Assembly: GCA_028873965.1 (NCBI GenBank)
Contig: JAPPMU010000024.1
Location: 82,933-146,932 of the forward strand
Direction of reading: 5' to 3'
DNA length: 64,000 bases
Source of the DNA: Chloroflexota bacterium
Lineage (GTDB): Bacteria; Chloroflexota; Dehalococcoidia; Lucifugimonadales; UBA3495
Shown: positions 1 through 64,000 of the stretch, piece after piece
How positions within the stretch are numbered: the stretch's first letter is position 1
Layout of the letters: each line of letters opens with the position of its first letter
The notes under the pieces: model-generated
The model's input: only the letters and a program-made list of their open reading frames with translations
Database searches by the model: none
What the model was told of the DNA's origin: nothing
Translations under genes and position numbers: made by a program

Positions 1-419
1 AGAAAATCGATCATTCGCATCGGGAACTGAGCGCGAAAATCGATCATTCGCATCGCGAACTGGACGAGAAAATCGATCATTCGCATCGGGAACTGAGCGC
101 GAAAATCGATCATTCGCATCGCGAACTGGACGAGAAAATCGATCATTCGCATCGGGAACTGAGCGCGAAAATCGATCATTCGCATCGCGAACTGGACGAG
201 AAAATCGACCAGTCGAACCGGGAGCTGAGCGAGAAAATCGACCGGTTGCGCGAGGATATGATGCAACAGATGGCGCAGATGAAAAACGAAATCATCAACG
301 CCTTGGTGAATCATTCTCACCCCGAGCCCGGCGGTCCGCCAGTATTCACCGCGCCACCTTCGATCACTCCGCCGGACCCCACAGCACGAGAGACGGAAGC
401 CACTCCCGCGGACGACTAA
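1..419 (+). CDS. Hendecad-repeat coiled-coil protein, C-terminal part (5' end outside window)
   Basis: An open frame enters from the window edge (first full codon at base 3) and stops with TAA at 417-419, giving 138 visible residues and no start. The first seven 11-residue units read KIDHSHRELSA / KIDHSHRELDE alternately, the seventh being KIDQSNRELSE; the repeat then decays into LREDMMQQMAQMKNEII. The tail after NHSHPEPGG is Pro/Thr-rich and probably disordered. An 11-residue period with I and L at fixed positions fits a hendecad coiled coil, so a structural or oligomerising role is likely. No catalytic motif is visible. Function is unknown. Confidence 0.7.
   Translation, partial: KIDHSHRELSAKIDHSHRELDEKIDHSHRELSAKIDHSHRELDEKIDHSHRELSAKIDHSHRELDEKIDQSNRELSEKIDRLREDMMQQMAQMKNEIINALVNHSHPEPGGPPVFTAPPSITPPDPTARETEATPADD
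3..233 (+). repeat. In-frame tandem repeat, 33-bp unit with 66-bp higher-order period
   Basis: Seven contiguous 33-bp units run from 3 to 233. Alternate units end in GAGCGCG or GGACGAG, so the longer period is 66 bp. The first six are almost identical at DNA level; the seventh has diverged (KIDQSNRELSE). There are no spacers and the period keeps the frame, so this is a protein-coding repeat. Near-identity suggests recent expansion, and the array may continue upstream of the window. Confidence 0.9.
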
Positions 420-421
420 AT

Positions 422-799
422 CTACGTTGCGCTGTTGTCGTCCATGAACATCCCGACCACGTTCCCCTCGGTGTCGCGGAAGTTGGCGAACCAGCCCACT
501 CCGGGAATTACGGTGCGCGGGGTCACTATTTCACAGCCCGCCGCCGTCACCTTGGCAACGTAGGCATCCAGGTCGTCCACGTTGATGACCACCAGGGTTC
601 CCCCGAAGTTGACCGCAGCCCCGCGAGCGATGAGCGCGCCGCCGATGCCGTAGGGCTCATCGTCGCCGCCGGTATCCTGCAGGTAGTATTCCTCCGGCCC
701 GTCCCACTTGCTGGACTTCCAGCCGAACACATCGGCATAGAATTTGTTGGCGCGGTCGGCGTCGTCAAAGGGCAGTTCGAAGTGCACGATCTTGGGCAT
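422..799 (-). CDS. VOC (glyoxalase/bleomycin resistance) superfamily protein
   Basis: This 125-residue protein has the length and pattern of a single-domain vicinal oxygen chelate protein: MPKIVHFELP with the first strand, then ADRANKFYADVFGW (the alpha helix motif), and near the C-terminus the DTEGNVVGMF strand that usually carries the metal-binding glutamate. Family members bind a divalent metal and act as lyases, dioxygenases or resistance proteins; the substrate cannot be told from sequence. It ends two bases after the upstream plus-strand gene, tail to tail, and is followed at 827-1384 by an acetyltransferase on the same strand. Confidence 0.85.
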   Translation of the reverse strand: MPKIVHFELPFDDADRANKFYADVFGWKSSKWDGPEEYYLQDTGGDDEPYGIGGALIARGAAVNFGGTLVVINVDDLDAYVAKVTAAGCEIVTPRTVIPGVGWFANFRDTEGNVVGMFMDDNSAT

Positions 800-826
800 G
801 GTTCCTCCGTGAAATTGTCGTATGGT

Positions 827-1384
827 TCAGGCGCCGCCGGTGGTTACAGTGGGTTGCCACTCCTCCGCCAGCAGTGCATACAATAGTGTATCCCACCATC
901 GCCCCTTGAAAAATTCGTTACGCCGCAACCGTCCTTCCTGCCTGAACCCCAGCCGCTCCAGCACCCGTGCCGACGCGATGTTGTCGGCGATGCACCAGGA
1001 TGAGATGCGCCGCAGTCCCAGCTCCCGGAACCCGAAATCAACCATGGCCTGGGCCGCCTCCGTGGCATAGCCATGTCCCCAATGTTGTGGAGACAGTTCG
1101 TAACCGATGTCTGCCTCCCAATCGTTATCGAGCTTGCGACGGATGCCGCAGTTGCCGATCAAGCGGCCGTCGTCGCGCAGGACAATCGCCAGCTGGAACC
1201 GCCGCCTCGGTTGCTCCGCCTGCCACTGGCGGAACATCTCGACGAATGCCCGTGCGTCGGCTTCTCTGCGGTCTTCCCACGGGTAGTATCGAAGATAAAG
1301 CGGGTCGCGCTGGTAATCCAGCACGGCCCGCCAGTCATCCGCTCCGAACTCCCGCAGGACCAGACGCTCAGTGGTGATTTGCAT
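827..1384 (-). CDS. GNAT family N-acetyltransferase (RimJ/RimL type)
   Basis: The frame is open much further upstream, but similarity begins at MQITTERLVLREF, so I place the start at 1384 (185 residues). The N-terminal ERLVLREF strand, the acetyl-CoA pyrophosphate loop region WGHGYATEAAQAMVDFGF, and the NIASARVLERLGFRQEG motif are typical of RimJ/RimL-like acetyltransferases that modify protein N-termini or small amines. The substrate is unknown. The start lies 11 bases downstream of the end of the GMC oxidoreductase gene, so the two may be co-transcribed. Confidence 0.88.
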   Translation of the reverse strand: MQITTERLVLREFGADDWRAVLDYQRDPLYLRYYPWEDRREADARAFVEMFRQWQAEQPRRRFQLAIVLRDDGRLIGNCGIRRKLDNDWEADIGYELSPQHWGHGYATEAAQAMVDFGFRELGLRRISSWCIADNIASARVLERLGFRQEGRLRRNEFFKGRWWDTLLYALLAEEWQPTVTTGGA

Positions 1385-1395
1385 AGGCGTTGCGG

Positions 1396-2991
1396 CTAGG
1401 AGATTGCGGAAGAACCCTCTCCCTTGAGGTAGTCGGCGGTGCGCAGCGCCAGCGCCTGTATCGTCGTGGTCGGGTTGATGCAGGCCCCGGTGGTGAAGAT
1501 GCTGCCGTCGATGATGAACAGGTTGGGCACGTCGTGGGCGCGACCCCAGCGATCCACCACCGAGCGGTCGGGGTCGGATCCCATGCGCGCGGTGCCGAGC
1601 AAATGCCAGCCGGCGTTGCGGCGCAGGCGGGACGAGACGACCTTCTTCGCGCCGGCCGCTTCCAGAACCTCGGTGGCGCGGGCGATCCCGTGGTCCAGCA
1701 TGGCCCAGGTGTTGTCGCTCACGGTGTAATCGATCTTGGGCGCGGGTATGCCGTGGCGGTCGGTGAGCGTCGGGTCCAGCGTGACCGTGTTGTGCTCTTC
1801 GGGCAGGTCCTCGGTCATGATGACAATGCCCATCTGGTGGCGGAACCGTTCGGCAAAGTCCCGGTGGTGTCCCTCGCCCCATTGCACCTGCTGGCCGACC
1901 AGACCGCCCAGCGCGAGCTGTAGCGGAGCGCCGCCGACATTGGATATCTGCATGTCGTAACCGCGCACGAACCCCCGACGCGCGTCGGTCTCGTAGAACT
2001 CCTGGCTCAGCATGGAAGAGCCCCGCGGCCCGTCGTCGGGGCCCAAGTCCTCGTCGAACAGGCCCAGCACGTAGCCGCAGGGATGGTGCATCAGGTTGCG
2101 CCCCACCTGCCCGCTGCTGTTGGCCAGGCCATCCGGGAACAGCGCGCTCTTCGAGTTCAGAAGCAGCCGGGACGTGCCGATGCCGTTGCAAGCCAGCACC
2201 ACGACTTTCGCGAACTGCGCCTGCAGGTCGCCGTTGCGGTCGTAGTATGCGGCCCCGGCGGCCCGTCCGCCGGCGTCCACCAGGATCTCCCGCACGCGGG
2301 CATGGGTGATCAGGCGCGCTCCCTGCTTGAGGGCGCTGGGCCAGAAGATGATGTCGCTGCTGGATGGCGAGCGCAGGTACTCGCCCACGTCCGCCTGCCT
2401 GCCGTCGTAGGCGGTGGACGCCACGGCGTTATCCGACGACCACCAGTGCCAACCCAGCTGGTTGAAGGCGCGGGCCAGTTTCTCGCCGCCCGGGCCGATG
2501 GGCAGCGGCGGCGTGGGGCGGGCCGGCTTGGGCGGGTAGGCCGGGTCTCCCTGCAACCCGCTGACGCCGTGGGCGCGGTCGTTCTGGTCGTAGTAGGGTT
2601 CCAGCTCAAAGTAGTCCATGGGCCAGTCGTCGGCCACGCCGTCCAGCGACTTGAGCCGGAAGTCCGACGGATGGAACCGGGGGAAGTGGGAACCCCAGTG
2701 AATGGTGCTGCCGCCTACCGCGTTGTACATGTACGGCGCGATGGGGGTGTCGTCCTCGTTGACCGGATAGTCCTCCGCCAACCCTCGGAAGTTGGGGTTG
2801 GGATGGAAGTCGGTCTGCCAGTGCAGTTGCGCCTGCGGCTCGTTCACCGGAAAGGCGTTCAGCGGCACCCAGCCGCCCTGCTCCAGGCACACCACCTTGA
2901 CGCCGGCCTGGGTCAGGCTCCATGTAAAAGCCCCACCGGAAGCGCCGGCCCCGATGACCAGGACGTCGGCAATGTCATGCTTGCTGCCCAT
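1396..2991 (-). CDS. GMC family FAD-dependent oxidoreductase
   Basis: The 531-residue product starts with a Rossmann FAD site, DVLVIGAGASGG (about residues 9-20), followed by an acidic residue at the end of the second strand (VVCLEQGG). The C-terminal GMC domain shows GWHLLGTARMG with the expected active-site histidine, then NLFIIDGSIF and INPTTTIQALALR. Family members oxidise alcohols, sugars or sterols with FAD; length is normal. No signal peptide is apparent. It starts 24 bases after the stop of the Uma2 gene. The substrate cannot be assigned. Confidence 0.9.
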   Translation of the reverse strand: MGSKHDIADVLVIGAGASGGAFTWSLTQAGVKVVCLEQGGWVPLNAFPVNEPQAQLHWQTDFHPNPNFRGLAEDYPVNEDDTPIAPYMYNAVGGSTIHWGSHFPRFHPSDFRLKSLDGVADDWPMDYFELEPYYDQNDRAHGVSGLQGDPAYPPKPARPTPPLPIGPGGEKLARAFNQLGWHWWSSDNAVASTAYDGRQADVGEYLRSPSSSDIIFWPSALKQGARLITHARVREILVDAGGRAAGAAYYDRNGDLQAQFAKVVVLACNGIGTSRLLLNSKSALFPDGLANSSGQVGRNLMHHPCGYVLGLFDEDLGPDDGPRGSSMLSQEFYETDARRGFVRGYDMQISNVGGAPLQLALGGLVGQQVQWGEGHHRDFAERFRHQMGIVIMTEDLPEEHNTVTLDPTLTDRHGIPAPKIDYTVSDNTWAMLDHGIARATEVLEAAGAKKVVSSRLRRNAGWHLLGTARMGSDPDRSVVDRWGRAHDVPNLFIIDGSIFTTGACINPTTTIQALALRTADYLKGEGSSAIS

Positions 2992-3015
2992 GTGTTTGCT
3001 CCTGATTATTGTCGG

Positions 3016-3726
3016 CTACCGCTCTAGCTCTGCCTCTAGCTGACGGATGCGCTCTTGCGCCTCAGCCAGTGCCGTCTCCAACTCCTGAGGGGCCATGAGA
3101 AATCCATCGGTTTTCGGGTCGTAAAAGCGTAGTTTTCCGCTGTCCCAACACAGGTACAGATCCAGCACCGGGCTGTAACCAGACACCATGCCGAACATTT
3201 TCCCGGAGCGGTGATCGGCCAAGTCAATGGGTTCGTATTGCCCGTTCACCAACCTGTCGCCGGCCAGCGGGGCGTCGTGATACCTGCCGCCGGAGTAGTC
3301 AAACCTCCAATATTCGCCCACCCCGAACGCGGCGTAATCGTCGCGCTTGGTGGTGTAGTCGGCCCTTCCGGTGCTGGGGGAGGCCACTTCCAGCACCAAG
3401 TCCGGAGGCTTGCCCACAACGGCGATCTCATATCCGTTGTTCTCGGATATGTCATCTGGATCGACACCATATGCGATCAGCAAGTCTGGGTATCTCCATC
3501 GGGACTGCGGTTGATTTCGGTCGATGCAGAGATACCCTTCACCACTGACCAGGACATCGGGCTGACGGACAAAGTGACGGTAGATGGTATTGCCGATGGC
3601 GGCCCGATGGTAGTGGTTGTACTGTCGCATATCGTGCTTTCTGGGCGGGTCGGGCAGCGGCGGTTTGCGCCATGCTGCGCCGGCGTCACCCGGCTTGACG
3701 ACTGCTGAGTTTCTGGGCGTCATCAT
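3016..3726 (-). CDS. Uma2 family (DUF820) putative restriction-endonuclease-like protein
   Basis: This 236-residue protein carries the PD-(D/E)XK-type core of Uma2 proteins: YPDLLIAYG, then DLVLEVASPST with the catalytic Glu, then the conserved KRDDYAAFGVGEYWRFD. The C-terminus (ALAEAQERIRQLEAELER) is a short coiled coil often found on Uma2 proteins. The first 32 residues look unlike the family; an in-frame ATG at 3630 (MRQYNHYHR) is an alternative start, but GAGAGG lies just upstream of the tandem ATGs at 3726/3723. Uma2 proteins are abundant in Chloroflexota and cyanobacteria and their role is unsettled. This is one of three in the window. Confidence 0.85.
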   Translation of the reverse strand: MMTPRNSAVVKPGDAGAAWRKPPLPDPPRKHDMRQYNHYHRAAIGNTIYRHFVRQPDVLVSGEGYLCIDRNQPQSRWRYPDLLIAYGVDPDDISENNGYEIAVVGKPPDLVLEVASPSTGRADYTTKRDDYAAFGVGEYWRFDYSGGRYHDAPLAGDRLVNGQYEPIDLADHRSGKMFGMVSGYSPVLDLYLCWDSGKLRFYDPKTDGFLMAPQELETALAEAQERIRQLEAELER

Positions 3727-3765
3727 TAGCCTCTCAATTGGAACGCGATTACCGTTTCGCCCGGC

Positions 3766-4965
3766 CTATTTGCGCTCGAACACCGCCGCCACGCCCTGTC
3801 CGCCGCCCACGCACATGGTCTCCAGGCCCCACTGGGCGTCCTGGCGCTGCATCTCGTGGAGCATGGTGGTGAGGATGCGGGCGCCCGTGGCCGCGATGGG
3901 GTGGCCCAGCGAGATGCCGGAGCCGTTCACGTTCAGGTTGTCCTCGTGGGGCAACTGCCACTCGCGCAGCACCGCCAGCACCTGGGCTGCGAAGGCTTCG
4001 TTCAGCTCGATGATGTCCATGTCGCCCAGCGTCATGCCGATCTTGTCCATCACCTTGTTCACCGCCGGAACCGGGCCGATGCCCATGGTGGCGGGATGGC
4101 AGCCGGTGACGGCCCAACCGCGCAGGAAGGCCATGGGTTCCAGGCCCAGCTCCTCCAGCTTGTCCTCGGCCACCACCAGGCAGACCGACGCCGCGTCGTT
4201 CTGGCTGCTGGCGTTGCCGGCGGTGACCACGCCGTCGCGCATCACCGGACGCAACCGGCCCAGGACCTCCATGGTGGTGTCGGCGCGGGGACCCTCGTCG
4301 GCGTCGAAGATCTTGGGGTCACCGCGCCGCTGGGGAATGCTCACCGGCACGATCTCGTCGGCGAACTTGCCCGAATCCCGGGCGGCTACGGCGCGCTGGT
4401 GGCTGCGCAGGGCGTACTCGTCCTGCTCCTCACGGGGGATTTCGTACTCGCGGGCCAGGTTCTCCGCGGTCTCGACCATGCCGCCGGGGATGGGTCCGAA
4501 CCGCTCGTCCGGCGCGATGGTGACGCGAGCGCGGGCCAGCCGATCGTGGAAGGTCACTGAGCCAAATCGCGCGCCCCAGCGGGACTCGTTGCTGTAGAAC
4601 TCCGCGCTGCTCATGCTCTCGGCGCCGCCAGCGATGACCACGTCGGCGTTCTCCGTCTGGATCAGCATGGAGGCGTTGAGGATGGCCTGCAAGCCCGAGG
4701 AGCAGCGACGGTCCAACTGGTAGCCGGGCACTTCGATGGGCAGCCCGGCCTTCAGTCCGGCCAGGCGCCCGATGGCCGGATTCTCGCCCGAGGGATACCC
4801 GTGTCCGAGGATCACGTCATCGACCTGGGCCGGGTCCACGCCGCTGCGTTCCAGCGCGGCCTGGATTACCGTGGATGCCAGTTCGGCGGCGGGCACGTCC
4901 CGCAGCGCTCCGCCGAAATTGCCGACGGCGGTGCGGACCGGGGAAACGATGGCTACTCCTCTCAT
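3766..4965 (-). CDS. Thiolase family acetyl-CoA C-acyltransferase
   Basis: The 399-residue protein has the full thiolase pattern: the nucleophile Cys88 in LDRRCSSGLQAI, NVNGSGISLGHPIAATGAR with the catalytic histidine, and MCVGGGQGVA with the second cysteine near the C-terminus. It catalyses reversible condensation or cleavage of acyl-CoA and acetyl-CoA, in beta-oxidation or the reverse direction. Length is normal for a bacterial thiolase. No other beta-oxidation gene lies beside it; an enoyl-CoA hydratase occurs 28 kb away. Direction and chain length are unknown. Confidence 0.93.
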   Translation of the reverse strand: MRGVAIVSPVRTAVGNFGGALRDVPAAELASTVIQAALERSGVDPAQVDDVILGHGYPSGENPAIGRLAGLKAGLPIEVPGYQLDRRCSSGLQAILNASMLIQTENADVVIAGGAESMSSAEFYSNESRWGARFGSVTFHDRLARARVTIAPDERFGPIPGGMVETAENLAREYEIPREEQDEYALRSHQRAVAARDSGKFADEIVPVSIPQRRGDPKIFDADEGPRADTTMEVLGRLRPVMRDGVVTAGNASSQNDAASVCLVVAEDKLEELGLEPMAFLRGWAVTGCHPATMGIGPVPAVNKVMDKIGMTLGDMDIIELNEAFAAQVLAVLREWQLPHEDNLNVNGSGISLGHPIAATGARILTTMLHEMQRQDAQWGLETMCVGGGQGVAAVFERK

Positions 4966-5086
4966 GACGGCCTCCTTGGGATGCGAAAAATGCCGACATC
5001 AATGAGGCCGGCGGGTTTGCTGAATGGTGCGGGCATGATACCCGCTGCGCGTCGGGGTGTAAAACCACGCCACGATTGGAGTGCAG

Positions 5087-5177
5087 GTCATTGCGAGCGT
5101 AGGGTGGCGATCTCGTTGACGGAGGAGTGCTTCTTCACGCGTCGAGATCACCACGTCGCTGCGCTCCTCGCGATGAC
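5087..5177. repeat. Intergenic palindromic repeat with GTCATTGCGAGCG ends
   Basis: In the 220-base gap between the thiolase and uracil-DNA glycosylase genes, GTCATTGCGAGCGTAGGGTGG at the left and TGCGCTCCTCGCGATGAC at the right form opposed arms, with GATCTCG and CGAGATC inside. The same core occurs at 36127-36256 and 59952-60083, and a half copy at 41047-41077. I see no gene in this gap. It resembles the short dispersed palindromes of many bacterial genomes and could fold as a hairpin in RNA. Confidence 0.75.
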
Positions 5178-5185
5178 AAAGCAGG

Positions 5186-5890
5186 TCAGAACCCGCAGGC
5201 GTCCCGCGCCCGGGCGAACACCGCGTCCAGCATGGGTTCGGTCAGCCGGCCGGTCTGGGTGTTCTGCTGGCTGGGATGGTAGCAGGCGATCAGCAACGGC
5301 CCGCCATCCGGCAGCAGGGTCGCCACGTCGTGCCCGAAGGGAGGCTTGCGGTCCGGCGGAGTGCGTCCCGCGGCGGCGTATGCGCGCAGGAAAGCGTCAA
5401 AGGCGATGCGACCCAGGGCTACCACGGCGCGCAGGTCAGTGAGCAGCTCGATCTCGCGAACGATGTAGGGCTGGCAGGCGGCCAATTCTTCCCGCGTCGG
5501 CTTGTTGGCCGGCGGAGCGCAGCGTGCGGCCGCCGTAATCAGCGCGCCGTGAAGCTCCAAGCCGTCTCCCGGCCGGCTCGACTCGGGTTGGTTGGCGAAA
5601 CCGGCCCGGTGCAGCGCGCCGAACAGCCAGTCTCCGCTGCGGTCGCCGGTGAACATGCGGCCCGTGCGGTTGCCCCCATGGGCCGCGGGAGCCAGGCCCA
5701 CGATCAGCAGGCGAGCGTGGGGGTCGCCGAAGGCCGCGAGAGGACGCCCCCAATAATCCTCCTCGCGGTACATCCGCCGCTTGACCCGCGCGGTCTCCTC
5801 CCGCCATTCCACCAGGCGCGGGCAGGCGCGGCAGGCGACGACCTGCTGCTGCACCTGGTCAATACTGGCGGCGTTGGCGATAGCCGACAT
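5186..5890 (-). CDS. Family 5 uracil-DNA glycosylase (UDGb)
   Basis: The 234-residue protein matches UDGb in length and motifs. It has the N-terminal [11 protein letters not shown] iron-sulfur cysteine pair, the active-site region [25 protein letters not shown] characteristic of family 5 (motif I with Ala where other UDGs have a catalytic polar residue), and the C-terminal [14 protein letters not shown] loop. Further cysteines at ARCAPP and ACQPY complete the likely 4Fe-4S set. Family 5 enzymes remove uracil and some deaminated purines from DNA in base excision repair. A palindromic element separates it from hyuB. Confidence 0.92.
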
Positions 5891-5896
5891 TCGTTT

Positions 5897-5980
5897 TACC
5901 GGGATAAACCGGATGAACGGGATGGACAGGATAAGCGAACGAGCATCCTGTTTATCTTGTGTATCCCGTTCATCCCGGTA
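5897..5980. repeat. Imperfect inverted repeat between udg and hyuB
   Basis: TACCGGGATAAACCGGATGAACGGGAT at the left is mirrored by ATCCCGTTCATCCCGGTA at the right, with ACAGGATAA and ATCCTGTTTATC as inner arms. It fills nearly the whole intergenic space and ends two bases from the hyuB stop. As RNA it would fold into a long hairpin that could serve as a terminator or processing site for hyuB. Confidence 0.6.
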
Positions 5981-5982
5981 AA

Positions 5983-7581
5983 TTAATGATGGTGGTGGTC
6001 AGCCGGCGCTCCCCAACCGCCGCCGCCGGGCGTCCGGATGCTGAGCACGTCGCCGGCTTCAACGTCCAGCGTTTCCTTGCCGGCCAGGCGAACCTCTTCG
6101 TAGCCACCTTTCAGCAGGACATTTTCGCCGTGCTCGCCGTGGTGTCCGCCGTGGTAGCCGGGCGGGGCGTAACGACGCCGTTCGGACAGCACGGTAACCC
6201 GCGCGGGACTGAGGAACTCCACGTCGCGGATCAGGCCGTCGCCGCCCTTGTGCAACCCATCGCCCCCGGATCCGCGACGCAGGGCGTAGCGGCGCAGACG
6301 CAGCGGGAAGGCGAACTCCAGCGCTTCCACCGGGGTGTTCATGGTATTGGTCATGTGGGTGTGGATGCCGGACACGCCGTCCTTGTCAGGGCGCGCGCCC
6401 ATGCCGCCGCCGATGGTCTCGTAATAGACATAGGGCTTGTCGCGGGAAATGTCGTGCCCGCCGATGATCATGTTGTTCATCGTGCCCTGGGACGAAGCCG
6501 GAATCCGGTCGGGCATGGCCTGGCTCATGGCGGCCAGCAGCACGTCGGTGATGCGCTGCGAGGTTTCCACGTTGCCGCCGGCGACTCCGCGCTGGGGCAG
6601 CGGATCCACCAGGCTCCCCCGGGGCGTGATGACCTCCACCGGCCGCAGGCACCCCTGGTTCGCCGGCGCCTCGTCGCCCACGACGCAACGCACCACGTAC
6701 AGGCTGGCCGAAACCGTGACGGCGCGAGGGGCGTTGATGCAGCCGGGCCGCTGATCGGCAGTGCCGGTGAAGTCAATCTTCATCCGATCGCCGGCTACGG
6801 TGACGGCAACGGAGATGCGCACCGGCTCCTCGGTCAGTCCATCATCGTCCATGTAATCGGTGACGCTGTAGGTACCATCCGGGATTTCCGTGATGCGGCG
6901 GCGGGTGAGGCGCTCCGAGTAGTCCAGCAACGCGTCCATGTGATCGAGGGTCTCATCAATCCCGTACCGCTCGGCGATCTCGGTGAGACGCTTCTCGCCG
7001 ACGCGGATGGAAGCGATCTGCGCCGACAGGTCGCCCTGCCGGTCATCGGGAGTGCGGGAGTTGCGGCAGATCAGCGCGATGACCTCGTGGTTGATGCGCC
7101 CGCCCCGCGACAGCTTCAGCGGCGGGATAATCATCCCTTCCTGGTAAAGCTCGGTGGACAGGGGCATGGAGCCGGGCGCCATGCCGCCCACGTCGGAGTG
7201 GTGGCCCCGGTTGCTGACGTAGCCGATGAGTTGCTTGCCGCCATCGCCATCGACGTACGCCGGCGCCACCAACGTGATGTCCGGCAGGTGCGACCCACCC
7301 AGGTAGGGGTCATTCAGGATGACGATGTCCCCCGGCCGGAGCCCGCGCGGAAACGTTTGCAACGCCGCTTGCACCGAGGCCGGCATGGCTCCCAGGTGCA
7401 CCGGCTGGTGCGCGGCCTGGGCCACCATTTCGGCCGCAGGATTGAACAGCGCGCAGGAGAAGTCCTGTCGCTCCTTCATGTTGGTGGAGTAGCTGGTGCG
7501 TTGCAAAGCCACGCCCATCTCCTCCGAAACGGAGATGAACATGTTCTTGAAAACTTCCAGGCTGATGGCGTCAACGGGCAT
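5983..7581 (-). CDS. hyuB: Hydantoinase B / oxoprolinase family protein (HyuB)
   Basis: This 532-residue protein has the HyuB start ([43 protein letters not shown]), the metal-binding [13 protein letters not shown] segment, RGHHSDVGG, and the C-terminal [16 protein letters not shown]. HyuB is the large subunit that pairs with HyuA in ATP-dependent hydrolysis of hydantoins, 5-oxoproline or related cyclic amides. The presumed partner hyuA lies 1.8 kb upstream on the same strand (9335-11341), separated by a protease-like gene, a deacetylase gene and a small plus-strand gene. The substrate is unknown. Confidence 0.9.
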
Positions 7582-7646
7582 GGCGGTGATGTCTCCTGAA
7601 ACGGTACTGGACGCTCGCGGCGGAAAGACGCCGCCGGGCCGGATAT

Positions 7647-8066
7647 TTACAGAGTTAATTCTGCGCGTATCAACTGGTGGTTCTTGGCGTCGGCGGCCAG
7701 GGCGAACGCCTCCAGCGCCATGGCTCCGAGCAAGACTTTACGGCTGTCGGTACCGAAGATGACATACACGCTTGCAGTTTCCCCCAACAGTTCCATCTCC
7801 GTCCAACCTATGGCCAATTCCAGCTGAGAACCGTCGGCCAAGCTGAAGGTTCTAATCCTTTCCCGCTCGATACCCAACTCATCCAGGATGTCCGCCGGAA
7901 TGACAGTGTACGACGCCCCAGTGTCCACCAGACCGTTCAACGTCCGCTCACGGCCGTCGGCGCGATTCCTGATGGTGAAATCGACCCTGAAAGTTCCCAC
8001 TTCGCCTCCGATGGTGGTGCCAGGAAGGATTATCCAATCGTCGCTGTTTTGATGCTTTTCTATCAT
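7647..8066 (-). CDS. Clan AA (retropepsin-like) aspartic protease
   Basis: The 139-residue protein carries a single retropepsin-type active site, LVDTGASYTVIP, after a beta-rich lead, and the second conserved region VLLGAMALEAFALAAD. One such domain per chain implies a homodimer. Bacterial members of this family are small and often paired with DUF5678-like or other small genes. The window has three more related genes (43842-44278, 54959-55540, 60157-60516). It sits 13 bases after the deacetylase gene on the same strand. The target is unknown. Confidence 0.85.
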   Translation of the reverse strand: MIEKHQNSDDWIILPGTTIGGEVGTFRVDFTIRNRADGRERTLNGLVDTGASYTVIPADILDELGIERERIRTFSLADGSQLELAIGWTEMELLGETASVYVIFGTDSRKVLLGAMALEAFALAADAKNHQLIRAELTL

Positions 8067-8079
8067 GTTGCCCTCCCCG

Positions 8080-8898
8080 TCAGAGTGCAGACAGCAAATC
8101 CACCGCGCCGGCCGGAGCCGCCAGTTGGTAGTACTCCGTTCCCATCAGCCTACGCATCACCTCCGGGGGCAACTGCTCGAAGGGGCCGTCGCTGCTGATC
8201 TGGGTGCGGTGGCAGGACAGGGAGGCGATCTTGGTGTCCACCCACGGTGAGATGTCCAGCGTGGTGGTCACCTCGTCGTCGGGCGTTCCCAGCGTGTCCA
8301 CCGCGTCAACGGCAAAGGGCGGCGTGATGCCCCGATCGGTCATCTCCTGCCACAGGCGCTGGAACACGCTGCGGGGGAAGCAGACGTAGTACAGCAGCGG
8401 GGTGGCCGCATCCGGGTCTGAAGCGCGTTCGGCGGCGGCAGTGGCGTGGGCGCACATGGTCTTGTGGTCGGGATGACCGTAGCCGCCGGTCGGGTCGTGG
8501 GTTATGACGACGTGCGCGTTAACCTCGGCGATGATGCCGCGCAACTGCTCCACCACCGCTTCGGTATTGGCATTGCAATAGGCGTTGGGGTGATTGTTGT
8601 CATCCCAGCCTTCCATCCCGCTATCCCGGTAGTCCAGGAACCTCACGTCGCTGATGCCGGTGATGTCCATGGCGTCGCGCAGTTCCTGCTTGCGGACCTG
8701 CCACAGGTTTTCCGGCGTGGCCAGCGCCGGGTCGCTGATCTCACCGACGTCCCCGTTGGTGGCGCAGACCAGCGTGACCCGCGCGCCGCCGGCCGACAGC
8801 ATCGCCAGCAGCCCGCCCGAGGCGAACCCCTCGTCGTCAGGATGGGCGTAGCAAGCCAGGACGGAGAGGCGTGAAATAGAGATGACAGGAGTGGTCAT
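8080..8898 (-). CDS. PIG-L (LmbE-like) family deacetylase
   Basis: The 272-residue protein has the zinc-binding AHPDDEG motif at the end of the first strand (CYAHPDDEGFASGG) and the downstream HDPTGGYGHPDH motif that supplies the third ligand. PIG-L proteins remove N-acetyl groups from GlcNAc-inositol, mycothiol intermediates, bacillithiol intermediates or other sugars. Which of these applies cannot be told here. No glycosyltransferase or thiol-ligase gene is adjacent. Length is normal. Confidence 0.9.
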   Translation of the reverse strand: MTTPVISISRLSVLACYAHPDDEGFASGGLLAMLSAGGARVTLVCATNGDVGEISDPALATPENLWQVRKQELRDAMDITGISDVRFLDYRDSGMEGWDDNNHPNAYCNANTEAVVEQLRGIIAEVNAHVVITHDPTGGYGHPDHKTMCAHATAAAERASDPDAATPLLYYVCFPRSVFQRLWQEMTDRGITPPFAVDAVDTLGTPDDEVTTTLDISPWVDTKIASLSCHRTQISSDGPFEQLPPEVMRRLMGTEYYQLAAPAGAVDLLSAL

Positions 8899-8981
8899 AG
8901 TCCCAGATACGTGGAGTGATTTTACAGTCCGGCGGCCACGATGCTACATTGCATCATACCTGTCAACCAAGGATGCGCACG

Positions 8982-9338
8982 ATGACGACTACCGTTGATT
9001 ACCATGCCGAACGGAGCTGGCATTTTCTGGAACTGGTGGATGATGAGGTGGAGCGTGGCGAGCTGGAAGAAGCCGGCAACAAGCTATGGGGCGCGGCGGC
9101 CCATGCCATTAAGGCAGTTGCCATAAGGCGCGGATGGCCTCACGGGGCGCACCGTGACCTGGAGGAAATCGTGATGCGCTTGGTTGATGACGAGGGCGCG
9201 CCACCAATTCTGTACACCTACTATGCGTTGGCAAACTGGTTTCACTCGCGGTTTTACGGTGGCCCGCCCGAAAAAAGCATTATTGACCACGGTAAAGGCC
9301 AGATAGCCGAATTCATCAGGCTGCTGGAAGGGCTTTAG
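8982..9338 (+). CDS. PaREP1-like (HEPN-fold) small protein
   Basis: I place the start at 8982 (MTTTVDYH, 118 residues) because AAGGA lies nine bases upstream; an ATG at 8973 overlaps that site. The body is all-helical and the segment EEAGNKLWGAAAHAIKAVAIRRG resembles PaREP1/PaREP8 proteins, which belong to the HEPN-like fold. No nucleotidyltransferase partner is adjacent. It is transcribed against its neighbours and its stop overlaps the hyuA stop by four bases. Function is unknown; an RNA-binding or toxin-like role would be inference from the fold only. Confidence 0.6.
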   Translation: MTTTVDYHAERSWHFLELVDDEVERGELEEAGNKLWGAAAHAIKAVAIRRGWPHGAHRDLEEIVMRLVDDEGAPPILYTYYALANWFHSRFYGGPPEKSIIDHGKGQIAEFIRLLEGL

Positions 9339-11341
9339 GCCGGCTCCAGCAGCAGGTTGCCGTAGGGGTCAACCTCGCCCGCCCATTCCGGCGGCACTAC
9401 GATGGTGGTGTCCAACTGGAGCAGCAGCGCCGGCCCGGCGATCCGGTTGCCGGTTTGCAGCCGGTCCCGGTCGTATAGAGTGGTATCAACGGCACCCTGC
9501 GCGAAGACAACTTCCACGTTGCCGACCGCCGCGTGAGACGCGTCGCTGCCGCAATCGGCGGCGGGTTCCAGCAGCGGCTTGTCCACCGCCAGCTCCAGCT
9601 TGAGCCGCAGGTTGACCACCTCGACGGGCAGCGCCCGGTCGGCGTACCCGAACCGTTGCAGATGGGCGGCGTAGAACTCCGAGGCAATGCTGCGGGTCAG
9701 GTCGCCCCGCCCGGTCAGCGACGGACAGTCCACGGTCAGCTCGAAAGACTGCCCCACGTACCGGACATCGAGGAACCGGCGCGACACCATGGAATCCGCG
9801 GGCAGCCCCTCCTTCACCAGTTCGGCTCGCGCCAGCTGTTCCATGCCATGGAATTCTTCCTCCAGGCGCGCTTTGTCCAGATCGTCCCCTCGCAGCATCA
9901 CGGTGCGGGAATAGTCCTTGACCACGTCCGCGATTGCGACCCCCAGCGCCGACAGGATCCCGGGATGGCCGGGCACCAGGACGCGCGGGATGCCCAGTTC
10001 CGCCGCCAGCTCGCAGGCGTGCATCGGACCCGCACCGCCGAAGGGGACCAGCGTGAACTCCCGTGGGTCATACCCCCGCTCCAGCGAGATGGCCCGGATG
10101 GCGCGCTCCATGTTGGAGTTGACCACGCGAATGATCCCCAGCGCCGTGTCGGTAGCCGACGCCCCCACACCGCCGGCCAGGTCCGTCATCAAAGCTTGCG
10201 AGCGTTCCTGGTCCAGCGTCATGCGTCCACCCAGGAACCCATCCGGACGCAGGCGCCCCAGGGTCAGGTTGGCGTCGGTGACCGTGATTCGGTCGCCCCG
10301 GCCGTAGCACGCCGGGCCCGGGTCCGCGCCGGCGGATTGCGGACCGACGACCAGAGCGCCGCCGGCGTCCACCCGTGCGATGGAGCCGCCGCCGGCTCCT
10401 ACGGTGTGGATCTCGATCATCGGCACGCTGACCGGATAGCCGCCGAGGTTCGCCGAGGTGGTCTCCTTGATGCGCCCGGGACACAGTGACACGTCGGTCG
10501 AGGTGCCGCCCATGTCCAACGTGATGATGTCAGGATACCCCGCCTGCACGCCAGTGTAGAACGCGCCCACCACGCCGCCGGCCGGCCCGCTGAGGATAGT
10601 GCGCACCGGCTGATCGGCGGCCAGGCTGGCGGTGATGCTGCCGCCCGAGGACTGCATGATGCGCAGCCCATGGCCCAGCGCCGATTCCAGCTGCGTCAGG
10701 TAACGCGCCATCACCGGGCCCACATACGAATTGACCACCACCGTGCTGGTGCGCTCGTACTCCCGGAACTCGGGCAGGATACGGGACGATATCGAGATGA
10801 ACGGCCGATTCGGTAGCCGCGCCAACCGTTCGGCCAGTATCTCCTCGTGAACCGGGTTGAGGAAGGAGAAGAGGAACGAAACGGCAACTCCGTCCACCTC
10901 GGATTCGTCAAGCAGTCCCACCAGGGCGTCAATGGATTCGGGGGTTAGATCGTCCAGGATGGTTCCCGTGTAATCGATCCGCTCCGGCAACCCGAAGCGC
11001 AACTGCCATGGCGCCAGGGGCTCGGGCCGTTCCATGGACAGGTCATACAGATCGGCGCGGTTCTGCCGGCCGATCTCGAGCACGTCCTCGAAGCCCATGG
11101 TGGTAACCAGGGCTGTGCGCCCACCCTTGCCTTCCAGCAGGGCGTTGGTTGCCACGGTGCTCCCGTGGATGAAGTCGGCGCTATCGACGTCAACCCCGGT
11201 GTCGCGCACGCCCGCCGTGATGCCCACCGACGGGTCGGCCGGCGTGGACGGGAGTTTGTGGACGGAAAGAACGCCGTCCCGGAGGACGGCGATATCAGTG
11301 AAAGTACCGCCGACATCTATGCCGACTACGGTGGTTGACAT
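9335..11341 (-). CDS. hyuA: Hydantoinase A / oxoprolinase family protein (HyuA)
   Basis: The 668-residue protein opens with VVGIDVGGTFTDIAVL, the phosphate-binding loop of the ASKHA ATPase fold, and continues with NALLEGKGGRTALVTT, LDMGGTSTDVSLCPG and FGGAGPMHACELAAELGI, all typical of HyuA. It is the ATP-binding partner of HyuB in hydantoin, 5-oxoproline or related ring opening. The hyuB gene lies downstream on the same strand with intervening genes, so the complex is split. Length is normal for HyuA. Confidence 0.92.
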   Translation of the reverse strand: MSTTVVGIDVGGTFTDIAVLRDGVLSVHKLPSTPADPSVGITAGVRDTGVDVDSADFIHGSTVATNALLEGKGGRTALVTTMGFEDVLEIGRQNRADLYDLSMERPEPLAPWQLRFGLPERIDYTGTILDDLTPESIDALVGLLDESEVDGVAVSFLFSFLNPVHEEILAERLARLPNRPFISISSRILPEFREYERTSTVVVNSYVGPVMARYLTQLESALGHGLRIMQSSGGSITASLAADQPVRTILSGPAGGVVGAFYTGVQAGYPDIITLDMGGTSTDVSLCPGRIKETTSANLGGYPVSVPMIEIHTVGAGGGSIARVDAGGALVVGPQSAGADPGPACYGRGDRITVTDANLTLGRLRPDGFLGGRMTLDQERSQALMTDLAGGVGASATDTALGIIRVVNSNMERAIRAISLERGYDPREFTLVPFGGAGPMHACELAAELGIPRVLVPGHPGILSALGVAIADVVKDYSRTVMLRGDDLDKARLEEEFHGMEQLARAELVKEGLPADSMVSRRFLDVRYVGQSFELTVDCPSLTGRGDLTRSIASEFYAAHLQRFGYADRALPVEVVNLRLKLELAVDKPLLEPAADCGSDASHAAVGNVEVVFAQGAVDTTLYDRDRLQTGNRIAGPALLLQLDTTIVVPPEWAGEVDPYGNLLLEPA

Positions 11342-11347
11342 CTGCTA

Positions 11348-11875
11348 CTAACTCTCTCCTGATTGATCGTCCGGCGCTATATCACTAGACGGGAAGCCCA
11401 GGGCTTCTTCGATGCGCCTGAACCTGGCTTCCAAGGTCAATCCGTCGCGTACGCGGCGCAGTTCAGCCTCGGCACGCTCGGCTCTTTGCCGTTCATGCTC
11501 CGTCTGTTGACGCTCACGCTCGGCTTGAGCCTGCAACTGCTCGGCCCGCATCTGAAGTTGACCTATCAGCTCCTGTGCCTCGCTCGCTTTTTGTTCCGAC
11601 TTCTTCGCAGCTTCAACCGCATTCTTGGCAGTCTCAGCCATTTCATCAGCACGCCGGCGCTCACGCTCGGCACGGTCGTCCCGCAACAGTCCCAGTACCA
11701 AAGCAAAACCTCCTAAACCGTTGCCGCTGAGAGCAATGGTCAATTGAACGACACCGGCTACGGTGTTGTACTGGATGGCCAACCAGGCCAGCGCCGCCAT
11801 AACCACCAGCGACGTAGTGTAGGCGGCAAATGCCAGTATATACAACTGCCGCCGTGGGTTCACCCAAGCGCTCAA
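11348..11875 (-). CDS. Membrane-anchored coiled-coil protein of unknown function
   Basis: No ATG start exists. Candidates are TTG at 11935, TTG at 11875 (one base after the alaX-like stop) and GTG at 11866; I chose 11875, giving 175 residues. From that start there are two hydrophobic segments near residues 10-31 and 37-62, then a long charged coiled coil (DRAERERRRADEMAETAKN through RAEAELRRVRDG). The architecture resembles the 204-residue protein at 51377-51991. Its role may be scaffold-like; I recognise no family. Confidence 0.6.
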   Translation of the reverse strand: MSAWVNPRRQLYILAFAAYTTSLVVMAALAWLAIQYNTVAGVVQLTIALSGNGLGGFALVLGLLRDDRAERERRRADEMAETAKNAVEAAKKSEQKASEAQELIGQLQMRAEQLQAQAERERQQTEHERQRAERAEAELRRVRDGLTLEARFRRIEEALGFPSSDIAPDDQSGES

Positions 11876-11876
11876 A

Positions 11877-12596
11877 TCAGTCGGCCAGGGCGATGCGCAG
11901 CCGCTTGTTGATCCGTCCTTTGCTCTCGTGGCCAACGACTTGGATGCGGCCCACCTCGCCGGTGTTGCGCACGTGGGTGCCCCCGTCGGCCTGCAGATCC
12001 AGACCCTGTATGTCGATAGTGCGGACTTCGGTGATCGCCGCAGGCAGGAGGTTGATCTTGGTGCGTATCAGGTCCGGGTGCGCATCGGCTTCGTGCCGGC
12101 TGAGAAAGCCCACGCCGATGTCCCGGCCTTCCGCTACCTCGGCGTTGATGCGCGCCTCGACCTCGTCGGCGAATTCGGCCGACATGTTTTCCAGCTCGAA
12201 ATCCATGCGCGCGCGGCCGGGCTGCATATCACCGCCCGTGACCAGCGCGCCGTAGTCTCGCCACACCACCCCACACAGGATGTGCAGGGCGGTATGCGTG
12301 CGCATGAGACGATAACGGCGCTCCCAGTCGATGGCGCCGTGCACCGCGGCTCCCACGGCCGGCCGGTCCGAGCCGTCGATGGCGTGCACGATGGAACCGC
12401 CCGCACGGGATGCCTTCGTAACGCGGAACTCCGCGCCCGTCGCGTCGGTCAGCGTTCCCACGTCGCAGGGTTGTCCTCCGCCTCCGATGTAGAAGGCGGT
12501 GCGGTCCAGCACCACGCCACCGTCATCCGTGATCGCCGTCACGGTGGCGTCGAACTCGGACACGTAAGCGTCGGTCAGGAACAGCAAATCGGTCAT
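11877..12596 (-). CDS. Alanyl-tRNA editing protein (AlaX type, long form)
   Basis: Start at 12596 (MTDLLFLTDAYVSEFDATV; 239 residues); the open frame upstream is non-conserved and crosses the promoter region. The N-terminal AlaRS-like barrel has FYIGGGGQPCDVGTL, and the editing site has the zinc-binding RTHTALHIL (His101, His105) and ADGGTHVRNTGEVG. The usual Cys of CGGTHV is Asp here; I recall this variant from other bacterial long-form AlaX proteins. It hydrolyses Ser (and Gly) mischarged on tRNA-Ala. It is divergent from dnaN across a symmetric promoter region. Confidence 0.88.
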   Translation of the reverse strand: MTDLLFLTDAYVSEFDATVTAITDDGGVVLDRTAFYIGGGGQPCDVGTLTDATGAEFRVTKASRAGGSIVHAIDGSDRPAVGAAVHGAIDWERRYRLMRTHTALHILCGVVWRDYGALVTGGDMQPGRARMDFELENMSAEFADEVEARINAEVAEGRDIGVGFLSRHEADAHPDLIRTKINLLPAAITEVRTIDIQGLDLQADGGTHVRNTGEVGRIQVVGHESKGRINKRLRIALAD

Positions 12597-12645
12597 GGTA
12601 GCCTCATCGTGGGTCGCAATGTGATTTTTCTGCGGAGCGCGCAAC

Positions 12646-12674
12646 ATTATAGCAAGCAACCCCCATGCTATAAT
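12646..12674. promoter_or_regulatory. Divergent promoter with mirrored -10 boxes inside an inverted repeat
   Basis: ATTATAGC (12646-12653) and GCTATAAT (12667-12674) are perfect 8-bp inverted arms separated by 13 bases. Each arm holds a consensus TATAAT, one for each strand: 12669-12674 on the plus strand, 33 bases before the dnaN ATG, and 12651-12646 on the minus strand, 50 bases before the alaX-like ATG. Each -10 lies where the other promoter's -35 would be, and no good -35 is visible. It could be an overlapping divergent promoter or an operator. Confidence 0.55.
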
Positions 12675-12707
12675 CTCGCCCAATCTCAGAGTACGGATTG
12701 ATGCGAT

Positions 12708-13868
12708 ATGCGCCTGTCATGTCTTCAGGAGAACCTGGCCCGCGGACTGGGTGTGGTGAGCCGGGCGGTGGCCAGCAGATCGACGCTGCCAATAACTCAA
12801 AACGTTCTGCTCCGGACCGATCAGGGCATGCTGATGCTGTCCGCCACCAACCTCGAAATCGCCATCACCACGTGGATCGGCGCGATGATCGAGGAAGAGG
12901 GGGCGATTACGGTTCCTCACCGCCTACTGGCAGACTGGGTCAACACCCGTCCCAGCGACCGGATTGACCTCGATCTGGGCGGATCCGATGCCGATGGCCC
13001 TGCCAGCGGGGGCAGTGTTCTGCACCTGGCCTGTGGTCGCGCCGTGACGCATATCAACGGAGCCGACGCCGCAGACTTCCCGCCCGTTCCCCAGGTCGAC
13101 ACCGGCACGGCCATTGACATCGACCCCAGCGTCCTGCGCTCCGGGATCAGCCTGGTGGCGTTCTCCGCCGCCACCGACGAATCTCGGCCGGTGCTGACCG
13201 GCGTGGAACTCAAGCTCAGCGAATCCAGCGTGGTGATGGCCGCCGCCGATGGCTTCCGCCTGGCGGTCTATTCCGGCCAGATTTCCCAGGCGGTGGACGA
13301 GGAAATCAAGGTGATCGTTCCGGCGCGAACCATGCAGGAAGTGCAGCGCCTGGCTTCGGAACAGAGCAGCCCCGTTCAGATGACCCTGTCCCCCGACCGC
13401 GGGCAGGCCATGTTCAAGCTGGAACACGTCGAGATCGTTTCCCAACTGCTCCAGGGCAGCTTCCCGAATTACGAGCAGCTCATTCCCGAGCGGTACGAGA
13501 CCCGAGCCGTGATGGAACTGGACGACCTGAAGCGCGCCACGCAGTCGGCGTCGGTCTTCGCCCGGGACGGCAGCAACATCGTCCGGCTGGAGATGATGCC
13601 CCAGGAAGCCAGCGACGGCGGCCAGCTCAAGGTTTCGGCGCGCTCCGAAGAGGTCGGCGACAGCCTGGACGAGCTGGACATCGATCAACTGGACGGGGCG
13701 GACGCCAAGATCGCCTTCAACGTTCGCTATCTCCAGGACATTGTGAACGTACTGGGCCGGGGCAAGGTCGCCATCGAGGTGACCAACTCCTCCAGCCCCG
13801 GCGTGTTCCGGCCCGCCGACTCCGACCGGTACGTACATGTGGTCATGCCGATGTACGTCCAATGGTAG
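12708..13868 (+). CDS. dnaN: DNA polymerase III subunit beta (sliding clamp)
   Basis: The 386-residue protein shows the three-domain clamp pattern: MRLSCLQENLARGLGVVSRAV with TLPITQNVLL in domain 1, the conserved FSAATDESRPVLTGVELKL in domain 2, and the C-terminal VFRPADSDRYVHVVMPMYV that forms the partner-binding pocket. It encircles DNA and tethers polymerases and repair proteins. The gene stands alone here; no dnaA, recF or gyrB is adjacent and I saw no DnaA-box cluster. The SRAP gene follows 12 bases later and may be co-transcribed. Confidence 0.95.
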   Translation: MRLSCLQENLARGLGVVSRAVASRSTLPITQNVLLRTDQGMLMLSATNLEIAITTWIGAMIEEEGAITVPHRLLADWVNTRPSDRIDLDLGGSDADGPASGGSVLHLACGRAVTHINGADAADFPPVPQVDTGTAIDIDPSVLRSGISLVAFSAATDESRPVLTGVELKLSESSVVMAAADGFRLAVYSGQISQAVDEEIKVIVPARTMQEVQRLASEQSSPVQMTLSPDRGQAMFKLEHVEIVSQLLQGSFPNYEQLIPERYETRAVMELDDLKRATQSASVFARDGSNIVRLEMMPQEASDGGQLKVSARSEEVGDSLDELDIDQLDGADAKIAFNVRYLQDIVNVLGRGKVAIEVTNSSSPGVFRPADSDRYVHVVMPMYVQW

Positions 13869-13880
13869 TCGCTTCTCGCC

Positions 13881-14585
13881 ATGTGCGGGCGATTCGGTCT
13901 CTTCGCTGATCTGGAGGACTTGGCCGATCATTTCGATTTCCGGGCCGAGCCCCTGCAGGCCTCCTATCTTCCACGCTGGAACATCCCGCCCACGTCACCC
14001 GTCCTGACGGTCCTCGGCAACGGCCATGCCCGCGCCGCCGGCATGATGCGCTGGGGGTTGATGCCCTCCCAAACCCGGAACGACAGGTCGACTCCGCGGC
14101 TCCTGTTCAACGCTCGGGCGGAAACCATCGACCGGCGCACGATCTTCCGCAACGCATTTGCGGCACGACGGTGCCTGGTGCCGGCCAACGGATTCTACGA
14201 ATGGCCGGCCGGAACGGAGCGAACCAAAACTCCCCAGTGGATTTCGCAACAGGACGGGCATCCCGTCGCCTTCGCCGGCATCTGGTACGCCGCGCAATCC
14301 CACGAAGAAGCCCCGGGCTCCTGCGTGATCATCACCACTGCGGCCAATAGCCTGGTAGCGCCCATTCACAACCGGATGCCGGTCATCCTGCCGCCCGAAC
14401 AGTTCGACGCATGGCTCTCCAGGCATACTGAACCCGCCGAACTCCTGGCATTGTTGGGCAGTCGGGATTGGCCGGACATGTCGGTCCGCGAGGTTTCGAC
14501 GGCGGCCAATCGGGTGGCCAACGATGGGCCGCATCTCATCGATGCCGATGAGCCGACCGGGTCGACGCAACGGCTGTTCCCGTAG
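13881..14585 (+). CDS. SRAP (SOS response-associated peptidase) family protein
   Basis: The 234-residue protein begins MCGRFG, so after methionine removal Cys2 becomes the N-terminal nucleophile that crosslinks to abasic sites in single-stranded DNA. The other catalytic residues are visible: Asn77 in FNARAET, Glu107 in NGFYEWPAG, and His163 in APIHNRMPVIL. WNIPPTSPV and MRWGLMPS are also conserved. YedK/HMCES-type proteins shield abasic sites at replication forks. Its position 12 bases after dnaN fits a replication-linked role. Confidence 0.93.
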   Translation: MCGRFGLFADLEDLADHFDFRAEPLQASYLPRWNIPPTSPVLTVLGNGHARAAGMMRWGLMPSQTRNDRSTPRLLFNARAETIDRRTIFRNAFAARRCLVPANGFYEWPAGTERTKTPQWISQQDGHPVAFAGIWYAAQSHEEAPGSCVIITTAANSLVAPIHNRMPVILPPEQFDAWLSRHTEPAELLALLGSRDWPDMSVREVSTAANRVANDGPHLIDADEPTGSTQRLFP

Positions 14586-14615
14586 CGCAAGCCTTCGCAA
14601 CCCGACCTTATCCGA

Positions 14616-16844
14616 TCAGTCGTTCGCGACCTCCGCGGCCTCGGCGGTCAGCTCCTGTTCGTCTTCGTCTTCATCGTCGGGCTCGTCGGCGACGGGTTCC
14701 GGCGGATGCAGCGGCAGGTCGATGGTCATCTCGGTGAACTCGCCCGGCTCGGACTCCACCATGATCTCGCCGCCGTGGCGGCGCACGATGTCGTTGCAGA
14801 TTGACAGCCCCAGACCCGTGCCCTTGTCCGTAGGCTTGGTGGTGAAGAACGGGTTGAACATCTTTTCGATGACTTCCGGCGGCATTCCGGTGCCGTTGTC
14901 CCGGATCTTGATGTGGACCCGGTCGTCGTCATGCCTGGTGGAAAGCCACAGCGTCGGCGAGTAGTCGGCCTCGCCTCCGTTTTCCGTCAGGGTCATGCGC
15001 TTTTCGTTGGTCGCGTAGCAACCGTTGTTGACGATGTTCAGGAAAACGCGGCCCAGGTCCTGCGGATTGACGTCAAGTTCGCCCATGGATTCGTCAAAGT
15101 CGTACTGCAAGTCCAGTTGGAAGTTGGGGTCCGTTGCCCGGACGCTGTGGTAAGCCAGACGGGCGTGTTCGTCCAGGAGGTTGTTGATGTTGGTCAGCTG
15201 GTGCCCCACCGATTCCCGGCTCATCATCAGCATGTCGTTGACGATGCGGTCGGCGCGGTCGCCGTGGGTGCGGATGCGCTCCAGGTTCTCCGTCAGGTCG
15301 CTGAAGATGTCTTCCAACAGGTCCCGCTGTTCTTCGTTGAGCTGACCGTCATCGCTCTCTTCCAGGGTTTCCTTCAATTCCTCCAGTAGATCTTCGGAAG
15401 CCTCGGAGAAGTTCTTGACGAAGTTCAACGGGTTGCGGATTTCGTGGGCCACTCCGGCGGTAAGCTCGCCCAGCGCGGCCAGCTTCTCCCGCATCACTAT
15501 CTGGCTCTGGGCGGTGTTGAGATCCGTGAGGGCCTGCTCCAGTTCGCCGTTCTTGCCCTGCAGTTCTTCGGCCAACTGCTCCACCAGGTTCAACCGCTGG
15601 ATTTCGATGGCATGCTGACGGAATACCTCCAGCGCCGCCGCCATTTCGGCCACTTCATCGCGACCCCTGATTTCCGCCCGGGCTTCCAGGTCTCCGCCGG
15701 CCATTTGCCGCATCCACTGCGACAGCATCTCGATGCGGTGCAGGAGTACCCGCCCCACGAACAGCCACGCGATCAGGATCGCGCCGACAACGCTGAAGCC
15801 GGTGATGGCCAGCAACAGCGTGCGGCCGGTGAAAATCGCCTGGTCCGAGGCCGCGGTGGCAACCTCCGCGCTGTCCCGGGCGGTCTGCACCAGGAACTCC
15901 ATCTCATTGAGCAGCAGCACGGCAATGTCGTGGTTGTTGGCCAGCAACACCACCTGGAGGTCCGCAAGTTCGAGCTGACGCGCGCGAAGTTCGAAACTGT
16001 TGCCGTCGCCCTGTCCCAATTCCAGCAAGCGGGTGAACAGGGGCGTCAATTCCGAGTGAATTTCGGCGCCCGTCAATCGGCTCAGGTTACGGTTGATGTG
16101 AAAGACCGAGGACTCGAACCGTTCTCGCAGGGGCTCGATCAGCGACGGATCGGACACCGTGCCGGCGCTGGCCAGAATTTGCGTGGCAATGTTCACATTG
16201 CTGTGAAGCTCGGACAGGTAGTGGAACCTGGTGAGTTCGTCTTCGGCCCGGTATGCCACTTCCTCCGCCACCGGTTCTCCCAATCCCCGGTAGCCGGTTA
16301 CCGTGTAAAACAGCTGGTCGTCTCTCGCCGGAGTGAGGATGTGGTCGAGTTGAAACCTCAGAGCAGTCAGCTCACCCTGTCGCGAGACCGCCCGGTCCCC
16401 CAGGGTAAACCTCTCCGATATCCCTTCCTTCATGTCACCAATGTTGATCAGCAGCGTGTCGGAGTAAGACCGTATGCGATCAAACCGCTCTTTCTCCGAG
16501 GCATCGGCCCTATCTTCCAGGACCGACAGTTGCTCCTGGAACGCTCGGTGGGCCTCGTTGATGCGGTCGATGACTACCGCTACCTCTTCCGGATCCGTGG
16601 CGGTGGGCAACGCCGCGGCGTCCGCTACCAGCGCGCTGCTGAATTGCGCAACGTCAAAGGCAGCGGCCAGGTCCGGGACACTGCGCTCGTTGACCCGGTT
16701 CTGAGCGTCGCCCACCTGGTCGAAGGAAAACCATCCCACCAGCGCCGCCGCGAAGGTCAGACAAACTGCACCTCCAAGCGCCAGGTACAACTGGGAAGAA
16801 ATGCGATAACGGAGTTCCAGGAATTTGGTCAGTGCTGCCATCAT
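14616..16844 (-). CDS. Membrane sensor histidine kinase with HAMP domain (TorS-like layout)
   Basis: 742 residues. TM1 is near 19-40, a helical periplasmic sensor spans about 41-338, TM2 is near 340-363, followed by HAMP (about 364-412), a coiled coil, HisKA with His467 in GVAHEIRNPLNF, and HATPase_c with the N box at 601-611, DNGTGM at 649-654 and GTGLGLS at 675-681. The C-terminus is very acidic. The gene overlaps the binding-protein gene by four bases (ATGA), so the pair is translationally coupled, as in TorT/TorS-type systems. The likely phosphoacceptor is the receiver-PP2C protein of the same cluster. Confidence 0.9.
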   Translation of the reverse strand: MMAALTKFLELRYRISSQLYLALGGAVCLTFAAALVGWFSFDQVGDAQNRVNERSVPDLAAAFDVAQFSSALVADAAALPTATDPEEVAVVIDRINEAHRAFQEQLSVLEDRADASEKERFDRIRSYSDTLLINIGDMKEGISERFTLGDRAVSRQGELTALRFQLDHILTPARDDQLFYTVTGYRGLGEPVAEEVAYRAEDELTRFHYLSELHSNVNIATQILASAGTVSDPSLIEPLRERFESSVFHINRNLSRLTGAEIHSELTPLFTRLLELGQGDGNSFELRARQLELADLQVVLLANNHDIAVLLLNEMEFLVQTARDSAEVATAASDQAIFTGRTLLLAITGFSVVGAILIAWLFVGRVLLHRIEMLSQWMRQMAGGDLEARAEIRGRDEVAEMAAALEVFRQHAIEIQRLNLVEQLAEELQGKNGELEQALTDLNTAQSQIVMREKLAALGELTAGVAHEIRNPLNFVKNFSEASEDLLEELKETLEESDDGQLNEEQRDLLEDIFSDLTENLERIRTHGDRADRIVNDMLMMSRESVGHQLTNINNLLDEHARLAYHSVRATDPNFQLDLQYDFDESMGELDVNPQDLGRVFLNIVNNGCYATNEKRMTLTENGGEADYSPTLWLSTRHDDDRVHIKIRDNGTGMPPEVIEKMFNPFFTTKPTDKGTGLGLSICNDIVRRHGGEIMVESEPGEFTEMTIDLPLHPPEPVADEPDDEDEDEQELTAEAAEVAND

Positions 16845-18130
16845 TTGTCTCCACTCCCCAAAACATCCTTCGGCAGGACATCCAGCGCAATGTATTGGCC
16901 TTCCTTCCCGATCATTGTCAGGAAGACCTCATCAGACCACTGGTTGCCCTCTTCCCGGCTGTAACTCAGCACAAGGCCGCTGATGTCGATAGGCCGATCG
17001 ATCCGGAGCACACTCAAAAAACAGTCCCGGGTCACAATGTCCCCGCACCGCTCCAGACCGGCTATGGCAAGGCGGCCGGCCAGATAGCCTTCCAGGGACA
17101 CGAACCCCGGCTCCACCTCGGGATCGTATTCTGTCAACGCTTCCTGGTAGGCGGCAACCACCGGGTTCGACGTATCCGTGGGAAAGGGAACCACCTGGGT
17201 GACAATCACACCCTCGCCACCGGCGCCCAGTTCCTCGGCCAGGGCATTGCTGCCGACGAATGAAACGGTCATGAACACCGGATTCATCCCTATCTCCCGA
17301 GCCCATGCAATGACCGCGGCTACCGGCTGGTAGGCGCCGATCACGATGACTGCTTCGGGATGTCCCTTCCGCACGTCCAGCAATCCGGTTTTCACCGCAG
17401 TAGTATTGCGCTGGTACAGGCCGACGGATACCGGCTCCAGGTCACGCCGGCGCAGCGCGGCGCTGGCGCCGTTGAACCCGGCCCTGCCGAAAGAGTCGTC
17501 CTGGTACATGACCGCGATGCGCTCGATGCCCAGGTCCTCGGTCAGGCGTTCGACCATCTCCTCGGTTTCCTGGTTGTAAGAAGACCGGAGGTTGATCACG
17601 CTTCGCAGATTGGGGTCCCGCAGGAACGCGGCTCCCGTGAAAGGCGCGATGTACGGCACTCCGGCGGCTTCCGCCACTGGCACCGCGGAACGCGACGTTG
17701 GCGTCCCGACCGCGCCGATCAACGCAAAGATATCTTCTTCGATGAGTTCCATGGTGTTGGAGATCGCAAGCTCCGGCTCGTAGGTGTCGTCGCGGGTCAC
17801 CAGCTCCAGGCGACGCCCGTTCACTCCGCCGGCCCGGTTGACTTCGGCGAACGCGGCCTGGATGCCGTGGTTCATGCCGGTGCCCAGTTGCCCGGCGGGG
17901 CCGGTGAACGCCGCAGACTGCCCGAATACTATGCGGTCGTCAAATACGCCCGGATCTTCGCGGTCCGGCGTGGGCGAGAAGGTTAAGTGCCGCGGCGTGG
18001 AAGTGGGCGCGGCAGCCGCCGGCGCCTCGGTAAGGGAGGCGTCCGCATCCGGGCCACACGCCGCCAGCCCCAGCAGACACACTGCCACGATGGTCCAGAG
18101 TGTCTTCGCGATACGATTGGTCCGGTACAC
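16841..18130 (-). CDS. Periplasmic binding lipoprotein (LivK/branched-chain amino acid type)
   Basis: I choose the GTG at 18130, which has AGAGG seven bases upstream, giving 429 residues; the open frame continues to 18199 without a good start. The N-terminus has a lipoprotein signal with lipobox LLGLAAC, then a low-complexity linker and a type 1 periplasmic binding fold: VFGQSAAFTGPAGQLG, GRRLELVTRDD, RIAVMYQDDSFGRAGF, AVIVIGAYQPV. No permease or ATPase lies nearby; instead it overlaps the histidine kinase gene. I infer it presents a small ligand to the kinase sensor rather than to a transporter. Confidence 0.85.
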   Translation of the reverse strand: MYRTNRIAKTLWTIVAVCLLGLAACGPDADASLTEAPAAAAPTSTPRHLTFSPTPDREDPGVFDDRIVFGQSAAFTGPAGQLGTGMNHGIQAAFAEVNRAGGVNGRRLELVTRDDTYEPELAISNTMELIEEDIFALIGAVGTPTSRSAVPVAEAAGVPYIAPFTGAAFLRDPNLRSVINLRSSYNQETEEMVERLTEDLGIERIAVMYQDDSFGRAGFNGASAALRRRDLEPVSVGLYQRNTTAVKTGLLDVRKGHPEAVIVIGAYQPVAAVIAWAREIGMNPVFMTVSFVGSNALAEELGAGGEGVIVTQVVPFPTDTSNPVVAAYQEALTEYDPEVEPGFVSLEGYLAGRLAIAGLERCGDIVTRDCFLSVLRIDRPIDISGLVLSYSREEGNQWSDEVFLTMIGKEGQYIALDVLPKDVLGSGDK

Positions 18131-18245
18131 CCGGTAGCCTCTAATGTGACCGGACGATGGCGCTACGGCGTTAGAAGCGGCAACCCGACAACTACCCACT
18201 ACCCGCGGATCGATGCGCTCGCAGTCGAAACCGGAATCGCCGGAA

Positions 18246-18659
18246 TCACTCCGACTTGCGCTTGGTCATCGCCAGCTTGTTCTTGCCGTCTTCTCTGCTG
18301 TACCACATCTCGTCCATCATCGTCCGCACCAGGTGGATGCCGAGCCCGCCGATGGGTCGGTCGCCCAGCGGGGCGGAAATGTCAGGGGTCTCCTGATCCA
18401 GCAGGGGATTGAACGGGCGGCCGTCGTCCGAGATCTCGACGGTGACTCTCTCTTCGTCAGAGGCCAGCGATATCTCGATGTCCCCCGTTGCGCCGCTGTA
18501 ATTGACGATGTTGACGCCCAATTCTTCCAGGACCAGATTCAGCTTGAAAACCAGGTCGGGCGGCCAGTTGTCGCGCTCCGCGAGCTCTTCCACCGCCGTC
18601 GGGATTAATTCAAGCTGCTCATGGTTGGGAGCAATCTTTAAAAACGCGCGGGCGGTCAT
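18246..18659 (-). CDS. RsbW-like anti-sigma factor / serine kinase
   Basis: Start at 18659, two bases after the stop of the phosphatase gene; 137 residues. This is a GHKL ATPase domain alone: N box NLVLEELGVNIVNYS, DDGRPFNPL, and GGLGIHLVRTMMDEM. RsbW/SpoIIAB-like proteins bind a sigma factor or other target and phosphorylate a STAS antagonist. The STAS and PP2C partners are the two genes immediately upstream. No sigma factor gene lies in the cluster, so the target is elsewhere or is not a sigma factor. Confidence 0.9.
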   Translation of the reverse strand: MTARAFLKIAPNHEQLELIPTAVEELAERDNWPPDLVFKLNLVLEELGVNIVNYSGATGDIEISLASDEERVTVEISDDGRPFNPLLDQETPDISAPLGDRPIGGLGIHLVRTMMDEMWYSREDGKNKLAMTKRKSE

Positions 18660-18661
18660 GG

Positions 18662-19831
18662 TCAGGTCTCGCTGCGGCGGAAAATGAGGCACGTGATGTC
18701 ATCAAACTGCGCGGCGCTTCCTGCGAATTGGTTCACGGCGTCGAACACAGCCTGCGTTGATGCCTCGGCATCCCGGACCGGCTGCCCCGCAAACACCTGC
18801 TGCAGCCGTTCCATTCCGAACTCTTCCCCGTCCTCGTTCACGGCCTCAGTGACACCGTCGGTGTAAAAGACCACGGTATCACCGGCTGAAATGGAAATCG
18901 TTCTCTCGTCGTAATCCATGCCGGGCATCACCCCCAACGCGATACCGTTGGTGCCGGGCAGCACCGTGGAAGTCCCGTCAACGTGGGCGATCAGAGGCGC
19001 GTTGTGGCCGCCGTTGGCGTAGGTCATCTCCCCGGTCGCTGGATCGTACACCGCATAGAACAGGGTGACGAACATCATGGCGTCGTTGTCGTCGTACAAC
19101 AGATCGTTTACTTCCGTAAGGGCTTCGCGCGGGGACTTGAGCCCCATGGCCGCGCTCTTGAGCAGCGTCCGGCTGGCCATCATGAACAGCGCCGCCGGCA
19201 CGCCCTTGTCCGAGACGTCAGCAACGGCAAGTCCAATGCGGCCGTTGTCCAAATAAACGACATCGAAGAAGTCGCCGCCCACGACCCGGGCCGGGATCAT
19301 ACTCCCGTAGATCTGGAAGCCGGGCTGTTTGGGAAATTCCGTGGGCAGGATCGACTGCTGCATCTTGTTGGCGACGTCGAGCTCGTTTTCCAGCGCCACC
19401 AGCCGTTCCCGCGATGCCGTCGCCTCTCTCCACGCCTCAAGATTGTTCAGCGCCCGCTCAATGGTAATCCGCAGGTCTTCAAAATCAACCGGCTTGGTGA
19501 CGAAATCAAACGCTCCAAGGTTCATTGCGGAGCGAATATTCTTCATATCTCCATAAGCGGAGATGATTACGGCGTGTATGTCGGGTGCAACATCAGGAAT
19601 GTGCGACAACAACGCCAGTCCGTCCATCTGAGGCATGTTGATGTCGGACAGCACCATGTCAATTTCGTCGTCTTGATTGAGAGTTTCGAGCGCTTCCACG
19701 CCATTTTGCGCGAACACGAACTGATAGCGCCCCGAGCGAATGGCCCGCCGCATCCGCTGCAATACCAGCGGTTCCAGGTCAGGCTCGTCGTCGACCACCA
19801 GTATCCGGTATGGCCCTGACGTATCTGCCAT
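18662..19831 (-). CDS. Response regulator with PP2C (SpoIIE/RsbU) phosphatase output
   Basis: Start at 19831 (MADTSGPYRILVVDDEPD), 389 residues. The receiver domain has the acidic pair Asp14/Asp15, the phosphoacceptor Asp63 in VLSDINMPQMDG and Lys113 in VTKPVDF. A coiled linker leads to the PP2C domain with LPTEFPKQPGFQIYG, VVGGDFFDVV, VADVSDKGVPAALFM and YANGGHNAPL. Phosphorylation by the neighbouring kinase would control dephosphorylation of the STAS protein. An upstream extension to 19867 lacks conserved sequence. Confidence 0.93.
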   Translation of the reverse strand: MADTSGPYRILVVDDEPDLEPLVLQRMRRAIRSGRYQFVFAQNGVEALETLNQDDEIDMVLSDINMPQMDGLALLSHIPDVAPDIHAVIISAYGDMKNIRSAMNLGAFDFVTKPVDFEDLRITIERALNNLEAWREATASRERLVALENELDVANKMQQSILPTEFPKQPGFQIYGSMIPARVVGGDFFDVVYLDNGRIGLAVADVSDKGVPAALFMMASRTLLKSAAMGLKSPREALTEVNDLLYDDNDAMMFVTLFYAVYDPATGEMTYANGGHNAPLIAHVDGTSTVLPGTNGIALGVMPGMDYDERTISISAGDTVVFYTDGVTEAVNEDGEEFGMERLQQVFAGQPVRDAEASTQAVFDAVNQFAGSAAQFDDITCLIFRRSET

Positions 19832-19906
19832 GATTCCGTCCCTGACGGGCGGCCTGCGCCCGATCACCGTGAGTTTGGCCTCGCGAAGCCGGTTGCCCGT
19901 AGAGGG

Positions 19907-20245
19907 CTACCCTTTCAGCGCGGCGATGGCCTCTTCCTGCGACGGATGGATGGCAATGACCTGGTCGAAACCGCTGATTTCGAAAACTTCCCGCACGGTC
20001 CCCGACAGCGCGCACAGCGCGAAGCCGGAATTCTGCCGCTGCAGGGTCTTGGCGGTCTGCAGAACCACACGGAGGCCCGCACTACTGATGTACGTGAGCT
20101 TTTCCATGTCGAGGATGACCACCTGGTCGGTGGGTTCGATGGCTGCATCCAGATCTTCGAGGAAACGCTGCGCGTTGGTGCTGTCGACGCGTTCGGCAGC
20201 CTCAATGATCAAAGTGCCCTGATTCCTCTGGAAATCAATCGCCAT
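19907..20245 (-). CDS. STAS-domain anti-sigma factor antagonist (RsbV/SpoIIAA-like)
   Basis: The 112-residue single STAS domain has the core VVILDMEKLTYISSAGLRVVL; the first serine of SSAGL is at the usual phosphorylation position. When dephosphorylated, such proteins bind the RsbW-like kinase and release its target. It is the first gene of a same-strand run continuing with the phosphatase (75 bases), kinase, binding protein and sensor kinase. GGAGACAG lies a few bases before the ATG. Confidence 0.92.
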   Translation of the reverse strand: MAIDFQRNQGTLIIEAAERVDSTNAQRFLEDLDAAIEPTDQVVILDMEKLTYISSAGLRVVLQTAKTLQRQNSGFALCALSGTVREVFEISGFDQVIAIHPSQEEAIAALKG

Positions 20246-20618
20246 GATGCTGTCTCCTGGATTGCGATGGCAGTTGGGCAGTTATTTGGAGGCGCTGGCT
20301 AACGCCTCTAGTGCGCACGCCGGTGGCCATTGCCCATTTTCCAAAGAATTCTACCATCGAATCGGATTTTGTGTACCCTGCTGCCAACCCGTTTATCGCA
20401 ACTTATGTCTGGTTTAGAACCATGGGTTCGTGACGTCGTTCCCCGAATAGCGCGATTTGCCGGCGAGGCTCCGCAAAGCCCCTCATTCGTTGACGGGCAT
20501 CCACACTCCGCCTGCTGAGTCTCCGCGTTGACGCAACCGGCGTCGGCAAATAGACTGCGTGCAATCCGTACGTCTTGCAAGCTCCGAATCCCAGGCTCCA
20601 GATCCAAGGAGAATCACG
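20246..20618. other. Intergenic region between the STAS gene and the UGSC selenoprotein gene
   Basis: These 373 bases separate divergent genes. An inverted repeat GAGGCG ... CGCCTC lies near 20287-20306, close to the STAS start. A sigma-70-like promoter for the plus-strand gene is described separately. I see no credible gene, although antisense frames of the selenoprotein gene run through part of it. Confidence 0.5.
20528..20556 (+). promoter_or_regulatory. Probable sigma-70-type promoter for the UGSC gene
   Basis: TTGACG (20528-20533) and TAGACT (20551-20556) are separated by 17 bases, 63 bases before the ATG at 20619. Spacing is ideal and the -35 differs from consensus at one position. Confidence 0.45.
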
Positions 20619-22340
20619 ATGAAGTTGCAGATCATGTCCCCGGCCGCATCGCGCGTAGACTTCAAGGTGCCGCCGGCAGCCCGCCTGGATACCCTGGAAG
20701 GCAAAACCATCGGTCTCTACAACAACATGACCGGCGGAGCCGGCGTGGCCGTCGACCGTGTCGCCGAGCATATCGGCCGCCGCTTCTCCAACGTGCGTTT
20801 CGAGAGCTACGGCGGCAACCTGCGCGAAGGTCGTCCGGCGTTGAGCCGCGGCGTGCACATCGACGACGAGGAGGCCGCCCGCATCGCCGTCGAGGTGGAC
20901 GCCATGGTGGGCGCCGCGGCGCATTGAGGGGGCTGCACGTCGTGGCTTGCCCACGACATGGTAGCCATGGAAAAGGCCGGCGTGCCCGCGGTGGGCATCG
21001 CCGCGCGCAGTTTCGCCCGGGCCTGGCAGTCCTGCGTTGATGGCTGGGGCCAGCCCGCCACCGCCTTCGTCACCATCCCTCACGCCTGCACCGGGCAGCA
21101 GCCCGATTACATTCACAGGATGGTGGACGAGCAGATCGACAACATCATCCTCGGTTTGACCCGGATGTCCGCCACCGCCGACCTGTCCGCCGGCGCCAAC
21201 GGCCACAGCGAAACCGACGTGTTCACTGTTGAGCTGGACGACACGCCTCTGGGCCTCGACGCGGTGAACCGTTTCATGGAAGAGCGCGACTGGAGCGACG
21301 GGATGCCCATCGTGCCGCCCACTCCCGCCGCCGTGGAGGCCATGCTCAAGGGCACCCGCCGCGACCCGCAGGACGTGGTCATGGTCATGGAGCCGGGCTT
21401 CGGTCTGGCCACCGTGGAGAAGGTCGCCATCAACGCGGTGATGGCCGGCTGCCAGCCGGCGCAGTTCCCTATCCTGCTGGCCGCCCTGGAGTGCATCGCC
21501 CAGCCGGAGATGAACCACCGGGACATGCAGGTGTCCGGCCATACCGAGGCCCCGCTGATTCTGGTCAACGGTCCTATCGCTGCCAAAGCGGGCATCAACT
21601 ACGGCACGTCGGCCATGGGTCCGGGCGTGGTCAACAAGGCCAACACCGCCATCGGACGGGCGCTGCGCCTCTGCCTGATCAACATCGGCTACTGCAAGGC
21701 CGGCGCCGGCGACCCCAACTTCATCGGGCTGCCCACCAAGTTCGGCATGTGCATCGCCGAGAACGAGGAAGTCAGTCCCTGGCAGCCTTACCACGTGGAC
21801 AAGGGGTACCGTCCCGACGAGAGCGCGGTCACCGTGATCACCGTCACCGGACCCACCGACATCCTCGACGCCGGCTCGCGGAACCACGAGGATACGCTGA
21901 ACAACATCGCCTCCATGATGTTCTACCGCCACGCCGGCGGCGGCAGCTGGATCCGGGGCCGGCAGTCCGCCCAGGTGGGCCATACCAACCAGCGGGTGGA
22001 GTACCAGAGCCCGTATCATCCCATCATGCTCAGCCCGTCGCGCGCGGTGATCCTGGCCGAGGCCGGGTTCAGCAAGCGCGCTACCCAGGAGTGGCTGCAC
22101 GAGCATTGCCGCGCCTCGCTGCGCGACGCCATCGGGCCGGCCGGCATGCCCACCGACGCCAACGGCAAGTGGCTGCGCTATCCGGAGCTGCAGCGCCTGG
22201 CCGACGACCCCGACGCCACCATTCCCGCGCTGGAGGACCCGGAACAGTACCTGCTGTTCGTCACCGGCGGCTCCACCCACTACGCCAACTTCTTCTACGG
22301 TACCTACGGCATCGCCACCATGCCGGTGGAGGACGTGTAG
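20619..22340 (+). CDS. UGSC family selenoprotein (in-frame UGA, Sec103)
   Basis: ATG 20619 follows AAGGAG (20606-20611). The frame runs 102 codons to TGA at 20925-20927 and then stays open in the same frame to TAG at 22338-22340: 573 residues if TGA is read as selenocysteine. The sequence around it is H-U-G-G-C-T-S-W-L-A-H-D, matching the U-G-S-C-T-S motif of the UGSC (seleno)protein family with Ser replaced by Gly; the helix DMVAMEKAGVPAVGIAARSF also follows as in that family. A U..C redox pair is implied. The 440-residue remainder includes ERDWSDGMPIVPPTP and VNGPIAAKAGINYG and has no known function. A hairpin follows the UGA. Automatic annotation would split this into 20619-20927 and 20958-22340. 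Confidence 0.82.
20931..20966 (+). promoter_or_regulatory. Candidate bacterial SECIS hairpin
   Basis: Starting three bases after the UGA, GGCT (20931-20934) pairs with AGCC (20963-20966); GTCGTGG (20939-20945) pairs perfectly with CCACGAC (20951-20957), leaving loop CTTGC. If the closing G-C pair opens, the loop is 7 nt, begins with G and lies 17 nt after the UGA, which fits the general rules for bacterial SECIS elements (small apical loop with an early G, 16-37 nt from the UGA). All of it is coding sequence. Confidence 0.6.
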
Positions 22341-22372
22341 GACGATTGGCCACCGTCACCGGAGACGCCGCC

Positions 22373-22705
22373 ATGATGATAACCCAGGACGTGTCTGACG
22401 CCATCGTCGAGATGGTGTACGAAGACTTGTCCGGCAGGTTCCAGGGGGAATTGGAGTTTGGCCCGATCAACATCGTGCAGGAGATCGACGAGTATGGAGA
22501 CCCCTATCTCCACATTCTCATCGTGTTCGACGGCGACCAGAGCAAGCTGGACTCGAAATGGACCGTCGGCCTGATGACGCGCCTGCTCCCCCAACTGCTT
22601 GACCTGGGGATAAAGCACTTTCCCCACCGCTCGTTCTTCAGCAAAGAGGACTCGGAAATCGTAAAGGAGAGAATAAAAAGGTGGCATTGGAACCCGACGC
22701 CCTGA
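22373..22705 (+). CDS. Hypothetical protein, partner of the HEPN-like gene
   Basis: 110 residues from ATG 22373, with GGAGA at 22361-22365. The sequence (MMITQDVSDAIVEMVYEDLSG; YLHILIVFDGDQSKLDSKW; LLDLGIKHFPHRSFFSK) has an alpha/beta pattern. A central hydrophobic strand ending in Asp recalls the nucleotidyltransferase partners of HEPN proteins, but the GSxxRG motif is absent, so I do not assign that family. It overlaps the next gene by 25 bases, which suggests translational coupling. Confidence 0.65.
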   Translation: MMITQDVSDAIVEMVYEDLSGRFQGELEFGPINIVQEIDEYGDPYLHILIVFDGDQSKLDSKWTVGLMTRLLPQLLDLGIKHFPHRSFFSKEDSEIVKERIKRWHWNPTP

Positions 22706-23175
22706 TCGGCGTCGCCAGGACCCTGGCCGCCGGCGGCAATGCCGGGAGCCCCAGCGTAACCACGGATACCGAATTGCGCCGAGCGGTCAGTTGCGCCTAC
22801 TACGCCATCTTTCACACCTTGTGCCGCGCCTACGCTGACGTGATGGCCGGCCCGCACCTCGGTAGTCAACTGGGACGGGATGCCTGGAACATGGCGTACC
22901 GCAGCATCGATCACGGGCTGGCCAGAAGCAAATGCAGCGATGGCGGCAACATGAGACGGTTCGGCCCCAACATCCAGGATTTCGCCGGCAGATTTGTGGA
23001 GTTACAGCAACGGCGTCACGAGGCTGACTACGATCCCGGCACGACCTTTACCCAATCACAAGTGAACCGGATCATAGATGATGCGGAAGGCGCGCTAATG
23101 GGTTTCGACAACGCCCCGCCGGACGAAATCAGGTTGTTCATCACCTACCTCACCTCTCGGCCCCGACGGCCATAA
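22681..23175 (+). CDS. HEPN-like domain protein with altered active-site motif
   Basis: 164 residues from GTG 22681 inside the preceding gene. The segment RRAVSCAYYAIFHTLCRAYAD matches the usual HEPN helix SRAYYALFH, but the Arg of the R-X6-H ribonuclease motif is Cys here (codon TGC, one change from CGC); the His remains. The rest is helical (FVELQQRRHEADYDP is typical). Members act as RNases or toxins with a cognate partner; this one may be inactive or structural. Confidence 0.75.
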   Translation: MALEPDALIGVARTLAAGGNAGSPSVTTDTELRRAVSCAYYAIFHTLCRAYADVMAGPHLGSQLGRDAWNMAYRSIDHGLARSKCSDGGNMRRFGPNIQDFAGRFVELQQRRHEADYDPGTTFTQSQVNRIIDDAEGALMGFDNAPPDEIRLFITYLTSRPRRP

Positions 23176-23193
23176 AGAAAGCAGGACAGCAAC

Positions 23194-24120
23194 ATGCCCC
23201 GTACACCCGCCGACCAGTACGTCACCAAGGTCCGCAAGCCGGAGGACATCGACCAATTCTGGAACGACGTGCTGGCGGAAACCGCTGAAATTCCGTTGGA
23301 GCCGGAGGTGGTTTACGACCCTCTTCGGTCCACCGCGCGCATTGACGTGTACGAGGTCTTTTTCACCAGCCTCGACCAGGTTCGGATCGCGGGCTGGTAC
23401 GCCGTCCCACGGCAGCGGGAAGGACGCTTGCCGGGCCTGATCCAGGTCCCCGGGTACAACATGGAGCCGCCGGTGCCCAAGAACTGGGCCGCCCGGGGGT
23501 ATGCCGCCTTCAGCGTCGCTCCCCGCGGCAAGCTGCGCAGCAACCGGCAGTTCAATCCCGGCTATCCCGGCCTGCTGACCTACGGCATGGTGGACCGCAA
23601 CACCTACTCCTACCGGGGCTTCTACATGGACGCCTGCCGCGCCGTGGATTTCCTGCTGGGACGGGATGAGGTCAACGGTGATCGCATCGGCGTCACCGGA
23701 CACAGCCAGGGCGGCGGCCTCACCGTGTCCACGGCGGCGCTGCGCCCCGAGATCAAGGCAGCAGCGGCGGGCGCGCCTTACCTGTGCGGGTACATGGACT
23801 CCATCGAGTTGACTGACGCCTACCCGTACCAGGAAATCGCCGACTACCTGCGGATGTACCCGGATAGCCGGGAACAGGTGGAGAACACGCTGGCCTACTT
23901 CGACGGCATCAACCTCGCCCATCGCATCACTTGTCCTACCATTGTCAGCGTGGGCCTGCAGGACAGCACCTGCCCGCCGGAAACCGGCTTCGCCATGTTC
24001 GACGCCATCGCCAGCGAAGACAAAAAGATGTACGCCTACGACGGCCACGGCCACGACGCCAACAACCACGAGCATGGCGCGGTCATAGACGCCTTCATGG
24101 CCCGGCACCTGCAATCGTAA
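23194..24120 (+). CDS. Alpha/beta hydrolase, acetyl xylan esterase (AXE1)-like
   Basis: 308 residues. After an N-terminal substrate-lid region (DQFWNDVLAETAEIPLEP) typical of AXE1-like esterases, the nucleophile elbow is VTGHSQGGGLTV, with acid and base candidates at VGLQDSTCPPE and YDGHGHDANNHEH. Such enzymes deacetylate sugars or hydrolyse small esters in the cytoplasm. Its diverged paralogue lies two genes downstream (24982-25899). It starts 18 bases after the HEPN-like gene. Confidence 0.88.
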   Translation: MPRTPADQYVTKVRKPEDIDQFWNDVLAETAEIPLEPEVVYDPLRSTARIDVYEVFFTSLDQVRIAGWYAVPRQREGRLPGLIQVPGYNMEPPVPKNWAARGYAAFSVAPRGKLRSNRQFNPGYPGLLTYGMVDRNTYSYRGFYMDACRAVDFLLGRDEVNGDRIGVTGHSQGGGLTVSTAALRPEIKAAAAGAPYLCGYMDSIELTDAYPYQEIADYLRMYPDSREQVENTLAYFDGINLAHRITCPTIVSVGLQDSTCPPETGFAMFDAIASEDKKMYAYDGHGHDANNHEHGAVIDAFMARHLQS

Positions 24121-24150
24121 GAACGCAGATATTTTAACTTGAACCGGACC

Positions 24151-24942
24151 ATGCCAAAGTACGATGCCAAGGCGCTTGCCGTAGCTCGCGCGGTGCAGCA
24201 GCGTGAGCAACCGGAGCTGACCATCCTTTTCGGCTCCCGCTCTCGCGGCGACCATGATGAAGACTGGTCCGACATCGATATCATGATGGTCACGGCCGGC
24301 GAAGCCGACGCCGCCGCAAGAGAACAAGCGAAGGAAGCCGCCTCCACTGCGGCATCAGCCAACTATGGACATTATGTGCCCGTGCAACTGGTGTGGTGCA
24401 CTCTTGAAACCTTCCGCCACAATCGCCGCTACACCAACAGCCTGGAAACCAACGCCGTGCGAGACGGAATAGTTATGCCCAAAGACCCCGAACAGCACGG
24501 CTCATCGCACTGCGAGGACGCGGAAACCGAGTACGAATACGACTGGTCAACGTATGAGAACCGCCTGGAAGATGCTTCCGACCACCTGGAAGCGTTCGGA
24601 AGACTGGTAGAGCAGGGGCTAAGCGATCAGATAATCGGTCTCCACGCGCAGGGGGCGCTGGAACACGCGATGAAAGCGCTGTTGGAAGCCCACCGCGCCC
24701 AATACCGATTCAGCCACGACATCGGCGAACTGCTGGGCAACGCACGCCGAGTTGATCCGACAATGGCGGAGTTCCGCTTATCCATCGACCCGGACATCTA
24801 CAGCCACTACGCCGGACGACATGCTTACATCCGGCCCGCCGCGCCCAAAATGCTGACCAACCAGCCGGACTACCTTGCCCGCACCATAGCCGAGGTCGAA
24901 TTTATCATCGCCCGCGCCAGGGTAGTCCGCTCTCAGGCGTAG
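24151..24942 (+). CDS. Fused nucleotidyltransferase-HEPN protein
   Basis: I take ATG 24151 (MPKYDAKALA, 263 residues); a TTG at 24139 would add four residues. The N-terminal third is a minimal nucleotidyltransferase with the complete motif LFGSRSRGDHDEDWSDIDIMMV. After a linker, about residues 125-260 form a HEPN domain (LHAQGALEHAMKALLEAHRAQY; SHDIGELL). The two parts are usually separate antitoxin and toxin genes; here both activities sit on one chain. It lies between two related hydrolase genes. Confidence 0.85.
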   Translation: MPKYDAKALAVARAVQQREQPELTILFGSRSRGDHDEDWSDIDIMMVTAGEADAAAREQAKEAASTAASANYGHYVPVQLVWCTLETFRHNRRYTNSLETNAVRDGIVMPKDPEQHGSSHCEDAETEYEYDWSTYENRLEDASDHLEAFGRLVEQGLSDQIIGLHAQGALEHAMKALLEAHRAQYRFSHDIGELLGNARRVDPTMAEFRLSIDPDIYSHYAGRHAYIRPAAPKMLTNQPDYLARTIAEVEFIIARARVVRSQA

Positions 24943-24981
24943 CCCTACTGCAACATCACCGACCGCCATGGACTGAACCGC

Positions 24982-25899
24982 ATGACCACGCTTACCGGCG
25001 CAAAACCCCATGATTTCGACGACTACTGGCACGACGTGCTGGCGGAACTGTCCCGGTTCCCGCCGGCGCCGGAAGTGCAGGAACTCCCGCTCCGCTCCAC
25101 CGACTTCGCCACCGCCTACGGGGTGCGCCTGACCTCCATCGGGCCCTACCGCATTTACGGCTACCTGAGTATTCCCAACCATGACGGGCCTTTTCCGGCG
25201 CGCTATCACCTGCCGCGCTACGGCAGCGTGCAGGACCTAGTGCCCCAGGGACAGGCCAACGGCCAACGCCGGGAGCACGTGACCTTCGCCATCTGCGTGC
25301 GCGGGCAGCGGCTGGCGGATCAGCCCTACGCCGCGGCCTTTCCCGGCCAACTCACCGACGGCATCGACGACCCCGCAACCTATGTGTACCGGGGCATCGT
25401 GGCCGACTGCGTTCGCGGACTGCAATACCTGGCCGGCCGGCCCGAGGTGGACGCCACGCGCATCGCCGCCATCGGCAATGACCTGGCCCTGACCACCGCG
25501 GCCCTGTCTCCGCAGGTCACCCACCTGGTGACCACGCCGACCCTGCTCCACGCAACCGCCGAGTTGGCCCCGCGCACCAGCGCCTATCCCCTGGAGGAGA
25601 TCAACGACTACCTGCGACTGCATCCGACCCGCCGAGAGGCCGTGCATCGCACGCTGTCCTACTTCGACCTGCGCTGGTTCGGCTCCAGGGTCAGCGCGAC
25701 GACGCTGCTGATGGCCGGCGCCGACGGCTCCGCGCTGGACGCCGCCGCCCTGGAACCCCTGGTGCGCGACATCCGGGGCGAGACCACCGTCCACAAGGCG
25801 GAACATTCCGGCTACCGGGACGGCCGCTACAGCGAGGAATGGTTGTCGCAAAAATTCGGCATGGCGGAACCCAGCCTCCCACCCCACTGGCAGGACTGA
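24982..25899 (+). CDS. Degenerate AXE1-like alpha/beta hydrolase (nucleophile lost)
   Basis: 305 residues, clearly paralogous to 23194-24120: FDDYWHDVLAELSRFPPAPE and LPLRST at the N-terminus, YVYRGIVADCVRGLQYLAGRPEVD before the elbow, and LEEINDYLRLHPTRREAVHRTLSYFD after it. Where the paralogue has GHSQGGG, this protein has IGNDLALTTA, so the serine nucleophile is gone. A histidine in AEHSGYRDG remains. The frame is intact and unbroken, which argues for a retained non-hydrolytic role. The 3' end is five bases from the next hydrolase. Confidence 0.8.
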   Translation: MTTLTGAKPHDFDDYWHDVLAELSRFPPAPEVQELPLRSTDFATAYGVRLTSIGPYRIYGYLSIPNHDGPFPARYHLPRYGSVQDLVPQGQANGQRREHVTFAICVRGQRLADQPYAAAFPGQLTDGIDDPATYVYRGIVADCVRGLQYLAGRPEVDATRIAAIGNDLALTTAALSPQVTHLVTTPTLLHATAELAPRTSAYPLEEINDYLRLHPTRREAVHRTLSYFDLRWFGSRVSATTLLMAGADGSALDAAALEPLVRDIRGETTVHKAEHSGYRDGRYSEEWLSQKFGMAEPSLPPHWQD

Positions 25900-25903
25900 T
25901 CAA

Positions 25904-26677
25904 ATGCCCTACGCGAACCTGCCCGGCGTCGATCTCTGGTACGAGGATTCCGGCGGCGACGGCATCCCGGTGATCTTCTGCCACGCCGCTTCCGGCACCT
26001 GCGATTGCTGGATCTACCAACTGCCCGCGTTCACGCTGGCCGGCTACCGCTGCATCACCTACGACCGGCGCACCTGGGGAAAGTCCCGCAACACCGACGA
26101 AACCCTGCAACCGGGCTATCAAGACGAGGACCTGCACGGCCTGGTCAAGTTCCTGGGCCTGGATCGATTCCACCTGGTTGGCACCGCCGCCGGCGGGATA
26201 ACCGCCATCGGCTACGCGCTGGCCCATCCCGAGCGGGTGCGGAGCCTGGTGTTCGCCAACACCATCGCCGGCATCCAGGACCCGGAGTACCTGGAGGTTC
26301 AGGACCGCATCCGGCCGCCCGAAATCCGCAACTTGCCTGTGGAACTGTACGAGCTGGGACCTTCGTATCGAGGCACGGACCCGGACGGCACGGCTCGGTG
26401 GCTGAAGATCGAGCACGCCAGCCGCCCGTATGGTCGCCTTCCGGCCCAGCCGCTGCGGGAACCCACCACCTACGCCCGGCTGGCCGCCATGCGCGTGCCG
26501 GCGATGGCGCTGTCCGGCGAGTCCGACCTGGTGTCCCCGCCGGCGCTGATGCGGCTGCAGGCGGAGCGCATCCCCGGCAGCCGCTTCGTGTCGTTGCCCG
26601 AGGCAGGACACGCCGGCTTCTGGGAACGTCCGCAGGTGTGGAACGGCCTGGTGCTGGAGTTCATCGGACAGCATTAG
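25904..26677 (+). CDS. Alpha/beta hydrolase (enol-lactonase-like) with Ala at the nucleophile position
   Basis: 257 residues of the 3-oxoadipate enol-lactonase/MhpC-like group: LPGVDLWYEDSGGDGIPVIFCHA (oxyanion region), YDRRTWGKS, LHGLVKFLGLDRFHLVG. The nucleophile elbow, normally GHSMGG, reads GTAAGG, with Ala for Ser. The acid (SGESDLVSPP) and base (EAGHAGFWERP) are present. Either it is catalytically inactive or it uses non-serine chemistry. Its last 17 bases overlap the next gene's 3' end tail to tail. Confidence 0.82.
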   Translation: MPYANLPGVDLWYEDSGGDGIPVIFCHAASGTCDCWIYQLPAFTLAGYRCITYDRRTWGKSRNTDETLQPGYQDEDLHGLVKFLGLDRFHLVGTAAGGITAIGYALAHPERVRSLVFANTIAGIQDPEYLEVQDRIRPPEIRNLPVELYELGPSYRGTDPDGTARWLKIEHASRPYGRLPAQPLREPTTYARLAAMRVPAMALSGESDLVSPPALMRLQAERIPGSRFVSLPEAGHAGFWERPQVWNGLVLEFIGQH

Positions 26678-27422
26678 GCGATGGCAGTTCCAGCGGCTCG
26701 TTGAAATGGGAGAAACGCGTCTCCATTGAGTATTGGTACGCGAACGCTTCTCCCACCGCAGGGAACGAACCTTCCATCGTGTAAGCGTGCAGCAACCCGT
26801 CTTCAGCGCCCACCCACGCGGCAACCGTCACGGTTCCAGCCAGCATCTGGGCGCGCAAATCTCCCCCACCGCCTGCGACCTCGTCGCCCCAGGCTTCGCG
26901 CACCTGCCGAGCCGTATCCACGTTGCCGGTAACCTTGTTGACGCGCACGCCCCGTAAAACTTCCTGCCCTTCGTGCGACACGTCGGTCAAGCCGTCCAGA
27001 ATCTGAAAGTGATCCCTGGGGCTGGGGAAGTTTGGGGCAGCGGGCCAGCTGCCGGGGGGCGACCATTCTTCCCACGCTCCGGCGTCACTCTCCCGGTGAT
27101 ATTGCGCGCCGTCCAGCAGCAGCGTCTCACCGTATCTCCCGTTTTCCGTCCAGGTGACGTGCATCCCCTCATCTACCACGACCGTTGCCTCGGTGTGGAA
27201 CTCCTGGTGTTCCGGTCCGCCCTCGGTGTGAACCGTGAATCGGGCGTCAGTCGTGAATTTGTACGTTGTCACGGCCGAGGTGTTGACCCGGCCCAGATGA
27301 AACATCTCCTCTGCCGAGAAGGGGTCGGACGCCGGCGCAAACACCATCCACCCCACCACCGCAAGCGCCCCTACCCCGATCACGGCGACGGCGGATAGCA
27401 ATGCCTTCCAGCGTGTCAACAT
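26661..27422 (-). CDS. Membrane-anchored exported protein of unknown function (LolA/LppX-like fold possible)
   Basis: Start at 27422 (MLTRWKALLSAVAVIGVGALAVVGWMVF), 253 residues, with one N-terminal membrane anchor and no lipobox cysteine. The outside domain is beta-rich (TYKFTTDARFTVHTEGGPE; EATVVVDEGMHVTW; YHRESDAGAWEEW; HEGQEVLRGVRVNKVTG), a pattern seen in LppX/LprG- and LolA-like proteins. That is inference from pattern, not recognised similarity. The open frame upstream of 27422 has no conserved sequence. Confidence 0.55.
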   Translation of the reverse strand: MLTRWKALLSAVAVIGVGALAVVGWMVFAPASDPFSAEEMFHLGRVNTSAVTTYKFTTDARFTVHTEGGPEHQEFHTEATVVVDEGMHVTWTENGRYGETLLLDGAQYHRESDAGAWEEWSPPGSWPAAPNFPSPRDHFQILDGLTDVSHEGQEVLRGVRVNKVTGNVDTARQVREAWGDEVAGGGGDLRAQMLAGTVTVAAWVGAEDGLLHAYTMEGSFPAVGEAFAYQYSMETRFSHFNEPLELPSPNAVR

Positions 27423-27716
27423 GGTTAGTTCCCGCTCAAGTCTATCGCACATCGTCAGTACCAGATTTACGGAATCTTATAATTTGGCAGGATTGGAAGA
27501 GCTCCCTCACGGAACGGTTCCAATCCCGGTAATCCCTGAATCTTGAAAATCCTGATTCTGACGTTTCTCCGCCGCAAACTGGGTACGCATGAGGCGACGG
27601 CAGTTTAATTTGTCCGTTGCGCGGTTTCTGGTGTAGATTGTTTGTCGGCGGTACGCAGCGACGCTGCTGAAATTGCCGCCCACGCATCAGAAAATCGCAG
27701 TCCTGGAGGGACACCA
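27423..27716. other. Intergenic region with solo terminal repeat and possible promoter
   Basis: Divergent region upstream of the MetE-like gene. AAACTGGGTACGCATG at 27577-27592 is a solo copy of the end of the element family seen at 36127-36256 and 59952-60083. GAAAATCCTGATTCTGAC near 27545 also recurs near 32766. A promoter-like pair TTGTCC (27610-27615) and TAGATT (27634-27639), 18 bases apart, could serve the MetE-like gene. No gene is visible. Confidence 0.5.
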
Positions 27717-28880
27717 ATGGCGGACGCACCCCTGTTTCCCGTTACCGTGGTCGGAAGCTGGCCCCGGTCCACCGAGCTGATCCGCGCCCTGCGTCGCAAG
27801 GAAGCGGGTGAGATCACCTATGACGAGTTCAGTGCGTTGGCCGACGACGAGGTCCTGGCCTGCATCCGCGCCCAGGAAGAGGCCGGCGTGGACATCATCA
27901 GCGACGGCGAGCAGCGGCGGGACAACTTCTATTCCTTCGCGGTTGACAAGCTCACCGGCATGCAGTTGATGAAAGTGTCGGAACTGCTGGACTACTCCAG
28001 TGACCGCGCCCGCATGGAGGAGGTGCTGCGCGCTCTCGACGTGCCGTCCTTCGCCATCAAGAGCCCCATCGTAATCGACAAGATCGGCAAGCGCCATGGC
28101 CTGGCCCTGGACGAGTTGGCCTACATGCGCGAGCACACCGACCGGCAGATCATGGTACCCATCCCCGGCCCCTATATGCTCACTCGCTCCGGCTGGTTCG
28201 AGGGCTTGTCAGACAAGGCGTACCCCACTCCCGACGACCTGGCTCGGGACGTGGTAGAAATCCTGCGTGAGGAGATCATCGCCCTGCGCGACCATGGTTG
28301 CGACTTCGTGCAGCTCGACGAACCCACCCTCTCCCAGGTGGTGTTCGGTGAAGAGACCACCGAGACCTTCATGTGCGCCGCGTTGCCCAACCGCCGCGAC
28401 CCCACCGACGAGTTGGAGATGGCGGTACGGCTGATGAACGAAACCCTGGAGGGCATCGACGGCATCAAGACCGGCGTGCACGTCTGTCGAGGCAACTGGA
28501 GCCGCAAGGAAGAGGTGCTGCTCCAGGGGAACTACGGCCCCATGCTGCCCTACCTGACCCAGATGAACATCGACCGGCTGGTGCTGGAATGCGCCACACC
28601 CCGCGCCGGCGAGATGGCAGTGTTCCAGGAATACGCCAACGAGAAGGAGATCGGCTTCGGCGTGGTCAACCCCCGCACCGACGACATCGAGCCACCCGAG
28701 CAGATCATCAACCGGGTCAAGGAACTCCTGCAGTACTTCGACCCCGACAAGATCTACCTGAATCCCGACTGCGGCTTTGGCACCTTCGCCGAGCGCAACG
28801 TCAACACCCACGAAATGGCCGCCAGGAAGATGCAGGCGATCACCAACGCCGCGGAGATACTGCGCGCGGAGTATGCGTAG
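27717..28880 (+). CDS. MetE-like cobalamin-independent methyltransferase (C-terminal domain type)
   Basis: 387 residues from ATG 27717, preceded by GGAGGG. The barrel begins FPVTVVGSWPRSTELIRA as in UROD/MetE proteins. Zinc ligands of methionine synthase are present: His255 and Cys257 in GVHVCRGNW, Glu291 in LVLECATPR, and Cys352 in NPDCGFGTF; VQLDEPTLS carries the homocysteine-binding Asp-Glu. It lacks the N-terminal half of full-length MetE, so it is a short core-type enzyme whose methyl donor and thiol acceptor are uncertain. Confidence 0.88.
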   Translation: MADAPLFPVTVVGSWPRSTELIRALRRKEAGEITYDEFSALADDEVLACIRAQEEAGVDIISDGEQRRDNFYSFAVDKLTGMQLMKVSELLDYSSDRARMEEVLRALDVPSFAIKSPIVIDKIGKRHGLALDELAYMREHTDRQIMVPIPGPYMLTRSGWFEGLSDKAYPTPDDLARDVVEILREEIIALRDHGCDFVQLDEPTLSQVVFGEETTETFMCAALPNRRDPTDELEMAVRLMNETLEGIDGIKTGVHVCRGNWSRKEEVLLQGNYGPMLPYLTQMNIDRLVLECATPRAGEMAVFQEYANEKEIGFGVVNPRTDDIEPPEQIINRVKELLQYFDPDKIYLNPDCGFGTFAERNVNTHEMAARKMQAITNAAEILRAEYA

Positions 28881-29259
28881 GGATGATGCCGCTGCCTTGC
28901 CGGAAACCCTGACCGCCGGGGGAATTACCAGGCTAGTCACCGACCACTTGCAGCGGCAAGCGGTGTCGATACACTACGAGATTACCCTGGAGCGACTAAC
29001 CAGCGTGCTGAACGATTGGGTTGTCCGAGGTGTCAGACAGGACCGCGACGGGAGGCGAAGCATCGCCTCTCTCGGCTGGATTGAATATGAAGGAGGCCGG
29101 CGTCTGATGCGCGTAGCCGTCTCAATCGACGACCGCAGGATAATATCAGCGTTCTTGGACACGACCGCAACCGAGAAGCTGATCAGCGGAGACATGGAAT
29201 ACTTCCAAAGAAATTACGAAAGGCTGGAGGTGCGAGATGAACCTGATCGCGCACTATGA
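28873..29259 (+). CDS. Hypothetical protein, possibly DUF4258-like
   Basis: 128 residues from ATG 28873, overlapping the MetE-like stop by eight bases. The body (HYEITLERLTSVLNDWVVRG; IEYEGGRRLMRVAVSIDDRRIISAF) has the mixed alpha/beta pattern of small DUF4258/BrnT-like proteins, but similarity is weak. It overlaps the next gene (DUF2283-like) by 23 bases; such pairs are common and toxin-antitoxin-like, which is inference here. Confidence 0.6.
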   Translation: MRRDDAAALPETLTAGGITRLVTDHLQRQAVSIHYEITLERLTSVLNDWVVRGVRQDRDGRRSIASLGWIEYEGGRRLMRVAVSIDDRRIISAFLDTTATEKLISGDMEYFQRNYERLEVRDEPDRAL

Positions 29260-29641
29260 CCCGGAAATCGATGCCATAAGCTTGCACTACAGTCAACCAA
29301 CGTGCGGAGGCTACGAGGTGGCCGAGAACTGGTCGATCATATTGCACGTGCCTGAAAAGGAGAGCCGCTGTGCGGCCGGACTGGAAGTCATCGGCGTCAG
29401 CGCTTGGCTACCGCTGGGAAAGCGGGGCTACTGCAAGGAAACGGACACGCTCACTTTCGGCGGCAACGTGGAGACGGCAACGGTCATCGCCGAAAACGGC
29501 GATCTAATTGCATACTGGTCGCCTGACCAATACGATCCCGATTATTTGCTGCCCATCGCGGTTGACCTCCGCAATGCGTCAAAACATCTTGCCCCGGTCC
29601 TGGAAGCGCAGTCTCAACTGTCAAACGTTGCCAGCGGTTAA
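29237..29641 (+). CDS. DUF2283-like small protein
   Basis: 134 residues beginning MNLIAHYDPEIDAISLHYSQP, which resembles the DUF2283 opening (a beta strand with YDPExDALYI). The middle (ENWSIILHVPEKESRCAAGLEVIGVSAWL) fits the following strands; the C-terminal half is longer than usual for the family. Translationally coupled to the preceding gene by overlap. Function unknown. Confidence 0.65.
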   Translation: MNLIAHYDPEIDAISLHYSQPTCGGYEVAENWSIILHVPEKESRCAAGLEVIGVSAWLPLGKRGYCKETDTLTFGGNVETATVIAENGDLIAYWSPDQYDPDYLLPIAVDLRNASKHLAPVLEAQSQLSNVASG

Positions 29642-29700
29642 CCCATTAAGGGAACCCTGGCGCCACGCCATCAACCCCAATCAGCAACAAGGAGCTCAAC

Positions 29701-30237
29701 ATGGCGCAGCAACAAGAAAACCTGAATGGTCTGCCCCGGGAGAAACTGGCCGAGGTGCTGGACTCTTTCAGAGATCCGGAAGTTTTCAACGCGGTAACCG
29801 GCCCGTGGAAGTCCCGCGTCGTCTGGCAGGACGGGATGCGCGCCCGGGCTTACATGCGCAACCACCAGGTGGACATGGACGAGCCCGGTGACCTCACCGC
29901 CACCGACGTGGCCGCCAGCGCCCACGAGCAACTGCTCTCCGCCATCGGAAGCTGCATGACCGTCGGCTTCGTGGTCAACGCCACCAAGCAGGGCGTTCGC
30001 GTTCACGACCTGGAAGTCGCGGTTGAGGGCTACTTCGACAACATCCGCAAGTGGGCCGGCGTCGAGGACGAGGGCAATCCGGGCTACGGGCGGATCTCCG
30101 CCAAGTGCTTCGTCCGCGCCGATGCCGACGAGGACACGCTGCGCGAAATCTGGCGCTTGGCCGTCGAAGGTTCTCCGGTCACCCAGTCGGTGGCCAACCG
30201 GACGTCGGTGGAAACCGACTTCGAAGCGGTGGGTTGA
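29701..30237 (+). CDS. OsmC/Ohr family protein lacking the second catalytic cysteine
   Basis: 178 residues from ATG 29701 with AAGGAG at 29688-29693. The OsmC helix carries Cys85 in LLSAIGSCMTVGF, followed by VHDLEVAVEGYFD. In active peroxidases a second Cys occurs in a CPV motif near the C-terminus; here that position reads EGSPVTQSV, so the resolving Cys is Ser. The protein may bind or reduce hydroperoxides by another route, or transfer sulfur with the rhodanese encoded immediately downstream (stop and start overlap). Confidence 0.85.
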   Translation: MAQQQENLNGLPREKLAEVLDSFRDPEVFNAVTGPWKSRVVWQDGMRARAYMRNHQVDMDEPGDLTATDVAASAHEQLLSAIGSCMTVGFVVNATKQGVRVHDLEVAVEGYFDNIRKWAGVEDEGNPGYGRISAKCFVRADADEDTLREIWRLAVEGSPVTQSVANRTSVETDFEAVG

Positions 30238-31010
30238 TGGCGACGTTCGTATCTCCCGATTGGGTCGCCGAGCGCATCGGCCAGCCGGGGTATCTGCTAA
30301 TCGACCCCCGGTCGGCCATGCGCTACCTGATGGGTCACCTGCGCGGCGCCGTCAGCGTCCCCTACAAGAAACTGCAAGCGCCCGACGGACGCCTGGGCCC
30401 GCCGGAGCAACTGGCCGCCGCCTTTGGCGACGTCGGCCTCGGCGACGACGTCACGCCCATACTCTACGACCACCAGGACGGGCGCAATGCGGCCATGGCC
30501 GCCTGGGTGCTGGAATACCTGGGCCGCGCCGACGTCCACATCATGGACCTGCGCTACGAGGCGTGGAAAGATGCGGGACGTGAGGTGCTGTACCGGCCGG
30601 TTGTCACCAGAGGGGCCAACTTCACGGTCCGGTTGAATCCGGCCATCCGAGCAACTCTGGATGACGTGGCGAACGCCGGCGCCGCCACGTTGGTGGACGC
30701 CCGCACCACAGAGGAGTTCCGGGGCGAGTTCGAGATGGATCACCGCCCCGGCCATATCCCGGGCGCCGTCAGTCTCCCCCACGCCGACCTGGCGGGCGCC
30801 GGTGGCAACTTGTATGCCGGCCAGGACACGCTGCGGGAACGGCTGGCCGGAGCCGGTATCTCCCAAGGCGAACCCGTCATCGCCTACTGTCGCAGCGGTG
30901 TCCGCGCGGCGGTTACGTGGCTGGCGCTTGAGCAGATGGGATACGACGCCAGGCTGTACGACGGCTCCTACGCCGAATGGATGGATAGCGACCAGCCGGT
31001 AGAAACCTGA
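30237..31010 (+). CDS. Two-domain rhodanese (sulfurtransferase)
   Basis: 257 residues from ATG 30237, which shares a base with the OsmC stop. The N-terminal domain (YLLIDPRSAMRYLMGHLRGAVSVPY) is the inactive rhodanese repeat; the C-terminal domain has LVDARTTEEFRG, GHIPGAVSLPH and the active loop IAYCRSGVRAAV with the catalytic Cys. It moves sulfane sulfur, for example thiosulfate to a thiol or cyanide. Overlap with the OsmC-like gene indicates a shared sulfur or redox function. Confidence 0.93.
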   Translation: MATFVSPDWVAERIGQPGYLLIDPRSAMRYLMGHLRGAVSVPYKKLQAPDGRLGPPEQLAAAFGDVGLGDDVTPILYDHQDGRNAAMAAWVLEYLGRADVHIMDLRYEAWKDAGREVLYRPVVTRGANFTVRLNPAIRATLDDVANAGAATLVDARTTEEFRGEFEMDHRPGHIPGAVSLPHADLAGAGGNLYAGQDTLRERLAGAGISQGEPVIAYCRSGVRAAVTWLALEQMGYDARLYDGSYAEWMDSDQPVET

Positions 31011-31134
31011 CAGCACGGCCACGCCGAACAGTTGCCACTAATCAGCCTGCCGGACTATCGTATCTGCGATGATCGGCGCAGACAAGAACGTCTGTATCAT
31101 CGGCTCACCCTTTCACCAACCGGGAGCAGTAACG

Positions 31135-31812
31135 ATGACCACCACCGTTGCGCCGCAGCCGCAGGAAATTCAGCGCAAACAGCCGCCTCGATGGACGAGG
31201 GCGGTAGCGATACCATTGGCCGAGTTCGGCAAGTCGCTGGACGACCCGGACCTTGGCCAATGGTTTGAGGGGTTCGCCGCCAGGAATTCCGATATGGCCG
31301 AGTACGAAATTTCCAACACAGGGCACCTGCTGATACGGGAACCCACCGGCAGCCCCGGGTCAGTGTACGAAGTCGGGCTAGCCGGAGACTTGTTGGTTTG
31401 GGCGGACCGGAATGGCGGAATCATTTTCGGCTCCACCAGCTGCTTCGTCCTGCCCGACGGTTCACACTTCTGCCCCGATGCCTCCTGGCTGCGTGAGGAA
31501 CGGCGTCATGAGATTATGCTCCCCGAGAACCTCCCCTTCCCTCACATCGTCCCGGACTTTGTCGCCGAGATCAAATCCCCATCCAACACCCGCGCCGAGC
31601 TCACCTCGAAAATCAACCTGTTCCTGGAGTATGGCACAAAGCTGGCGTGGTACATCGACGGCGAAACCCGTACCGTCATCAAGTTCCGCCCCGGTCAGGA
31701 ACCCGAGACGCTGAACGACCCGGAATATATTGACGGCGACGATGACGTTCTACCCGGTTTCCGCTTCGCGGTGCGGGAACGGATATTTGACCTCTTTGCC
31801 GACGCCGATTAA
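31135..31812 (+). CDS. Uma2 family putative endonuclease
   Basis: 225 residues from ATG 31135 (MTTTVAPQPQ), with GGGAG 13 bases upstream. Conserved blocks are GSTSCFVLPDGSHFCPDASW (first acidic residue), PDFVAEIKSPSNTRAELTSKI (catalytic Glu and Lys) and FLEYGTKLAWYID. Length and motif order fit Uma2. It precedes the enoyl-CoA hydratase gene by 20 bases on the same strand, with no obvious functional link. Confidence 0.88.
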   Translation: MTTTVAPQPQEIQRKQPPRWTRAVAIPLAEFGKSLDDPDLGQWFEGFAARNSDMAEYEISNTGHLLIREPTGSPGSVYEVGLAGDLLVWADRNGGIIFGSTSCFVLPDGSHFCPDASWLREERRHEIMLPENLPFPHIVPDFVAEIKSPSNTRAELTSKINLFLEYGTKLAWYIDGETRTVIKFRPGQEPETLNDPEYIDGDDDVLPGFRFAVRERIFDLFADAD

Positions 31813-31832
31813 TCCGCCCCAAGGAGACCAAC

Positions 31833-32681
31833 ATGCCGCCGAACCTGGTGCCCTACCTGCTTTACGAACCCGAGGACTCCGGGATCCTCTGGATCAAGTT
31901 CAACCGGCCGGAGCGAATGAACGCGCTAATCGGCTCATCCGAGGAGAACGGCACCGTCGCCAAGGTGGGCGAGTACATGCGGGCCGGCGACGACGATCCC
32001 AACGTGCGGGTGATGGTGCTCACCGGCGTCGGTCGCGGTTTCTGCTCCGGCGCGGATATGCGACGCGACAACTCGCCGGATATCACGGGCGAGAACTTCG
32101 TCGGCAACCGGGGAACCATCGAAGGGCCGGACGCCGCGCGGGAGCATTTCTACCACGGCTTCACCAAGCTGCACCGGGACATCTCACAGGTGCGCAAGCC
32201 CACCATCGCCATGATCAATGGGCCGGCCGTTGGATCCGGCATGGACATGGCGCTGCACTGCGACATCCGGCTGGGCTGCGAGAACACCCGCTTCATCGGC
32301 TACCAGCAGCTGGGGCAGATTATCGAAAACGGCGGCAGCTACTACCTGCCCAAGATGGTCGGCTTGGGCCGCGCGCTGGAGTTCGCCTACACCGGGCACC
32401 TGGACGCCCAGCGCGCCTACGAGTGGGGCATGCTCAACTACCTGGTTCCCTCCGAAGACCTGGAGCAGACCACCCGCGACCTGTGCGACCGCATCATCCG
32501 CACGCCGCCCATGGTGCAGTGGATCAGCAAGCGCATCATGCGCGCCGCCCTGGACAGCACGCTGGAGACGACAATGACCCTGACCTCCAACGCCGGCGGC
32601 ATCCTCAGTGGCTCCGAGGACGCCCACGAGGCCAGGCGAGCGTTCCTGGAGAAGCGAGCGCCGGAGTTCAAGGGGCGTTAG
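31833..32681 (+). CDS. Enoyl-CoA hydratase/isomerase family protein
   Basis: 282 residues of the crotonase fold: ILWIKFNRPERMNAL at the start, the oxyanion-hole motif VGRGFCSGADMRRDN, and KPTIAMINGPAVGSGMDMALHCDIRLGCENTRFI for the second oxyanion hole. The C-terminal helices include AYEWGMLNYLVPSED. It hydrates or isomerises acyl-CoA intermediates; the reaction cannot be fixed without the substrate. AAGGAG lies before the ATG. Confidence 0.92.
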   Translation: MPPNLVPYLLYEPEDSGILWIKFNRPERMNALIGSSEENGTVAKVGEYMRAGDDDPNVRVMVLTGVGRGFCSGADMRRDNSPDITGENFVGNRGTIEGPDAAREHFYHGFTKLHRDISQVRKPTIAMINGPAVGSGMDMALHCDIRLGCENTRFIGYQQLGQIIENGGSYYLPKMVGLGRALEFAYTGHLDAQRAYEWGMLNYLVPSEDLEQTTRDLCDRIIRTPPMVQWISKRIMRAALDSTLETTMTLTSNAGGILSGSEDAHEARRAFLEKRAPEFKGR

Positions 32682-32698
32682 ACGCGGGGGCTGTCAGC

Positions 32699-32777
32699 AG
32701 CAGGATTTACCGGATTACTGGATTTTCAGGATGCGGTTTGCAATCCTGTTCATCATCAAAATCCCGAAAATCCTGCT
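32699..32777. repeat. Intergenic inverted repeat (AGCAGGATTT arms)
   Basis: AGCAGGATTT (32699-32708) and AAATCCTGCT (32768-32777) are perfect 10-bp inverted arms, with further GGATTTTCAGGAT-like internal repeats. The stretch between convergent genes has no coding sequence; a long hairpin could end transcription from either side. A related AAATCCTG-TTCTGAC segment lies near 27545. Confidence 0.6.
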
Positions 32778-32828
32778 TCTGACAAAGAGAACAGAAACAT
32801 CCTGGGAAAATCCGTCTGGCAATCACCC

Positions 32829-33335
32829 TTATGAGTCGGTGGCATCGCCGTCGTTGTCGATGCGTGGCGGCGGGTTGTCCAAAGCAGGCGCCTGGGTACC
32901 CCCCTTGGTCGCTTCTTCCCACCAGGCTTGGATCTGCGCCTGCGCTTCGGTGCGGCCTTCGGTGCGGCCCTCATTACGGGCCCTCCGTGCGATGCGCTCC
33001 CGTACTTTCCGGTCTGCGACGGCGTATTTGAACATGGCGAATAACTCCAATATGGCTTCCCACCCATCCCGGGACAACCAGTACGTCAGCGTTACCCCGC
33101 TCAAGGTCAGGCAAACAATGGGGTCCGGGTCCAGCGGCGATACATCTTCGGCGGCGTCGGCAGCCTTTTGCAGCCAACCGGGCGGCGTTATGGTCAGCCG
33201 GGCTATAGACACGGCGGCGGCGCTGAGGGCCGTCACCGGCACAATCCACTTCGAGCCTCGCCCGATCCTGTAGATTACGCTGTCGTTGTGGTCGTCGTCG
33301 CGCTCCTGGGTTGAGCGTTGCGGCTCGTCGTTCAT
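32829..33335 (-). CDS. Membrane protein with C-terminal EGRTEGRTEA repeat, unknown function
   Basis: Start at 33335 (MNDEPQRSTQERDD), 168 residues. Two weak hydrophobic helices near residues 31-45 (WIVPVTALSAAAVSIARLTI) and 70-88 are followed by a charged helix with the short repeat EGRTEGRTEAQAQ. The same design, with EGRVEGHAEGRAEA, occurs in the protein at 39520-40002, and similar tails occur on Uma2-type proteins. No enzymatic motif is visible. Confidence 0.6.
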   Translation of the reverse strand: MNDEPQRSTQERDDDHNDSVIYRIGRGSKWIVPVTALSAAAVSIARLTITPPGWLQKAADAAEDVSPLDPDPIVCLTLSGVTLTYWLSRDGWEAILELFAMFKYAVADRKVRERIARRARNEGRTEGRTEAQAQIQAWWEEATKGGTQAPALDNPPPRIDNDGDATDS

Positions 33336-33400
33336 GGCATCGGGATACATCCTGATTGCCGGCACAGGTAAATTATAGCGCGCCCGATTGCGTCAGCGAA

Positions 33401-33922
33401 TCAGTCCGCAAAGGTCAGCGGTTGGCCGAATTTTTCACCGTGGGCGATTTCGGACATGGGCCTGCGCGGCGTGCCGGTGCCCGGCTCGCGCATGATGCGG
33501 TAGCCGAACGGCAACACGGTGATCAGCTCCAACTCCTCGGGAATGCCCAGCAGGGACTTGACCTGATCCTGGGCCTCGCCGCGGACGCCCACGAAGCAAG
33601 TCCCCAGACCCTCCGACCAGGCCACCAGTTCCATCTGCTGCAAGGCGCGGCCAGCGTCCAGTTGGGCCCGCCGCGCGCCGTCCATGACGATGGCGATGGC
33701 CACTTGGGACTTGCCGATGAAAGACCCCTGGGTGCAGATTTCGCCGAGCTGCTTGATGGTGTCGCGGTCGCGAACGACGATGAAGTGCCAGGGCTGGGTG
33801 TTGCTGGAACTGGGCGCCCAGCGAGCGGCCTGCAGGATCTTGTGCAGCACCGCGTCGGACACCGGGGCGTCGGTGAAGTCGCGAATGGTGCGGCGGGTCC
33901 TGATTGCATTGAATACGTCCAT
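33401..33922 (-). CDS. Nitroreductase family FMN-dependent oxidoreductase
   Basis: 173 residues starting MDVFNAIRTRRTIRDFTDAPV, the usual FMN phosphate-binding arginine motif, then LQAARWAPSSSNTQPWHFIVV and the C-terminal GIPEELELITVLPFGYR. Family members use NAD(P)H and FMN to reduce nitro compounds, enones or flavins, or dehalogenate. A second, diverged member is at 35484-36086. No partner is evident. Confidence 0.92.
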   Translation of the reverse strand: MDVFNAIRTRRTIRDFTDAPVSDAVLHKILQAARWAPSSSNTQPWHFIVVRDRDTIKQLGEICTQGSFIGKSQVAIAIVMDGARRAQLDAGRALQQMELVAWSEGLGTCFVGVRGEAQDQVKSLLGIPEELELITVLPFGYRIMREPGTGTPRRPMSEIAHGEKFGQPLTFAD

Positions 33923-33985
33923 TTGGGTACCTCGAATGGATGTGGCTGAGCGTGGATTGAAGCGCTTTGGCTCGCGGTTGGTTGC

Positions 33986-34181
33986 CTAGGGAGTGTCGTC
34001 AAATTATCCCGTCATTCCGGCGAAAGAACGTCACCCCGTACTTGATACGGGGCCGGAATCCAGGCGTTTCCATACCCAAATCGTTCTGCAACAGCAAGTG
34101 ATTCTGGATTCCCGCTTTCGCGGGAATGACGGAAGCGGAACGCTTTGACGCTTGGCAACTCAATTTGACGACACGCCCTAG
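33986..34181. mobile_element. MITE-like element with 20-bp terminal inverted repeats and TA flanks
   Basis: CTAGGG(A)GTGTCGTCAAATT at 33986-34005 is mirrored by its complement at 34162-34181 with one mismatch (A against C). The ends contain TA (33987-33988 and 34179-34180), compatible with a TA target duplication. Inside are GTCATTCCGGCGAAAG and CTTTCGCGGGAATGAC arms. No gene fits inside. Its right end overlaps and supplies the stop codon of the SMP-30 gene. Confidence 0.75.
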
Positions 34182-35095
34182 CGTACCGGCGGCCACATTA
34201 TCCAGCCGCGGCGGCCGGTGTTACGCAGGCGCAGCAGGTGTCCGCCCAGCGTGGTGACGTACAGGCTGCTTTGGTCCGCGTCGCCGAAGCAGCAGTTGGT
34301 GGGCATGTCGACCCCCACGGGCATGGGGTACGTCTCCAGCACGCGACCCTCTGGCGTCCACACGTAGAGCATGGGGCCGGGACCGCTGGCCCAGTTGCCC
34401 GCTGTGCCGACGATGTTGCCATCGGAGTCGAGACACATGCCGTCGATGCCGCGCTGGGGGCCGCGATGGTCGGTGCCGAATTGGTGCAGCACGATGTACT
34501 GACCCAGGGACCCATCCCCGTTGATGGGATACGATCGCAATTCGCGGACGGCGCCCGGCTCGTTGTCGGTCTGGATGATGTAGAGGGTTTGGTCGTCGGG
34601 CGAGACCAGCAGGCCGTTGGTGCCGGTGGTGTCGAAGGTCACCTGCTGGCAGGTGTAGGAACCATCGGGCTGCGGGTCGGCGCGCAGGATGTCTCGGCCG
34701 TCCATCTCCGGCTGCTCGCTGGGGTCGATGTTGCCGGCGTTCCACGGGTTGCTGAACCAGATACGCCCCTGCCGGTCGATGGCCAAGTCGTTGGGTGTGT
34801 TCAACCGCTGGTCACCGAGATGGTCGACGATGGTGGTCGTGGTGCCGTTTTCGTTGAACCGGACGATGGCGCGTCCGCCGGAACAGCACCCGTACAGCCG
34901 GCCCTCGGCGTCGAAGGCCAGCCCGTTGGTGTGGTTGGTGTTCTCCCGATGCACCGTGCACTCACCGGTGTCGGGATGGTAGGCCATGATTCGGCTCTCG
35001 GGGATGTGGGTGAACAGCAGGCGTCGGCCGTCCCAGGCCGGTCCTTCGGTCAGGCGGCTGAAGGGTCCGGCGACGTGCTCCCATTGCAGTGCCAT
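34178..35095 (-). CDS. SMP-30/gluconolactonase/LRE family protein
   Basis: 305 residues forming a six-bladed propeller: LTEGPAWDGRRLLFTHIPESRI (metal-binding Glu), TNGLAFDAEGRLYGCCSGG, NTPNDLAIDRQGRIWFSNPW and PTNCCFGDADQSSLYVTTLGG. Such proteins hydrolyse sugar or other lactones with a divalent metal. The paralogue at 53910-54842 ends at GWIMWP; here the chain reads GWIMWPPVR and stops inside the end of the adjacent MITE, so the last residues and TAG appear to be element-derived or reshaped by the insertion. Confidence 0.9.
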   Translation of the reverse strand: MALQWEHVAGPFSRLTEGPAWDGRRLLFTHIPESRIMAYHPDTGECTVHRENTNHTNGLAFDAEGRLYGCCSGGRAIVRFNENGTTTTIVDHLGDQRLNTPNDLAIDRQGRIWFSNPWNAGNIDPSEQPEMDGRDILRADPQPDGSYTCQQVTFDTTGTNGLLVSPDDQTLYIIQTDNEPGAVRELRSYPINGDGSLGQYIVLHQFGTDHRGPQRGIDGMCLDSDGNIVGTAGNWASGPGPMLYVWTPEGRVLETYPMPVGVDMPTNCCFGDADQSSLYVTTLGGHLLRLRNTGRRGWIMWPPVR

Positions 35096-35239
35096 GTTGT
35101 CCTCCTAGATCAGGTTTGGGGATGTCGTTTCATTGAGCCGGACGCGCAGGTTTCTCTGAACCGGCAATAGTCGCTGCCGCCCCGCATGGCGCCATTGTAT
35201 TCCACGGCACCGCCAAAGTCATCGCAGCGCGGTTGGTTG

Positions 35240-35372
35240 CAGGGCCCGTGCAAAGTCACCCCTCAACCCTTTTCCGCTCATCCTGAGCTTGTCGAAGGAT
35301 GCCCTTTGCAATCGGCGGATGGTTCGACAGGCTCACCATGAGCGGATGAGAAAGGACTTTGCACAGGCCCTG
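35240..35372. mobile_element. MITE-like element, 18-bp terminal inverted repeats, 9-bp flanking direct repeat
   Basis: CAGGGCCCGTGCAAAGTC (35240-35257) matches the reverse complement of 35355-35372 at 17 of 18 positions. GGTTGGTTG flanks both sides (35231-35239 and 35373-35381), consistent with a 9-bp target duplication. Inside lie CTCATCCTGAGCTTGTCGAA and GGTTCGACAGGCTCACC, opposed arms. The element is 133 bp and non-coding. It occupies much of the 388-base gap between the SMP-30 and nitroreductase genes; the rest shows nothing else. Confidence 0.8.
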
Positions 35373-35483
35373 GGTTGGTTGGACCCGACATCTCTCAACA
35401 GCCGCTTGTTTGGCGCAACGCTTATCGTTATAGTGTGGACACTTATCAACAATTTGAATCCATCCTAACCAGGGGTGATTGAG

Positions 35484-36086
35484 ATGACACAGAGCAGCCG
35501 ATTGCGAAGCGGAAACGTCACGGCGCCGGAGACCGACACTACCGTCTACGAGGCCATTCACAACCGCCGCATGAACAACGAGTTCACCGAGTTCGCGCCC
35601 AGCCGCGAGGCGTTGCAGCGGATGCTGGACGCGGCGGTGTGGGCCCCCAACCACCGGCTCACCAACCCCTGGCGGTTTTTCGTGCTGGAAAAGGGCGGCG
35701 AGAAACGCGCGGAAGTGGCGCAGCTCGCATACGACAACCTGTTCGCGCGCAGCGGCAACCACGAGAACGCCGACGGCAGCCGCCAGCGGGTGCTCGACGC
35801 GCCGGCCCTGATCTACGTGTACAGCGTTCCCGCCGACAGCGAGGAGATGACCCAGGAGAACTACGCGGCGGCGTGCTGCGCGGTGCAGAACCTGCTGCTG
35901 GCCGCCGTGGCCGAGGGTCTGGCCGGCGATTGGAGCACGGGCAACACCACCCGGCATCCGGCCCTGGCGGAAACCCTGGGCGGCGAACCCGACTGGACCA
36001 TGGTCGGCGCGCTGTTCATCGGACAGCCGTCGCGCCCGTCGGCGTCCGTGCGCGCGCCGGCGGATGAAGTGACCGCCTGGCTGTAA
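35484..36086 (+). CDS. Nitroreductase family protein
   Basis: 200 residues from ATG 35484 (MTQSSRLRSG), with AGGGG about eight bases upstream; a GTG at 35475 is an alternative. Conserved pieces are VYEAIHNRRMNNEFTEFAPS, MLDAAVWAPNHRLTNPWRFFVLE and CAVQNLLLAAVAEGLAGDWSTG. The FMN-binding RR pair is present. It belongs to the same superfamily as 33401-33922 but to a different subgroup. Substrate unknown. Confidence 0.88.
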   Translation: MTQSSRLRSGNVTAPETDTTVYEAIHNRRMNNEFTEFAPSREALQRMLDAAVWAPNHRLTNPWRFFVLEKGGEKRAEVAQLAYDNLFARSGNHENADGSRQRVLDAPALIYVYSVPADSEEMTQENYAAACCAVQNLLLAAVAEGLAGDWSTGNTTRHPALAETLGGEPDWTMVGALFIGQPSRPSASVRAPADEVTAWL

Positions 36087-36126
36087 CCGAAACCCCATAT
36101 CCCTTCGCCCCTCCTCGCTCCTTTTG

Positions 36127-36256
36127 CACGTACCCAGTTTCGCCCGACTTGTCATTGCGAGCGCAGCGCGGCAATCTCGTGGGGTAACGGTGCCTCTTTC
36201 AGCAACGAGATCGCCGCGTCGCTGCGCTCCTGGCGATGACAAACTGGGTACGCGTG
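36127..36256. mobile_element. MITE-like element, copy of the family at 59952-60083
   Basis: CACGTACCCAGTTT (36127-36140) and AAACTGGGTACGCGTG (36241-36256) form the ends. The interior has GTCATTGCGAGCGCAGCGCGG and CGTCGCTGCGCTCCTGGCGATGAC as opposed arms. CCTCGCTC occurs on both sides (36113-36120 and 36259-36266), a possible but offset direct repeat. The 243-base gap holds no gene; TATACT at 36293-36298 might be a -10 for the downstream decarboxylase genes. Confidence 0.7.
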
Positions 36257-36329
36257 AGCCTCGCTCATGGGGCGACTGATCCCGACTTGCGCTATACTGG
36301 CCGCCGATTCGCAACGCAAGGAGTTTCCC

Positions 36330-36836
36330 ATGCCCTGGGCCGAGACCATAGTTGACACCCTGAAGAAGTGGGACACGTCGCTCATCGCCTACGTGCCCGA
36401 CATCTCCATCGACCGGGTGACCAGCATCATCAACGAGGACCCGTTCTTCCACCTGGTGTCCTGTACGCGCGAGGAGGAAGCGGTGGGCGTGGCGGTGGGC
36501 AGCTACGCCGTGGGCCGGAACGCCGCGGTGTTCATGCAGTCCAGCGGGTTCGGCAACAGCATCAACGGCATCGCCAGCCTGTGCCTGCCGGCGCGGACGC
36601 CCATCCCCATCTTCATGAACCTGCGGGGCCAGGTCGGCGAGTTCAACATCGCCCAGGTCGCCATGGGCCGCAACACCACGCCCATCCTGGACCTGTTCGG
36701 CATCGCCCATTACACCATTGAAAGCGAGGACCGGATGGACACGCTGCTGGACGGCGTGATGAAGCTGTGCCACGCCCACCGCAACCCGGTCGCCATCTGC
36801 ATGACCCCCATGCTCCACGGAGGCAAAATTGCTTAG
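36330..36836 (+). CDS. TPP-dependent decarboxylase, alpha subunit (sulfopyruvate decarboxylase-like)
   Basis: 168 residues from ATG 36330 with AAGGAG at 36318-36323. It is the TPP pyrimidine-binding half of a split decarboxylase: LIAYVPDISIDRVTSIINED, CTREEEAVGVAVGSYAVGRNA (catalytic Glu that activates TPP) and MQSSGFGNSINGIASLCLPA. Best fit is ComD-like sulfopyruvate decarboxylase or phosphonopyruvate decarboxylase. The beta subunit overlaps its 3' end by eight bases. No sulfonate or phosphonate gene is adjacent, so the substrate is not fixed. Confidence 0.85.
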   Translation: MPWAETIVDTLKKWDTSLIAYVPDISIDRVTSIINEDPFFHLVSCTREEEAVGVAVGSYAVGRNAAVFMQSSGFGNSINGIASLCLPARTPIPIFMNLRGQVGEFNIAQVAMGRNTTPILDLFGIAHYTIESEDRMDTLLDGVMKLCHAHRNPVAICMTPMLHGGKIA

Positions 36837-37386
36837 GTTCGACGCCACCCAACTGGTCCTGCGCCACGCCGGGGATTCGCCCATCGTGGGCAACCTGGGC
36901 CCCACCAGCGATGAGCTTTACCACGCCGGCCACCGCGACCGGAACTTCTACACCTACGGCAGCATGGGGCTGTGCTCCTCCATCGCCCTGGGCATGGCCC
37001 TGTCCACCGACGACAAGGTTATCTCGCTGGACGGTGACGGCTCGCTGCTGATGAACCTGGGCGCCATCGCCACCATCGGGCGGGAGAACCCGTCGAACCT
37101 GGTGGTGGTGGTTTGGGACAACGAGATGTGGGGCCAAACGGGCGGCCAGGACAGCCACACCGCCACCAATACCAACCTGGAAGAGGTCGCCAACTCCTGC
37201 GGCATCACGAAGACCGCCACCGTGAACGACCTCGAAACACTGGAAGCGGCCTTCGGCCAAGCCATGCGCGAACCCGGTCCCTGGTTCATCGTCGCCAAAA
37301 TCGAAGAGGCCGACCAATACATGCCCGTCGCCCCGGTGGAGCCGGAGTTCACGCTGTACCGCTTCCGGAATACCTACGTGGGCTGA
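36829..37386 (+). CDS. TPP-dependent decarboxylase, beta subunit (sulfopyruvate decarboxylase-like)
   Basis: 185 residues from TTG 36829, with GGAGG at 36819-36823 inside the alpha gene. It carries the TPP diphosphate site: ISLDGDGSLLMNLGAIATIGRE followed by VVVWDNEMWGQTGGQ. The split into two short subunits matches ComD/ComE. The translational overlap predicts a one-to-one heteromer in the cytoplasm that decarboxylates a 3-substituted pyruvate to the aldehyde. Confidence 0.87.
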   Translation: MLRFDATQLVLRHAGDSPIVGNLGPTSDELYHAGHRDRNFYTYGSMGLCSSIALGMALSTDDKVISLDGDGSLLMNLGAIATIGRENPSNLVVVVWDNEMWGQTGGQDSHTATNTNLEEVANSCGITKTATVNDLETLEAAFGQAMREPGPWFIVAKIEEADQYMPVAPVEPEFTLYRFRNTYVG

Positions 37387-37389
37387 ACA

Positions 37390-38130
37390 GTGGCGTCAGC
37401 GGGAACGGTGGCGGAATACAGCGATTACATCATCTACGCGGACGAGAGCGGAGATCCCAATCCAGCGTCCGTGGACGCAAACTATCCGGTTTTTGTGCTG
37501 AACTTCTGCGTGTTCCGCAAAGACGAGTACGCGAGGTCTGTGCTACCCACAGTAACGGCGTTCAAGTTCGAGCATTTCGGGCATGATGACGTGGTGCTGC
37601 ACGAACAGGACATCCATCGCGGCAAAGCACCGTTCGACTTCGGTCAAGACTCGCAGCGGAAGAAATCCTTCAGGGATGAACTGAACGATAGGGTCGCAGG
37701 ATTTGATTTTGGCGTTATCGCCACAATAATCGAAAAGTCCCGGTTGTCGCAGCAAGTCGTTTCAGAACCCTACGAATTGGCGTTGCGCATTTGCATGGAA
37801 CAGGTTTATGCCTTCTTGGAAAGCCATGGACAAGAGAATTCTATTACGCATATCGTCCTGGAAGGCAGAGGCCGTAAGGAAGATGCTGACTTGTTGAGGG
37901 CTTTTCAGCGCATTGCAGATGGATACAACGATCTTGGAAAAGTTATGCCAGGTTTCGAACTGGTTTTCGCGAACAAGAGCAGCAATTCCATCGGATTGCA
38001 GATAGCGGACTATACCGCCTATTCGATAGGCAGGAATTACGTCAGTCCAGCTCGGCCCAACTTGGTATGGGAGACGCTGGTAAAGCCCAAGATGTTCAAC
38101 GCAGCAACGGTCTTTCCGGCCAGTATGTAG
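37390..38130 (+). CDS. DUF3800 domain protein
   Basis: 246 residues from GTG 37390, three bases after the decarboxylase stop. The opening DYIIYADESGDPNP is the DUF3800 signature, resembling an RNase H-like first strand with acidic residues; further Asp/Glu-containing segments are HIVLEGRGRKEDADLL and GLQIADYTAYSIGR. The fold suggests nucleic-acid metal chemistry, and these genes are frequent in defence or mobile regions; its role is not established. A strong terminator follows immediately. Confidence 0.85.
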   Translation: MASAGTVAEYSDYIIYADESGDPNPASVDANYPVFVLNFCVFRKDEYARSVLPTVTAFKFEHFGHDDVVLHEQDIHRGKAPFDFGQDSQRKKSFRDELNDRVAGFDFGVIATIIEKSRLSQQVVSEPYELALRICMEQVYAFLESHGQENSITHIVLEGRGRKEDADLLRAFQRIADGYNDLGKVMPGFELVFANKSSNSIGLQIADYTAYSIGRNYVSPARPNLVWETLVKPKMFNAATVFPASM

Positions 38131-38158
38131 AAAATCCCCGGAGTAGTCCGGGGATTTT
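38131..38158. terminator. Strong bidirectional terminator hairpin
   Basis: AAAATCCCCGGA (38131-38142) pairs perfectly with TCCGGGGATTTT (38147-38158), a 12-bp stem with a 4-base loop and flanking A and T runs. It begins directly after the DUF3800 stop. Confidence 0.85.
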
Positions 38159-38347
38159 CTCTGGCAAGACTGCCCGTCGGCCCAAGCTGGAGGCCCGTAC
38201 TACTCCGAACCTGCAACCGACCTGGAAACATTGAAGGCCCTAACGAAGAAACACAACATGCTGCCTGTTCCTCGCCGGCCGGAAACAGCCTTACCTTGAT
38301 GGTTATTCTAATAGCATTTGGCTTTCACTGTCAAAAAGCGCGCCGGT

Positions 38348-38377
38348 TTGCCACCCCCGCCCCGGTTGGTCTATGAT
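38348..38377 (+). promoter_or_regulatory. Probable promoter of the 2-oxoacid dehydrogenase operon
   Basis: TTGCCA (38348-38353) and TATGAT (38372-38377) are 18 bases apart, 48 bases before the E1 alpha ATG. The 294-base gap from 38131 holds the terminator, this site and no gene. Confidence 0.4.
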
Positions 38378-38424
38378 TGAGCCGGCGGCCCAGGCCGCTC
38401 ACTTGCGCTTACGACGCATAGGAG

Positions 38425-39495
38425 ATGACCAGCCCGATGACGCAGGCCGCGAGCCCTTTACCCAGCCAGACCAACGCTGACGGCGCAGTCGCCATCGCCC
38501 AGCGGCAAGCCGACGCGGAGGCCCTGCCCGATGGCCTGACCGCCGAAGACCTCGTGGAAGTGTGCCGGCAAATGATCCTGGTGCGCACCATGGACGAGCG
38601 CATCTGGATGATGAACCGGCAGGGCAAGGTGCCCATCGCGGCGTCATGCCAGGGACACGAGGCGGCGGAGTTGGGCTCGCTGTTGGCCGCGCAGAAGGAC
38701 GGCGACTGTTTCCTTTTCCCCTACTACCGGGACCTGGCCGTGAAGATGGCTGCCGGCCTGACGCCGCGGCAGGTGATGCTGTCCTTCATGGGCAAGGAGG
38801 GAGAACCATACTCCGGCGCGCGCCAGTTTCCGCTGCAGGGAGCGGACCTGCCCCGAAACATCATCCAGATTTCCAACGTCGTCGCCGCCGGACTCACCCA
38901 GGGTGTGGGATATGCCCTGGCCTGCAAGATGATGGGCGAGAACACGGTGACCATCTGCTATTTCGGAGACGGGGCGACCAGCCAGGGCGAGACCCACGAG
39001 GCTATGAACTTCGCCGCTATTCACCGTTTGCCGGTCATCTTCATCTGCGAGAACAACAAGTACGCCATCTCGACGCCGCAGGACTCGCAGATGGTGATCA
39101 GCGACGTCGCCGCCCGGGCCGAGGGTTATGGCTTTCCCGGCTTTGTGATCGATGGCCTGGACCTCGTCGCCTGCTACGAGGCGACGCGGCAGGGCATCGC
39201 CCACGCCCGCAGCGCGGGGCCGGTGTTGATCGAGATGAAGGTCGAGCGGTTCATGCCGCACACGACAGACGACGATGACCGGCGCTACCGGGACCGCGAC
39301 GCCCTGGACGCCGCGCGCCAGTACGATCCGGTGGCCGTGTTCCCGGCTCAGATGGTGTCGCGAGGCATCCTCACCCAGGAGCAACTGGACGGGTTCCGCG
39401 CCGACGCCACCCAACAAGTCAACGACGCCACCGACTTTGCCGACGCGGCCCAGCCTCCCGATGCCGCGACGATCGGCGACCACCTGTATGTCTGA
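38425..39495 (+). CDS. 2-oxoacid dehydrogenase E1 component, alpha subunit
   Basis: 356 residues. The N-terminal ~25 residues are low-complexity; a second ATG at 38437 is 12 bases beyond GGAG and may be the true start. Core: CRQMILVRTMDERIW, SCQGHEAAELGS, LFPYYRDLAVKMAAG, and the TPP site YFGDGATSQGETHEAMNFAA with CENNKYAIST. VERFMPHTTDDDDRRYR carries the phosphorylation-loop region. It decarboxylates pyruvate or a branched-chain 2-oxoacid with TPP; the LxxGxxxP details do not separate these, but the branched-chain type is favoured. Confidence 0.9.
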   Translation: MTSPMTQAASPLPSQTNADGAVAIAQRQADAEALPDGLTAEDLVEVCRQMILVRTMDERIWMMNRQGKVPIAASCQGHEAAELGSLLAAQKDGDCFLFPYYRDLAVKMAAGLTPRQVMLSFMGKEGEPYSGARQFPLQGADLPRNIIQISNVVAAGLTQGVGYALACKMMGENTVTICYFGDGATSQGETHEAMNFAAIHRLPVIFICENNKYAISTPQDSQMVISDVAARAEGYGFPGFVIDGLDLVACYEATRQGIAHARSAGPVLIEMKVERFMPHTTDDDDRRYRDRDALDAARQYDPVAVFPAQMVSRGILTQEQLDGFRADATQQVNDATDFADAAQPPDAATIGDHLYV

Positions 39496-39519
39496 TCGAC
39501 ACAGCCGGCCGTACCGAGC

Positions 39520-40002
39520 ATGACAGAAGACAGTCCGGAGCCACGGAACCGGTTGTGGAGTTACGTTGGAAAATGCACACGCTTGATATTTGCGGCCGCT
39601 CTTTACGCTCTAATCATGTGGTACGGGTTGGAGGCTGCAAAGAGCCTCGGCACGCCGCCGACGCTGACGAAGATCGCCGTCGTGCTGATTTCCCTCGGAG
39701 TTGCCGGAAGCACCTACAATATCCTCGTTCAAGTATTCAACGAAATCAGAGGGGGAGCGATGGTATTGGCAGATTTTTTAAACAGAACGCTCTTGGAGCC
39801 ACAAAAGCGACGAGATCGGGAGCGGCTGAAAAAAGCGCGCGCGGAAGCCCATGAAGCAGGTCACGCCGAAGGGCGTGTTGAAGGCCACGCCGAAGGACGA
39901 GCCGAAGCGATGGACATAGTGCGTGCGCTGATGCGCGAAAAGGGTTTGAACCCGGATGACATCATCCCGCCCGAGAACGGAGACCGAACAGCGGCTCACT
40001 GA
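39520..40002 (+). CDS. Small membrane protein with Glu-Gly-Arg repeat, inserted in the dehydrogenase operon
   Basis: 160 residues. Two hydrophobic segments (LIFAAALYALIMWYG near 20-35; IAVVLISLGVAGSTYNILV near 52-71) are followed by a charged helix with EAHEAGHAEGRVEGHAEGRAEA and a C-terminal MREKGLNPDD tail. It lies between E1 alpha (24 bases) and E1 beta (45 bases), all on the same strand. Its plan resembles 32829-33335. I see no enzymatic motif; a link to the dehydrogenase is not supported beyond position. Confidence 0.65.
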   Translation: MTEDSPEPRNRLWSYVGKCTRLIFAAALYALIMWYGLEAAKSLGTPPTLTKIAVVLISLGVAGSTYNILVQVFNEIRGGAMVLADFLNRTLLEPQKRRDRERLKKARAEAHEAGHAEGRVEGHAEGRAEAMDIVRALMREKGLNPDDIIPPENGDRTAAH

Positions 40003-40047
40003 ACCCATCCGGAGTATTATGAAAAGGCTAACTGGCAGGCGCATAAT

Positions 40048-41031
40048 ATGGCAGAGATGACGGTAATTGAAGCGGTGCGTTCCGCGCTCCACGAAGAGAT
40101 GGAGCGGGATGAGCGCGTTTTCGTGATGGGCGAGGACGTGGGCCAACGCGGCGGCGTTTTCCTGGCCACCCAGGGGTTCATCGAAGACTTCGGCCCGAAA
40201 CGAGTCATCGATTCCCCGCTGGCCGAGGCATCGATCATGGGCATCGCACTGGGCGCCGCGTTCCGCGGGATGCGGCCCATACCCGAAGTGCAGTTCTCCG
40301 ACTTCGTGTGGCCCAGCGTCAACCAACTCATCGGCGAAGCGGCCCGCGTCCACTACGGCACCAACGGCGCGCTGAAGGTACCGATGACCGTCCGCATCCC
40401 CTACGGCGGCGGGATCCGCGGCGGGCTGTACCACTCGCAAAACGTCGAGGCGCTGTTCTTCCACACCCCCGGCCTGCTGGTGGTCACGCCGTCGACCCCC
40501 TACGAGGCCAAGGGGCTGCTCAAGTCCGCCATTCGGGACGACAACCCGGTCATCTTCCTGGAACACAAGAAGACCTACCGCCTCGTCCGGGGCGAGGTTC
40601 CCGACGGGGAGTACACCCTGCCCATCGGGCCGGCCGACATCAAGCGAGCCGGCTCCGACGTCACGGTGGTCAGCTACGGCCTGGCGATGCACTACTGCCT
40701 GGCCGCGGCGGAGGCGGTGGCCGCCGAAGGCATCAGCGCGGAGGTTGTTGACCTTCGGACGCTCAAACCGCTGGACACTGAAACCATCCTGGAATCGGTC
40801 AAGAAGACCGGCAAGTTGCTGGTGGTCCACGAGGACAACATCAGCGGAGGCATCGGCGCCGAGATCGCGGCACTGGCTGCCGACGAAGCCTTCGAGTACC
40901 TGGACGCGCCCATCGCGCGCCTCTGCGGGCCCGACGTGCCTACCATGCCCTTCGCCCAGACCCTCGAAGACGCCTATATGCCCAGCCCGGATGCAATCGC
41001 CGCCGAACTGCGTCGCCTGGCGGCCTACTGA
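40048..41031 (+). CDS. 2-oxoacid dehydrogenase E1 component, beta subunit
   Basis: 327 residues of the transketolase-like beta subunit: MTVIEAVRSALHEEMERDERVF, GEDVGQRGGVFLATQGF, DSPLAEASIMGIALGAAFRGMRPIPE (catalytic Glu region), and the C-terminal domain SDVTVVSYGLAMHYCLAAAE through EVVDLRTLKPLDTETI. It forms an alpha2beta2 tetramer with the upstream E1 alpha and reductively acylates the lipoyl domain of E2. Confidence 0.93.
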   Translation: MAEMTVIEAVRSALHEEMERDERVFVMGEDVGQRGGVFLATQGFIEDFGPKRVIDSPLAEASIMGIALGAAFRGMRPIPEVQFSDFVWPSVNQLIGEAARVHYGTNGALKVPMTVRIPYGGGIRGGLYHSQNVEALFFHTPGLLVVTPSTPYEAKGLLKSAIRDDNPVIFLEHKKTYRLVRGEVPDGEYTLPIGPADIKRAGSDVTVVSYGLAMHYCLAAAEAVAAEGISAEVVDLRTLKPLDTETILESVKKTGKLLVVHEDNISGGIGAEIAALAADEAFEYLDAPIARLCGPDVPTMPFAQTLEDAYMPSPDAIAAELRRLAAY

Positions 41032-41046
41032 TATTCTCGCTGCGCT

Positions 41047-41077
41047 GTCATTGCGAGCGTAGCGTAGCAATCTCGTT
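41047..41077. repeat. Half copy of the GTCATTGCGAGCG repeat
   Basis: GTCATTGCGAGCGTAGCGTAG and the following CAATCTCGTT match one arm of the palindromic repeat at 5087-5177. It lies in the 63 bases between E1 beta and E2; the other arm is absent. Confidence 0.7.
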
Positions 41078-41094
41078 CTCATGAGGACTATCCT

Positions 41095-42525
41095 GTGGCC
41101 CAATTGATCGAACTTCCCCACGTCGGCGAGAGCGTCGTCGAAGGCACCATCGGCAAGTGGCTCAAGCAGCCGGGCGACCGTGTGGAACGGTACGACCCGC
41201 TGGTCGAGGTGGTGACCGACAAGGTGACCATGGAAGTACCGTCCCCGGTGGCGGGCGAGTTGCTGCGCATCATCGCCCAGGAGGGCGAGACCGTCCCCAT
41301 GGGCGCGCCGATAGCGGAAGTGGACGACGGCAGCGGGACGGCAACCGGCGCACCGCCAGCAGCAGCGATGGTGTCAGCCTCTGCGCCTGCTCCTCCCACA
41401 ACTCCGCCACCGCACGCTGCACCGGCATCACCGACGCCAACTTCCTACCTCATCACCGACGCCAGGCCCGTGGGCCCCACCGGCGGATCGGCGGTGGAAG
41501 CCCAGAGCCAGGAAGGAGGAGAGACGGCAGCCGAACCCGCGTCGGCAACGGTGGAGCCACCGGTCGTTATCCGGGCGGTGGATCAAGACCGGGAACCTGC
41601 CGGCGAACGCGCGCCCAATCGCCTCTCCCCGGCGGTGCGCCGGCTGGCCGCCGAGCACAACCTGGACGTTGACCGCATCGCCGGCACCGGCATGGGCGGG
41701 CGCGTCACCAGAAACGACGTGCTGCGCTTCCTTGAGGAGCAAGCGGCAACCGTCGCCACGGCGGCTCCCGCAGCTCCGGCGAGCATCCCCTCTCCTGCAC
41801 CCGCGGCTCAACCGACAACTCCGTCTGCCGACGAGGAACGCGTCGCCCTGACCCCCGTCCGCCGCATGATCGCCGACGCTATGGTGCGCTCGGTTACCCA
41901 GATCCCCCACGCCTGGAGCATGGTGGAGGTGGACATCACCAATCTGGTCGGCCTGCGCAACCGGGAGCGCGACCAGTTCCGCGCGCGCGAGGGCGTCAAC
42001 CTGACCTACCTGCCCTTCGCGCTGAAGGCGGTCGCTACTGCGCTGAAGGACAACCCCACTATGAACGCCTCCTGGGGCGACGACTGCATCATCCTCAAGC
42101 GTCGCATTAACCTCGGCATCGCCGTTGCGGCTCCCACCGGCCTGGTGGTGCCGGTGATCCACGACGCGGACCGGCTGAGCATCTCGGGGCTCGCCCACGC
42201 CGTCGCCGATCTGTCGGAACGGGCGCGCGGCGGAACCCTGCGCCTGGAGGACGTGCAGGGTGGCACGTTCACGGTCAACAACACCGGCGCCCTGGGCAGC
42301 GTCCTCGGTGGGCCGATAATCAACCACCCCCAGGCCGGCATCCTGACCACCGAGGCCGTTCAGCAGCGCCCCGTCGTCATCAACGACGCCATCGCCATTC
42401 GCTGGATAATGAACCTGTGTTTGTCCTTCGATCACCGGATCAACGACGGCGCCGAATCGGGCGCGTTCATGCAATCGGTGAAGGCTCGCCTCGAGGCGAT
42501 GGATGGCGACACGCCCATCTACTGA
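41095..42525 (+). CDS. Dihydrolipoyllysine acyltransferase (E2) of a 2-oxoacid dehydrogenase complex
   Basis: 476 residues from GTG 41095. Domains: one lipoyl domain at about 1-77 with Lys43 in VVTDKVTMEVPSP; a long Ala/Pro-rich linker; a peripheral subunit-binding domain near 178-215 (SPAVRRLAAEHNLDVDRIAGTG); and the catalytic domain from about 250, ending with the CoA-acyltransferase motif SFDHRINDGAESG (HxxxDG). It transfers the acyl group from E1 to CoA. No E3 gene lies in the operon. The downstream lipB overlaps by 23 bases. Confidence 0.94.
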   Translation: MAQLIELPHVGESVVEGTIGKWLKQPGDRVERYDPLVEVVTDKVTMEVPSPVAGELLRIIAQEGETVPMGAPIAEVDDGSGTATGAPPAAAMVSASAPAPPTTPPPHAAPASPTPTSYLITDARPVGPTGGSAVEAQSQEGGETAAEPASATVEPPVVIRAVDQDREPAGERAPNRLSPAVRRLAAEHNLDVDRIAGTGMGGRVTRNDVLRFLEEQAATVATAAPAAPASIPSPAPAAQPTTPSADEERVALTPVRRMIADAMVRSVTQIPHAWSMVEVDITNLVGLRNRERDQFRAREGVNLTYLPFALKAVATALKDNPTMNASWGDDCIILKRRINLGIAVAAPTGLVVPVIHDADRLSISGLAHAVADLSERARGGTLRLEDVQGGTFTVNNTGALGSVLGGPIINHPQAGILTTEAVQQRPVVINDAIAIRWIMNLCLSFDHRINDGAESGAFMQSVKARLEAMDGDTPIY

Positions 42526-43222
42526 CCGCGTACAAATCGCGGCTGGACCGGGAACCTGCCGCATCATATGGGCCGGCGTGGTGGGCTACCGGGAGGCGTG
42601 GGACTGGCAGGTCCGTATTGCCGACGGCGTCCGCGACGGGTCACAACCCGAAACGCTGCTCCTGCTGGAGCATCCCCACACCTACACCCGGGGCCGCCTG
42701 GCCCCCGACGGCGACCTGCTGCTGGATGAACCAACCCTGGCCGCTCGCGGCATCACCGTCGTCGAAACCGACCGGGGCGGCCTGATCACCTACCACGGCC
42801 CGGGTCAGCTGGTGGCCTACCCCATCATCCGGCTGCGATCCGGACTCTTGACCAAGCAACGCGGCGGCCCCCACTGGTACGTGCACACCCTGGAACAGGT
42901 CATCATCAACGTGCTGGCCGAGTTCGGGCTGCCCACTGCCACCGTCGACGGACGCACTGGCGTCTGGACGGCCGACGGCCAGCGCAAGATCGCGGCCATC
43001 GGCGTGAAGATTGCCGGCGGCGTCGCCTACCACGGCTTCGCCATCAACGTCGACCCTGACCTGGCCATGTTCGACGGTATCGTCCCCTGCGGCATCACCG
43101 ACCGCGAGGTGACCAGCATGGCTGCCGAGCTGGGCAGGGCGGTCGATTTGGACGCGGTGGCGGGCATAGCGGCGCGGCAGTTCTGCGCAGAGTTGGGATT
43201 AGCAGCGAATTTCGCGGTTTGA
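42503..43222 (+). CDS. lipB: Octanoyl-[acyl carrier protein]:protein transferase
   Basis: 239 residues. Family motifs are complete: LLLLEHPHTYTRGR, TDRGGLITYHGPGQLVAYPI, GVWTADGQRKIAAIGVKI with the catalytic Lys, and the nucleophile Cys in DGIVPCGITDREVTS. LipB moves octanoate from ACP to the lipoyl-domain lysine, the first step of lipoylation. The start codon lies within the E2 gene, matching its role in modifying that protein. No lipA lies in the window. Confidence 0.95.
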   Translation: MATRPSTDRVQIAAGPGTCRIIWAGVVGYREAWDWQVRIADGVRDGSQPETLLLLEHPHTYTRGRLAPDGDLLLDEPTLAARGITVVETDRGGLITYHGPGQLVAYPIIRLRSGLLTKQRGGPHWYVHTLEQVIINVLAEFGLPTATVDGRTGVWTADGQRKIAAIGVKIAGGVAYHGFAINVDPDLAMFDGIVPCGITDREVTSMAAELGRAVDLDAVAGIAARQFCAELGLAANFAV

Positions 43223-43253
43223 TCGCTTACCTGCCAGGTCATTCCCCGGGGCT

Positions 43254-43823
43254 CTAACCCTGACGCGGCCCGAAGGCGAAAATACCGTCCACCGGGCAGG
43301 CGAACCCGGGCAGCACGGGATCACCAACGACCGTATCACCCATGCCGTAGCGCATCACTGAACCGTCATCGTGGTGGGCGTACACTTCCCGCGTTTCAGG
43401 GTACGCTACCAAGACCAGCCTCACTCCGGCCTCCAGCCACATCTGCGTCTTGGCGTCGATTTCCGCTTGCCTGTCGTTGGGTGATACTACCTCCAGAACC
43501 AAATCTGGGATCACGTCGGCATAGCCACGCGACGGCGGCGGTTCCGCCATACGCTCGTAGGAGATGAAACCATAGTCGGGCGCACAGACAGTATCTGGGT
43601 TGTGCTCGATATGTATGCCAGTATCAGCGGCTACGTCATGCCCCAGGTCGCGCTCTTCAGCGAAGTTGCCAATTCGTCGTCCGAAACGCTCCGCTACTCT
43701 TCCATGCTCGTGGCTTGTAAGCGGCACCGCAACCAACTCTCCCCGGATCAGCTCGTAGCGCTTGCCGTCGTCGGGCATGGCCAAGAGATCGTCGGCGGTG
43801 AGCAGTTTTTTGGCGGTGGTCAT
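43254..43823 (-). CDS. Uma2 family putative endonuclease
   Basis: 189 residues with a canonical Uma2 layout: LTADDLLAMPDDGKRYELIRGELV, HGRVAERFGRRIGNF, APDYGFISYERM (acidic residue), VIPDLVLEVVSPNDRQAEIDAKTQMWLEAGVRLVLVAYPETREV (catalytic Glu, Lys). Full length without a coiled-coil tail. It is followed upstream on the same strand by a frameshifted aspartic protease gene, 19 bases away. Confidence 0.9.
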   Translation of the reverse strand: MTTAKKLLTADDLLAMPDDGKRYELIRGELVAVPLTSHEHGRVAERFGRRIGNFAEERDLGHDVAADTGIHIEHNPDTVCAPDYGFISYERMAEPPPSRGYADVIPDLVLEVVSPNDRQAEIDAKTQMWLEAGVRLVLVAYPETREVYAHHDDGSVMRYGMGDTVVGDPVLPGFACPVDGIFAFGPRQG

Positions 43824-43841
43824 TGCGCGAGCTCCATTCGG

Positions 43842-44278
43842 TCACTGGACGCCTATGATGAAGTCGGCGTCACGGACCGTGAATTCCAGCTTGCTGTACG
43901 TCGGGTCGTAGTCCATCTGCCAGCGCCGAATGACGTTCCGTCCCAGCAGCGACGGGATCCGGTCACTGACATCGCCAGGCTTGGCATATTCACGCTTATC
44001 CGATAGCCGTAGTGTTGGCGCGTTACGGAGTCGGTGAACGTCAGAACGGCAGGCTCCGGGAAATAAGTCGCGCTACCCCCAATCCCGCTGGACGTAACGC
44101 TGCCTTGCAGCAGGTCGAAGGGGAAACCTATCTCCAACCCGTCAGACGGATGCAGGTAGGTTGCGTCCGCCCCGGTGTCAACCAGAAAAGTAATCCGATC
44201 TGCTATGCCCATCCCAGGCAGAGCCAGGCGACAACGGACATAGGGACGCGCCAGGTCGTCCAATTCGCCAACGATCAT
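43842..44278 (-). pseudogene. Clan AA aspartic protease with a frameshift
   Basis: Start 44278 overlaps the stop of the upstream gene (ATGA). The first ~97 residues read normally (MIVGELDDLARPYVRC; TFLVDTGADATYLHP; SSGIGGSATYFPEP; HYGYRISVN). Near 43986-43988 the frame is lost: the same frame continues with unrelated sequence to a stop at 43853, while the neighbouring frame gives AKPGDVSDRIPSLLGRNVIRR then WQMDYDPTYSKLEFTVRDAD, the conserved family C-terminus, ending at TGA 43842-43844. One missing base would restore it. It may be a recent inactivation, a sequencing error or, less likely, recoding. Confidence 0.75.
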
Positions 44279-44589
44279 ACGACCATCGGCCCCCATTCCA
44301 CGTCCAGAAACCGGACAACTGCCGCACCTCGTGGGACTCCCTTTTCATTCAGACCCCGGAGAATTTCGTCCATGTCGTCGCCAATGACCAGCACGCCGCC
44401 CGGGGCCATGGCCGCGAATTTATCGGGATAAAGTTCTCGCAATGCCCCAGACTCACGCGCCATGCGGGATGACAGCTCTCTGTGCTCAGCCTCCTGTTTC
44501 AAGAAGGCTTCGTAGCCGCCGGCCTGCTCTATCATCGCCTCGACGTAAGCGCGGGCTTCCTCGTTGGTGGTAATGTTGGCTTTGAACAT
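44275..44589 (-). CDS. DUF5678-like small protein
   Basis: 104 residues. The C-terminal half GGVLVIGDDMDEILRGLNEKG followed by GAAVVRFLD resembles DUF5678 (a short strand-helix-strand unit often upstream of clan AA proteases). The N-terminal half is helical. It overlaps the downstream aspartic protease gene by four bases, the usual pairing of these families. Function unknown. Confidence 0.65.
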   Translation of the reverse strand: MFKANITTNEEARAYVEAMIEQAGGYEAFLKQEAEHRELSSRMARESGALRELYPDKFAAMAPGGVLVIGDDMDEILRGLNEKGVPRGAAVVRFLDVEWGPMVV

Positions 44590-44722
44590 GGTGCCGCTCC
44601 GTCATAGACTTGGGCCGGCGCCAGATCAGCAGGCTTCCGCACCCGGTACAGCGGCATTCTAGCATGGGCGATATTCCGGCCAGCGTGAGGGACGGCCGAC
44701 ATGCTCCCTACGCTCTGCATTC

Positions 44723-44968
44723 TCACTTCACAGCAGTGGACAAGCCGCCGCCGTTGCGCCGGGCCATGGTCAGACGCGCGCCGCCCAGTCCCAGAATCGC
44801 GCCAATAGACACTTTTACCATCCAGTCACCGATAATGATGAGGTTGTCGTGAGCTGCGTTGAACTGATCAGGCGGGAAAGACGCCACATAAAGCAGTATT
44901 CCGATCCCCATCAGCAATATCGTGAACAGTGCGGCCAACATCCACAATGAGTGGAGCGTACCCTTCAT
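44723..44968 (-). CDS. Small two-helix membrane protein
   Basis: 81 residues from ATG 44968 (MKGTLHSLWMLAALFTILLMG). Two hydrophobic helices (about 8-28 and 52-64) enclose a short polar loop. Its ATG overlaps the stop of the small gene 44965-45126, so the two are coupled. A long upstream extension of the frame is not credible, since it would run antisense through that gene's sequence. Function unknown. Confidence 0.65.
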   Translation of the reverse strand: MKGTLHSLWMLAALFTILLMGIGILLYVASFPPDQFNAAHDNLIIIGDWMVKVSIGAILGLGGARLTMARRNGGGLSTAVK

Positions 44969-45126
44969 GGCTCTACCTCTGGTTGCTGACCGGCATGGGG
45001 CGGCTGAGACTGCCTCGGCTCGCCCCTTTGGGCCCGGAACAAGTGATAAAAAATCGCCCCCATCGACACCAGGAAACCAACCAGCCCGATCACGATCAGT
45101 GTCATCCCCAGGATTTGCAGAAACAT
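44965..45126 (-). CDS. 53-residue single-pass membrane protein
   Basis: ATG at 45126 opens MFLQILGMTLIVIGLVGFLV, a single membrane helix, then SMGAIFYHLFRAQRGEPRQ and a Pro/Gln-rich cytoplasmic tail ending VEP. The stop at 44965-44967 overlaps the next start (ATGA). The overlap and clean membrane segment make it a likely real gene. Function unknown. Confidence 0.6.
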   Translation of the reverse strand: MFLQILGMTLIVIGLVGFLVSMGAIFYHLFRAQRGEPRQSQPPHAGQQPEVEP

Positions 45127-45267
45127 GATCGACCCCCCGCTCGCCGGCCGTGACCTCGTACAATTGGGATTGTAGCACGGACAGGATTCCGGTCAGTGCG
45201 ACGGGTGCTGATATACTCACTGCCCCAGCAAGGCGGCAGCGGCAATCGTGATAAGGAGCGGGCGAAC

Positions 45268-46722
45268 ATGGTTGCACTGGCGGAGAACCATAACCAACGT
45301 CCCGCTTGGTTTGTGGGCGCCGCTTACGGCGGCAACGTGTCCACAGGTGATCAAACCGATCGATTTGTGCGGCTTGGTATTTGGGAAAATGGCTATGCGG
45401 ATGATACGTTCTCGGAGCTCATTGACTCCATGCAGCCGGGCGACCGCATCGCGATTAAGTCTTTCTTCAACTCACCGAACCGACCTGACTTGCCTTTCGA
45501 TGATCGCGGTCACAATGTGACCGGAATGGAGATCAAAGCGGTGGGAGTGGTCGTTAGCCATTTGCCACGCGAGCGAGGTCGCCGACGCCTGAAGATCAAC
45601 TGGACTCGACTCGCCCCTCCAAGAACGTTTTACTTTTCGGCATACCAGCAAACGGTTCATGCCATATACCCGGGCGAATGGAAAAGGGATGCCTTGATTG
45701 CATTCGCATTTGGGAACGAACCGCAGGATATCTACCGATTTCGCAATGACCCTCAATACAGGGAACGATTCGGGGACCTCAATTCTACCCACCTGCCAGG
45801 CCCACCAAACCAGCCGATGCCGCCGGAACCCTCCGCTACCTACACCATCGACAGTATCCTAGCTGACGGTTGCTTCCTCGATGAGGACATATTGGAGGCC
45901 ATGCTCCACCGCCTCCAAAACAAGCAGAACCTCATCCTGCAAGGCCCGCCCGGCACCGGCAAGACCTGGCTGGCCAAAAAGCTGGCCTACGCGCTCATCG
46001 GACGCAAAGACGATAGCAAGGTCCGGCCCGTGCAGTTTCACCCCAACCTGTCCTATGAAGATTTCGTGCGCGGCTGGCGCCCGCAGGGCGACGGACGGCT
46101 TGAGTTGGTTGACGGGCCATTCCTCCAAGTCGTTGAGGATGCAGGGAACGATACAAACCATGATTACGTAATGGTCATTGAGGAAATCAACCGGGGCAAT
46201 CCGGCTTCGATTTTCGGCGAGATGCTCACCCTGCTGGAGGCGGACAAGCGCAATCCCAATGAGGCCCTCGCGTTAGCCTACCCTTGTAAACCTGAAGAGC
46301 GAGTGTACATCCCGCCCAACGTGTACGTTATCGGCACCATGAACCTGGCCGATCGTTCGCTGACAATGGTCGATCTGGCGCTCCGTCGCCGCTTTGCGTT
46401 CTTCGATCTGGAGCCGATGCTCAACGATACCTGGCGCGAATGGGTGAACGAGCAATGCGGTATCGACGACGGCTTACTCGCCGAAGTAGCGCAACGCATC
46501 AACGCGCTGAACGAGGAAATCGCTGCCGACCGCAACCTGGGCCGTCAGTTCCGCATCGGGCACAGTTTCGTGACACCTGCGCCCGGCAGCGACATAGGCG
46601 AACCCGAGGCTTGGTTCATTCAAGTGGTCGCTACCGAAATCGTACCGCTGCTGCATGAATATTGGTTCGACAACCCCGACAGAGTGTCCCAAGCCCGATC
46701 AAAGTTGCTCGGCACCGCATGA
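45268..46722 (+). CDS. mcrB: 5-methylcytosine-specific restriction GTPase McrB
   Basis: 484 residues from ATG 45268, with AAGGAG at 45252-45257. An N-terminal domain (about 1-190; WFVGAAYGGNVSTGDQTDRF, DSMQPGDRIAIKSFF) resembles EVE/PUA-like modified-base readers. The AAA+ GTPase follows: Walker A GPPGTGKTW at 226-234, Walker B YVMVIEEINRGNP at 300-312, and the McrB signature GTMNLADRS at 356-364. It assembles into a GTP-driven translocating ring that works with McrC. The reader domain sets which modified DNA is cut. Confidence 0.93.
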   Translation: MVALAENHNQRPAWFVGAAYGGNVSTGDQTDRFVRLGIWENGYADDTFSELIDSMQPGDRIAIKSFFNSPNRPDLPFDDRGHNVTGMEIKAVGVVVSHLPRERGRRRLKINWTRLAPPRTFYFSAYQQTVHAIYPGEWKRDALIAFAFGNEPQDIYRFRNDPQYRERFGDLNSTHLPGPPNQPMPPEPSATYTIDSILADGCFLDEDILEAMLHRLQNKQNLILQGPPGTGKTWLAKKLAYALIGRKDDSKVRPVQFHPNLSYEDFVRGWRPQGDGRLELVDGPFLQVVEDAGNDTNHDYVMVIEEINRGNPASIFGEMLTLLEADKRNPNEALALAYPCKPEERVYIPPNVYVIGTMNLADRSLTMVDLALRRRFAFFDLEPMLNDTWREWVNEQCGIDDGLLAEVAQRINALNEEIAADRNLGRQFRIGHSFVTPAPGSDIGEPEAWFIQVVATEIVPLLHEYWFDNPDRVSQARSKLLGTA

Positions 46723-47849
46723 CCACAGCGACAGAATCCATCGCTGCCGGTTTCATCGGTCGCATACCGGTACGCAACATCTGGCTGCTCCTCCTCTACG
46801 CCTCGCAGCTGTACCGCGAACTGCCGGAAACACAGCGCGTCGAGCTGGAGGAAGCGCCGGACGACATACCGGAATTGGTGGCTGAGCTGCTCGCCAACGC
46901 GGTGGATCGCCGCATTCGGCGCAACCTCACCGTGGGCTACCGCCGTCGATCCGACGTACTCAACCGAGTGCGTGGGCGGATCGACCTGCTGCGAACCGAA
47001 CGGGGGCAATTGCTGCAACGCGGTCAGGTAGCGTGCCGCTTTGATGAACTCACCATAGACACGCCCCGCAACCATTGCGTCAAAGAGGCGCTACTGCTCT
47101 TGGCCAAGATCGTCAAGCGGGAGCCGCTGGAGCGACGGTGCCGCGAGCTGGCCGCCAGGCTTGGGTCGGCAGGGGTCCGCAACGAGCCGGATGCCCATCG
47201 GGTGAGCGGCCATATCCTGCGCAGCGGCGCCGGCTGGACGGATGCGGAGGAGCGGCAAATGCTGGCAGCGGCGCGGCTGGCATTTGATCTGGCCATCCCC
47301 ACCGAGCAGTCGGGCAACGCGCTGCTGGCCATGGCTGACCGCGACGCCAACCCGGGCTGGAAGCTATACGAACATGCGGTGGCTGGGTTCTACGAAGCGG
47401 TTTTGCGAGATCGTGGTTGGGATGTATATCACGGGCGCCACATGAGTTGGCACCTGGAACAGAGCGAACCAAGTGTGCGCGATCTGATGCCTCAGATGAT
47501 CACGGACATCACGTTGGAGAGACGTCCAGCCGGGAATGCGGCAAACGGCCGCCGCATCGTCATTGACACCAAGTTCATGTCACCAGTGACCTCTGGGCAG
47601 CAAGGTAAGCAGACATTCAGGTCTGGCAACATCTATCAGATGTACGCCTACCTGCGGTCGCAGGAAGACGCCGGCGACCTGCTGTGGCGCACCGCGACCG
47701 GCGTACTCCTATACCCTTCCCTCGGCGTGGATTACGACGAGGCCGCGACGATCCAGGGCCACCGGGTCAGGTTCGCGACCGTTGACTTAGCCGTCGATGC
47801 ACCGACCATCCGCCGGCAACTGCTGCGGATAGCCGACGAGGAACCGTAA
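46719..47849 (+). CDS. mcrC: Restriction subunit McrC
   Basis: 376 residues from ATG 46719, overlapping the mcrB stop (ATGA). The N-terminal IPVRNIWLLLLYASQLYREL and VLNRVRGRIDLLRTERGQ are typical of McrC; the PD-(D/E)xK site is ITDITLERRP (Asp263) with VIDTKFM (Asp283, Lys285). The normal pattern has Asp...Asp-x-Lys. McrC stimulates McrB GTP hydrolysis and cuts the DNA. No methylase or specificity gene is adjacent, as expected for a type IV system. Confidence 0.93.
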   Translation: MTTATESIAAGFIGRIPVRNIWLLLLYASQLYRELPETQRVELEEAPDDIPELVAELLANAVDRRIRRNLTVGYRRRSDVLNRVRGRIDLLRTERGQLLQRGQVACRFDELTIDTPRNHCVKEALLLLAKIVKREPLERRCRELAARLGSAGVRNEPDAHRVSGHILRSGAGWTDAEERQMLAAARLAFDLAIPTEQSGNALLAMADRDANPGWKLYEHAVAGFYEAVLRDRGWDVYHGRHMSWHLEQSEPSVRDLMPQMITDITLERRPAGNAANGRRIVIDTKFMSPVTSGQQGKQTFRSGNIYQMYAYLRSQEDAGDLLWRTATGVLLYPSLGVDYDEAATIQGHRVRFATVDLAVDAPTIRRQLLRIADEEP

Positions 47850-47858
47850 AGGATCTCG

Positions 47859-48635
47859 CTAGCTGATCCGCGGTCGGTTGTCGCCCCCGTCGCCGTCAGC
47901 GGGAGCGTCGTCGCGGAGACTGCGACGGCGGGAGCGCGGGCTGCGCTCGGGCGGCGGCTCGGGTTCGGCTGGTGCGGATGGTTCAGCCTCGGCCTCGGCG
48001 CTCCCGGCTGCTGCCGGTTCGGGACTGACGTCATTGGCGGGCTGAGACCCGTCGGTAGACGTGGATTCCACCACGTCCGGCGCGGCTTCGCTCGGTTCAG
48101 TTTCTTCCGGCGGCGGGGCGTACTGCGGGTAGGCGCGGCGGAAGTCAGCCAAGGCCCCATCCAGGTAGCGGTGCATCTCTTCGGGCTCGCGGACCTGGAG
48201 GGGAATGCGACGTCGGTTCATGGTGTACACGCGCAGCGGGTCCCCCATAAAGCCGCGGTCGCTCACCACCTCGCGGATGTCGCTGAAGTGGATAGTACGT
48301 CGTCTCGGCGTGCCAAACATGATGATCAGCGCGTCGGAATAAACCCGGTACTGGCGCGGCGACGTGAGCCAGGAATAGGCTCCCACGCCCAGGCCGACCA
48401 CTATCAGCAACCAGGCCCCGCTTCCGCCGCTGCGACTGGGCGCGGGTGTTTCAGCCTCGCCTCCGGCATCCTGGGTCTGAGCGGCTGGTTCGGCAGGAAC
48501 GTCATCCCCCCGGCGAGCGTCGGTAAACAGCTGGTAGAGACCAAAGAGGATGACGGCGGCGGCGAGAATCAGGGTCAGGTTGAATCTCACCCGACTGGGC
48601 GCCCAGTAAATCAGTGTGGTTTCGGGCTGCTGCAT
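47859..48635 (-). CDS. Membrane protein with bacterial PH-like domain
   Basis: 258 residues. TM1 near 17-37 (FNLTLILAAAVILFGLYQLF), an Ala/Pro-rich loop, TM2 near 73-89 (WLLIVVGLGVGAYSWL), then a short bPH-like beta domain (YRVYSDALIIMFGTPRRRTIHF; RRRIPLQVREPEEMHRYLDGAL). The last 90 residues are Pro/Glu/Ala-rich, ending in an Arg/Asp-rich tail. It ends nine bases from mcrC, tail to tail. Function unknown. Confidence 0.7.
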   Translation of the reverse strand: MQQPETTLIYWAPSRVRFNLTLILAAAVILFGLYQLFTDARRGDDVPAEPAAQTQDAGGEAETPAPSRSGGSGAWLLIVVGLGVGAYSWLTSPRQYRVYSDALIIMFGTPRRRTIHFSDIREVVSDRGFMGDPLRVYTMNRRRIPLQVREPEEMHRYLDGALADFRRAYPQYAPPPEETEPSEAAPDVVESTSTDGSQPANDVSPEPAAAGSAEAEAEPSAPAEPEPPPERSPRSRRRSLRDDAPADGDGGDNRPRIS

Positions 48636-48823
48636 ACTGTATTCGCACCTGCCTGCCGTGTTCGTTTATCGTGGCGCACGGGGCATCCGGCCGGCCGCGC
48701 GACGGCGGATATCTTACCACATGGCAGTGCGGCATTTGGCGGCGCAATACGCGCTCAGGGACGGCCGGGAGCCCGATGGTAAAATGACCGTAACGATGCT
48801 GCTTTACAGGAGGAGTACCAGCA

Positions 48824-49159
48824 ATGCTGAATTTAAGTGCTGACGAACAGGCTTGGGTGGATGAGTTTCGCCGGCAGATGGGGGAGCAGTTTCCCGGTCT
48901 GCTGGAGGACATCATCATATTTGGTCCGTATTCTCGCGGCATTTCCGACCCGGAAGTGGATATGTTCACGCTGGTGCTCATTAAGGAAGGCGACAGGAAA
49001 AAGAAGCAAGCGGTTGCCGATCTGGGCTACTACGTCGATTTGGACACTACGTTGGTGTCTCCAACGCTGATGGTCCGCACGATGGCGGAGTGGGAGGAAT
49101 CCAAGCGCAAGCAGGGCGGGATTTACCAATGGGCGCACGACGGGGTCAGCGCGCTATGA
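48824..49159 (+). CDS. MNT-type nucleotidyltransferase, atypical active site
   Basis: 111 residues, preceded by AGGAGG. The nucleotidyltransferase motif reads IIIFGPYSRGISDPEVDMFTL: the GSxxRG loop is kept as GPYSRG, but the usual SDxD is PEVD, so one metal ligand is Glu. Its stop overlaps the start of the HEPN gene (ATGA). MNT antitoxins AMPylate or otherwise block the paired HEPN RNase; whether this one is active is uncertain. Confidence 0.8.
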   Translation: MLNLSADEQAWVDEFRRQMGEQFPGLLEDIIIFGPYSRGISDPEVDMFTLVLIKEGDRKKKQAVADLGYYVDLDTTLVSPTLMVRTMAEWEESKRKQGGIYQWAHDGVSAL

Positions 49160-49572
49160 GTGAATCTCTCGCCATTGCGGAATGGCAGCGTGCAGAAGAC
49201 TGTCGCCAAGTAGCTCGCTTATGTCTCCAGCACGGATTCTACGCCGACGCGATTGCCCGGTCTTACTACGCAGCGCTACACGCCGCCAAAGCGGCGCTGG
49301 CCTTGCATGATGTTGCACCCCGCCGCCACCGCGCCTTGAGCAACTTGTTCGGTCAACATATCGTAATGACGGGTCTGATAGAGAGGCATTGGGGTTCTGT
49401 CATCGGCGAGCTAGCCGATCTGCGCCTGGACGCCGATTACAGCGTTACGGTAATTTTCAACGAAGCCGACGCCGCTGACGCTTGCCAACAGGCCGACGCT
49501 TTCGCCGAGCGCATTCATATCCTGCTCACCGGCATCGTCGCCCCCGAACGATTGCAGCCGCCGACTAACTGA
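49156..49572 (+). CDS. HEPN domain toxin-like protein
   Basis: 138 residues from ATG 49156. The HEPN signature IARSYYAALHAAKAAL keeps Arg and His of R-X6-H, the RNase active-site motif, and AEDCRQVARLCLQHGFYAD precedes it as in the family. ADYSVTVIFNEADAADACQQADAFAERI forms the last helix. With the overlapping MNT gene it forms a probable type VII toxin-antitoxin pair. Confidence 0.87.
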   Translation: MSESLAIAEWQRAEDCRQVARLCLQHGFYADAIARSYYAALHAAKAALALHDVAPRRHRALSNLFGQHIVMTGLIERHWGSVIGELADLRLDADYSVTVIFNEADAADACQQADAFAERIHILLTGIVAPERLQPPTN

Positions 49573-49674
49573 TGCGGCGGTCGCCCGCTTGCTTGACCCG
49601 GCCGGGCGATGCTGCCAGAATTGACGGCGAATGTTACGACAACCGCACGCATCGAAACACAGGAGGCGACGGCC

Positions 49675-50460
49675 ATGCTGATTTGCAGGTTTCGCACGGG
49701 AGATCGGGTAGCCCACGGCATCGTTGACGGCGACACCGTCGTGGAAGTCCAGGGAGGCCTGTTCGACGGTCTCAAGGAGTCGGGCAGCAAGTACGCGCTT
49801 AGCTCGGTCAAGCTGCTCCCACCGGTGATCCCGCCCACCTTCTACGCCGCCGGCATCAACTTCCCCGAGCACGTGACCTGGGCGGCCCACATGCGCGGCG
49901 AGGAACCCAACTTGCCCAAGAAGGCCGACGTAGGTTACCGCGCGGTCAATGCTCTCACCGGCCAGGGCGATCCCATCATGGTGCCCGCGGACGCCACCGA
50001 GGAGTTGCAGTACGAGGGTGAGGTGGTGGTGGTGATCGGCAAGGAGTGCCGCAACGTCAGCCAGGACGAGGCCCTGGACTACGTACTGGGCTACACCATT
50101 GGCAACGACGTCAGCGAGCGCTACTGGCAGCGCAACGACCGCACCATGTGGCGCGCCAAAAACACCGACACCTTCAAGCCCATGGGGCCTTGGATCGCCA
50201 CCGGCCTCGACCCCGACGAGCTCCACGTCACCATCCAGGTCAACGAGCGCGTGGTCGGCGAGTACGACCTCAATACCGCGATCTTCGGGGTGCGCGAGTA
50301 CATCAGCGACATGAGCAAATACCTCACCCTGGTTCCCGGCGACGTGCTCTGGATGGGTACCGACGGCGCCACCGAGAACATGAAGGACGGCGATATCTGC
50401 GACATCACCGTCAACGGCATCGGCACGCTGAGCAACCCGGTGGTCTGGGGCAAGGCCTGA
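49675..50460 (+). CDS. Fumarylacetoacetate hydrolase family protein
   Basis: 261 residues from ATG 49675 with AGGAGG at 49661-49666. FAH-type core: PPTFYAAGINFPEHVTWAA, then ELQYEGEVVVVIGKECRNVSQ (metal-binding Glu residues), TIGNDVSERYWQR and KYLTLVPGDVLWMGT. These enzymes cleave or hydrate beta-diketones and enol-pyruvates in aromatic catabolism. The substrate is unknown; no aromatic-degradation operon is adjacent. Confidence 0.92.
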   Translation: MLICRFRTGDRVAHGIVDGDTVVEVQGGLFDGLKESGSKYALSSVKLLPPVIPPTFYAAGINFPEHVTWAAHMRGEEPNLPKKADVGYRAVNALTGQGDPIMVPADATEELQYEGEVVVVIGKECRNVSQDEALDYVLGYTIGNDVSERYWQRNDRTMWRAKNTDTFKPMGPWIATGLDPDELHVTIQVNERVVGEYDLNTAIFGVREYISDMSKYLTLVPGDVLWMGTDGATENMKDGDICDITVNGIGTLSNPVVWGKA

Positions 50461-50534
50461 TTGTTGGTTTCAACGTCCAGTACGGGGGCGGCAGAGTGTC
50501 CGCCCTCCATTTTCCGCGTAGTCGCCGGTAGATC

Positions 50535-51362
50535 ATGACCACCTCCGGCGACTCTTTGGTATGCTCCCGGTGTGGCGCACGCCACGCTGCCGAGCATCGT
50601 TTCTGCGGCTCCTGCGGAGCCGAACTCCATCCCGCCAGCGAAGCGCCGGCATCGGCCGTCGAGATCGACCGGCTGGCCGGCGCCAGGTATTCGCCCGATA
50701 GCGGCACGGCGCCCGACCGCGCCCCGATGGCGGCGGACCCCGCCTACTCCGCGCCGCGGGACGACGCCTTTCCCTACTACATTCCGCCCGGGCGCATCGT
50801 CGCGCTGACGGTGCTCAGCTCGGGCCTCTACATCTTCTATTGGATGTATGCCACGTGGCGGCAGTACCGGGAACACACCGGCGAAATCGCCTTCCCGGTG
50901 ATGCACGCGCTTTCTCTCCTGGTGCCGATTTACCAGTTCTTCCGGCTCCACGCCCACATGCGGGTGTACCAGGAGCTCATGGAGCAGCGGGGCGTCCCCA
51001 CGACGCTCAGCCCGGCTCGCATTGTGCTGATTTACTTCGGGGTCGTCCTGCTGGGATTGGTGTCCTTCATCCTGCCGGCCGAGGAGCCCCTCACAATGTC
51101 CCAGCAGGCGGCATACGTCGCCATCAACGTCGGCCAGGTCACGCTGCTGTCCTGGATACTCTGGCACGCGCAAACCAACATCAACCGGTTCTGGCAGCAT
51201 CGGCTGGGCATCCGGCTGGGATGGATGCCCCTGGGCATGGCCGAAATTGTGGTGGTTGCCGTGGGCCTGGTGCTAGGATGGGGGATGCTCGCGATAATCC
51301 TGATCGACCCGTCATTGTTAAACGTAGGCGTTGAGGTGCCGGCCGGAGCGGGCGACGGGTAG
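50535..51362 (+). CDS. Zinc-ribbon membrane protein (DUF4234-like)
   Basis: 275 residues. An N-terminal zinc ribbon has Cys10, Cys13, Cys24 and Cys27 (LVCSRCGA, RFCGSCGAE). A disordered linker leads to a membrane domain with IVALTVLSSGLYIFYWMY, then helices at IAFPVMHALSLLVPIYQFF, IVLIYFGVVLLGLVSFIL, and near the C-terminus VVVAVGLVLGWGMLAIIL. The GLYIFYWMY segment is typical of DUF4234. Function unknown; zinc-ribbon fusions are common in this group. Confidence 0.75.
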   Translation: MTTSGDSLVCSRCGARHAAEHRFCGSCGAELHPASEAPASAVEIDRLAGARYSPDSGTAPDRAPMAADPAYSAPRDDAFPYYIPPGRIVALTVLSSGLYIFYWMYATWRQYREHTGEIAFPVMHALSLLVPIYQFFRLHAHMRVYQELMEQRGVPTTLSPARIVLIYFGVVLLGLVSFILPAEEPLTMSQQAAYVAINVGQVTLLSWILWHAQTNINRFWQHRLGIRLGWMPLGMAEIVVVAVGLVLGWGMLAIILIDPSLLNVGVEVPAGAGDG

Positions 51363-51376
51363 CAGGGCAGCCTACG

Positions 51377-51991
51377 CTACGGTTCATTGGCTGAGCCGTT
51401 GCCGTGGTTCCGAGCCGCCAGCTCTGCGATTCTCTCAGTCAGATCGGCAATGGTTGTCAGCAAAACCTGCTGGTTGGCGTCGGAGACGCGGCGTTGTTCG
51501 GCCACCTGCTCGTCGGCGCGCCGGCGCTGTTCGGCCACCTGCTCGTCGGCGCGCCGGCGCTGTTCGGCCGCCTGCTCGTCGGCGCGTCGGCGTTCTTCGG
51601 CCAGCTGTTCCTGCCATTGCTGGCGTTCCGCGCGCCATTCTTCCAGCAACTCGTCTTTGCTTTGGCGTTCTTCGGCCAGCCGGTTCTCGGCGGCAATGCG
51701 CGCCTCCCGTTCTTTGACAAACATATAGATGTTCAAGCCTCCGACCAGTGTGGCAACAATAGCACCCAAGGTGATGCAGCGGCCCAGAATTTCGGCGTCA
51801 ATGTATCTGGCTATGGCGCTGGGGTTGCACTGGTAGTCAAGGGCGTTAGCCGGGGTACAGGATATTTTGGTGTAGTACCAGACTACCCAGACTGCCGCCG
51901 CCGTGGCAAGCCCCATAAGGGCTGGCAACCACCAGAGTTCCAAGGTGCCCAAAATGGTGGTTCGCAAGTGTTGGTAAAGGCGCCGTAACAT
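51377..51991 (-). CDS. Membrane protein with 11-residue coiled-coil repeat
   Basis: 204 residues. Two membrane helices (about 20-40 LWWLPALMGLATAAAVWVVWYY; about 73-93) are followed by a long coiled coil. Within it QRRRADEQVAE repeats in tandem with small variation (RADEQAAEQ, RADEQVAEQ), an 11-residue period and a 33-bp DNA repeat at about 51499-51590. It ends in IADLTERIAELAARN. The plan matches 11348-11875. Function unknown. Confidence 0.65.
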   Translation of the reverse strand: MLRRLYQHLRTTILGTLELWWLPALMGLATAAAVWVVWYYTKISCTPANALDYQCNPSAIARYIDAEILGRCITLGAIVATLVGGLNIYMFVKEREARIAAENRLAEERQSKDELLEEWRAERQQWQEQLAEERRRADEQAAEQRRRADEQVAEQRRRADEQVAEQRRVSDANQQVLLTTIADLTERIAELAARNHGNGSANEP

Positions 51992-52025
51992 TGCGGCAGG
52001 TCTCCGGGGGGTCGAATGTGCAGTG

Positions 52026-52649
52026 CTACCTCCCCCCCAACGCGACCTGCACCATCCGTTTCTCCAGTGCCAGCGCCATCTCGGTAGCCAGGGCCGTCCG
52101 GTCGTGCTCGCCGATGGAACCCACGAAGGCCACGCCCAGCAGGCGGCCCACCCGGAAGTCGATCACCGTGGAAGACAGCAGGCCCGCCGGACCGCCCTGC
52201 AGCACGTACAGCCCCACCGACTCGTCGTGGAACCCGCCGGTTTCAACCTTCTGCACCGACACGATCTGCTGACCCGAGCCAACGCTCTCGCCCACGTTCT
52301 CCTCAAAGTCCTTGACGAAGATCTCGGACATCCAACCCGACACCTGGTCCGGGTTCTCGAACAGGTGGACCACCGTGGCTCCCACGAAATCCACGCCGTT
52401 GGCCGGGGTCACGTCAGAGGTGGGAACGAACTCACGCATGAACCCACCGATGCGCCCGGCGCTGCGAAAACGGTCGGCCGTGCTGCCCTTGAAGCCGTTC
52501 TCGGCCATCTCCTGATTGTCCAGCGGGCCGCTCCGGGCCAGTTGGTATCCCAGCAGAGATTCGGGCAAATCCGCGGCTTCGAGGGTCATGTATTCCAGGT
52601 CGGCCTCGCCGACGCGGAAGGTGGCGTTCCACAGCGGGTTGGTTGACAC
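52026..52649 (-). CDS. Hypothetical protein
   Basis: 207 residues (MSTNPLWNATFRVGEADLEYM). No signal peptide or membrane helix is obvious. Features are a helical start, SEIFVKDFEENVGESVGSGQQ, and a beta-rich end: VGLYVLQGGPAGLLSSTVIDFRVG, LLGVAFVGSIGEHDRTALATEMALALEKRM. The pattern is reminiscent of PsbP- or lipoprotein-like folds, but I recognise no family. The same-strand BNR gene lies upstream beyond a palindromic repeat. Confidence 0.55.
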   Translation of the reverse strand: MSTNPLWNATFRVGEADLEYMTLEAADLPESLLGYQLARSGPLDNQEMAENGFKGSTADRFRSAGRIGGFMREFVPTSDVTPANGVDFVGATVVHLFENPDQVSGWMSEIFVKDFEENVGESVGSGQQIVSVQKVETGGFHDESVGLYVLQGGPAGLLSSTVIDFRVGRLLGVAFVGSIGEHDRTALATEMALALEKRMVQVALGGR

Positions 52650-52690
52650 GGTTGGGTCCCTCCGGTGGTCTGTCTGGTGCCGTGCATCAC

Positions 52691-52718
52691 GTAGGGGCGA
52701 ATGATTATTCGCCCCTAC
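52691..52718. repeat. 28-bp palindromic repeat (GTAGGGGCGAATGA arms), copy 1
   Basis: GTAGGGGCGAATGA followed by TTATTCGCCCCTAC: near-perfect inverted repeat with one mismatch by the centre. The same element occurs at 55576-55601 and 57574-57601. It lies in the 96-base gap between two minus-strand genes. Confidence 0.9.
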
Positions 52719-52745
52719 CGAACGGGCCTTGCTGTCGGGCGACGC

Positions 52746-53825
52746 CTAGGCTGCAATCATCGGGTAAACGTGGCGGCCGCGGGACATCTCCACCGGCACG
52801 TCGGTCCGGGTCCACTCGTTGCCGCCGTCGTTGCTGCAATAGACGTGGCCGTCGCGGTCGCAGCAGTAAACGTTGCGCGGCGCGTTCCGGTCGATGGCAA
52901 TCTGGAACATGCGGGCCGGGGCCACTTCGCCGATGTCCACCCGCTCCCAGGTCTCGCCGGCGTCGGTGGACCGGACCAGCACGCCGGCGTCAACGGTGCC
53001 GGCCGGCGCGCTGCCGCCGCCGGCTCCGGCGGCCAGGTACATGCGGTTGGGGTCGCTGGGATCGACCACCAGGTCGCGGCAGTAGCTGCCGCCCTCGAAC
53101 ATCTCCTCGATGGGCACGAACTCCCAGGACTCGCCGCGCTCCCGGCTGCGGAACATGGCCAGCTGGGTGATGATGTACACCAGGCCGGGCTTGGAGGGAT
53201 TCACCTGCACCCCGTGGAGGTCCACCGGCCCCAGGCGGGTGTAATGGCCGTCCGTGATGCAGGACCAGTTGTCTCCGCCGTCCCGGGAAGCGATGAGGCC
53301 GCCCACTTCGATGGCGCCGTACACGTCGTCGGGATATGCGGGATCGATGCTGATACCGATCACCCGCTTGCAGATTTCATGGGGGTTCATGGTGATGTGC
53401 GGGTGCACCATGCCCTCGGTGTTCATCTGCTGCCAGGTGTTGCCGCCGTCGTTGGAGCGGCAAACTCGCCCCGCGTCGTAGCCGGCGAACATGATCGACG
53501 AGTCGTTGGGGTGAACTGCCATCGACCACACGTCGCCGCTGAGGGTGTCGGTGCGCCGCCAGTTCTCGCCCCGGTCGTCGCTGCGATACACGCCGTCCTG
53601 GGTTCCGGCGAAAATCGTCGCCGGCTCGTCGGGGTGGGCCAGCAGGGCGCGCACCTGGGGGTTTTCAGGCAGGCCGTTCTCGATGCAGGCCCATTCGGAC
53701 TGGCCTTCGGTCAGGCGGTACATGCCGCCCTCGCCCAGCGGGGTGCCCTCGGCGCCGATGATCAGCGCGCTCTCGCCGGCGAGGCCGACGTATACGTTGG
53801 TGTTGTGCGCGGTCACGGTTGTCAT
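52746..53825 (-). CDS. BNR/Asp-box repeat beta-propeller protein
   Basis: 359 residues with at least six Asp-box motifs S-x-D-x-G-x-x-W or near variants: YRSDDRGENWRR, SNDGGNTWQQ, SRDGGDNWSC, SRERGESWEF, STDAGETWERV and SNDGGNEWTRT. The repeats are 45-60 residues apart, as in a six- or seven-bladed sialidase-like propeller. There is no signal peptide and no catalytic sialidase residue set, so a carbohydrate- or ligand-binding or lactonase-like role is possible. The start is MTTVTAHNTNVYVGLAG. Confidence 0.85.
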   Translation of the reverse strand: MTTVTAHNTNVYVGLAGESALIIGAEGTPLGEGGMYRLTEGQSEWACIENGLPENPQVRALLAHPDEPATIFAGTQDGVYRSDDRGENWRRTDTLSGDVWSMAVHPNDSSIMFAGYDAGRVCRSNDGGNTWQQMNTEGMVHPHITMNPHEICKRVIGISIDPAYPDDVYGAIEVGGLIASRDGGDNWSCITDGHYTRLGPVDLHGVQVNPSKPGLVYIITQLAMFRSRERGESWEFVPIEEMFEGGSYCRDLVVDPSDPNRMYLAAGAGGGSAPAGTVDAGVLVRSTDAGETWERVDIGEVAPARMFQIAIDRNAPRNVYCCDRDGHVYCSNDGGNEWTRTDVPVEMSRGRHVYPMIAA

Positions 53826-53909
53826 TGCGTAATCTCCTAGGGTGTGTGCCGGATGCGGTTTTGCAGATTGTTGGGGGAACGGTGCGCCTTGTCAAGGGCA
53901 AATGAGGGC

Positions 53910-54842
53910 TCACGGCCACATGATCCAGCCGGTGCGGTCGGTGCGGGCGCGGAAGAGGTGGCCTCCCCCGGTGGTGACGTAGAGGGTGCGCATGTCAGCG
54001 TCGCCGAAGCAGCAGTTGGTGGGCCGGTCCACGCGCATCGGGTGGGTTTCCAGCACCCGGCCCTCGGGCGAAAACACGTAGATGATCGGCCCCGGGCCGG
54101 CCGCTTCCCAGCCGGCGCAGACGATGATGTTGCCGTCCACGTCCAGCGTCATGCCGTCCACGCCCCGCTGCACGCCCTGGCTGCCCTGCCCGCGCAGGTC
54201 GCCGTCGGACGCGCCGCCGTCGATGCCGAAGGTGTGCAGCGTCCGGTATTCGCCCAGCGAGCCGTCATCGCTGATGGGATAGGCGCGCAGCTCACGGCGC
54301 CGGTCGGCTCCGTAGTCGCTCTGGGCGATGTACAGCGTGCGCTGGTCGCGGCTGATCAGGATGCCGTTGGGCCGGCTGATGTCGGTGGTCGCGCGTACCA
54401 GGTCCCACTGGTCGTTGCCCTTGGGATCCAGCCGGAGCACCGACATGTGGTCCAGCTCCTGCGGGCCGCTGTCGCCGATGCCGGAATACGGGTCGGTGAA
54501 CCAGATGCGGCCCGACTTGTCGACCACCAGGTCGTTGGGATTATTGTGCCGCTTGCCATCCAGCAGGTGGGGCATCGAGACCGCGGTGTTGCTGGCGGCG
54601 TCGAAGCGAGCGATCCGACGCCGGCCCTGCTGGCAGCCGTAGAGGTTGCCGTTGGCGTCGAAGCACAGGCCGTTGGTGTTGAAGGACTCGTTGAAATGCT
54701 CGGAAACTTCGTCGGTAGTGGGGTCATAGCGCAGGATCTTCGACTCCGGAATGAGGGTGAACAGCAACGCCTCGCCATCCCAAACCGGCCCTTCGGTGGT
54801 GCCGCCGTAGGGTCCGGCGACCAGTTCAAAACTCCAGGACAT
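53910..54842 (-). CDS. SMP-30/gluconolactonase/LRE family protein
   Basis: 310 residues, paralogous to 34178-35095. Blades show GTTEGPVWDGEALLFTLIPESKI (metal-binding Glu), NGLCFDANGNLYGCQQGR, NNPNDLVVDKSGRIWFTDPYSG, RPNGILISRDQRTLYIAQSDYG and PTNCCFGDADMRTLYVTTGGG, ending GWIMWP. Likely a cytoplasmic lactone hydrolase with a divalent metal. GGAGGTTCC lies just before the ATG. Confidence 0.93.
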   Translation of the reverse strand: MSWSFELVAGPYGGTTEGPVWDGEALLFTLIPESKILRYDPTTDEVSEHFNESFNTNGLCFDANGNLYGCQQGRRRIARFDAASNTAVSMPHLLDGKRHNNPNDLVVDKSGRIWFTDPYSGIGDSGPQELDHMSVLRLDPKGNDQWDLVRATTDISRPNGILISRDQRTLYIAQSDYGADRRRELRAYPISDDGSLGEYRTLHTFGIDGGASDGDLRGQGSQGVQRGVDGMTLDVDGNIIVCAGWEAAGPGPIIYVFSPEGRVLETHPMRVDRPTNCCFGDADMRTLYVTTGGGHLFRARTDRTGWIMWP

Positions 54843-54958
54843 GGGGAACCTCCTGTGGTTTGTCGCCGCAGTTTAGCATGGCCGGCGGCTGGCTGAAGCG
54901 GAATTGACGATGACGACCGGACATCGTAGCATCGAAGCGCGATTACAGGAGGCAGTCA

Positions 54959-55540
54959 TTGGGAACCTTCAACGTACATGTCAGTATCGGACATCCGGCT
55001 GGCGGAGACTTGTTTCCGGTATCGGCAATGGTCGACACCGGGGCAACCCATTCGATGATGCCCGAATCGTTGTTGGCGCGACTGAGAATTGCGCCAGTAC
55101 GAACCAGCCAATACAGCATTGCCGACGGCAGCACCGTGGAGTACGGGGTTGCTGATGCAAGGTTTGGGGTGGGCGATGAAATCAGGTATTGCCCGGTGAT
55201 TTTCGGCCCGGAGAATGAATTCCTTTTGGGAGCTACAACCCTGGAAATCTTCGAGCTCGTTGTCGACCCAATGGGAGAACGCCTGGTTCCCGCGGACAAA
55301 CTGACAAGGCTGGAGCCATTCCGGCGCCGGGGTTTCCGCATGGCTGACGGAACGCGAGCCGAGTACGGTGTGGGCGAGGCGCGGTTCAGAATCGACGGAT
55401 ATGAACAAACCTGCCCGGTGATATTCGGTCCCGAGGATCGTTATCTACTGGGAGCGACCACGTTGGAGAACTTCGATCTGGTGGTCGATCCAACGAGGCC
55501 CAATCCGCGCCTTATTCCTGCGGCAGACCTGGATCTATGA
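54959..55540 (+). CDS. Clan AA aspartic protease with duplicated C-terminal half
   Basis: 193 residues from TTG 54959, with AGGAGG at 54948-54953; the start aligns with ATG 60157 of its paralogue. Active site SAMVDTGATHSMMPE (Asp26) occurs once. The C-terminal unit, YSIADGSTVEYGVADARF ... PVIFGPENEFLLGATTLEIFELVVDP, is followed by a second copy, FRMADGTRAEYGVGEARF ... PVIFGPEDRYLLGATTLENFDLVVDP. The 119-residue paralogue at 60157-60516 has only one, so this is a partial internal duplication without a second catalytic Asp. Confidence 0.88.
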   Translation: MGTFNVHVSIGHPAGGDLFPVSAMVDTGATHSMMPESLLARLRIAPVRTSQYSIADGSTVEYGVADARFGVGDEIRYCPVIFGPENEFLLGATTLEIFELVVDPMGERLVPADKLTRLEPFRRRGFRMADGTRAEYGVGEARFRIDGYEQTCPVIFGPEDRYLLGATTLENFDLVVDPTRPNPRLIPAADLDL

Positions 55541-55575
55541 CCCCGTGCTCACTCAAGGATGTGGCAAAGCAAATT

Positions 55576-55601
55576 TAGGGGCGAATGAACATCCGCCCCT
55601 A
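55576..55601. repeat. Palindromic repeat, copy 2
   Basis: TAGGGGCGAATGAACATCCGCCCCTA in the 88 bases between the aspartic protease stop and the dppC-like gene stop. It is a diverged copy of the 57574-57601 palindrome and could act as a shared terminator for the convergent genes. Confidence 0.8.
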
Positions 55602-55628
55602 TACTTTTCTATGCTTTCCTGAATCGGA

Positions 55629-56558
55629 CTACCGTCCCCGCAGCCTCGGGTCCAGCGCGTCGCGCAGGGCGTCGCCCAGGAAGTTGATGGCGAAGACCAC
55701 CACTGAAATCGCGATGCCGGGGAACACGGCCAGCCACCAGGCAATCCGGATCTCTTCCGTGCCGCGGGTGAGCATCCCTCCCCACGTGGGGATATCCGGC
55801 GGGACGCCCACGCCCAGGAAGGACAGCGACGCCTCAATGATGATGGCGAAGCCCAGGGTGATGGTGCCCAGCACGATGTAGCTGGCGATCACGTTGGGCA
55901 GGATGTGCTTCAGCATGATGCGGATCGAGCCGGCGCCAATTGCCGTAGCGGCCAGCGTGTAGTCCAGCTCCTTGATGCTCAGCACCTGCGAGCGGATCAC
56001 CCGAATGGTTCCCGGCAAGAGGATCACCAGCAGGGCCATGATCACGTTGTTGGCGGACCCGCCCAGGACGGCCACCAGGCCCAGCGCCAGGATGATCGGC
56101 GGGAAGGCCATCATGGCGTCAACGATGCGCTGGATGGCCAGGTCAACCACGCCCCCGACGTAGGCGCTGAGGATGCCGATGAGGGCACCCAGCGTTACGC
56201 CGATGCCCACGCTGAGCAGGCCCACGTATATGGAGATCTGCGACCCGGCGATGATCCGGCTGAGCTCGTCGCGTCCCAGGTGGTCGCTGCCCAGCCACGC
56301 TCCGGGTTGCGGCGCCAGGTATTTCTCTTCGTGGGCTCGGACATCCAGAGGGTCGTGGGGGAGGACGCCCGGGAACACGTAGGAAACCCCCGCCGCCAGG
56401 ATGGTGACAAGGATGATAACCGCGCTCACCGCTCCGAGGGGCTTGGAGCGGGAAAAAGCGATTATCTTCTGCACCTGGGTCTGGCGGGGGCGCATTCCCT
56501 GGAGCTGAAATTCGGCCTCGCCATCGGCCGTCATTCTCACGGTGTTGGCTGTAGTCAT
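55629..56558 (-). CDS. Dipeptide/oligopeptide-type ABC permease (DppC-like), set 2
   Basis: 309 residues from ATG 56558, with GAGGAG about ten bases upstream. The N-terminal cytoplasmic tail is followed by KPLGAVSAVIILVTILAAGV, then HDPLDVRAHEEKYLAPQPGAWLGSDHLGRDELSRIIAGSQ and a membrane core with the EAA-type loop LSIKELDYTLAATAIGAGS, ending ALRDALDPRLRG. It pairs with the DppB-like permease 39 bases upstream for import of peptides or similar solutes. Confidence 0.92.
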   Translation of the reverse strand: MTTANTVRMTADGEAEFQLQGMRPRQTQVQKIIAFSRSKPLGAVSAVIILVTILAAGVSYVFPGVLPHDPLDVRAHEEKYLAPQPGAWLGSDHLGRDELSRIIAGSQISIYVGLLSVGIGVTLGALIGILSAYVGGVVDLAIQRIVDAMMAFPPIILALGLVAVLGGSANNVIMALLVILLPGTIRVIRSQVLSIKELDYTLAATAIGAGSIRIMLKHILPNVIASYIVLGTITLGFAIIIEASLSFLGVGVPPDIPTWGGMLTRGTEEIRIAWWLAVFPGIAISVVVFAINFLGDALRDALDPRLRGR

Positions 56559-56597
56559 TCTGTCAACGCTCCTCAAATGGACAAAGTGGCGTCGCTG

Positions 56598-57554
56598 CTA
56601 GGCGTACCGGATCCGGGGGTCCAGCAAGCCGTAAAGGAGGTCAACCAGGAGGTTGATGATTACGATGGACACCGCGATTACGATGATGATGGCCTGGATG
56701 GTGGGAAAGTCCCGCTGGAAAACCGTCTCGATGAGCAGGGTGCCGATGCCGGGCACCTTGAAGATGCTCTCGATGATGACGGTGCCGCCGAAGAGGCGTC
56801 CGAACTGCCAGCCGGAGATGGTGAGGATGGGCAGCACGGCGTTCTTCAACCCGTGACGCACCAGCACGATGCGCTCGCCGAGGCCCTTGGCCCGGGCCGT
56901 GCGCATGTAGTCCTCCCGGATGATCTCCATCATGGAGGAACGGGTAACTCGGGCGATGAAGGCCATATCGTAGAAGCCCAACGCCAGGGCGGGCAGGAAC
57001 ATCTGCTGCAGGTTCTTCCATGGGTTATCCCAAAGATCCTCGTATCCCAGCGGAGGCAGCCATCCGAAGCCGCGGGACAACACCAACACCACCAGCAACC
57101 CGGCGAAGAAGGTGGGTATCGATATGCCCACCAGCGCGATTACTCTCGAGAAGTAGTCGATCACGCTGTCCGGCTTGATGGCGGAGATCACCCCCAGGGG
57201 AACGGCGAATATTACCGCGATCAGGATGGCCAGCACGGCCAGTTCCAATGTCCGGAAGATGCGGTCTCCCACCAACTTGGTGACCGGCTGTCCCGACCGC
57301 CAGATGGAAGTTCCCAGGTCGCCCTGGACCAGCCCGCCGATCCAGTCAACGTACTGGACCACGATGGGCCGGTCCGTGCCCAATTGGCGGCGCAGGTCTT
57401 CCAGCTCTTCCTGGGTGAAAGAGGCGTCGCCTTCGCTCAGGATCACCAGGGCCGGGTCGCCGGGCAACAGCCGCATCACCGTGAACACAATGATGGTTAC
57501 CAGCAGCACCGTGGGGACAATGAGCGCGATGCGCTTCAACGCGTACTGTCGCAT
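56598..57554 (-). CDS. Dipeptide/oligopeptide-type ABC permease (DppB-like), set 2
   Basis: 318 residues: RQYALKRIALIVPTVLLVTIIVFTVMRLLPGDPA at the N-terminus, then RQLGTDRPIVVQYVDWIGGLVQGDLGTSIW, IPTFFAGLLVVLVLS, and the EAA loop YMRTARAKGLGERIVLVRHGLKNAVLPIL. The C-terminal NLLVDLLYGLLDPRIRYA is typical of DppB/OppB. It is about three-quarters identical by eye to 61600-62553. A palindromic repeat lies just upstream. Confidence 0.93.
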   Translation of the reverse strand: MRQYALKRIALIVPTVLLVTIIVFTVMRLLPGDPALVILSEGDASFTQEELEDLRRQLGTDRPIVVQYVDWIGGLVQGDLGTSIWRSGQPVTKLVGDRIFRTLELAVLAILIAVIFAVPLGVISAIKPDSVIDYFSRVIALVGISIPTFFAGLLVVLVLSRGFGWLPPLGYEDLWDNPWKNLQQMFLPALALGFYDMAFIARVTRSSMMEIIREDYMRTARAKGLGERIVLVRHGLKNAVLPILTISGWQFGRLFGGTVIIESIFKVPGIGTLLIETVFQRDFPTIQAIIIVIAVSIVIINLLVDLLYGLLDPRIRYA

Positions 57555-57573
57555 GGAATATGCCTTTTACACA

Positions 57574-57601
57574 GTAGGGGCGAATGATCATTCGCCCCTA
57601 C
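57574..57601. repeat. 28-bp perfect palindrome, copy 3
   Basis: GTAGGGGCGAATGA joined directly to TCATTCGCCCCTAC, a 14+14 perfect palindrome, between the substrate-binding protein and dppB-like genes. It could form a hairpin that adjusts relative mRNA levels within the operon. Confidence 0.92.
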
Positions 57602-57654
57602 AAATGGGTTCGCCGAGTGTCAATATGCCGGAAATATAGTCCCGGAATGACGGT

Positions 57655-59598
57655 TTAGCGGTCCAGCCACAGGTCCTCGTGCTTGAACTGGTATTGCACT
57701 GTTGACGGAGCGGTGAACCCCTTCACGTCCTGGTGCACCAGCCAGAAGAGCTGACCCAGCTGCAGGGTGACCCAGTGGTTGTCTGCGAAGCTGTGGAGCC
57801 AGAGCTCGGCTTCCTTGTTGATTTCCCGGCGGGCTTCGGCGTCGAGTTCCACCTTCTGGTTCTCGAACCAGTCCACCACCTGGTCATTGGACCAGTCGGT
57901 ATAGTTGCGGGTGCCGCCCTTGAGGTAAACGCCACCGTACACGGCGTCGGCGTCGAACACCACCATGCCCTCGCCCTGGCAGCTGATTTCCCAGTCGCCT
58001 TCCGAGTCGGCGGCGCGGGAGGTGCCGTACTTGGCATAGCCGGCCGCGCTGGGCAGAGTCTCAATGTCGCCGGTGATGCCCAGGGCATCCTGCAACTGCT
58101 GCTTCACAACCTGGCACTGGTCGGGGTAGTTGCCGACCTGGCGCACGGTGTACTTGACTTCAAAGCCGTCGGCTACGCCGGCTTCTGCCATCAGGCGCTT
58201 GGCTTCGGCCAGGTCTTCCTGTCCGCCGGCGCTGTCCTTGGGCCGGATGCCGGGCCAGTCCATGCACACCTCGTTGGCGTGGGCCAGTCCCATCAGCGGG
58301 CAGTAGCTGCCGCCCGAGTTGTCGAAGACACGCTCGTCAATCTCCTGGCGGTCAACGGCCAGGTTGATGGCCTGGCGCACCAGGTGGCTCTGGAACTGGG
58401 GCTTCTTCACGTTGAGCATCAGGCCCCAGTTGGTGCCGGCGGCGATGGGATGGGCCACGTACTCGCCGTTGGTGCTCCGCTCGAGGTCGAAGTATTGGGT
58501 CGGCGACAGGTTGGTGAAACCGCCATTGGCCATGTCCAGCCGGCCGGCCTCAAAGTTGGCGATCAACGTGTCCTTGGCCTGGCCGGTGAAGATGGTGTGC
58601 TCGATGCGGTCAACGTAGGGGCGCCCGTCCTTGAAGTAGTCGGGGTTCTTGTTGACGTAGTAGAAGTCGCCAACCTGGTACTCTTCCAGAACGAACGGAC
58701 CCGAGGTAGTACCCATCTCGATGATGTTCTCGCCGAGGTTCAGGGAGCAGGGATTGGCCGCGTCGCGCACCGCGCAATTGGGGTCGGCGTCAAGCAGGTG
58801 GCCCGGCAAAACCTTGGCGTAGTCAATGGCCAGGAACTTGATGAAGGCTCCCGAGGCGAACTGGAGGTTGAACTCAATGGTCTTGTCGTCGATGGCCCGC
58901 AGCACCGCATCCTGGTTGGTGGGCGTGCAGTTGCCGCCGGCCTTGTCAACCACTTCCATCTTCACGGTGTAGTTCCGCCACAGGCCGGAACGTCCGGTGC
59001 TGTTGCACGGGTTCGCGTAGCGGGAGTGAGTGCTGATGACGTCCGCCGAGGTGATCTCGGTGCCGTCGGTCCACTGCATGTCTTCCCGCAGGTGGAAGGT
59101 GTAGGTCAGGCCGTCAGGACTCACGTCCCACGCCTCGGCCAGGTCGCCGGTGATGGCGTTGGTATCCACCGTGTCGTACTGCACGATCTGGTTGTACAGC
59201 TGCGAGTAGGAAATCACGCTGGAAAGGGACGAAGAACCCAGCGGGTCCCAGTCCTTGGTGTCGGCGTAGGCGGACATCCGCAGCGTCCCGCCATAGGTGG
59301 CGCCGGCGCTGGGGGTGGGCGTGGCGACCACGCGAGGCGTGGCGGTGGGGGCCGGCGTGTTCGTCGGGCGCGCGGTGGCCGCGGCGGCCTCCGGGATCGG
59401 AGTGTTGGTGGGCTGCGCGACCGCCGGGGCGGCCGGAGCCGTGGTGGCGGCAGCCGCCGGCTGCTGGGCGGCCGGGGCCGCGGCGGGTGCGGCGGGAGCT
59501 TCGGCTCCGCCGCAGGCAATGCCGACCATCAGAGCGGCGGCGCCCGCGATCAGCGGCAACGTCCGCAGGAATGGTCGGCCGAGGGTAGATGGCTTCAT
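57655..59598 (-). CDS. ABC-type peptide substrate-binding lipoprotein (family 5), set 2
   Basis: 647 residues. The N-terminal signal LRTLPLIAGAAALMVGIAC has a lipobox Cys at 29, followed by an Ala/Pro/Thr-rich linker to about residue 103 and a family 5 SBP domain: GGTLRMSAYADTKDWDPLGSSS, YTFHLREDMQWTDGTEITSADV, VKKPQFQSHLVRQAINLAVDRQE, and KHEDLWLDR at the end. It captures peptides or related solutes outside the membrane for the DppB/DppC-like permease genes that follow downstream. Confidence 0.94.
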   Translation of the reverse strand: MKPSTLGRPFLRTLPLIAGAAALMVGIACGGAEAPAAPAAAPAAQQPAAAATTAPAAPAVAQPTNTPIPEAAAATARPTNTPAPTATPRVVATPTPSAGATYGGTLRMSAYADTKDWDPLGSSSLSSVISYSQLYNQIVQYDTVDTNAITGDLAEAWDVSPDGLTYTFHLREDMQWTDGTEITSADVISTHSRYANPCNSTGRSGLWRNYTVKMEVVDKAGGNCTPTNQDAVLRAIDDKTIEFNLQFASGAFIKFLAIDYAKVLPGHLLDADPNCAVRDAANPCSLNLGENIIEMGTTSGPFVLEEYQVGDFYYVNKNPDYFKDGRPYVDRIEHTIFTGQAKDTLIANFEAGRLDMANGGFTNLSPTQYFDLERSTNGEYVAHPIAAGTNWGLMLNVKKPQFQSHLVRQAINLAVDRQEIDERVFDNSGGSYCPLMGLAHANEVCMDWPGIRPKDSAGGQEDLAEAKRLMAEAGVADGFEVKYTVRQVGNYPDQCQVVKQQLQDALGITGDIETLPSAAGYAKYGTSRAADSEGDWEISCQGEGMVVFDADAVYGGVYLKGGTRNYTDWSNDQVVDWFENQKVELDAEARREINKEAELWLHSFADNHWVTLQLGQLFWLVHQDVKGFTAPSTVQYQFKHEDLWLDR

Positions 59599-59822
59599 GT
59601 TTGCTTCGAACCTCCGTCTCGCTATGATGATTGTGTGCCGTCGCGGACGGGCGGGAAGGGGCTATTGTCCGCAAGCAGAAAATATTGTCTCCGGCCGCGG
59701 CCATTGTGAAATTAGACACAAAGCGTGAGGCACGGGCGGGAATATTAGCCTACCCAATTCGCGGTGTCAATAGCCTATGTATGGGAACAGCCAATCGGAT
59801 TACGAAATACGCACAAAATAAA

Positions 59823-59844
59823 GCCCCTTCCAACTGGAAGGGGC
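59823..59844. terminator. Hairpin GCCCCTTCC / GGAAGGGGC
   Basis: GCCCCTTCCA (59823-59832) pairs with TGGAAGGGGC (59835-59844). No T-run follows it on the plus strand; the minus-strand side reads into TTTATTTTGTGC, so it could end leftward transcription from an unseen upstream source. Terminator role is inference. Confidence 0.5.
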
Positions 59845-59951
59845 CACACGCTACGATGTATTTCGACCCTACCGGCCGCGCATCCGGGGAGCACTTGCCG
59901 GCAGCCGCTGTTCGGCGCGGTCGCTACGGGAAGCAGTGGGGGATTGACGCT

Positions 59952-60083
59952 CACGCGTACCCAGTTTGTCATCGCGAGGAGCGCAGCGACGTGGCGATCT
60001 CGTCACCTGAAGAATGGCCCTCCAGCAACGAGATTGCCACGCTTCGCTCGCAATGACAGTTCGGACGAAACTGGGTACGCGTG
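59952..60083. mobile_element. MITE-like element with 16-bp perfect terminal inverted repeats
   Basis: CACGCGTACCCAGTTT (59952-59967) and AAACTGGGTACGCGTG (60068-60083) are exact inverses. GGGGATTGACG flanks both sides (59939-59949 and 60085-60095), consistent with a target duplication and a recent insertion. Inside are GTCATCGCGAGGAGCGCAGCG and CTTCGCTCGCAATGAC arms, as in 5087-5177. It is 132 bp and non-coding. Copy two is at 36127-36256; a solo end is at 27577-27592. Confidence 0.82.
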
Positions 60084-60156
60084 GGGGGATTGACGGCATT
60101 GATGAGCAGACGTAGCATCGGATTGCGAGCAGTGATAGTGTGCGGAGACAAAAACC

Positions 60157-60516
60157 ATGGGGACTTTTCGGGTACAAATTGGAGTCGGCAACCCTTACGG
60201 CGGCGATTTTACTCCGGTGTCAGCGTTGGTGGACACTGGGGCAACCCACTCGATGATGCCGGAGTCCTTGCTGATTGCTCTGCGCCTGGCGCCGGACGAG
60301 CGCATCCGGTTCAGGATTGCCGACGGCAACCGAGTTGAATACGATGTCGGTGAAGCGCGCTTCCAGATTGGCGGCAAAAGCAGGGCTTGCACGGTTATAT
60401 TCGGCCCGGAAGACAAATACCTGCTTGGAGCCACCACGCTTGAGGTCTTCAACCTGATGGTGGATCCTTCCGCACCCAACCCGCGCCTGGTGCCGTTGGA
60501 GGAGTTGGACCTCTAA
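60157..60516 (+). CDS. Clan AA aspartic protease, single-domain
   Basis: 119 residues (MGTFRVQIGVGNPYGGDF), with active site SALVDTGATHSMMPES (Asp26) and RFRIADGNRVEYDVGEARFQIG then VIFGPEDKYLLGATTLEVFNLMVDP, ending PLEELDL. Nearly the same as the first part of 54959-55540, so these two arose by a recent duplication. It is a homodimer by inference. It sits between the two transporter sets on the opposite strand. Confidence 0.9.
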   Translation: MGTFRVQIGVGNPYGGDFTPVSALVDTGATHSMMPESLLIALRLAPDERIRFRIADGNRVEYDVGEARFQIGGKSRACTVIFGPEDKYLLGATTLEVFNLMVDPSAPNPRLVPLEELDL

Positions 60517-60550
60517 CTCCCAGCGGGCCGCAGCTCTGAAAACGCAAATG

Positions 60551-60579
60551 AGCGGGGCAGGTTAGAAACCTGCCCCGCT
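60551..60579. terminator. Bidirectional terminator hairpin
   Basis: AGCGGGGCAGGTT (60551-60563) pairs with AACCTGCCCCGCT (60567-60579), a perfect 13-bp stem with a 3-base loop, between the convergent protease (+) and dppC-like (-) genes. Confidence 0.75.
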
Positions 60580-60612
60580 GCTCGTTACTGGTTTGCGCCG
60601 GCTCCAGTACGC

Positions 60613-61542
60613 CTACCGCCCCCGCAATCGCGGATCCAGCGTGTCCCGCAACGCGTCTCCCAGGAAGTTGATGGAGAACACGATGACGGAAATCGCCAGC
60701 CCGGGGAACACCGCCAGCCAAGGCGCGTTCCGGATGTATTGCGACGCGCCCTCGGTGAGCATTCCGCCCCAGGTGGGAACGTCCGGCGGCACTCCAACGC
60801 CCAGGAAGCTGAGCGACGCCTCGATGACAATCGCCAGCCCCAATGTGATGGTGCTCAGCACAATGTAGCTGGCGGTCACGTTGGGCAGGATGTGTCGCAG
60901 CATGATCCGCCACGGCCGCGCGCCGATGGCCTGGGCCGCCAGCGTGTAGTCCAACTCCTTGATGCTCAGCACCTGGGAGCGTATCACCCGGATCGCTCCG
61001 GGAACCAGGATCACCACCAGCGCGGCCACGATGTTGTTCACCGAGGCTCCCAGCGCGGCCATCAAACCCAGCGCCATGATGATTGCGGGAAACGCCATCA
61101 GGGCGTCCACGATCCGCTGTATCACCAGGTCCAGCACTCCGCCCACGTACGCGCTCAGGATCCCGATAATGGTGCCCAGGGTGATCCCGATGAGCACGCT
61201 CATGATGCCAACGTACATCGAGATGCGCGCGCCGGCGATCACCCGGCTGAAAACGTCACGGCCCAGGTCGTCTGAACCCAGCCAGGCGATGGAAGAAGGC
61301 GCGACGAAGGGCGCGTGGACCAGGTCCAGCGGGTCGTGGGGCACGATCACCGGCGCGAAAACCGCGGCCAAAACGGTCAGAATGATGATTGCGGCGCTGA
61401 GACCGCCCAACGGTTTGGTGCGACAGAACCTGAGGACATTGCCGTGCCACGTGGGTCGGGGCCGCATGTCCAATACTGCGGCGTCGTCCACTGCGGCGGC
61501 GTTTCGTGCGCTCAGCGCGTCATTGGGGGTTCGGGTTGTCAT
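60613..61542 (-). CDS. Dipeptide/oligopeptide-type ABC permease (DppC-like), set 1
   Basis: 309 residues, closely similar to 55629-56558: RTKPLGGLSAAIIILTVLAAVF, VPHDPLDLVHAPFVAPSSIAWLGSDDLGRDVFSRVIAGARISM, and the EAA loop LSIKELDYTLAAQAIGARPWRIML, ending ALRDTLDPRLRG. The extracellular segment differs most. It follows the DppB-like gene by 57 bases. Confidence 0.92.
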   Translation of the reverse strand: MTTRTPNDALSARNAAAVDDAAVLDMRPRPTWHGNVLRFCRTKPLGGLSAAIIILTVLAAVFAPVIVPHDPLDLVHAPFVAPSSIAWLGSDDLGRDVFSRVIAGARISMYVGIMSVLIGITLGTIIGILSAYVGGVLDLVIQRIVDALMAFPAIIMALGLMAALGASVNNIVAALVVILVPGAIRVIRSQVLSIKELDYTLAAQAIGARPWRIMLRHILPNVTASYIVLSTITLGLAIVIEASLSFLGVGVPPDVPTWGGMLTEGASQYIRNAPWLAVFPGLAISVIVFSINFLGDALRDTLDPRLRGR

Positions 61543-61599
61543 CGCCGGTTCTCCAATGCCAATGACTTGTAACGGCTAAATCCAACGGTGGGTCCGTCG

Positions 61600-62553
61600 C
61601 TATGCGTACCGGATGCGCGGGTCCAGCCATCCGTAGAGCAGGTCAACCAGCAGGTTGATCACGACGATCGACACCGCCACGATCACAATGATCGCCTGAA
61701 TGGTCGGGAAGTCCCGCTGGAAAACCGCGTCGATGAGCAACTGACCGACGCCCGGGATCAGGAAGATGCGCTCGATGATCACCGTGCCGCCGAACAGCCG
61801 GCCGAACTGCCAGCCCGAGATGGTCAGGATGGGCAGGACGGCATTCTTCAACCCGTGGCGGGACAGCACGATCCTCTCGCGCAGTCCCTTGGAACGGGCG
61901 GTCCTCATGTAGTCCTCGCGCAGGATCTCCATCATCGAAGACCGGGTTACCCGCGCGATGAATGCCATGTCGTAGAACCCCAGGGCCAGCGCCGGCAGCA
62001 TCATCTGCTTGATGTTGGCCCACGGATCATCCCAGATGTTTTCGTAACCCAGCGGAGGCAGCCAGCCAAACGCCCGTATCAGTATCAGGGTCAGCAGGAT
62101 GCCGCTGAAGAAGGTCGGAATCGATATGCCGACCAGGGTGAAGATACGCGACACGTAGTCAATGGGACTGTCCGGCTTGATGGCCGAGACAACCCCCAGG
62201 GGCACAGCGCAGACGACCGCCAGGGCAATCCCCAGGATCGCCAGCTCGATGGTGACCGGGATGCGCTCGCCCAGCCGGTCCATCACCGGCCCGTTCCACC
62301 AGAAGGACGTGCCGAAGTCTCCCCGCAGCAGGCCGCTCATCCAATCGAAGTACTGAACCACGATGGGCCGATCGGTGCCCAGTTCGACGCGGAGTTCCTG
62401 TAGTTCCTGCTCGGTGTAGGCCGCGTCGTCCGCGCTCAGGATGGCCAGCGCCGGGTCGCCGGGAATGAGCCGCATCACCACGAATACGATGACCGTCACC
62501 AGCAGCACGGTGGGTATGAATAACCCGATGCGTTTGGCAGCGTACTGTCTCAT
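61600..62553 (-). CDS. Dipeptide/oligopeptide-type ABC permease (DppB-like), set 1
   Basis: 317 residues, paralogous to 56598-57554: AAKRIGLFIPTVLLVTVIVFVVMRLIPGDPAL, VELGTDRPIVVQYFDWMSGLLRGDFGTSFW, IPTFFSGILLTLILIRAFGWLPPLGYENIW, and the EAA loop YMRTARSKGLRERIVLSRHGLKNAVLPIL. It sits 66 bases downstream of the binding-protein gene, in the same order as set 2. Confidence 0.93.
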   Translation of the reverse strand: MRQYAAKRIGLFIPTVLLVTVIVFVVMRLIPGDPALAILSADDAAYTEQELQELRVELGTDRPIVVQYFDWMSGLLRGDFGTSFWWNGPVMDRLGERIPVTIELAILGIALAVVCAVPLGVVSAIKPDSPIDYVSRIFTLVGISIPTFFSGILLTLILIRAFGWLPPLGYENIWDDPWANIKQMMLPALALGFYDMAFIARVTRSSMMEILREDYMRTARSKGLRERIVLSRHGLKNAVLPILTISGWQFGRLFGGTVIIERIFLIPGVGQLLIDAVFQRDFPTIQAIIVIVAVSIVVINLLVDLLYGWLDPRIRYA

Positions 62554-62619
62554 TTGAACCCCCTAACGTCCCGGACGCGGCATGATTGAGTGCAGCATGA
62601 TCGAGCGCGGTCCGTTTGG

Positions 62620-64000
62620 CTAACGGTCAAGCCAGTAGTCTTCGTACTTGAAGAAATACTGGACGGTGGTGGGCGGGTGGAACCCCTTGATGTCGCGGTG
62701 GACGATCCAGAAGAACCGGTTCCAGCCCAGGTTGACCCAGTGGTTGTCGGAATAGTCGTTCAACCACAGCTCCGCCGTCTTGTTGATCTCCCGACGGGCG
62801 TCCGGGTCCTGCTCGGTCTTCTGAGACTCGAACCATTCCTCCACCATCGGGTTGCTCCAGTCGGTGTAGTTGCGGGTGCCGCCCTTGTTATAAACGCCGC
62901 CGTACAGCGCGTCCGGGTCCAGCACCACCATACCCTCACCCTGGCAGGATACGATCCAGTCGCCGGCGGAGTCCGGTGAGCGGGAAGTGCCGTATTTGGC
63001 GTATCCGGCGGCGCTGGGCAGGGTCTCGATGTCGCCGGTGATGCCCAGGGCGTCTTCCAGCTGCTGTTTGATCACCGCGCACTGCTTGGGATAGCCGGCC
63101 ACCTGCCGGGCGGTGTACAGGACCTCAAAACCGTCGGGGTATCCGGCTTCCTCCATCAGCCGCTTGGCTTCCGCCAGGTCTTCCTGGCCGCCGGGGCTGT
63201 CCTTGGGCCGGATGCCGGGCCAGGTGTAGCACTCGTCGAAGGAGTGTCCCATGCCTCCCAGCGGGCAAGCGATGCCAGCCGTGTTGTCCCAGATCTTCAG
63301 GTTGAGGTCGTCCCGGTCGATGGCCAGGTGAATGGCCTTCCGCACCCGTGGATCAGTGAAAGGCTCCCGCTTCACGTTCATCATGAAGCCCCAGTTGCCT
63401 GAAGGCGGGAACTCGTGCATCACGTATTCCCCTTCCATCCGCTGTTCCAGTTCCAGGTACTCCAGGGGCGTCAGGTTGGAGAAGCCGCCGTTCATCATGT
63501 CGATGTTGCGTCCCTCGATCTGAGCGGTCAGGGTCGCGGTGTCAACAATGATGAAGTGTTCGATGCGGTCGAAGTATGGCTTGCCGGTCTTGAAGTAGTT
63601 TTCGTTCCGGTTCACGAAGTAGGAGTTGCCCGACGAGTACTCCTCAAGAATGAACGGGCCGGAACCGGAGTTGTGCTTGATGATGTTCTCGGAGAGGTTC
63701 AGGTCAATCCCCTGCTCCAGCAGGTGCTTCGGCAGAACCTTCACGTAGTCGATTGCCATGAACTTGATGAAAGCGCCCGACGGGAACCGCAGGTCAAACT
63801 CGATGGTCCGGTCGTCAACGGCCCTGATCACGTCGTTGGCGTTGGTGGGCGTGCAGTCGCCCCCGTCTCGATCCGCTACCTGCAGCCCAACGGCATACTG
63901 CCGCCACAGCCCCGAGCGTCCGGCCGCATTGCACGGGTTGGCGTAGCGCAGGAAGCTGTACACCACGTCGGCCGACGTCAGCGGCTCTCCGTCGTTCCAC
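62620..64000 (-). CDS. ABC-type peptide substrate-binding protein (family 5), set 1, N-terminal part outside window
   Basis: The frame runs off the window edge at 64000 (460 codons visible), reading WNDGEPLTSADVVYSFLRYANP, which aligns with WTDGTEITSADVISTHSRYANP of the set 2 protein; the signal peptide and linker are missing because of the window limit. Conserved pieces include GSGPFILEEYSSGNSYFVNRN, RVRKAIHLAIDRDDLNLKIWD, and the end KYEDYWLDR. It supplies the permeases downstream. The internal methionine near 63966 is not the start. Confidence 0.93.
   Translation of the reverse strand, partial: WNDGEPLTSADVVYSFLRYANPCNAAGRSGLWRQYAVGLQVADRDGGDCTPTNANDVIRAVDDRTIEFDLRFPSGAFIKFMAIDYVKVLPKHLLEQGIDLNLSENIIKHNSGSGPFILEEYSSGNSYFVNRNENYFKTGKPYFDRIEHFIIVDTATLTAQIEGRNIDMMNGGFSNLTPLEYLELEQRMEGEYVMHEFPPSGNWGFMMNVKREPFTDPRVRKAIHLAIDRDDLNLKIWDNTAGIACPLGGMGHSFDECYTWPGIRPKDSPGGQEDLAEAKRLMEEAGYPDGFEVLYTARQVAGYPKQCAVIKQQLEDALGITGDIETLPSAAGYAKYGTSRSPDSAGDWIVSCQGEGMVVLDPDALYGGVYNKGGTRNYTDWSNPMVEEWFESQKTEQDPDARREINKTAELWLNDYSDNHWVNLGWNRFFWIVHRDIKGFHPPTTVQYFFKYEDYWLDR

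Follow-up and report, generated by a model that had tools for sequence, protein, structure and literature searches.

Gene organization at the locus

The gene under study lies on the plus strand of the window (the whole stretch of DNA that was analysed, 64,000 nucleotides in length), where positions 20619-22340 hold what we take, with high confidence, to be a selenoprotein gene in which a UGSC domain is paired with a C-terminal partner domain. When TGA is translated as selenocysteine (Sec, U), the frame yields 573 residues with a single U, at position 103 (U103, corresponding to the in-frame TGA at 20925-20927 of the same strand), and it ends at the TAG of 22338-22340. This bears out the sequence-only reading, according to which one frame runs across the TGA and is free of other stops up to 22338. 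A ribosome-binding-like AAGGAG is located directly 5' of the ATG at 20619. The UGSC domain (PF24696, residues 5-181) is assigned to 20619-21173 from a Pfam match and a structure model, and the partner domain (residues 205-573) to 21231-22337 from homologues encoded by genes of their own in the vicinity of UGSC, both domains being on the plus strand. It had also been anticipated that gene finders would split this gene and, indeed, ORF calling with table 11 results in two ORFs, at 20559-20927 (122 aa) and at 20958-22340 (460 aa).

On the minus strand, an open frame of 625 codons (20403-22280) overlaps the selenoprotein gene in antisense; as the coding DNA is rich in G+C, this is probably a shadow frame. 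Inspection by eye evidences a divergent STAS/SpoIIE-type set 5' of the gene and no clear operon around it. On the 3' side, the plus strand from 22373 to 28880 carries an unnamed ORF of 110 aa, followed by two AXE1-like esterases, and further ORFs for a nucleotidyltransferase-HEPN protein, an alpha/beta hydrolase and a MetE-like protein. Within the window, an Rfam search at gathering thresholds found no RNA families and ARAGORN found no tRNA genes.

Conservation and decoding of the in-frame UGA

That the UGA at 20925-20927 is a coding one, predicted to be decoded as selenocysteine, is very well supported by the comparison of related sequences. A true stop at this position, whether in a pseudogene, through an error of sequencing or between two genes of which the second is reinitiated at ATG 20958, would agree with the two ORFs obtained using table 11, but it is very improbable in view of how the codon and its surroundings are conserved. 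When the full protein was searched against 296 related genomes, at least 177 of them had a match. Within the same genus, all 14 genomes (the source genome included) have a full-length match with exactly one TGA, at 84-100% identity, and an error of sequencing is accordingly very unlikely. Among the matches listed, 64 loci gave 66 full-length fused ORFs, which include that of the window, are not a random sample and have C-terminal domains with as little as 31% identity; in 66 out of 66 the UGA is kept within a UGxC motif and the C-terminal domain follows it, so that homologues clearly do not all end at this codon. The protein conservation is unbroken across the UGA, comprising U-x-x-C and the stretch from the UGA to ATG 20958, and in agreement with this the sequence right after the codon had been described as conserved family sequence.

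The UGA had been proposed to occupy the Sec position of the UGSC motif. At this position Cys replaces Sec at five loci, which carry a Cys codon without a gene end at that point. These five are found among 76 named UGSC-partner loci (from the best 80 of 574 confirmed partner loci); two of them are fused forms, from Nonomuraea corallina and from an actinomycete assembly, and three are separate genes, from Natrialba, Sphingomonas and Natronomonas. The third motif position is occupied by G, S, A, T, Q or N in the homologues. The Gly of the window protein, which had been regarded as an unusual change from Ser, is indeed present but is thus an ordinary residue at this position and a common variant.

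The source genome (3.88 Mb in 70 contigs, 96.9% complete, 7.3% contamination) was also analyzed for the selenocysteine machinery which the sequence-only reading had proposed to look for, and all the components are present: a tRNA-Sec with anticodon UCA (66.4 bits, over the cut-off) and, from the genome search, SelA (542.2 bits), SelB (356.9 bits) and SelD (377.6 bits). The match to SelD (L028, C10:54762-55679) has one in-frame TGA within it, which indicates that SelD is probably a selenoprotein itself. A single TGA is present in the frame of the match at every one of the seven UGSC loci of this genome. A UGA that is reassigned or non-specifically read through, for example as Trp or Gly, instead of being decoded as Sec, is a reading in favour of which we found nothing and which has a practically negligible probability: the machinery argues against it, as do the ordinary TGA stops of 6 out of 13 window ORFs checked (the selenoprotein gene being among the 13) and the fact that the five named loci with a codon other than UGA all have Cys there.

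The distribution of the machinery in other genomes goes along with the residue at this position, SelA and SelB being over the cut-off in 11/11 genomes with a Sec form versus 1/5 genomes with a Cys form (Fisher p 0.003), in a comparison of 16 genomes (those of the five Cys forms and 11 picked from 71 Sec-form loci) of which several are draft assemblies and which are not independent of each other. Bacillus dakarensis (L171), in which SelA and SelB are over the cut-off, has a UGSC-partner fusion with an in-frame UGA, and this named strain is a possible cultured source for experiments. In the source organism, SelB and the tRNA-Sec would decode the UGA at 20925-20927 as Sec, and a hairpin placed just 3' of the UGA would aid this decoding, resulting in a single chain of 573 residues.

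A SECIS-like hairpin downstream of the UGA

The bacterial SECIS-like hairpin is assigned to 20931-20966 of the plus strand, as inferred from its fold, synonymous diversity, stem pairing and codon use at Leu110. It comprises an outer stem of 6 bp (20931-20936 with 20961-20966), which begins three bases past the UGA, and an apical stem of 7 bp (20939-20945 with 20951-20957) closed by the loop CUUGC (20946-20950). The 7-bp stem and the start three bases past the UGA had been described from the DNA letters and are retained here, whereas the outer stem has 6 bp and not the 4 bp initially proposed. The stretch of 46 nt from the UGA folds with -21.2 kcal/mol (z -2.49), and shorter stretches scarcely beat their shuffles (z -0.58 for 20925-20964 and z -0.86 for 20928-20961), so that the case for the hairpin relies on conservation more than on stability.

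Analysis of 34 close genes in 505 overlapping stretches of 14 codons places the minimum of synonymous diversity at codons 100-114, and the ten stretches with the lowest values all begin between codons 97 and 106. Pairing was evaluated on 128 distinct sequences (54 from the loci of relatives and 74 from named loci, duplicates and N-containing stretches having been removed). In the apical stem 91.4% of the cells are paired and 32 double changes are observed, neither value being matched in 2000 shuffles, a test in which kinship among the sequences is ignored. Slid registers of the stem have 18-50% of cells paired versus 91% in register, and 14 to 30 double changes versus 32, which indicates that the double-change count alone is weak and that it is the fraction of paired cells that singles out the stem. 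The outer stem is poorly conserved, with 57% of its cells paired over the 128 sequences and 83% in the first 24. At most four apical pairs are found in 9/128 sequences, some of which apparently use a stem shifted by one base, as judged by eye. Where UCA occurs it stands with CAU (4/4 UCA), a pairing which may partly reflect the lower G+C of those genomes, and the change from G-C to C-G at pair 21-27 (13 cells) is a stronger sign. In the five Cys-form genes, between 5 and 7 of the 7 apical pairs are retained; the presence of the stem as such therefore says little, since the encoded residues and the codon habits are enough to favour one here.

The bSECIS criteria, as given in the available part of a 2026 review (PMC13188914), comprise a loop of 3-9 nt, an upper stem of 4-16 bp, a UGA-to-loop distance of 16-37 nt and an MFE <=-7.5, and the window hairpin falls within these ranges with a 5-nt loop, 7 bp, 18 nt and -21.2 kcal/mol. 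The model described in that part further requires a G in the first two loop places, and some putative bacterial SECIS elements are stated there not to fit it (PMC13188914). In CUUGC, neither of the first two places is a G, and opening the closing G-C pair puts a G first. This variation relates to the residue encoded at position 110: in 65/128 sequences it is Leu, Met or Ile and a G is absent from the first two loop places, and in 63/128 it is Ser, Cys, Val or Gly and a G is present there. The other six UGSC loci of the source genome have the loops AGUGU (four), GGUCU (one) and AGUUU (one), as read by eye. Leu110, which lies in the apical loop, is encoded by CTT in 34/34 close genes versus 75/1158 of the other Leu codons there, a fixation suggestive of selection on the atypical loop itself.

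The UGSC domain and its partner

The membership of the protein in the UGSC family, as initially claimed, is sustained by Pfam, with PF24696 matching residues 5-181 at 91.8 bits (cut-off 25), but not by the NCBIfam equivalog NF041046 ('UGSC family (seleno)protein'), for which the score of 79.8 bits is below the threshold of 125. The window protein shares with the family the UxxC Sec motif, the Sec/Cys exchange and a score above the Pfam cut-off, and differs from it in being fused to the partner, in its motif UGGCTSW, in its position below the NF041046 cut-off and in the SECIS loop CUUGC. According to the structure model, the UGSC domain would have an alternating beta/alpha, Rossmann-like organization, in which U103 would be placed between the strand 95-101 and the helix 104-119. 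The structure matches listed for this model are Rossmann-like chains with no thioredoxin fold among them, a listing with which such a fold would still be compatible. Sequence searches of the PDB gave no match for the UGSC protein and a best E of 0.27 for the UGSC profile. In the available part of an ocean survey of 2008 (PMC2398784), by which date at the latest UGSC selenoproteins had been described, UGSC-containing proteins are among the five most numerous selenoprotein families, with 255 sequences, and the available part of the 2026 review includes UGSC among the selenoproteins with largely uncharacterised functions (PMC13188914).

The partner domain (the C-terminal ~370 residues), in which DG, NGP, GR and E residues are conserved, did not match any family of Pfam and NCBIfam at E up to 1. 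The same searches with 27 aligned partner relatives resulted in scattered single-member matches only, none of them below E 0.019, and in the PDB sequence search the best E of the partner profile was 1.4, with nothing meaningful. A distinct scenario resulted from scanning a named genome collection with a profile of the C-terminal domain and one peptide pattern. In the best 80 of the 574 confirmed loci, UGSC is fused to the partner or located within 1 kb at 76: fused forms account for 27 Sec-type and 2 Cys-type loci, and a UGSC gene on the same strand within 1 kb for 44 Sec-type and 3 Cys-type loci. The long C-terminal domain had been considered unusual; instead, UGSC genes regularly have it as a neighbour, and here it is found fused. 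No UGSC is visible at four of the best 80 loci: L113 and L176 begin at a contig end, only 215 bases follow L121, and L157 is intact. In the source genome, the partner domain is present on the same strand at 7/7 UGSC loci. The best 80 loci are distributed, among others, over Chloroflexota, Pseudomonadota, Rokuibacteriota, Actinomycetota, Synergistota, Bacillota, Entotheonella, Nitrospinota and haloarchaea. At L087 and L088, stand-alone partner genes adjoin a UGSC gene and the matches span both, with an extra TAA in between.

A partner tree of 80 domains (79 from named loci plus that of the window), computed by a quick method, places the window in a group of 21 whose members are all fused and which is delimited by a branch with SH-aLRT 100. 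The fused and separate states require 10 changes on this tree, of which at least 4 are forced by the starred branches, the total being approximate because the three loci among its rows where no UGSC is visible (L121, L157 and L176) were counted as separate, although L121 and L176 have little or no flanking sequence on one side. Such a repeated fusion of genes which nearly always adjoin is good evidence for one complex. A UGSC/Unknown_1 fusion is reported in the available part of the 2008 ocean survey (PMC2398784), and by its description it resembles the window protein in that a UGSC selenoprotein is joined to an unnamed conserved domain. In view of that report this kind of fusion is not new, and the one in the window may be known already.

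Likeness of the selenocysteine region to GrdB and PrdB

GrdB and PrdB are the Sec subunits of glycine and D-proline reductase, and their Sec region aligns with UGSC, with the UxxC at the same place. Using hhalign, the comparison of UGSC with the Sec region of GrdB gave a probability of 95% (E 3.8e-8, 92 columns) with Sec aligned on Sec, versus 0.1% for a control against the partner domain. With GrdB profiles that stop before the Sec the probability is 0.4%, and the likeness is therefore confined to the Sec region. Pfam GRDB (PF07355), at E up to 1, matched neither the window protein nor any of 35 UGSC domains, and as its matches stop just before the Sec, this model does not cover the region of similarity. 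The window protein differs from GrdB and PrdB in having no match to Pfam GRDB and in its motif UGGCTSW, which does not contain the third Cys of UxxCxxC, the motif named for GrdB in the available part of the 2026 review (PMC13188914); UxxCxxC is found in 4/7 UGSC loci of the source genome. A further difference is that the partner domain of the window protein has no likeness to the GrdB profile (0.25%). A GrdB/PrdB-type enzyme would be expected to have a partner subunit with a pyruvoyl group.

Short GrdB/PrdB-like genes are present at C8:9715-10128 of the source genome and also at L188 and L189; in the latter two the frame continues through the UGA into UPxC and further conserved sequence, and they look like another selenoprotein family. 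In related genomes, full-length GrdB-like genes (L178, L179 and L186) have a frame that runs past the UGA into conserved sequence, the second Cys of UxxC being Ser in L178 and L179 and Cys in L186.

Possible function of the fusion protein

We have considered the genes adjacent to the pair at the named loci, in a set of 118 same-strand mechanical ORFs within 1.5 kb. Among these 118 there are 13 TctC and 8 SBP_bac_5 (family-5 solute-binding) proteins, as well as 3 each of CoA-transferase, enoyl-CoA hydratase, TauD and thiamine-diphosphate enzymes, all counts being without a background control. Betaproteobacteria commonly have TctC receptors, and for both reasons the counts are only a hint. Read in this way, and again with no background control, the neighbours fit organic-acid catabolism.

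Our best guess is that the fusion would be a reductive selenoenzyme in two parts, acting on small organic substrates. The UGSC and partner domains would form one active site, in which the selenolate of Sec, located where a helix begins, would attack a small organic substrate bound by the partner domain, and a carbon-heteroatom bond would be cleaved reductively. The Sec would then be reset through a Sec-Cys bond between U103 and C106, reduced by a thioredoxin-type system, and these steps would all follow the GrdB/PrdB pattern. That the chemistry of the fusion protein is GrdB-like is a tentative proposal, which we rate as possible and somewhat doubtful.

A different function would result if the protein were a thioredoxin-like thiol-disulfide oxidoreductase or a peroxidase, unlike GrdB/PrdB, with the C-terminal domain acting as a protein substrate or docking module. 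The UxxC redox motif is in agreement with such a function, and a thioredoxin-like fold is called likely in the available part of the 2008 survey (PMC2398784). However, the match of the Sec region to GrdB argues against it, as do the modelled alternating beta/alpha organization with Rossmann-like matches, with which a thioredoxin fold would still be compatible, and the neighbours that include transport receptors and organic-acid enzymes, counted with no background control; altogether we consider it rather unlikely.

Returning to the reductive selenoenzyme, a broader proposal, which we advance with reserve, is that UGSC and its partner constitute a widespread, uncharacterised class of selenoenzymes, in which a Sec domain of the GrdB/PrdB type would act on small organic substrates together with a partner of a different family, and of which some Dehalococcoidia and other environmental bacteria would carry several copies per genome. 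The fused clade would decode its UGA via a distinct loop (mostly N-U-U/G-G-Y), accepted by SelB beside the G-U loops of the other selenoprotein genes of the same cell.

Novelty and implications

Within the accessible text of the open-licence PMC literature, the partner as a regular companion of UGSC, the likeness to GrdB and the loop variant were not met with, which is a weak statement; in the open-licence PMC literature we also did not find SAR202 together with selenoprotein, nor selenocysteine together with Dehalococcoidia and sponge. The near-constant partner, the link to GrdB and the atypical SECIS loop are thus possibly new.

For the annotation of such genomes, gene finders that take UGA only as a stop would halve the selenoprotein gene. 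For the UGSC family, the presence of one near-constant and repeatedly fused partner indicates what to co-purify and test, and the likeness to GrdB suggests which chemistry to try, while the loop variant offers a natural test of how strict the recognition by SelB is.
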